A stretch of DNA of 20,371 nt from a virus, in the IMG/VR virus record IMGVR_UViG_3300020196_000307, positions 1-20,371 of that record, one strand, 5' to 3'. This document shows positions 1 to 20,371 of this stretch, in pieces. Position numbers and translations under genes: made by a program. Every line of letters begins with the position of its first letter. Within the stretch, counting starts at the first letter, position 1. Below the pieces are notes generated by a model. The model made no database searches. It saw only the letters and a program-made list of their open reading frames with translations, and was not told the DNA's origin.

Positions 1-72
1 ATGCGAGCAGAACCCGTTTTTGACTTAACGGCCACTTGTAGAAAACTAAGGGCGCTTTACCAATGTATCGGT

Positions 73-126
73 GCCTTTAATAAGGCCAGCTCTTATTGTC
101 ATGCAGCGCTGAGCCTTTAATAAGGC
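73..126. repeat. two direct copies of a 14-bp palindrome, 40 bp apart
   Basis: GCCTTTAATAAGGC occurs exactly at 73-86 and at 113-126. Each copy can fold by itself (stem GCCTT/AAGGC, 4-nt loop). The AAGGC arm of the first copy plus CAGC can also pair with GCTG plus GCCTT of the second copy, giving a longer hairpin with one bulged base, so two exclusive folds exist. The pair lies directly behind the last minus-strand ORF of the fibre cassette (stop at 129). No run of T follows on the minus strand, so it is not a classical intrinsic terminator. It could be a processing or termination signal or a protein-binding site. Confidence 0.6.
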
Positions 127-128
127 GG

Positions 129-281
129 TCAGGGCAGCGGCACGCTTTCTTCCTTGTCTTCGTCTGGACATGGATCAACGTAGCCCCAGCGTCCCCAGTA
201 GCCGCGCCCCGAATTGACCCAGCGAAAATTGCCGATCTTGCCGGCGTGGCTGCAAACATAGATAAATGGAAGCTCAGTCAT
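129..281 (-). CDS. possible small protein of 50 aa at the end of the fibre cassette
   Basis: An ATG ORF of 50 codons reads MTELPFIYVCSHAGKIGNFR at its start, continues with a Trp/Tyr/Gly-rich stretch (YWGRWGYVDPCP near residues 28-39) and ends in an acidic tail (DEDKEE). It starts 14 bases after the stop of the preceding minus-strand gene, in the same direction, and ends just before the paired palindromes. The mix of aromatic residues, two cysteines and a charged tail looks like a real protein more than a chance frame. However, no Shine-Dalgarno sequence is visible and I recognise no family. Two slightly longer frames overlap it (one on each strand) but have compositions typical of shadow frames. 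Function unknown. Confidence 0.45.
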   Translation of the reverse strand: MTELPFIYVCSHAGKIGNFRWVNSGRGYWGRWGYVDPCPDEDKEESVPLP

Positions 282-295
282 CGTAGTGGCTGGAA

Positions 296-712
296 CTAAT
301 CAAGCCCGAGAGCTGCCTTGATCTCGTCAGGACTGGCGGCAGCGTCGATGTCGGCCTGCACCTGGGCGTACTTGTCGCGGATCAGTTGGCGGCCAGCTTC
401 GGCAGCGGTGGTATCCATGCCGGGCAGTTGCAGCGAGATCACGCGATCCAGCGGGGCGAACTCTTCAGCGCGAGCAGCGCGGCGCTTGTCGTGGCCGATC
501 TCTTTGGCTTGGTCGAGGTCCACTTCCACGGCAGCTCCGGCGGCTACCCACGCACCACGGAAGGTGCGGTCACTGGGGATGGCGTCATCTTCGACGATCT
601 CGTAGGCCAAGCCTTCGGGCACATCTTTAGCGGCGACTTCTTCGATGCTCAGTTCACCCGTGGGATGGATGACGCTGACGCCGCCTTCGTTGTTGGTGTA
701 AATGATTTTCAT
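296..712 (-). CDS. tail fibre assembly chaperone-like protein
   Basis: 138 aa starting MKIIYTNNEGGVSVIHPTGE. The N-terminal half (to about residue 60, ending in a DRTFRGAWVAAG motif) resembles small proteins found beside tail fibre genes in many phages. The C-terminal half is a predicted helical segment (DLDQAKEIGHDKRRAARAEE, then AAEAGRQLIRDKYAQVQADI) rich in charged residues. Such proteins are usually annotated as tail fibre assembly proteins and are thought to help fold or trimerise fibres; that role is inferred from similarity and position. The ATG is preceded by GAGGT at 6 nt, within a TGAGGT sequence also seen before several neighbours. It follows the fibre gene at 722-1120 by 9 nt. Confidence 0.6.
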   Translation of the reverse strand: MKIIYTNNEGGVSVIHPTGELSIEEVAAKDVPEGLAYEIVEDDAIPSDRTFRGAWVAAGAAVEVDLDQAKEIGHDKRRAARAEEFAPLDRVISLQLPGMDTTAAEAGRQLIRDKYAQVQADIDAAASPDEIKAALGLD

Positions 713-721
713 GGTGTTACC

Positions 722-1120
722 TCAGCGGAAGATGGCGACATTTGTCACAGTTGGATCTGCAGGTGCAAAAGATGCGTTTAAGTTGTAGATCCGCAATGCA
801 CTGCTTGTTTGCGTGACGTTATCGTGGTTACCCATGACTAAAGAAACAGCGGAATTGCCTCTGCCAGTTCCGATAAATCCATAATTTGCATCCGCCAACG
901 CAGTTGTAAAGTTCACCGTATAGTCGCCCGTTCCGTTATCCGTAATGCTGCTGACGTTGTAGCTGGCGCGGATTGCCACGGCGCCGGTGCCGTTGAAGTT
1001 GACCCAGGCGCGGCAGGTTTGCGTAAGGCAAGTTCCGCCGATAGTGCCATCGCTGGCTAACGTGATGTTTGCGCTGGCTGCAGATGCGTGTTGCAGGTTG
1101 GAAGTCTTCAGCGTGCTCAT
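722..1120 (-). CDS. tail fibre or receptor-binding structural protein
   Basis: 132 aa with the recognisable core CRAWVNFNGTGAVAIRASYN followed by VSSITDNGTGDYTVNFTTAL. This is a widespread beta-rich module at the distal end of phage tail fibres. The first 30 residues (MSTLKTSNLQHASAASANIT) form a short lead typical of a piece that packs onto another fibre subunit. Ser, Thr, Asn and Gly are abundant and no transmembrane segment is seen. Its ATG overlaps the stop of the 87-aa gene upstream (ATGA), and GAGGT lies 7 nt before the start. The protein probably forms a distal fibre domain exposed to the host surface; this is inference from module identity. Confidence 0.75.
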   Translation of the reverse strand: MSTLKTSNLQHASAASANITLASDGTIGGTCLTQTCRAWVNFNGTGAVAIRASYNVSSITDNGTGDYTVNFTTALADANYGFIGTGRGNSAVSLVMGNHDNVTQTSSALRIYNLNASFAPADPTVTNVAIFR

Positions 1121-1380
1121 GATTCAACCTCAGTGGGGTAGGGAAAGCGAGCACGAATGTCAGCGACAGTAGACTGCCACTCTTCGATGGTTGCCTCGCC
1201 GCGCTGCGCTTTGAAGAACAGCGGGTCGGCTTCACTGGTGTAGGCGGCGGCTCGGGCTGCTCGCTGCTCATCGGTGGTCAGCACCGGCACAGGGCGGTTC
1301 TGGATTTCTTCAATCTCGGCGGCGGTCAGCGGAACTGTGCGCTGCTCACCTGTGATGACGTTGACTTCAATGCGTTCCAT
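1117..1380 (-). CDS. tail fibre assembly chaperone-like protein
   Basis: 87 aa beginning MERIEVNVITGEQRTVPLTA. A short beta N-terminus carries the TGE..TVPLT motif, followed by helices containing DEQRAARAAAYTSEADPLFF and EEWQSTVADIRARFPYP. This 'ADPLFFKAQRGEAT..EW...V..IR.RFPYP' pattern is familiar from small phage proteins encoded between fibre genes and annotated as tail or fibre assembly chaperones (XkdW-like). It lies between two fibre genes: it starts after a 2-nt gap behind the 212-aa fibre gene and overlaps the 132-aa fibre gene by 4 nt (ATGA). GAGGG lies 7 nt before the ATG. It is likely produced together with its fibre partners. Role inferred, not shown. Confidence 0.65.
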   Translation of the reverse strand: MERIEVNVITGEQRTVPLTAAEIEEIQNRPVPVLTTDEQRAARAAAYTSEADPLFFKAQRGEATIEEWQSTVADIRARFPYPTEVES

Positions 1381-1382
1381 GA

Positions 1383-2021
1383 TTAGCCCTCGTAGAGAAT
1401 GTTGATGGTCCCGGCGTCGAAGGTGTCGGTGCTTGTCGAAGTAACTCGAACACGATCAAGTGCTCCAGAAAGACTGACAGTTCCAGCGCCAAATACGATA
1501 GCCCCTAGGCCAGCAGCGCGAGTAGCCGCAACATGCGACGAAACGTAAGTATTGCCGGTTTGTAGAGCAATAATTAACATGCCATCAACAACACTACTGG
1601 CATTATTCGCTAAAACAACATAGCCAGATGTATTATTAGTGCCACTTGTCGTATTAGTGAATTGATGTGAAACGTAGCTAGAGCTGGACAGGTAGCCGCT
1701 GCTGGTAACGCTGCCACTTCCTATCTGAACAAGTAACGCGGCATTGCTGCTAAGACTAACCCCGCTAAACATCACCGTCACCCTTTTCACCCAGCTCGGG
1801 ATGCCGGTGAAATCAATGCTGGTGCCGCTGGTAGATGCGACAGAGGTGCCGGAGGTGATGCCTCCACCTTGGATGGTCTTATTAGTCAGCGTCTGCGTGC
1901 CGCTTGTGGTGACAAGCGTGCCACCCGTGCCAGGCAGCGTGAAGGTCTGATCGCCTGCGACGGCGCTAGGTGCCAATTCTGCATAGCCTGACGTGCTGCC
2001 AAGCATCCGTAGTGGGCTCAT
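1383..2021 (-). CDS. tail fibre protein
   Basis: 212 aa, Ser/Thr/Gly-rich throughout. Residues about 20-45 (AGDQTFTLPGTGGTLVTTSG, then TQTLTNKTI) match the repeat commonly found in phage fibre shafts. Residues about 65-90 (GTSIDFTGIPSWVKRVTVMF) match a fibre module also widespread in marine phages. The rest is predicted beta structure ending ...DTFDAGTINILYEG. The start is well fixed: AGGAGGTG at 2027-2034, 5 nt upstream of the ATG, is the strongest ribosome binding site in the fibre cassette and suggests high or independent translation. The gene follows the S74-containing spike by 56 nt. It probably forms a shaft plus head domain of a host-recognition fibre. Confidence 0.78.
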   Translation of the reverse strand: MSPLRMLGSTSGYAELAPSAVAGDQTFTLPGTGGTLVTTSGTQTLTNKTIQGGGITSGTSVASTSGTSIDFTGIPSWVKRVTVMFSGVSLSSNAALLVQIGSGSVTSSGYLSSSSYVSHQFTNTTSGTNNTSGYVVLANNASSVVDGMLIIALQTGNTYVSSHVAATRAAGLGAIVFGAGTVSLSGALDRVRVTSTSTDTFDAGTINILYEG

Positions 2022-2077
2022 GGTGTCACCTCCTGGTTGTGGTTGTTGTTAGTCATGGGAGTCATTAGAGAAGGGGA

Positions 2078-2992
2078 CTAAGACTGTTCGAGAGCAGTCA
2101 ATCGGGCTTCCATCGCTTCAATCTGCTCCTTCTGCCGCTTGATCAGGTTCAATAGGTGGGGTACAAAACGGTCATAAGCAACCCCATCGGGCTCTGGTTC
2201 GCAAGAAATGTGTTCAATGGTTCCGTTTTCTTGCGTGACTTGCTCAGTTGTTTTCCAGTGAACAAGGCGTGGATCGATTGCCGCAACTTCTTCTGCAATA
2301 AAACCCCACCATCCCCACTGAGGATTATCTTTTTGGCAGGTTGATCGATACCAAACTGGACGACATTCTAGAATTGCGTCTGAATAAGAATACTCAATTA
2401 GCTCAACATTGGTCTTAAACTTGGCCGAAGAAGTGGATCTACCTATTGACCCATCATTAAAAACAAAACCATTGGCCGCATTAACTGTTGTATTAGTGTA
2501 TGCTCTTGGTACCACTAATTCACCATCGTTCTTAATTCTCATCCGCTCCGTCGGAGTACTCGCCCCGTCGGCGGTAGTGCTGAACACTAGGCGAGTTGGA
2601 ACGTCACTGAGCGATGACCAGCCTGCATCAGATGTTGCTGTAATTGCGGCGCCGAACCCATAGCCACCTGCTTGCTTCCCGAAAAAAGCAATTTGCCCCA
2701 ACATATTATCGGCAGCACTAATAGAATCGCTATTCGCAATCGCAAAAAAACCACCGGTGCTTCTGGCGACTTGAATTGATGGTGTTACTGCGCTAATTTC
2801 ACTAGACGTGCCAACTAACAGACGCCCGGAGCTATCCACCCGGCTGCGCTCACTGCCGCCTGTGTTGATGGCAACGGTGTCGGCTGCGGGGAAGCTGATG
2901 CCGGTGTTGCTGTCGGTGCCTTGGAGCGCAGGCGTACTAGAGGACCCGTCTACTCCGCTGATGCCACTGGTGCCGTTGATGTAGATAGTCAT
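2078..2992 (-). CDS. tail fibre/spike with C-terminal Peptidase_S74 intramolecular chaperone
   Basis: 304 aa. The N-terminus (MTIYINGTSGISGVDGSSST) and the segment around residues 25-60 (GISFPAADTVAINTGGSERS) are typical of fibres that carry a C-terminal S74 domain. From about residue 185 the Peptidase_S74 domain begins: S188-S189-A190-K191-F192-K193-T-N, then GFIAEEV at 230-236 and a final helix (LNLIKRQKEQIEAMEARLTA) predicted to be a coiled coil. In this family a Ser-Lys dyad spaced by five residues releases the chaperone after the fibre trimerises; S188/K193 have that spacing. The mature fibre would then end near residue 187. It is translated just after the 232-aa fibre gene (2-nt gap) without a clear Shine-Dalgarno, so coupling is likely. 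Confidence 0.85.
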   Translation of the reverse strand: MTIYINGTSGISGVDGSSSTPALQGTDSNTGISFPAADTVAINTGGSERSRVDSSGRLLVGTSSEISAVTPSIQVARSTGGFFAIANSDSISAADNMLGQIAFFGKQAGGYGFGAAITATSDAGWSSLSDVPTRLVFSTTADGASTPTERMRIKNDGELVVPRAYTNTTVNAANGFVFNDGSIGRSTSSAKFKTNVELIEYSYSDAILECRPVWYRSTCQKDNPQWGWWGFIAEEVAAIDPRLVHWKTTEQVTQENGTIEHISCEPEPDGVAYDRFVPHLLNLIKRQKEQIEAMEARLTALEQS

Positions 2993-2994
2993 AA

Positions 2995-3693
2995 TCAGAC
3001 GATTACCCAGGATTGGCCAGACGGCACAGTCACCGTGACGCCGGAATTGATCGTGATCGGTCCAGCGCTCATGGCATTTTTGTTCGTGGTCAAAGTGTAG
3101 TTGGTGGTGACGGTTTGAGCGTTTTCGTAGAACACGTCATCCGTGCCACCGCCAGTTGCACCACCGCCAGCTGCCGCCCAACTCAGTGTGCCGGAGCCAT
3201 TGCTGACCAGTGCATAGCCAGAAACCGCCGCATCAGTTGATGGCAGCGTCCAGGTGACGTTGGCTGCAATATTTGCTGGACCTTGAAAGGCGACATAGTT
3301 TGAGCCGTTCGCAGTTGCTTCACCAAAACGGAGATCAACCTGGTTGCTGAGAGTCAGGTCGCCGGTCATCGTGTCGCCGGTGACGTTGACGAACTCGCCA
3401 GCCTGACTGCGCCAGGCGCTGCCGTCCCAGACCTTTACGTCGTAAGCGCTGCCTGTTGTGTCGAGCCAGATTTCACCGGTGCTATTGCCCGCCGTACCAC
3501 CACTGGCTGGGGTTGCGTTTGGGGCGGTCGTTCCAACGTGGACAGGGCCGACTTTGACAAGGTTGCCCGCGCTGTCCTTAAAAAAGACGCCGGGGCTGGT
3601 GGCTTCGGTATTAAGCGCAAGCTGCCCGGCGACCATGGCCGTGGGATCCGGTCGCTTGTTGGCGGTACTGGACCGCAAATGCTGGAGTGCCAT
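2995..3693 (-). CDS. tail fibre protein, cyanophage type
   Basis: 232 aa. The first 50 residues (MALQHLRSSTANKRPDPTAM, then GQLALNTEATSPGVFFKDS) are a recognisable attachment module found at the start of fibre proteins in marine cyanophages. A shaft-like section follows (GEIWLDTTGSAYDVKVWDGS, and GDTMTGDLTLSNQVDLRFGE near 105-125), then TWTLPSTDAAVSGYALVSNG, and a C-terminus VTVPSGQSWVIV seen at fibre ends. The whole is beta-rich with no membrane segment. An AAGGA abuts the ATG, an unusually short spacing, but the N-terminal sequence supports this start. It probably forms one piece of a composite fibre with the products on either side. Confidence 0.8.
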   Translation of the reverse strand: MALQHLRSSTANKRPDPTAMVAGQLALNTEATSPGVFFKDSAGNLVKVGPVHVGTTAPNATPASGGTAGNSTGEIWLDTTGSAYDVKVWDGSAWRSQAGEFVNVTGDTMTGDLTLSNQVDLRFGEATANGSNYVAFQGPANIAANVTWTLPSTDAAVSGYALVSNGSGTLSWAAAGGGATGGGTDDVFYENAQTVTTNYTLTTNKNAMSAGPITINSGVTVTVPSGQSWVIV

Positions 3694-3747
3694 TCCTTAA
3701 CGCCCCAGGCAAAACACGCCGGGCCGGAAATTATGTCGTCAGTCTAC

Positions 3748-4425
3748 TCAAAAAGTGCCGTCGTCCCAAATGCCGCTGGTGATGGTGCCGACACTGGTCA
3801 GGCTGCTGCTGACAACGGCGCTGCCCAGGCTCGTGGCATCAAGCACTTTCGTGCCAGCGATTCGATACTCCTTAGTGCTGGCCAGGTCAACATGCTCGCT
3901 GAATGTCCATGCATCCGTCGCATCAACCCAGTTGATCGTCTTGTCGGTGGTGCCCTTTAACGTGATGCCACCGCCATCGGCTGTGGTGTCGTCGGGGACA
4001 GCGACTTTGCCGATTTCAATGTTCTTGTCCTCGATAGCCAGATTGGTCGTATCGATGGTTGTTGTTGTCCCATTGACGGTTAAGTCGCCTTGGACTACGA
4101 CACTGTTGTCGAACGTGGCTAGGCCGGTAACGTCTAGCGTTCCAGGGACGTCAACATTGCTTGTCCACTCGACACCAGTTCCGGCCGCATCGGTTTGTAG
4201 CAGTTGGCGCGCCGTGCCATCGGCCAAATTACTGACTGGGATTTCGCCGCCTAGGCCGCTGATGTACGAGAGGCTTGTCCAGACGGTGTTGCCGTCGCCG
4301 ACTTTCCAGTAACCGGTGTCCGACTCGATACCGATCTCGCCAGCAAGAAGGGTCGGGTTCGCAGCCGTCCAGTTAGCAGCCGTATCACGCCGTTGTTTCT
4401 GGAGGGCGGTAAGCGTGATGCTCAT
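3748..4425 (-). CDS. tail fibre protein, proximal module
   Basis: 225 aa. Residues 1-50 (MSITLTALQKQRRDTAANWT, then ANPTLLAGEIGIESDTGYWK and VGDGNTVWTSL) are the head-binding module typical of cyanophage fibre proteins. The middle carries fibre shaft repeats (DVTGLATFDNSVVVQGDLTV, then NGTTTTIDTTNLAIEDKNI) widely seen in marine phage fibres, and the end reads LTSVGTITSGIWDDGTF. In longer relatives a GTITSGIW segment is usually followed by more shaft, so this protein appears to stop early. Its last five residues, DDGTF, are the same as those of the collagen-like protein at 16580. A good AGGAG lies before the ATG, and the start overlaps the upstream stop (ATGA). Confidence 0.8.
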   Translation of the reverse strand: MSITLTALQKQRRDTAANWTAANPTLLAGEIGIESDTGYWKVGDGNTVWTSLSYISGLGGEIPVSNLADGTARQLLQTDAAGTGVEWTSNVDVPGTLDVTGLATFDNSVVVQGDLTVNGTTTTIDTTNLAIEDKNIEIGKVAVPDDTTADGGGITLKGTTDKTINWVDATDAWTFSEHVDLASTKEYRIAGTKVLDATSLGSAVVSSSLTSVGTITSGIWDDGTF

Positions 4426-4925
4426 AAGGCTCCTGCGGGGCTGATTACATAGTCTCTAGCCGGTGCAACGGCAGCCGTACCGCCCTCTAGAGTATAAGAT
4501 CGCTCTGGGCTGACAGCAGCCGTCAAGGCGTCAAAAATCAGGTCCCCTGGGTCGATCGGGATTGTCTGGAGTTCGATCTCAACCGTGAAGCGGTCTACGC
4601 CAGCATCAGTGATTACGGGACTGCTGAGATAGCGCCAGGCGTAATCGCTGATTAGGGGTATGGGGGGTGTTGTGTAATCTCCCCACAGTTCGGCGGGCAG
4701 AAAAAAGATTTCATATGAGCCTTGAGCATTGAAATAGTGATATTTTATTAGATTCATTTGCGCCTGGGTTAAATACCCAAACGTAAGCCCCAGGCTTTGT
4801 TTTACGCGGCGATTGCCGGCTCGATAGCCCAAGGTGAAACCACTTAAACCTGTTTGCAGCTGGCGCGGCACATCGCCGACCGTGAATGTGCGAGCTGTGG
4901 GGGCGAGTGCGGGAAAAGTGTCCAT
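4422..4925 (-). CDS. minor tail protein, paralogue of its upstream neighbour
   Basis: 167 aa. Residues 1-122 align along their whole length with the 126-aa product of 4931-5311: FP.L/I.P.ART near the N-terminus, SL/RL..V/TF...T/SE..NLI..HY/ in the middle, FFLPAELWGDY against FTLPAEVWAGY, and WRYLSSPVITDAGVDRFTVE against the matching WRYASP segment. The fold looks beta-rich. It differs by a C-terminal extension (123-167) containing two tandem 15-residue repeats (135-149 and 150-164). It lies between the tail hub and the first fibre gene and overlaps that fibre gene by 4 nt, so it may link the tail tip to the fibres. No clear Shine-Dalgarno; translation is probably coupled. I know no precise family name. 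Confidence 0.65.
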   Translation of the reverse strand: MDTFPALAPTARTFTVGDVPRQLQTGLSGFTLGYRAGNRRVKQSLGLTFGYLTQAQMNLIKYHYFNAQGSYEIFFLPAELWGDYTTPPIPLISDYAWRYLSSPVITDAGVDRFTVEIELQTIPIDPGDLIFDALTAAVSPERSYTLEGGTAAVAPARDYVISPAGAL

Positions 4926-4930
4926 GGGTA

Positions 4931-5311
4931 TCAGAACGTGATGATACTTACACTTTCCAGTTCAACCGTAACGGTAAAACGGTTAAAGCCGGAGGTATCG
5001 ATCGTCAAAGGACTCGCGTAGCGCCATTCGTAATCTACGGCGTTAATCGGAACACTGTCATAGCCCGCCCATACTTCGGCCGGAAGTGTGAAGGATATAA
5101 GAGTGCCTTGCTGTCCGTCGTAATGAGTGTAGATCGCGTTTATTTCTGTTTCGGATAAGCTATTGTAGACGAGAACTAAGCGTTGACTTACTCGTAAATT
5201 ACCTTGCAAAAAGCGAGTCGATACCCCGCTCGTACCAACGTATTCCAGTTGCGGGTAGTTACCCAGATCAAGGGTCCGGGCGTTGGGTTTTATCGATGGA
5301 AAGATAGCCAT
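4931..5311 (-). CDS. minor tail protein (tail tip)
   Basis: 126 aa starting MAIFPSIKPNARTLDLGNYP. It is a beta-rich protein with the motif LPAEVWAGY (about 77-85) and the C-terminal strand pattern WRYASPLTIDTSGFNRFTVT. It is clearly related to the adjacent 167-aa protein, so the two genes look like a tandem duplication that then diverged. Its start overlaps the stop of the hub gene as TAATG, implying coupled translation with it. Position directly after a J-like hub suggests a tail-tip component, for example a small protein decorating the hub or joining fibres to it. That assignment rests on context only. Confidence 0.65.
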   Translation of the reverse strand: MAIFPSIKPNARTLDLGNYPQLEYVGTSGVSTRFLQGNLRVSQRLVLVYNSLSETEINAIYTHYDGQQGTLISFTLPAEVWAGYDSVPINAVDYEWRYASPLTIDTSGFNRFTVTVELESVSIITF

Positions 5312-7458
5312 TATGTTACGGTAAAAGTTCCGTTTACAATTTCGTCGTTAATGATAAAAATATTGCTTGCATTGATCGGGAAGTAGGCAGCTTCAATGTT
5401 TGTTACTCCTTCAACTGTATGGGTAACACGGGTAACTTGATAAATTCCGGTTTCGACACGATTGTCGCCACGACTGTTGACTCGTTGGCGACTGACTTCG
5501 ATATAGTTAGCAGGAGTCAACGCAGCTGTACCTAACTGTACGGCAAAACTAATTGCATGGGTTGAGTATTTGCGACGTGCCAGTTCATACTTCGCGTATT
5601 TAGTGGCGTGTTCAGGGGTACAACAAAAATCTGTCATATCGAACTGAACAACAGGGGCGTTGCTGTCTGTATCCGGGTAGCGGACAGTTGTGGTGCGTTG
5701 GATGCTTACTGCTGCCGGATTAGCGTCGCGCCACAGAATGGATACGCGCACGGGACGGCGATCTTCGGCATTAAAGTATTTTTTCTGGAAGCTACCAGGA
5801 AGAATAAAATTCTCGTCAAATGTTAGGGGGTAAATCGGTCCTGATCCGGGTGTAGCGCTGAATTTACTGGCTGCAGTAGTTTTAAGTTGAACATTACCGG
5901 AAACAATTTCAACCGGCAGCAAAGGCTCCAGGTTATAGCGACCGTTACTTGAAATAAACTGCAGGAAAAAATAAGGAGCTGTTTTTGATATGTAGTCAAC
6001 TACGTTTACAGATTGATCGACAATACCGTTAAATCTCATACTTTCATATCGATTAAACGAGGCTAAATAAGACAAATTTGAGGTATCTATAGGTGCTGCA
6101 AGTGAGTCTGTGTCTTCGCCGTTTGCCCGCTTCATGAGCGTGAACAAATACATGGCGAGATCCACAAATAGATCACTAGGGCCATTTAGATATACTCCAC
6201 CTACTAAACCGGCGCTGTAGAGATCGACTTTTACACCGTACTCATAAAAAACGGATAACTGTTTGAAACTAGAAGGCCAGGAATCTGGCGCAATACCGGA
6301 GAATACATTTCCGTTGTTAGGATCGTACAAATTGCCCCATACTTCTAAAAATGTTATATCAGAAAAGTTAGTAAAGTTTTTACCTGCAGGAGGTGATGTT
6401 GGGTCGGCGTACGGACTAATCCCCCATTCAGTAATGACGCCATATAACGTTCCAGTGTCAGCCGGCAACCCCGCGTTAATTTGATTAAACAGCGTTCCGG
6501 CGCCGTAAGTAAAAACGACCGGACCTGTGGAATAGGGTACGGACCCTGTAGGAGAGGCATAGGTTCCGACCCAGCTACCGTTGATATCTTTTACAGTACC
6601 TATATTGCGGCCGCCGATAATTGTACTACCAGAGTATTCAGCATTTATGTATGTGTATGTCGATGCAGGGTTAATGCCTAAATATGCCCAGTATGCTGCT
6701 GTGACATCTGTTCCGGTAGCGCTATCGTAAACTTCAATGTCGTTATTATCGTAACGAATTACAGAATTATTCGTATCCCCCGTTCCTTTAGTTAGTTCAC
6801 TTTGGTAGTAGTAGTTATTTGCGATGTCGGGGCGTCTAATCGTGCCGCCGCTTGTTGTTAAAACATCGCTTAAGTACTGGTATGCGCCGTAATCGCAAAA
6901 AATTCTGCCGCCGGTAATAGGGCAAACAGTAGGCGCGGCTTCGCTCGCGCTGTTGCTGAAATAATACTGAAAAAATGGAGTTGTTAAATCTTTGGTGTAC
7001 CGCATATTACGGTTTCCAACCCAAATTCGATCAAGGCTTAGTGTGCCGTAAAGATCGCCTTGGGATACTGCAAACAACGCCAGTGCTTCAAATCCCCTAG
7101 ACCCCGTTTTTACTAGGGTGGGTTGGATCCATACACCGCCTTGTTCGTATGGTACTAAAGGATCTAATGCGGGGCTTGTTCTGAACCCAAAAACTATAGG
7201 GACAGTATCACCGGCACTAGCACGGGACTGGATCTCTCCGAGAACAGTTTTAGGTTTTTTAGTTTTTACTGCATCCTGTAAAGTTCCAGATGCCCCAATG
7301 TCCGAAGATGGTTGTTGCGTAGAACTGGCGGGTGGATGAGGTTTGAAGCTCCAGCCGGAAACATACCGCCCTACGCTGTAGTCGATCGTATAGATAGGTG
7401 TGTAGACACCCGCGTCTGTTACGCGATCGGGAACAGTGAAAAAAGCGTCAAAAGCCAT
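5311..7458 (-). CDS. tail tip hub / host-specificity J-like tail protein
   Basis: 715 aa, the second largest product here. An N-terminal segment (residues 1-60, Pro/Ser-rich around 40-55) precedes GEIQSRASAGDTVPIVFGFR (74-93), a pattern found at the start of J-like and baseplate hub proteins ('G..IPIVYG.R'). A long Tyr/Asn/Gly-rich central region (about 150-400) follows, then a hub-like part containing FLQFISSNGRYNLEPLLPVE and, near residues 620-631, KYAKYELARRKY. The last 80 residues are beta-rich. Size, position after the tape measure and before the fibres, and these motifs support a trimeric tail-tip hub that anchors fibres and opens on infection. It overlaps both neighbours by TAATG. Base composition is more AT-rich than the head genes. 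Confidence 0.75.
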   Translation of the reverse strand: MAFDAFFTVPDRVTDAGVYTPIYTIDYSVGRYVSGWSFKPHPPASSTQQPSSDIGASGTLQDAVKTKKPKTVLGEIQSRASAGDTVPIVFGFRTSPALDPLVPYEQGGVWIQPTLVKTGSRGFEALALFAVSQGDLYGTLSLDRIWVGNRNMRYTKDLTTPFFQYYFSNSASEAAPTVCPITGGRIFCDYGAYQYLSDVLTTSGGTIRRPDIANNYYYQSELTKGTGDTNNSVIRYDNNDIEVYDSATGTDVTAAYWAYLGINPASTYTYINAEYSGSTIIGGRNIGTVKDINGSWVGTYASPTGSVPYSTGPVVFTYGAGTLFNQINAGLPADTGTLYGVITEWGISPYADPTSPPAGKNFTNFSDITFLEVWGNLYDPNNGNVFSGIAPDSWPSSFKQLSVFYEYGVKVDLYSAGLVGGVYLNGPSDLFVDLAMYLFTLMKRANGEDTDSLAAPIDTSNLSYLASFNRYESMRFNGIVDQSVNVVDYISKTAPYFFLQFISSNGRYNLEPLLPVEIVSGNVQLKTTAASKFSATPGSGPIYPLTFDENFILPGSFQKKYFNAEDRRPVRVSILWRDANPAAVSIQRTTTVRYPDTDSNAPVVQFDMTDFCCTPEHATKYAKYELARRKYSTHAISFAVQLGTAALTPANYIEVSRQRVNSRGDNRVETGIYQVTRVTHTVEGVTNIEAAYFPINASNIFIINDEIVNGTFTVT

Positions 7459-7682
7459 TACTTTTGTCCTCGATATTTAACGATGGCAGTTTCGATTAAA
7501 TAGACCGGCATCAGCAAGTCGCCGCGATCGATAAGTTCCACTGCTGTATCTCCGCGTAGAGACACGCCGTCTTCGGTAAGAAACTCGACTTTTTCGTCGG
7601 TGATACGCAGTCGTACGTTTTCGCGGCGCTGTTTGTCGCGGCAGATGACTGTAAGATTGCAGGCCAGCGTATTTTCGGTCAT
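7458..7682 (-). CDS. small tail-tip associated protein, unknown
   Basis: 74 aa beginning MTENTLACNLTVICRDKQRR. Alternating strands and charged residues (ITDEKVEFLTEDGVSLRGDT) suggest a small beta domain. The end, PVYLIETAIVKYRGQK, is well formed. It overlaps the upstream gene by ATGA and the downstream hub gene by TAATG, so it is locked into the tail operon by coupling on both sides. No cysteine-cluster or peptidase motif is visible, so I do not call it an NlpC/P60 tail protein. Structural or assembly role near the tail tip is inferred only from position. Confidence 0.6.
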   Translation of the reverse strand: MTENTLACNLTVICRDKQRRENVRLRITDEKVEFLTEDGVSLRGDTAVELIDRGDLLMPVYLIETAIVKYRGQK

Positions 7683-8185
7683 GTAACCCTCACTGCGTCC
7701 AGCATGTCTACGGTGATTTTACGTGTTGGCACTTGGGCGTTCAACTGGTTGATGCCGGGATTTACGATCCAGGTGACTGCGATTTCTGTGATAGTAGCTT
7801 CCATGATGCTGCCTATATACCGACTAACTAGAAAAGCACTGGAAGCATCGAACTGATCTTGGCCGCCGTTTTGGAGATACAGGGAGGCGATTACAAGGTT
7901 GTCGGAGGCAAGAGCTGTTTCTGTAATATCGACGATCGAGGCCAAGGCCGCAATATCGACAGTCAAATCATTCAAGGAGTCGGCGCCGCACGAACCAAAG
8001 CCGCTCGGATTAAAGGCAAGATAGCTGTACGGATTGGCGATGTCTGGATCGATGCTTAATGTCTGAGCAACCTGGTAAAAATTTTGCCACTGCGCCGTAG
8101 GTATCCGTAAACCCGACACTGGATCGGTAATAGTATCTCTATCTTGGTAATACTCCAAGAAACACATGACGTCATAGCTGTCCAT
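7679..8185 (-). CDS. distal tail protein-like, unknown
   Basis: 168 aa starting MDSYDVMCFLEYYQDRDTIT. The mixed sequence includes a central helical stretch (LNDLTVDIAALASIVDITET) and a beta-rich C-terminus (TITEIAVTWIVNPGINQLNA, then VPTRKITVDMLDAVRVT). In siphoviruses the gene just after the tape measure commonly encodes a distal tail protein or minor tail protein, and this one has suitable size, but I do not recognise a family signature. Its ATG shares a base with the tape measure stop (TAATG), and its own stop overlaps the next start (ATGA). Confident as a gene; function assigned only by position. Confidence 0.6.
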   Translation of the reverse strand: MDSYDVMCFLEYYQDRDTITDPVSGLRIPTAQWQNFYQVAQTLSIDPDIANPYSYLAFNPSGFGSCGADSLNDLTVDIAALASIVDITETALASDNLVIASLYLQNGGQDQFDASSAFLVSRYIGSIMEATITEIAVTWIVNPGINQLNAQVPTRKITVDMLDAVRVT

Positions 8186-10977
8186 TAGCGGATCCCCACG
8201 CTGCTGCGAATACTTGCATCTCTGCTGACTAGGCGCAGGGTCTGTTCGATGCCCGCTTGAACAGCACGGCGCATATCCTGGGTTGTAACGTAGTTGGTGC
8301 CGTTCATTTGAGTGACGGGACCTGTCTGGATATTAACTGTAGGCATTGCTCCAATAGAAGAGCTTTCGGTGGTAGCTGATGGAATAGCCGCAGAACCTCT
8401 GGCACCCATCATGTAGTTCATGGCGAAACTAGCCGCTTTAGATTCTGGAATTACATATTCACCTTGCCCTGCTTCGGCGATCAGTGCAAAAGTCGGACTA
8501 TTAACAAAACCACCTGCTGCCATGCGAGGAACGGAAAATGACTGACTGGCAGCGCTATATGTACGTCCCAGTTGTAAAGTTTGGCCTAAACCTTGGCCTA
8601 GTGCACCCGCATTGCCGCTGCCCATTGCTGCTTGAGTCTGGCGTGCATTAATGGCTGCCAGTTCCATATTGCGGGCAAAACCAGCGGCTTCAATTTTTTG
8701 TCTGTAGGTGGCGTCGGCAATTTGAGTTTGGATAGTTGCATTACGCACGGCATAATCGAAAGTCTGTTTTGTTAATTGCAGGGCATCGTACTGAGCATCA
8801 ACAGCATTGATATAATCTTGATTAAGTGTTCCTCGGGCTTTAGCTTCAAGCATCACTGCTTGGGCATTTTTGAACAAAATCTCTTGCTTGCGAATATCAA
8901 TAGTAAGAAGTTGTAAATTAGCTTGGATTTGAGTATATGTAGATGCTTGCTCAAGTTTTGCGTTAGATACCGCAATCTGGTACCTGATGTGATTAATCTC
9001 TCTTAGACGCTGGAAGATTGCCTCTTGTTGAGCAAAATTGGTTGTTTGCTCTAATGCTTTATCCAGTAGCTGGACTTCCATGTCCAGTCGCTGTGAGTAG
9101 AGATCGTTGAGGGATTTCTGTAACGTAAACTGCGACTGTGCCAGGGTTTCTTGCCCTCGGATTGCGCCAGCTCGAAGGTCGAGTGCGCGGGTAGCGCGCT
9201 CTCCGGCGGCTTTTATGTCTTTCTCAAAAAGTGCCAGTGCTTCTTTGTTGGCTTGTACTTTTAGGTCTAGTTTTTTGTTTTCTAGGGCAGTGATTTCGTT
9301 TTTGAGTTTGCCCATTTCTTCAGCGGATACAATCCCTTTTGCTACACCACCTGCCGCTTCGATATCTTTTACATTTTTGATAGCTACTGCTAGTTTTTCG
9401 TTTGTTGCTAGATATTCGTTTTGGATTTCAATAGAACGGACATTATCTTGCAGAATTTCTCCGTTGAGAACTTTTACTGCTAGACCTTTTTCTAGTTGAA
9501 GCTTAAAATTCTCTGCGTAGATATCACGCAAAGCGCGGCCGGCTTCTAGTTGAAGCTTTAGATCGTCTACGCTAAGCGGTACATTCTTTTTAGGTACAAA
9601 TTTTTCGTATTTGTCGAGCAAGTCCTTTAATTCTTTGTTTTTTTGCGCAGTAGATTTACCCCCAAAACCAGGAGAAAGTAATTGGCTAAGTAGCAATTTA
9701 TCGTATTCATTTTGAAATTTTTTACGAGCTTCGGGCGGCAGTGTTTTTAGCGTTACTGCTGCTTGTTGATTTAAATTTCCCTGTTCTAATAGCTCATTTA
9801 GTTTATCTATAAATGCTTGTAATGGTCCTGCTAAAAATACTTGAAAACGTATATTTAATTCTGCCATACTTCTGCTAAATTTATCGCTAGTTTCTCTTAA
9901 TTGCTGTAAACTGTTGCCGCCAAAACGTCTGTTAAAATCTTCATAAATAACAGCATTAGCTTTTACAATTTCACCGTTTTTAATTAGAGTCTCGACGTAA
10001 CGTTCTTGGGCTTTAGACGAAAGCAAACTTTTTTCTTTAATTTGATCGAAACTAGATACTGGAGATTCAAGTGTTTTTGCTAAATCGACAGCGGCTTGTC
10101 CGAAGTCTTGAATAATTCGACCTAGGGCTGAGCCGAGAATCTGGCCGCCAAACCCTGTACCAACAAACGAACCGAGCACACCGCCTGCTACTTCGCCGAA
10201 ACCTCCCCCAAACAGCAATGGAAAACCGGCACCTAGCATAAGGTTTTCGACCATCTTTGAACCTGCTCCTGCGCCTGCTGTTACGCCACCTGCTTTTTTA
10301 GCCACGGGAGATTTTGCGGGACCTTGCATAGGTCCGCGACCTTCTGCTAAGTTCATACGTTGCTGAACACGAGACATAGCAATATCTAGATCTCGAAATT
10401 CGTTGCTAGTGACGTCGACTAAAACACGCAAATCGTTTAATTCGGCTTGATACGCATTTAAAGCTGCAATACTATTTGGGATTGCGGCTTCTTGATCCAA
10501 AAGTTCTTTTACTAATGTTCCGCCGCCGATTGTTTTTCCTTTTGCACCACCAAAAGATAGTTCTTCGGATAAAGTGGCTAGTCGGCTACGTCCTAAGGAA
10601 TTAGCTGCGACAGCGGCCTGCTGGGCTGCAACTGTAAACTCACGAAACTGATTACTGGCAATATCACTGTTATCCGCTATCCGTTTAAATGTTGTGGAGA
10701 GTGCTGTTGTGTTTGCAATAGTTCTACTAGCTGTAGTACCAAATGCCTCAATCGCACGCTCGCTGTTAATGAAACTATTTTTTAGCCCGTTGAGTTCTTT
10801 AGCGGCTTTACCGAAACGATCCGCTAGTTCGCCGCGTCCTGCAACTTTAGAAAGATTGATCGGACGGGTATTGATGTCTTTGACCAGACGTTCCAGTTCT
10901 TGGACGCGGTTAAGAACCCCGTCCACCATTCCGGTGCCAGTTACACGTACGTTAATAGAGGCGTCGTAACTGGCCAC
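8185..10977 (-). CDS. tail tape measure protein
   Basis: 930 aa, the longest gene of the window, which is typical for the protein that sets tail length. Residues 1-215 and 300-790 are largely alpha-helical and coiled-coil-like (for example LRVLVDVTSNEFRDLDIAMS and KELLDQEAAIPNSIAALNAY). A glycine-rich hydrophobic segment at about 242-290 (LMLGAGFPLLFGGGFGEVAG) is the membrane-active region usual in this family. Residues 819-858 (AAGGFVNSPTFALIAEAGQG, then EYVIPESK) match a motif found near the C-terminus of many tape measures. The start codon is GTG with GAGGT 10 nt upstream. At about 0.15 nm per residue the tail would be about 140 nm; that figure is inference. The coding sequence is AT-richer than the head genes. 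Confidence 0.92.
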   Translation of the reverse strand: MASYDASINVRVTGTGMVDGVLNRVQELERLVKDINTRPINLSKVAGRGELADRFGKAAKELNGLKNSFINSERAIEAFGTTASRTIANTTALSTTFKRIADNSDIASNQFREFTVAAQQAAVAANSLGRSRLATLSEELSFGGAKGKTIGGGTLVKELLDQEAAIPNSIAALNAYQAELNDLRVLVDVTSNEFRDLDIAMSRVQQRMNLAEGRGPMQGPAKSPVAKKAGGVTAGAGAGSKMVENLMLGAGFPLLFGGGFGEVAGGVLGSFVGTGFGGQILGSALGRIIQDFGQAAVDLAKTLESPVSSFDQIKEKSLLSSKAQERYVETLIKNGEIVKANAVIYEDFNRRFGGNSLQQLRETSDKFSRSMAELNIRFQVFLAGPLQAFIDKLNELLEQGNLNQQAAVTLKTLPPEARKKFQNEYDKLLLSQLLSPGFGGKSTAQKNKELKDLLDKYEKFVPKKNVPLSVDDLKLQLEAGRALRDIYAENFKLQLEKGLAVKVLNGEILQDNVRSIEIQNEYLATNEKLAVAIKNVKDIEAAGGVAKGIVSAEEMGKLKNEITALENKKLDLKVQANKEALALFEKDIKAAGERATRALDLRAGAIRGQETLAQSQFTLQKSLNDLYSQRLDMEVQLLDKALEQTTNFAQQEAIFQRLREINHIRYQIAVSNAKLEQASTYTQIQANLQLLTIDIRKQEILFKNAQAVMLEAKARGTLNQDYINAVDAQYDALQLTKQTFDYAVRNATIQTQIADATYRQKIEAAGFARNMELAAINARQTQAAMGSGNAGALGQGLGQTLQLGRTYSAASQSFSVPRMAAGGFVNSPTFALIAEAGQGEYVIPESKAASFAMNYMMGARGSAAIPSATTESSSIGAMPTVNIQTGPVTQMNGTNYVTTQDMRRAVQAGIEQTLRLVSRDASIRSSVGIR

Positions 10978-11014
10978 TCGCGGTTTACCTCAGTAGTGAC
11001 AGTCTAAATCGAAA

Positions 11015-11035
11015 GCCGCCGGGGTTAACGGCGGC
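11015..11035 (-). promoter_or_regulatory. GC hairpin between tail chaperone T and tape measure
   Basis: GCCGCC at 11015-11020 pairs with GGCGGC at 11030-11035 around a 9-nt loop. Read on the minus strand it overlaps the end and stop codon of the T frame (11025-11027) and is followed by TTTCGATTT, a weak U-rich tract. It could act as a weak terminator or attenuator before the tape measure gene, or as an mRNA stabiliser. The broken T tract makes strong termination unlikely. Confidence 0.4.
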
Positions 11036-11559
11036 GTTTGGCGGCTTCGATGGCCTTGCGCTCCTGTTCGGCGCGGATGTTGTAAAAAGCGTTCCAGGCG
11101 AGGACTTCGGTGGCGGTCATTCGGGTGCGAAGCTCGGTCAAGGTGATGCCGAGTTCGTTGGCCACGTGGAACTGGAGCAGGAGGAACTTGTCCTTCTCCA
11201 GTTCGGCCTCAAGGGCTTTTGGTGTCCAATTCCTCCGAGTCGTCGGTCAGGACTGCCAGCATCAAGGTTTGAAGGTCCTTGTCCTTGACTTCGTTCTTGA
11301 GGACATCGATCTCGCCGGGCTTGAACAGTTTCTGGCCAGACTCGTCGCAGGCTTTGCTGATTAGCAGCTGGAGCGCGAAGGCAGTGGCGTCCTCGGATTT
11401 GGCCTGTTTTTGAGCGCGTTCGCGCTCGGCCATGGTCAAAGGTGTGACCCACATTTCAAAAGTGCTGCCGTCGGATAGTTCGACTTCTTTCTTGGTGGGC
11501 TCCAGGTTCGCGGCCTTGCGGAGGCGATCCAGGGCTGATACGGGGGTGGGGCCGGGCAT
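11025..11559 (-). CDS. tail assembly chaperone G-T fusion (+1 programmed frameshift)
   Basis: Joining the 116-aa frame (11559 down to its AAA codon at 11220-11218) to the +1 frame starting GCC at 11216 gives a 177-aa protein: 114 residues of G followed by 63 of T. The T part reads ALEAELEKDKFLLLQFHVAN, then ELGITLTELRTRMTATEVLA and WNAFYNIRAEQERKAIEAAK, ending at TAA 11025-11027. This is a coherent helical sequence with the 'L..E...M...E...W.AF' pattern of gpT-like tail chaperones. The T frame is closed upstream by TGA at 11247-11249 and has no start codon before the junction, so it can only be expressed by frameshifting between 11249 and 11209. As in lambda gpG/gpGT, a minor fused form is expected to coat the tape measure before tube assembly. 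Confidence 0.82.
11209..11559 (-). CDS. tail assembly chaperone G-like
   Basis: 116 aa, MPGPTPVSALDRLRKAANLE at the start. The fold is mixed with EVELSDGSTFEMWVTPLTMA (about 25-44), then helices rich in Lys/Glu (ERERAQKQAKSEDATAFALQ; GEIDVLKNEVKDKDLQTLML) and an acidic end DDSEELDTKSP. Position directly before the tape measure, size, and a second overlapping frame behind it identify it as the unshifted product of the G/GT chaperone system. It acts transiently during tail assembly and is not expected in the virion. No good Shine-Dalgarno precedes the ATG. A strong terminator lies between it and the major tail protein gene, so it is probably made in much smaller amounts than the tube protein. 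Confidence 0.8.
   Translation of the reverse strand: MPGPTPVSALDRLRKAANLEPTKKEVELSDGSTFEMWVTPLTMAERERAQKQAKSEDATAFALQLLISKACDESGQKLFKPGEIDVLKNEVKDKDLQTLMLAVLTDDSEELDTKSP
11217..11220 (-). other. probable +1 frameshift slip site (AAAA)
   Basis: The minus strand reads GAC ACC AAA AGC CCT TGA in the G frame. A Lys tRNA on AAA (11220-11218) can move one base forward and still pair perfectly with AAA (11219-11217), after which GCC, the first T codon, is read. Of the codons in the permitted window (11249-11209) this is the only one with perfect re-pairing after a +1 shift. A -2 shift gives the same frame but would re-pair poorly. Confidence 0.6.
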
Positions 11560-11596
11560 AAAACCAGAGGTTGGTACGTTCTACTGTAGCGGATTA

Positions 11597-11624
11597 GTAC
11601 AAAAGAGCCCCACCGAAGTGGGGC
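11597..11624 (-). terminator. intrinsic terminator after the major tail protein gene
   Basis: On the minus strand GCCCCAC-TTCG-GTGGGGC (11624 down to 11607) forms a perfect 7-bp stem closed by a UUCG tetraloop, followed by TCTTTTGTAC. It lies 27 nt behind the stop of the major tail protein and 48 nt before the start of the tail chaperone gene. Classical rho-independent form. Confidence 0.85.
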
Positions 11625-11650
11625 CGGAGAACCAGAGCAAAGGAAGCGTA

Positions 11651-12421
11651 TCAGGCGCTCTTGCTGAGGTCGAAGGTAGGGGCGCTGCTGGGGCGGAAGT
11701 TGATGGCAACGCTTTGGCCGTCGTCGGGGTTTACAGTGAGGCTGGCCGAAGTCAGGATCACGGGAACGGTGATGGAACGGCTGAGGGAGTCGCTGACGGT
11801 GCCGCCGCTGATGATGCGATCGATGTAGAGCTTCATCATGGCACCAGCTTGGGTGCGTTGGATGACGTCCTCGACCATGCGGCTGGCCAGGGTGGTGTCG
11901 TCGTCGGTGGTGTAGATCGTGGCCGAACCAGTGCCGTCGGCGTAACCAGTGATGTAGGCCCGGAAGGGGGCGTACTGGGTCACGTCTTGGCCGATGGTGG
12001 TGACGTCGATTTCCGAGCGGGTGATCTCGAAGCTCCACTCGCGGACGGAGCCGATCACAGCCGGAGCTGAATACTCAACCTGGAAGGCATTAGGGGTGAC
12101 TGCCGTGCCATCGTCGGTGATGTCGACAGCAGCACCGCCGGTGGTGGCGGACACTTCGAGGATGCCCGTCGAAGCGGCATAACCGATCACGTAGTAGGTC
12201 GTACCAGCAGTCAAGCCGGCGGGTAGGGTGCCCGTGCCGGAGGCGCCGGTGTTGACATTCACCACGCTGAACTTGACGGGATCGCCGACTTTGAAGTTCA
12301 GATAGGTGGCTACGGTGATTTCGTCGTCGGCAGCGTCGACGGCAGTTTCGCCGAAGGTTGCCTTGGTGGCGGCAGGTGAGTAATACAGGGCGCCGGAGGT
12401 GCCCGAAAGGACGGTGGCCAT
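11651..12421 (-). CDS. major tail (tube) protein
   Basis: 256 aa. The N-terminus MATVLSGTSGALYYSPAATK and the C-terminal part (AVIGSVREWSFEITRSEIDV, then VEDVIQRTQAGAMMKLYIDR and a DDGQSVAINFRPSS ending) have the look of siphovirus tube proteins. Residues about 27-113 look like an inserted domain: DEITVATYLNFKVGDPVKFS, then LPAGLTAGTTYYVIGYAAST, then LEVSATTGGAAVDITDDGTA. That 'GL.AGT.YYVI' domain recurs in many phage structural proteins and would project from the tube surface. The gene has its own candidate promoter, a 76-nt leader region and a strong terminator behind it, as expected for a protein needed in hundreds of copies. An AGGT lies 7 nt before the ATG. Confidence 0.85.
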   Translation of the reverse strand: MATVLSGTSGALYYSPAATKATFGETAVDAADDEITVATYLNFKVGDPVKFSVVNVNTGASGTGTLPAGLTAGTTYYVIGYAASTGILEVSATTGGAAVDITDDGTAVTPNAFQVEYSAPAVIGSVREWSFEITRSEIDVTTIGQDVTQYAPFRAYITGYADGTGSATIYTTDDDTTLASRMVEDVIQRTQAGAMMKLYIDRIISGGTVSDSLSRSITVPVILTSASLTVNPDDGQSVAINFRPSSAPTFDLSKSA

Positions 12422-12449
12422 GGGAAGTACCTATAGGGGTAAACGAACG

Positions 12450-12462
12450 CGGGCACTGCCCG
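12450..12462 (-). promoter_or_regulatory. short GC hairpin in the leader of the major tail protein gene
   Basis: On the minus strand CGGGC-AGT-GCCCG forms a 5-bp stem with a 3-nt loop, close to where transcription from the candidate promoter at 12465-12493 would begin. No T tract follows, so it is more likely an mRNA-stabilising 5' hairpin or a binding site than a terminator. Confidence 0.4.
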
Positions 12463-12464
12463 GC

Positions 12465-12493
12465 TTAATACAGGTTAGCGCCAGTCAAGGCAA
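12465..12493 (-). promoter_or_regulatory. candidate sigma70-type promoter for the major tail protein gene
   Basis: On the minus strand TTGCCT (12493-12488) and TATTAA (12470-12465) are separated by 17 nt. Each matches the -35 and -10 consensus at four of six positions. It lies in one of the few intergenic gaps, upstream of the tube gene. Position supports it; the matches alone are weak. Confidence 0.35.
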
Positions 12494-12497
12494 GGTA

Positions 12498-12965
12498 TTA
12501 AGGAATAATTGTTGCCTGGAAGCTGGCTTCTATACGAGAAATAAAGTAAGGCGTAAATGCGCGACGAGATTGCTGATCCGGTGTTGTGCCCCCAAAATCG
12601 GGGGCAAAACTGGGACCGTCTAACGCACCAAGTCGAACATAAACCCCGCTGGCAGGTTTTGCGGTGTTGTTAAGGGTGTCTAAAACATTATATGCTGTTG
12701 TAGCCAATGTCTGGTTGCGTCCGGCACCTTGACCTTTTTGACTATGCACGCGCACCACTACAATGCCGCGTGCGTACTTGTGGTTGGTGGTTAAAGCAGT
12801 TTGGGTTGTAAGCCCAAACTGAACATTCATGTGAATAAACTCGTCCACCGTGTCAACGTCGTAGTTAATGACGTTGTCGCAGTAAACCGGGATTGCTGGA
12901 GATAATGCGTTGTACGCCGCAATCATCGGAGCTTCGATAGCGGCGCGGATGGTTTGGTAGTTCAT
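12498..12965 (-). CDS. tail terminator / tail completion protein
   Basis: 155 aa beginning MNYQTIRAAIEAPMIAAYNA. The pattern of an N-terminal helix, a short strand with a Pro-Val-Tyr (AIPVYCDNVINYD), then alternating strands (FIHMNVQFGLTTQTALTTNH; ARGIVVVRVHSQKGQGAGRN) and a helix (TLATTAYNVLDTLNNTAKPA) matches phage tail terminator proteins of the gpU/DUF4128 kind. These cap the tail tube as a hexameric ring and connect it to the head. It sits directly before the tube gene, the usual place for this function. It starts on a TAATG overlap with the gp10-like neck gene. Assignment from fold pattern and order; family name from memory. Confidence 0.72.
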   Translation of the reverse strand: MNYQTIRAAIEAPMIAAYNALSPAIPVYCDNVINYDVDTVDEFIHMNVQFGLTTQTALTTNHKYARGIVVVRVHSQKGQGAGRNQTLATTAYNVLDTLNNTAKPASGVYVRLGALDGPSFAPDFGGTTPDQQSRRAFTPYFISRIEASFQATIIP

Positions 12966-13477
12966 TACGGTTTAGCGAGACGAACGCCACGTTCCAGGGC
13001 TTTTTGCATTTTGCCGCCGTTTGCAAATAATGGATACCAGTCGAGAGGGGCTGTAGAACGAGCATTACCGCGACCTGGAATAATTTCACCGCGACGACCG
13101 CTATCAGGGCGCGTGCCACGGGCAACAACGTCTCCGCTGGGACCGGATCCGGGATACCTAAACTCTTCGCGCGGGACGTCGACTAGATCTAGAGCGATTC
13201 CGGCATGAGGCGCTAGGTTTTGGATGACGTATTTGGTTACGCGGGCGGCTTCGCGTTTTGTCGGAGGAAGTTTAGGTACGTCGGAAAGACGATAAGGATA
13301 AGCACCACTGCCACTTCCTGAGCTGGAGGTACTTGCGACCCAGCTGTCTTTGAACTCCCCTGTCCAGTCAGGTCCTGCTTCAGCTAGACCGTTCATAATT
13401 TCTTTGGCAGCATTTCTTGCCAAACCATTTAGCCACTCATAGGCATCACGTTCTATAGCTCTTTGAATACTTGCCAT
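12965..13477 (-). CDS. HK97 gp10-like neck / head-tail joining protein
   Basis: 170 aa. An N-terminal helix (MASIQRAIERDAYEWLNGLA) precedes PDWTGEFKDSWVAS (about 35-48), the 'TG.FK.SW' signature of gp10-like minor proteins. The segment KYVIQNLAPHAGIALDL (about 82-98) corresponds to the 'N..pYA..le.G' part of the family. The end is basic with LDWYPLFANGGKMQKALERG. Such proteins join the completed head to the tail or help tail completion. Starts and ends on TAATG overlaps, so it is coupled on both sides within the neck gene cluster, in the standard order adaptor, head closure, gp10-like, tail terminator, tube. Confidence 0.72.
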   Translation of the reverse strand: MASIQRAIERDAYEWLNGLARNAAKEIMNGLAEAGPDWTGEFKDSWVASTSSSGSGSGAYPYRLSDVPKLPPTKREAARVTKYVIQNLAPHAGIALDLVDVPREEFRYPGSGPSGDVVARGTRPDSGRRGEIIPGRGNARSTAPLDWYPLFANGGKMQKALERGVRLAKP

Positions 13478-13851
13478 TACTGTGGCCTCACTAGCAGGCT
13501 GTGGAGAATGGGCTGGTCGCCTCGATAAGTTTTTACGTCGATGATGCGGCCAGTTTTTGTCGTTCCGGCTTCGGTGTACTGGATTGTGTCACGGATATTT
13601 GGGTAGTAATCGCCGAGTTCGGCATTACCGATCACAACTTTTAGATCGTTGGTTTGGTAGTAACCTTCAAACTCTTCGGGGTTAGCACGGCTGATGACAG
13701 CGCGGATGGTGATATTTGTATTGCTGCTTGTTACCGTTCCAGTGGATGAGTTGTAGGTGGCGGTTGTTTGTTTGATGTAAGCCAGGTTTTGGCCCCAGTC
13801 ACCGAGGATGGAGGCCGGGATGGCTGCAAAAACGGTGTCGATGAGGCTCAT
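13477..13851 (-). CDS. head closure protein
   Basis: 124 aa: MSLIDTVFAAIPASILGDWG at the start, then strands LAYIKQTTATYNSSTGTVTS, NITIRAVISRANPEEFEGYY, NDLKVVIGNAELGDYYPNIR and TKTGRIIDVKTYRGDQPILH. The layout of 'G......y.....TG.v......i.av.........' followed by a strand-rich C-terminus resembles siphovirus head closure (stopper) proteins that seal the portal channel after packaging. GAGGT lies 6 nt before the ATG. It follows the DnaT-like adaptor by 2 nt and overlaps the next gene by TAATG. Function inferred from layout and gene order. Confidence 0.65.
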   Translation of the reverse strand: MSLIDTVFAAIPASILGDWGQNLAYIKQTTATYNSSTGTVTSSNTNITIRAVISRANPEEFEGYYQTNDLKVVIGNAELGDYYPNIRDTIQYTEAGTTKTGRIIDVKTYRGDQPILHSLLVRPQ

Positions 13852-13853
13852 GA

Positions 13854-14384
13854 TTAACCTCGGAAGGCGCGGAGTTGGAAGCCGCCGGCACCGCCGATGG
13901 TGTAGGCGCCTAGGTATGCCTGGAGCCAGGGGTAGACGTCAAAGATGTTGTTGATGGGGCCGTTGGATTGGCCTTCTTTGTACTGGACGCGGAGTTCGCC
14001 GAGTTCGACCTCGCGGTAAAGCTGGTCGGGGTCGTTTTGGGTGTTGGTGATCGCGTCGGTGTCGTTGGCTAATTCGCGTGCCAGCTCGTAGGTGGCGAAC
14101 TTGATTTCCTTGGGGATGACAGAACAGACCAGTTCGACGCGGTCGATCAACCAGTTGTTGCGAGGCCATTTGAGGGCTTGGCCGTTGTCGCAGCGGTCGC
14201 CGTAGAAGTTAAGGCTGTCGATCCAGCGGGTGGCGGAGATTAGGGCGCGGTTCTTTTGGTCGTCGGTCTTGGTGGTCCAGGTCGACGAGTCGGGGATAGT
14301 CTCGAAATACGAGTTGGCCTCGGCCAGCGTGACGTAGCTGTTGGCCGATGCAGAACTCAAAGTGGCGTTAATTGTTGCGGGCAC
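13854..14384 (-). CDS. head-tail adaptor with DnaT-like domain
   Basis: 176 aa. Residues 10-75 carry the pattern ANSYVTLAEANSYFETIPDS, then WTTKTDDQKNRALISATRWI and DSLNFYGDRCDNGQALKWPR, which is the 'DnaT-like ssDNA-binding' domain found in head-tail connector (adaptor) proteins of many phages, despite the misleading name. The helical middle (EIKFATYELARELANDTDAI) would bind the portal ring. The start is GTG (14384), the first possible start after an in-frame stop, with GGAGG 12 nt upstream. It is the first gene after the strong terminator behind the capsid gene, so its expression depends on read-through or on a promoter I cannot see. Confidence 0.75.
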   Translation of the reverse strand: MPATINATLSSASANSYVTLAEANSYFETIPDSSTWTTKTDDQKNRALISATRWIDSLNFYGDRCDNGQALKWPRNNWLIDRVELVCSVIPKEIKFATYELARELANDTDAITNTQNDPDQLYREVELGELRVQYKEGQSNGPINNIFDVYPWLQAYLGAYTIGGAGGFQLRAFRG

Positions 14385-14420
14385 AGTACGTCACAGCCTC
14401 CGTCTTATCAGTGTAGCGGC

Positions 14421-14453
14421 AATAAAAAAGCCCCACTCGAAGGTGAGGCCTTT
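14421..14453 (-). terminator. intrinsic terminator after the major capsid gene
   Basis: The minus strand reads AAAGGCCTCAC-CTTCGA-GTGGGGCTTTTTT. A 7-bp stem with one G-U pair, extended by A-U pairs from the flanking A and T tracts, closes a UUCG-containing loop and is followed by six T. It lies between the major capsid gene stop (14471) and the adaptor gene. Strongest terminator of the window. Confidence 0.9.
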
Positions 14454-14470
14454 GAAGAGTTGATCGAAGA

Positions 14471-15550
14471 TCAGATCGTGCTGGTGTCCAGCGGGCTGTT
14501 GACGGTGACCTGCACCAGGGGGATCAGGTCGATGTCGTAGGTGGCGGTCCAGTTGCCAGCGGTGGAGAGGCCGCCGTTGGTCGGGTTGTCGCCGGCATCG
14601 CCCCACTTGGTGCCCATCACGTGGTAGGCGCTGTGGTAGTCGACCGAAAGCACATCCTGCTTGGAGAGGACGTTACGGTCGGCTTCGATGCGGAGGTCTT
14701 GCTGCACACCCTCCATGATGGTGCCCGACTTGGTCAGGTAGCAGTAGAACTCGCGCTGGTGGCCAGCGGTGCCAGGGGCAACGGTGTTCACCAGGGGATC
14801 GATGATTACGCGGCAACCGGCAAACTCGCCGATTTCGCGGGCACCAACGCCTACGCCACCACCGCCCCAGACAACGCTGCCGGCTGCTGCCAGAGCGGAA
14901 GTCGAGAAGGTCAGCAGGCCCACCTGATACAGGTAGAAGCCGACCGAGGGATGGACAACGAGGAGATCAAGTTCGCTGCCACGCTCACCCAGGAGGGCGC
15001 GGGCGCGGGACACGGCAGCGCCAGTCAGGAAGTTGGCTTCGGCACCGCCGGAGGCGGCGGCGACGGCCAAATCCAGTGCGTTGGCGGACAGGGCGGTGCC
15101 AAACAGACCGGCAAGCTGACTAAACAGACGCTGGCTGTTCAGTTTGTTGATGGCGTCGGCAAGCTGGTTGCGGATGTGAAGCATGGGGTCTTCACCGGCT
15201 GCCAGCATTGCGACGTCGTCCACTGCGTACGCAAAGCCGCGATGGCAGATGGTGGCGATCTGGGTGGCGGTGCCGATCTTCTGAGGGGTCAGATAGCCGG
15301 CGTTGCTGGTGCCCCAGGTGGCCGTGCCGTTCATGATCTCCTCGGTGGGAGATACGGGGTTGAACTCGGGCACTTGGATGCGGGTGCCGCCTTCGCGGGC
15401 ATCCAGCAGAGGAGTACGCACCACGGCGCCGCTCTTCAGGAAGAGGGAACGCTCTTTGATGGCCTCAGACACATAGGTGCTGAGGTTATTGCGCTTGACG
15501 ATGTCCGCCAGAAGGACACCGCCGGAATAGTTCTGGAAAGGAGCAGCCAT
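14471..15550 (-). CDS. major capsid protein
   Basis: 359 aa starting MAAPFQNYSGGVLLADIVKR. Features typical of phage coat proteins include SGAVVRTPLLDAREGGTRIQ and VPEFNPVSPTEEIMNGTATW (about 40-80), then HRGFAYAVDDVAMLAAGEDP (about 102-121), a helix DAINKLNSQRLFSQLAGLFG, and LDLLVVHPSVGFYLYQVGLL (about 198-217). The C-terminal section YHSAYHVMGTKWGDAGDNPT is the usual beta end. An HK97 fold is expected but not provable here. GGAGG stands 4 nt before the ATG, one of the strongest ribosome sites seen, and a strong terminator follows the gene. It lies directly after the scaffold gene, in the usual order. GC content is high compared with the tail genes. Confidence 0.88.
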   Translation of the reverse strand: MAAPFQNYSGGVLLADIVKRNNLSTYVSEAIKERSLFLKSGAVVRTPLLDAREGGTRIQVPEFNPVSPTEEIMNGTATWGTSNAGYLTPQKIGTATQIATICHRGFAYAVDDVAMLAAGEDPMLHIRNQLADAINKLNSQRLFSQLAGLFGTALSANALDLAVAAASGGAEANFLTGAAVSRARALLGERGSELDLLVVHPSVGFYLYQVGLLTFSTSALAAAGSVVWGGGGVGVGAREIGEFAGCRVIIDPLVNTVAPGTAGHQREFYCYLTKSGTIMEGVQQDLRIEADRNVLSKQDVLSVDYHSAYHVMGTKWGDAGDNPTNGGLSTAGNWTATYDIDLIPLVQVTVNSPLDTSTI

Positions 15551-15618
15551 TGGGCCTCCGAAAGGTCAGGGGGTTTGCGTCCCAGTCACAGACTTGGGTG
15601 GTGGTGCCTCACTGAGGC

Positions 15619-16341
15619 TTAAAGACCGGCTTCCCTCTTCAGCACTGCTGCGAGTTCAGGGTCTTGGGCGGACAGCATCATCTGCTGCGTTAAGTTAATA
15701 CTACCTTCCTTCCAGGGATTATTCATACCTGGGGCGACAGTAGAAGTGGGATTGGGCTTGGCGCCCATGCCGGCAGCAGAACTTGGCTTGAAGTGATGTT
15801 CAAAGCCGGAGCCTGGATTCTTCAGGTTGTTTAGATATGCCTGAAGGTCTTGTTCCACGCCGCCGTTGAGGACGACGACGCTGCCGGTTTCGTTTTTGCG
15901 GAGGTTGCCTTGGAGCAACATCAGCATTTGCTCGGCGTTGATTGCGCCAGCTTGGCTAATAGCGGACATGGCCGCTGTTCGCATAATGGCGGCTTCGTTA
16001 GAAGAACGGAGGTCCTCAAGTTGGCGGTTCAGATCGGCGATTTGCTGATCTTTTTCTTGCGCCGTCTTGTTGGCCTCTTCCCACAGATCTTTCCACTGGC
16101 CTTGGTCTTGTAGGACTTTTTTGCGTTGGTCGTCCTGCTTTTTGTAGACCTCGTCCAATTTTGCCTTGATGCCTTGGAAACGTTCCTCGGCTTCGGCGGA
16201 TTGGGCTTTTAAGGCGTTGATCTGGGACTCGTACTCAGCCTTGATGTTGGTGACATCAGGGGTGGGTTGAGCGGTGTCGGCTCCAGCCACAGGCTGGGGT
16301 GGAGTCGCCACGGGCGTCTCCTGGATGACTTGCTCTTCCAT
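15619..16341 (-). CDS. capsid scaffolding protein
   Basis: 240 aa with a Pro/Gln-rich start (residues 1-30), a long charged coiled-coil region from about 32 to 115 (INALKAQSAEAEERFQGIKA, KLDEVYKKQDDQRKKVLQDQ, QIADLNRQLEDLRSSNEAAI), a Gly/Pro linker (ASSAAGMGAKPNPTSTVAPG) and a short C-terminal helix ending LAAVLKREAGL. This is the standard build of phage scaffolding proteins, which drive coat assembly and leave or are cleaved before packaging. It sits immediately before the capsid gene. There is no protease motif, so no protease-scaffold fusion. The start is 3 nt after the stop of the 61-aa gene. Confidence 0.82.
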   Translation of the reverse strand: MEEQVIQETPVATPPQPVAGADTAQPTPDVTNIKAEYESQINALKAQSAEAEERFQGIKAKLDEVYKKQDDQRKKVLQDQGQWKDLWEEANKTAQEKDQQIADLNRQLEDLRSSNEAAIMRTAAMSAISQAGAINAEQMLMLLQGNLRKNETGSVVVLNGGVEQDLQAYLNNLKNPGSGFEHHFKPSSAAGMGAKPNPTSTVAPGMNNPWKEGSINLTQQMMLSAQDPELAAVLKREAGL

Positions 16342-16344
16342 GCG

Positions 16345-16530
16345 TTAGAACTCGGGGATTTCAGGGGTTTCGGTGACAAACGCAGGCTCGCTGGTGGCCT
16401 TTTTGCCAGCCTTGCGGGCGGGTTTTTCGGGGGCGGGTTCTGCTTTTGCAGCCCGCGCAGCTTCGTCCATTTCGACCATTTCCCAGCGGAAACTGCCGTC
16501 AGGTTGCTGCACGTAATCCAGGCTTTTCAC
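16345..16530 (-). CDS. small head-module protein, unknown
   Basis: 61 aa from a GTG start: MKSLDYVQQPDGSFRWEMVE at the N-terminus, then an Ala/Lys/Glu/Pro-rich linker (AARAAKAEPAPEKPARKAGK) and an acidic Pro-rich end (ETPEIPEF). It stands between the collagen-like gene and the scaffold gene, 3 nt before the latter. The low-complexity middle suggests a flexible protein that could work with the scaffold. No Shine-Dalgarno is clear and the upstream 49 nt form a hairpin array. I judge it a real gene because of its ordered N-terminus and tight packing; function unknown. Confidence 0.55.
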   Translation of the reverse strand: MKSLDYVQQPDGSFRWEMVEMDEAARAAKAEPAPEKPARKAGKKATSEPAFVTETPEIPEF

Positions 16531-16551
16531 CAGCGGACTGTAGAAAGTGCA

Positions 16552-16582
16552 GTTCTATTCTAGAACATAAGAAGATGTTCTA
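16552..16582 (-). repeat. triple inverted element GTTCTA / TAGAAC / GTTCTA
   Basis: On the plus strand GTTCTA (16552-16557), TAGAAC (16561-16566) and GTTCTA (16577-16582) alternate in orientation. TAGAACAT (16561-16568) pairs perfectly over 8 bp with ATGTTCTA (16575-16582) around AAGAAG. It pairs alternatively over 6 bp with the first element around TTC. The stop codon of the collagen-like gene (16580-16582) lies in the stem. No T run follows on the minus strand. Likely an mRNA structure or operator-like site, not a classical terminator. Confidence 0.55.
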
Positions 16583-17305
16583 AAACGTGCCATCGTCGAT
16601 GGCGTATGTGGCCGATACGTAGAAGTCGGTGGCCAACGAAACAACGCCATCAGAAACGGTTATGCCGGTACCTGCAGTGACGGTAGCGTTGGAACCAGCG
16701 GGACCCTGCGGTCCGGTGGGGCCGGTTAAACCTGTAAGACCTTGAGGGCCGGTTTCGCCTTGTGGGCCTTGGGATCCGGTGGGGCCGGCAGGACCTGTTT
16801 CGCCTTGCGGACCTTGCGGGCCAGTAAGACCGATGAGACCTTGTTCGCCTTGGGGACCAGCAGGACCGGCGGGCCCCGTGGCTCCAGTAGGGCCGGTCGG
16901 ACCAGGGTCGCCTTGGGGGCCGGCAGGGCCGATGGGGCCGGTGTCTCCTGCTGGGCCGGTTGCACCAGTGGGGCCGGTGGCCCCGGTGGGACCTTGGGGG
17001 CCGGGATTGCCTTTGTCGCCTTTGACCGGAGGAGCTTGGTTGCCGCTAATGGTCAGTTGGGTGGTGCGGATACGGCCGTCGGTATCTCGCGTGCCAAGGG
17101 CTACGGGTTCGGTAGGCCACGCGGTGCCGGACTTGGGGCCATAAAGCTGCTTGGTGCGACGGTCGATGTACCAGTCGCCGGGGTTGCCGAGGTCGCTCGG
17201 GGGACCGTCGCCAGATAGCAACGTGGTTAGGTTTTTTAGTTTTTTACTGAGTTTGACGAGTGCGGTGACTTGGGCCAGCGTCAGGTAGTCCTGTTGGGTG
17301 GCCAT
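16580..17305 (-). CDS. collagen-like structural protein in the head module
   Basis: 241 aa. The N-terminal 35 residues are helical ([20 protein letters not shown]). Then follows [20 protein letters not shown] (about 39-58), a motif often placed before phage and bacterial collagen-like stretches. Residues 96-203 are 36 uninterrupted G-X-Y triplets, many GPT, GAT, GPQ and GPA. A short beta-rich C-terminus ends [10 protein letters not shown]. Collagen-like stretches form triple helices, so a trimeric fibrous rod about 30 nm long is expected (inference). Most phage collagen-like genes are among the tail fibres; this one lies between portal and scaffold, so a head or collar fibre is the likely role. 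Translation is probably coupled to the portal gene, whose stop is 4 nt upstream. Confidence 0.82.
16697..17020 (-). repeat. G-X-Y coding repeat of the collagen-like gene
   Basis: A 9-nt periodic array encodes 36 consecutive Gly-X-Y triplets (residues 96-203). Related units such as GGX-CCX-ACX recur with varied third bases, so the repeat is old at DNA level, yet it could still expand or contract by slippage. Confidence 0.85.
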
Positions 17306-17309
17306 TGCA

Positions 17310-18869
17310 TCAACTCATCATTGCTTGAATAAGACGCTCCATCTGGTCCGCCGAGATTGTTTCGGAGGGATCTTCTTCCTCTTCTTCGCGGGCTTCTTCC
17401 TCGGCGGATTCGATGGGTTCCAGTGATTCGTTGTCGCTGTGCATAGGCGTGCCAGTGGAAAGAATTTCGCCTTGGCGGAGGATGTCGCGGAACTCTTCGC
17501 GGTCGATGACCTGTTGTGCGAACAGGCTTGTCAACGCGGTGATGTCTTGGCCGATGAGGCGGTCGATGTCGAAGTCGCGGCTGACGTAGACCTTGGGAGG
17601 TTCCAGTTGGAGATAGTTGGCGGCGAGGTCGAAGGCGCCTTGGAGGGTTTGCTGGAGGTCCATGGAGACCATTGACAGCATGGAGTTGGTGTCGACGCGG
17701 TCGAGGCGGCGGGCGTCGGCAGATTCGGCGACAAACTTTTGTTGGCTCAGCGTGCTGATGCCCAACGTCGCCATTTGCATCTGGAGTTCTTTGATTTCGT
17801 TTGACTGGGCCTCGAAAGCGCTCGATGCAGGCTCCACGTAATAAGCCTTGTTGCCGGGCTGCATCGCCAACGCATAATTAACACTGATAGCAAGGTCCTT
17901 GGTCTGGTCGTCCCAGCCTTCGAGGACGAGCATGGGTTGGCTGGCGACATGCAGGCTGTGGATGAGGTCGGCTTGGCGCTGGAAGTGGGCCAGGTTTAGG
18001 TAAGCGATGTCGAGTAGCGGAGGCTTGCTGACGAGGGTGTCGACCTTGTTGGAGTACATCGTGACGAGGGGAATTTCGCCGAGGCTGTACGCGCCAGATT
18101 CGATCAGTTCGTAGTCGCCGCCGGTGGGGCCGGTGATGTTGAAGGAATTGGGGTACGGCATTTGTCCGTACATGTCCTTGCGGCTTTCCTGCTGGCGGTA
18201 GATCTCGTAGCGGCCGGGCTCGATGACGCGGACTTGGTCGTACACTTTTTCGCCGAAGCGGCCGTCGGGGACGATCGCTTTTTCGGCGATGCGGATTTGG
18301 ATCAGTTTGCCGTAGTTGACCTCACGATCGAGGCGCCAGCCGTAGACGTTTTGGGGTTCGACCTCGATCCAGTAGGGGCGGCGGTTGAGGGCGCGTTCTT
18401 CGGCGAGGCTGCGGGCGCCAGTTGGGGCGGGGAAGTCGACCAGGGTGTGGCAGTGGCCGTAGGTCAGGGCGCAGATCAATAGGCGCCGGGCGTATTCGTC
18501 AAGGTCGGAGCCACAGCCGTCGACGTCCTTGGCGAAAATTTCGCTCCAGTAGGGGTCGCCTTCGAGGACGATGGGTTTGCGGAGGACCAGACCGGCGGCG
18601 GCACGCACCAGGCGTTGGGTGAAGGGGGAGAAGACGGCACGGTTGACGCGGGCCAGGTAGGCCGTGTAGTCCTCGCGGGGCTCCAGGGGGAGGAAAGTTT
18701 CGCTGTTTTCGCGCAGGTATTCGGTGCCGAGGGTGACGGCTTTCATGATTTCCCAGCCGCGCATCATGTCCAGCACGGCGCGGGTCCGCGAGAACGGTGA
18801 GTCAGTCGGACCCTCGAAGGTCGAGCTGACGAGATGGGTGCGGATTTGGCCTGGGACTGCGTAGGTCAT
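17310..18869 (-). CDS. portal protein (DUF4055 type)
   Basis: 519 aa. Early features are [20 protein letters not shown] (about 23-42) and [20 protein letters not shown], then [20 protein letters not shown]. This 'FLP......Y..R..RA.F.PFT...V....G...RKP' layout is characteristic of DUF4055 portal proteins. The middle ([20 protein letters not shown]) and [20 protein letters not shown] fit the wing and clip. A long helix ([20 protein letters not shown]) fits the stem, and the end is very acidic ([16 protein letters not shown]). Twelve copies form the channel for packaging and ejection at one capsid vertex. It follows the terminase-linked small genes and is 4 nt behind the 90-aa gene. High GC and strong codon bias toward C/G third bases match its neighbours. 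Confidence 0.88.
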
Positions 18870-18873
18870 TGGG

Positions 18874-19146
18874 TTACCATTTCACCTTGTCGGCCCAGTA
18901 GGCGGCAGACATCTTGCCTTTCTTTATGTTAGAGGCATGTCTGGCTTTGAAGGATGCGCGTCGTGCTCGCTCTGCTTCTGATTCTCCTTTTTGTGCTGGC
19001 GAGCCAGATACACCCTGCTGACCGAATCGAATAAGTTTCACTGTGTCGCCCTCTTTTGCGAGGACGGCGTGTGATTTTTCGGGGTGTTTTGGGGTGCGTT
19101 TGGGTTTGTTGTAGCCCGCAAATTTTTCGCCGCGATACTCAATCAT
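18874..19146 (-). CDS. conserved small basic phage protein
   Basis: 90 aa beginning MIEYRGEKFAGYNKPKRTPK. The pattern 'YRGEKF.GYNKPKRTP.HP.KSHAVLAKEGDTVKLIRFGQQGV' and the end ASNIKKGKMSAAYWADKVKW recur in phages of several types, usually beside the portal, as a domain of unknown function (possibly DUF6321; name from memory). Rich in Lys and Arg, it may contact DNA or the negatively charged portal C-terminus, which is speculation. It overlaps the 65-aa gene upstream by 8 nt and lies 4 nt before the portal gene. Gene call is firm; biochemical role unknown. Confidence 0.75.
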   Translation of the reverse strand: MIEYRGEKFAGYNKPKRTPKHPEKSHAVLAKEGDTVKLIRFGQQGVSGSPAQKGESEAERARRASFKARHASNIKKGKMSAAYWADKVKW

Positions 19147-19336
19147 CGTCTTCTTCCTCCTCGTCGACTTCGTCTACATCGACTAGAACTTCTACACCAG
19201 TGAAAAGATTACGCATGAAGCCGGCAAATAAATCGGCGTCACTAGGCGTTTTGAAGTCAAAAGTAACTTGGGTGCGACCAGTTTCGGCATCAACTTCGAT
19301 GTAAGTTGGATAGCCCGAGAGGGTGTGGATTGCCAT
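19139..19336 (-). CDS. small acidic head-module protein, unknown
   Basis: 65 aa. An ordered N-terminal part (MAIHTLSGYPTYIEVDAETG, then RTQVTFDFKTPSDADLFAGF) looks like a small beta-alpha domain. The C-terminal 13 residues, DVDEVDEEEEDDD, are almost all acidic. It overlaps the basic 90-aa gene by 8 nt, and its start overlaps the stop of the 121-aa gene by one base (TAATG). The pairing of an acidic and a basic small protein from overlapping genes suggests they may interact, but that is inference. No family recognised. Confidence 0.6.
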   Translation of the reverse strand: MAIHTLSGYPTYIEVDAETGRTQVTFDFKTPSDADLFAGFMRNLFTGVEVLVDVDEVDEEEEDDD

Positions 19337-19701
19337 TACATTGTGCCCAGTTTTACAGAAACTGTAGCTGTTCCAGTGCTTACGAGGGTAAGCAGGTGGA
19401 TGCGAATGTAGCGGTTGGGCTGATTTTGCACATAGTACATGTAAGTGCCGTCGGCAGTGATGCTGTTGACGCCAGGGTGTTTGGTTACGGTGGTTAGATG
19501 GCCGTAGTTGGTGCCGTCGAGGCTACCATCAAAATCAAAAGTAGCCTCCTTTCCACCGCCAGCGAGGCCAGAAACGGTTACTTGGATCGCCCAGTGCAAT
19601 GCGACGGATTCATTTGCAGTGAAAAAACCGGCGGATGTGCGGGATCCGAGGTCGTAGATGGTTAGTTCGCCATCGTGGATGGTGCCGGTTCCAATGGCCA
19701 T
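19336..19701 (-). CDS. putative head decoration-type structural protein
   Basis: 121 aa, beta-rich throughout: MAIGTGTIHDGELTIYDLGS, then VALHWAIQVTVSGLAGGGKE, ATFDFDGSLDGTNYGHLTTV, and a C-terminus RYIRIHLLTLVSTGTATVSV. The 'FDFDGSLDGTNY' and 'NRYIRI' features are common in small phage beta-sandwich proteins, which often decorate capsids or fibres. No cysteine, membrane or catalytic motif. Its location in the head module between the terminase and portal genes favours a capsid-associated role over a tail one. It stands 6 nt behind the 81-aa gene and shares its stop base with the next start (TAATG). Confidence 0.6.
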   Translation of the reverse strand: MAIGTGTIHDGELTIYDLGSRTSAGFFTANESVALHWAIQVTVSGLAGGGKEATFDFDGSLDGTNYGHLTTVTKHPGVNSITADGTYMYYVQNQPNRYIRIHLLTLVSTGTATVSVKLGTM

Positions 19702-19707
19702 TGGGAT

Positions 19708-19953
19708 TTAGCCTCGCGCTTTTTTATAGATGTCGCTGTCGGCTTTGCGGGCGCCGCCTTTGCCGGAGACATAGCTGTTGACGCGACCCATGGCCCAGGC
19801 AGCCATTGAGACGTTGCGCGAACCACTGGATAAGTAGGCGCCCTGGCCGCGACGATAAACTGCGGCGAGTTCGCCGTAGCTGAAGCGGGTGCCTTCAGCC
19901 TTTGCCTTAAGCGCCTTTTTTGTTGCTTCGCTTAACGGTTTTGCGCTTGCCAC
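19708..19953 (-). CDS. small conserved phage protein (DUF5824-like)
   Basis: 81 aa from a GTG start: MASAKPLSEATKKALKAKAE, then RFSYGELAAVYRRGQGAYLS and SGSRNVSMAAWAMGRVNSYV, ending GARKADSDIYKKARG. The 'VYRRG.GAYLSSGSR..VSM..WAM.RVNS' core is common in small phage proteins of unknown function (possibly DUF5824; name from memory). The frame stays open upstream to 20064, but the extension reads like a shadow of the neighbouring gene. GTG at 19953 with GAGG 10 nt before it is the better start. It overlaps the previous gene by 47 nt, far more than any other pair here. Basic, possibly DNA-associated; role unknown. Confidence 0.68.
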   Translation of the reverse strand: MASAKPLSEATKKALKAKAEGTRFSYGELAAVYRRGQGAYLSSGSRNVSMAAWAMGRVNSYVSGKGGARKADSDIYKKARG

Positions 19954-20131
19954 CTTGTTCAGTCCTCGATTTAGAAACAGCTTTGATATCAATAAACTCG
20001 CCGCGCTTGTAAGCCTCGGCGGTGCTTTTGATCTCACGAGCCTTGGCACTTCTGTTTTTTGCACCGCTAAGGTACTTTTTCGGCAATCCGGTTGCCTTGT
20101 CTTTGGGTACGCGGCGTTGCTTGTGGGACAT
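19907..20131 (-). CDS. small basic protein, conserved in cyanophages
   Basis: 74 aa from ATG at 20131: MSHKQRRVPKDKATGLPKKY, then LSGAKNRSAKAREIKSTAEA and YKRGEFIDIKAVSKSRTEQG, ending in a basic tail KRKTVKRSNKKGA. The 'LPKKYLSGA...AARA.EIK.TA.AYK.G..IDIKAVSKSR' layout resembles small Lys/Arg-rich proteins near the terminase genes of picocyanobacterial phages. The frame is open further upstream to 20251, but that part is the shadow of the 32-aa gene. The ATG shares a base with that gene's stop (TAATG), which fixes this start. The last 47 nt overlap the next gene in another frame. Highly basic, likely nucleic-acid binding; function not known. Confidence 0.68.
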   Translation of the reverse strand: MSHKQRRVPKDKATGLPKKYLSGAKNRSAKAREIKSTAEAYKRGEFIDIKAVSKSRTEQGGKRKTVKRSNKKGA

Positions 20132-20229
20132 TACTTCTTTTTGGCTCCCTTCTTGGTGGTTTTCTTGGTCATTCCGGGCTTGGACTTGCCGCCTTTGGGC
20201 ATTTTCATGTCGCCGTAATGGCCGGGCAT
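20131..20229 (-). CDS. 32-aa Lys/Gly-rich protein behind terL
   Basis: ATG at 20229 opens MPGHYGDMKMPKGGKSKPGM followed by TKKTTKKGAKKK and a TAA that overlaps the next ATG (TAATG). Very short basic proteins starting 'MPGHYG.MKMPKGGK' recur in phages next to terminase and portal genes, so I consider it real despite its size. It begins 15 nt after the terL stop without a clear Shine-Dalgarno. The composition, 12 Lys in 32 residues, suggests binding to DNA or to an acidic protein surface during packaging; that is inference. Confidence 0.65.
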   Translation of the reverse strand: MPGHYGDMKMPKGGKSKPGMTKKTTKKGAKKK

Positions 20230-20244
20230 AGCTTTTGGGGGTAG

Positions 20245-20371
20245 CTACCACACACGATAATTCGTTGTGCCGAGTTTGGCGTAGTTGACTAGGTTGAACT
20301 GTTGGAGGCAGAGGTAGCCGAAGGCGTCGAAGGCGTGGTCGACGCCGAGGTTTTTGTTGGGGAGGCCAGTG
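20245..20371 (-). CDS. terminase large subunit, C-terminal end (partial)
   Basis: Only the last 41 residues are in the window; the gene continues beyond position 20371. The sequence reads TGLPNKNLGVDHAFDAFGYL, then CLQQFNLVNYAKLGTTNYRV and a final Trp before TAG (20245-20247). 'DHAFDAFGYL' resembles the end of the RNase H-like nuclease domain in large terminases, where an Asp in 'D..DA.GY' helps bind the catalytic metal (D11 and D15 of this fragment are candidates). The large terminase cuts concatemeric DNA and drives it through the portal; it is ATP-driven. Position at the head of the structural operon, before the portal, agrees. The rest of the protein, including the Walker motifs, cannot be seen. 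Confidence 0.75.
   Translation of the reverse strand, partial: TGLPNKNLGVDHAFDAFGYLCLQQFNLVNYAKLGTTNYRVW

Follow-up and report, generated by a model that had tools for sequence, protein, structure and literature searches.

The tail gene region of this virus raises the question of how ribosomes might reach T, an open frame behind the gene G that has no start codon of its own. By the window we mean the whole stretch of DNA analysed, 20,371 nucleotides of the IMG/VR virus record IMGVR_UViG_3300020196_000307 (positions 1 to 20,371). The features of the window and of three related loci discussed below are collected in Table 1.

Table 1. Coordinates of the features discussed; positions without a prefix refer to the window
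Feature	Position	Strand	Basis or remark
Tape measure protein	8185..10977	-	PHROG 167, 1e-5
T, 63 codons and TAA, readable only through a +1 shift	11025..11216	-	no start codon in the open frame
Stable RNA hairpin, 8 nt past the slip site, candidate stimulator	11160..11208	-	predicted fold
TGA, stop codon of G, two codons past the slip codon and outside the slip step	11209..11211	-	variable distance in relatives
G, tail assembly chaperone, 116 aa, zero-frame product	11209..11559	-	PHROG 344, 1.4e-7
AGC, zero-frame A-site codon during slippage	11215..11217	-	AGC 173, AGT 8, AGG 2 of 183 +1 junctions
AAAA slip site: zero-frame AAA 11220-11218, re-paired AAA 11219-11217	11217..11220	-	conserved in +1 relatives
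GGAGG, Shine-Dalgarno-like, 11 nt 5' of the slip codon, candidate stimulator	11232..11236	-	sequence read
Probable major tail protein	11651..12421	-	position only
Antisense HNH endonuclease ORF between T and tape measure gene	L139:2025-2621	-	
Antisense HNH endonuclease ORF between T and tape measure gene	L158:1477-2106	-	
Antisense HNH endonuclease ORF between T and tape measure gene	L090:1118-1705	-	

Identity of G and T

G is a tail assembly chaperone, as indicated by its match to PHROG 344, its predicted HK97-like fold and its place in the gene order, which runs from the probable major tail protein through G and T to the tape measure protein. The PHROG profile search also matched it to PHROG 20784, and the HK97 tail assembly chaperone 2ob9 was the top PDB match (E 2.9e-4, probability 1.0) for an AlphaFold model of G folded alone, built from 55 relatives and with a pLDDT of 72. 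The match of G to Pfam Phage_TAC_13 stays below the cut-off of that family, and a search of the PDB with the G profile, by sequence, gave no match. A mixed alignment of G and T was dropped for folding, as the T rows fitted the fusion poorly. The product of the probable major tail protein gene matched no family in Pfam or PHROG; the annotated major tail protein of S-2L occupies the equivalent position, and a tape measure protein is annotated at the equivalent place in both KBS-S-2A and S-2L. The closest named phage is the cyanophage KBS-S-2A, with 63% identity in G, and the relatives suggest that the virus probably infects aquatic cyanobacteria. Elsewhere in the window, a protein with Gly-X-Y collagen-like repeats is encoded at 16580-17305 (minus strand), between the portal and scaffold-region genes.

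The T frame stays open between 11246 and the TAA at 11027-11025, is closed upstream by the TGA at 11249-11247 and has no ATG, GTG or TTG near its beginning, which confirms the coordinates given in the first-pass annotation. It lies at +1 relative to G, its 63 codons being counted from the GCC at 11216. T matches PHROG 337 and PHROG 14766, both of them tail proteins, and has homologues in the T part of related phages; a profile detected this homology in 374 loci, and no relatives were found in the genome contigs collection. The alignment with PHROG 14766 spans the whole G-T fusion and that with PHROG 25875 (tail assembly chaperone) crosses the junction weakly, as would be expected if G and T formed one polypeptide. 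Thus, the earlier proposal of a G/T chaperone pair, made from the letters alone, is now backed by PHROG matches, by the HK97-like predicted fold of G and by homology of T in relatives. The T of KBS-S-2A (NC_020854.1:34102-34304), an intact -1 frame behind A_AAA_AAC, is itself unannotated, and at least some relatives are therefore annotated without their T half.

The junction in relatives

In the window, the zero frame at the junction reads GAC ACC AAA (11220-11218) AGC (11217-11215) CCT (11214-11212) TGA (11211-11209), and reading AAAA as a single lysine step yields a fusion of 177 aa with the junction DTK-ALEAELEK. Since AAA_A is not rare in frame (the main genes of the window, some 5,400 codons in all, contain it about 36 times), one sequence alone supports such a slip site only weakly. 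In scans of IMG/VR and the phage records, 377 sequences proved to carry a homologue of G, with 282 distinct junctions; T occupies the +1 frame in 183 of these and the -1 frame in 99, a ratio that is not a population estimate, as the sample was collected by similarity to G and covers lineages unevenly.

All 183 junctions of the +1 class carry, within the permitted interval, a zero-frame AAA followed by AG (third bases are given in Table 1). The codon 5' of this AAA is specific to the lineage, being ACC in the group to which the window belongs and ATG, TTG, TTA or CTG elsewhere. In 143 of the 183, a +1-frame stop directly abuts the AAA on its 5' side (aTGA AAA, tTAA AAA), which places the slip on AAA or later. 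The first T codon in the window's group always encodes alanine (GCN) and varies synonymously in its third base, indicating that the T frame is already read there and that the slip occurs at or before GCN. Together, these two limits enclose the shift at AAA_A. The slip lysine is encoded by AAA in 58 of 58 cluster representatives, with 54% AAA among the other G lysines of the +1 representatives (nominal P of about 5e-16, the representatives not being fully independent). When the slip codon was left open in scans of the whole collection, GACACC-NNN-AGCNCTTGAGG returned AAA in 45/45 chaperone junctions and in 0/13 matches elsewhere, and GCTAAAGCCGANTTN-NNN-AGC returned AAA in 77/77 chaperone junctions. 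Judged from these comparisons, the conservation of the slip site across the +1 relatives is far beyond chance and shows that the site is under selection. The first-pass annotation had placed the shift at AAA-to-AAA re-pairing on A-AAA and had pointed to related phages as the place to look for conservation of the AAAA; the tetranucleotide is indeed kept in all 183 relatives of the +1 class, although AAA_AGY describes the signal better than AAAA alone. A separate observation concerns the TTA/TTG-type junctions (L298-L377): GAGGCTAAAGCC, located 18 to 7 nt 5' of the slip AAA, is identical in 65/65 distinct sequences, codons outside it varying synonymously, and it is a possible upstream element.

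Among the 99 relatives with T at -1, a classical -1 slippery heptamer was found in 87. The other twelve comprise eleven loci with C_CCC_AAG (L162, L164, L166, L167, L168, L172, L173, L175, L189, L191 and L218), at which full re-pairing is possible only for the P-site proline tRNA, and one, MED4-117, with A_AAG. The presence of T behind -1 heptamers in these sister phages indicates that a shift into T is conserved regardless of its direction. The window has no X_XXY_YYZ heptamer leading to a second frame at -1, T being at +1 there. When the predicted +1 and -1 fusions are aligned, they are gapless at the junction (D-T-K-A-L, D-M-K-A-L, D-P-K-x-L), which favours a shift of +1 over one of -2, as the latter adds a residue. 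The forward direction proposed earlier therefore stands, with T at +1 in 183 distinct relatives. It had also been held that relatives which lack the AAAA and yet keep G and T intact would speak against the shift; such relatives do exist, but their T lies at -1, mostly behind a known heptamer, and they reinforce the +1 conclusion instead of weakening it.

Proposed slippage at AAA_AGC and other routes into T

On the basis of these sequence comparisons, it is very likely that G and T constitute a chaperone pair of the lambda gpG/gpGT type in a cyanosiphovirus-like phage, and that T is reached by a +1 slip at AAA_AGC. As in lambda, two overlapping frames lie between the major tail protein (assigned by position here) and the tape measure protein; the first encodes the chaperone, and the second has no start codon and would be entered by frameshifting. 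Most ribosomes would end at TGA 11211-11209 and release G. In a minority, while tRNA-Lys occupies AAA in the P site and the A site presents AGC, a forward slip of one base would allow the lysine tRNA to re-pair perfectly on the overlapping AAA, GCC would enter the A site, alanine would be accepted, and reading would continue through T to give the 177-aa fusion. Both ribosomal slippage as the event and AGC as the slow step are what we infer from the junctions. By analogy with lambda, G would coat the tape measure protein and the T part would recruit the major tail protein, a presumed role in tail assembly.

Several other routes into T have to be weighed. A -2 shift, as in Mu, lands in the same frame as +1 and would leave one extra residue at the junction (DTKKALEAE). 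The 11-nt spacing of GGAGG in the window resembles that of backward shifts, an SD-like spacing of this length being of the kind known from them. However, the two bases 5' of AAA differ by lineage (TG, CC, TA, AC), so that re-pairing two bases back is not available, and fusions built with +1 already align without a gap to those of the -1 class; we regard the -2 route as highly improbable. Slightly less credible is that T is translated independently, beginning at an internal or unusual start and coupled to the end of translation of G. Overlapping frames such as these are a common setting for translational coupling, but no start codon is present near the beginning of T, and this route would leave unexplained why AAA_AGY is conserved, why T switches to -1 behind heptamers and why the fusions are gapless.

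A prfB-like +1 shift at the stop, on CCT_TGA, would be suggested by the window itself, in which CCT is the last sense codon before a UGA that can be slow. Near relatives have GCT, ACT or ATT as the codon before the stop, the distance from the slip AAA to the stop ranges from 2 to 9 codons across the family, and an SD-like element at the 3-nt spacing of prfB is absent, which makes this route still harder to accept than an independent start. The least probable of all is that the frame break stems from an error in sequencing or from slippage on the run of A's during transcription. Errors can disrupt frames in metagenomic contigs, but the +1 arrangement recurs in 183 distinct sequences, and four A's are much shorter than the runs usually required for polymerase slippage, for which more than 7 has been cited (PMC3711429).

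Slippage at AAA_AGC, the preferred reading, could be assisted by elements on either side of the site. In the window, the region of the hairpin is predicted to form an 87-nt fold of -35.1 kcal/mol (z -4.0); RNAalifold found no consensus structure in 38 junctions of the window's group, and Rfam gave no match. Compared with shuffled sequences, downstream segments were more stable in the -1 group (mean z -3.0), in the ACC-like +1 group (-2.2) and in the ATG +1 group (-1.6), and not more stable in the TTA/TTG groups. GGAGG is missing from some +1 relatives, e.g. L017-L020, and neither it nor the hairpin, the two candidates checked, proved to be a stimulator common to all +1 lineages. Avoidance of AAA_AGC was not seen in other or neighbouring genes, so that the hexamer alone probably shifts weakly, or needs context; weak shifting would suit a fusion required in small amounts. 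The codon usage of the window genes (GCC 44 and AGC 26 per 1000 codons) indicates that AGC is not rare, and the junction agrees with the 'four' forward motif of PRFect, applied by hand, in having AAAA in frame and GCC commoner than AGC.

Possible exchange of frameshift direction

The first-pass annotation had called a +1 shift in a tail chaperone uncommon, which holds, but such shifts are already known. The use of -1, -2 and +1 for the chaperone gene pair in different tailed phages has been described (PMC5009743), +1 at TTT_CGC has been proposed for HF1-like haloviruses (PMC7230728), and PRFect used 350 forward cases from SEA-PHAGES genomes, with no general forward motif identified (PMC10885494). 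The HF1-like haloviruses, HSTV-2 and the forward actinophage cases likewise shift +1 into a chaperone extension (PMC7230728, PMC5009743, PMC10885494), but with another proposed slip codon and in other hosts, and no account of an AAA_AGY signal was found in these papers. Lambda shifts -1 at G_GGA_AAG, unlike the +1 at AAA_AGC proposed here. The cyanophages KBS-S-2A, S-H1 and S-2L possess homologous G and T in the equivalent place and, in contrast to the window, shift -1 (A_AAA_AAC; C_CCA_AAG in S-2L). RF2 (prfB) and yeast Ty3 share with the slip proposed for the window a one-base forward event in the P site, preceding an A-site codon that is slow, and in Ty3 an AGY serine codon likewise occupies the A site. 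What sets the window apart is the perfect AAA-to-AAA re-pairing, an A site with no stop codon, an AGC that is not rare and the absence of an SD at the prfB spacing.

The bacterial +1 frameshift motif is poorly defined in general, and here one is fixed across 183 distinct sequences. On the sequence evidence, the new parts are the conserved, stop-independent AAA_AGY signal and the switching of direction, the +1 chaperone shift itself being known. The literature searched, which mostly lay outside subscription journals, contained no description of the conserved AAA_AGY signal or of an exchange of direction among near relatives, and searches for an AAA_AGC-type motif in cyanophages gave nothing direct. 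We lean, though only somewhat, towards the view that AAA_AGY represents a distinct stop-independent bacterial +1 signal in a large group of aquatic phages, with a direction exchangeable through a cassette of slip site and T, sometimes accompanied by an HNH endonuclease, so that near-identical G occurs with +1 or with -1.

The direction appears to travel mostly with T. It would have to change 4 times on the T tree and 9 times on the G tree, these trees resting on few columns (65 and 103) and containing many unresolved forks. Where two loci share at least 85% identity in G, the median identity of their T was 80-99% within a class and about 51% (maximum 63%) between classes. L139 (+1) and L140 (-1) share 95.5% DNA identity until L139:1827, a point 15 nt 5' of the slip codon, and full identity resumes over 43 nt at L139:2694-2736, where the older T has its 3' end. 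The stretch enclosed by these matching flanks contains, in L139, the +1 slip site, a T of its own and an antisense ORF with a match to HNH endonucleases in PHROG (8e-61). The same pattern was seen for L158 and L200, with 100 identical nt past the break. In both L139 and L158, the slip site, T and HNH ORF look like the product of a cassette exchange that replaced a -1 version, with the endonuclease possibly helping the exchange, although the cassette boundaries may instead reflect assembly chimerism. A related HNH ORF also follows T in the -1 locus L090.

These patterns suggest that a phage may change its frameshift mechanism, with tail assembly kept, by a joint swap of slip site and T, and the +1 group with its -1 sister phages constitutes a natural experiment on what sets frameshift direction. 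Phages of the KBS type (-1) and of the ATG type (+1) resemble each other to about the same degree in G (75%) and in T (80%), which would fit a switch in place, through a two-base change in length.
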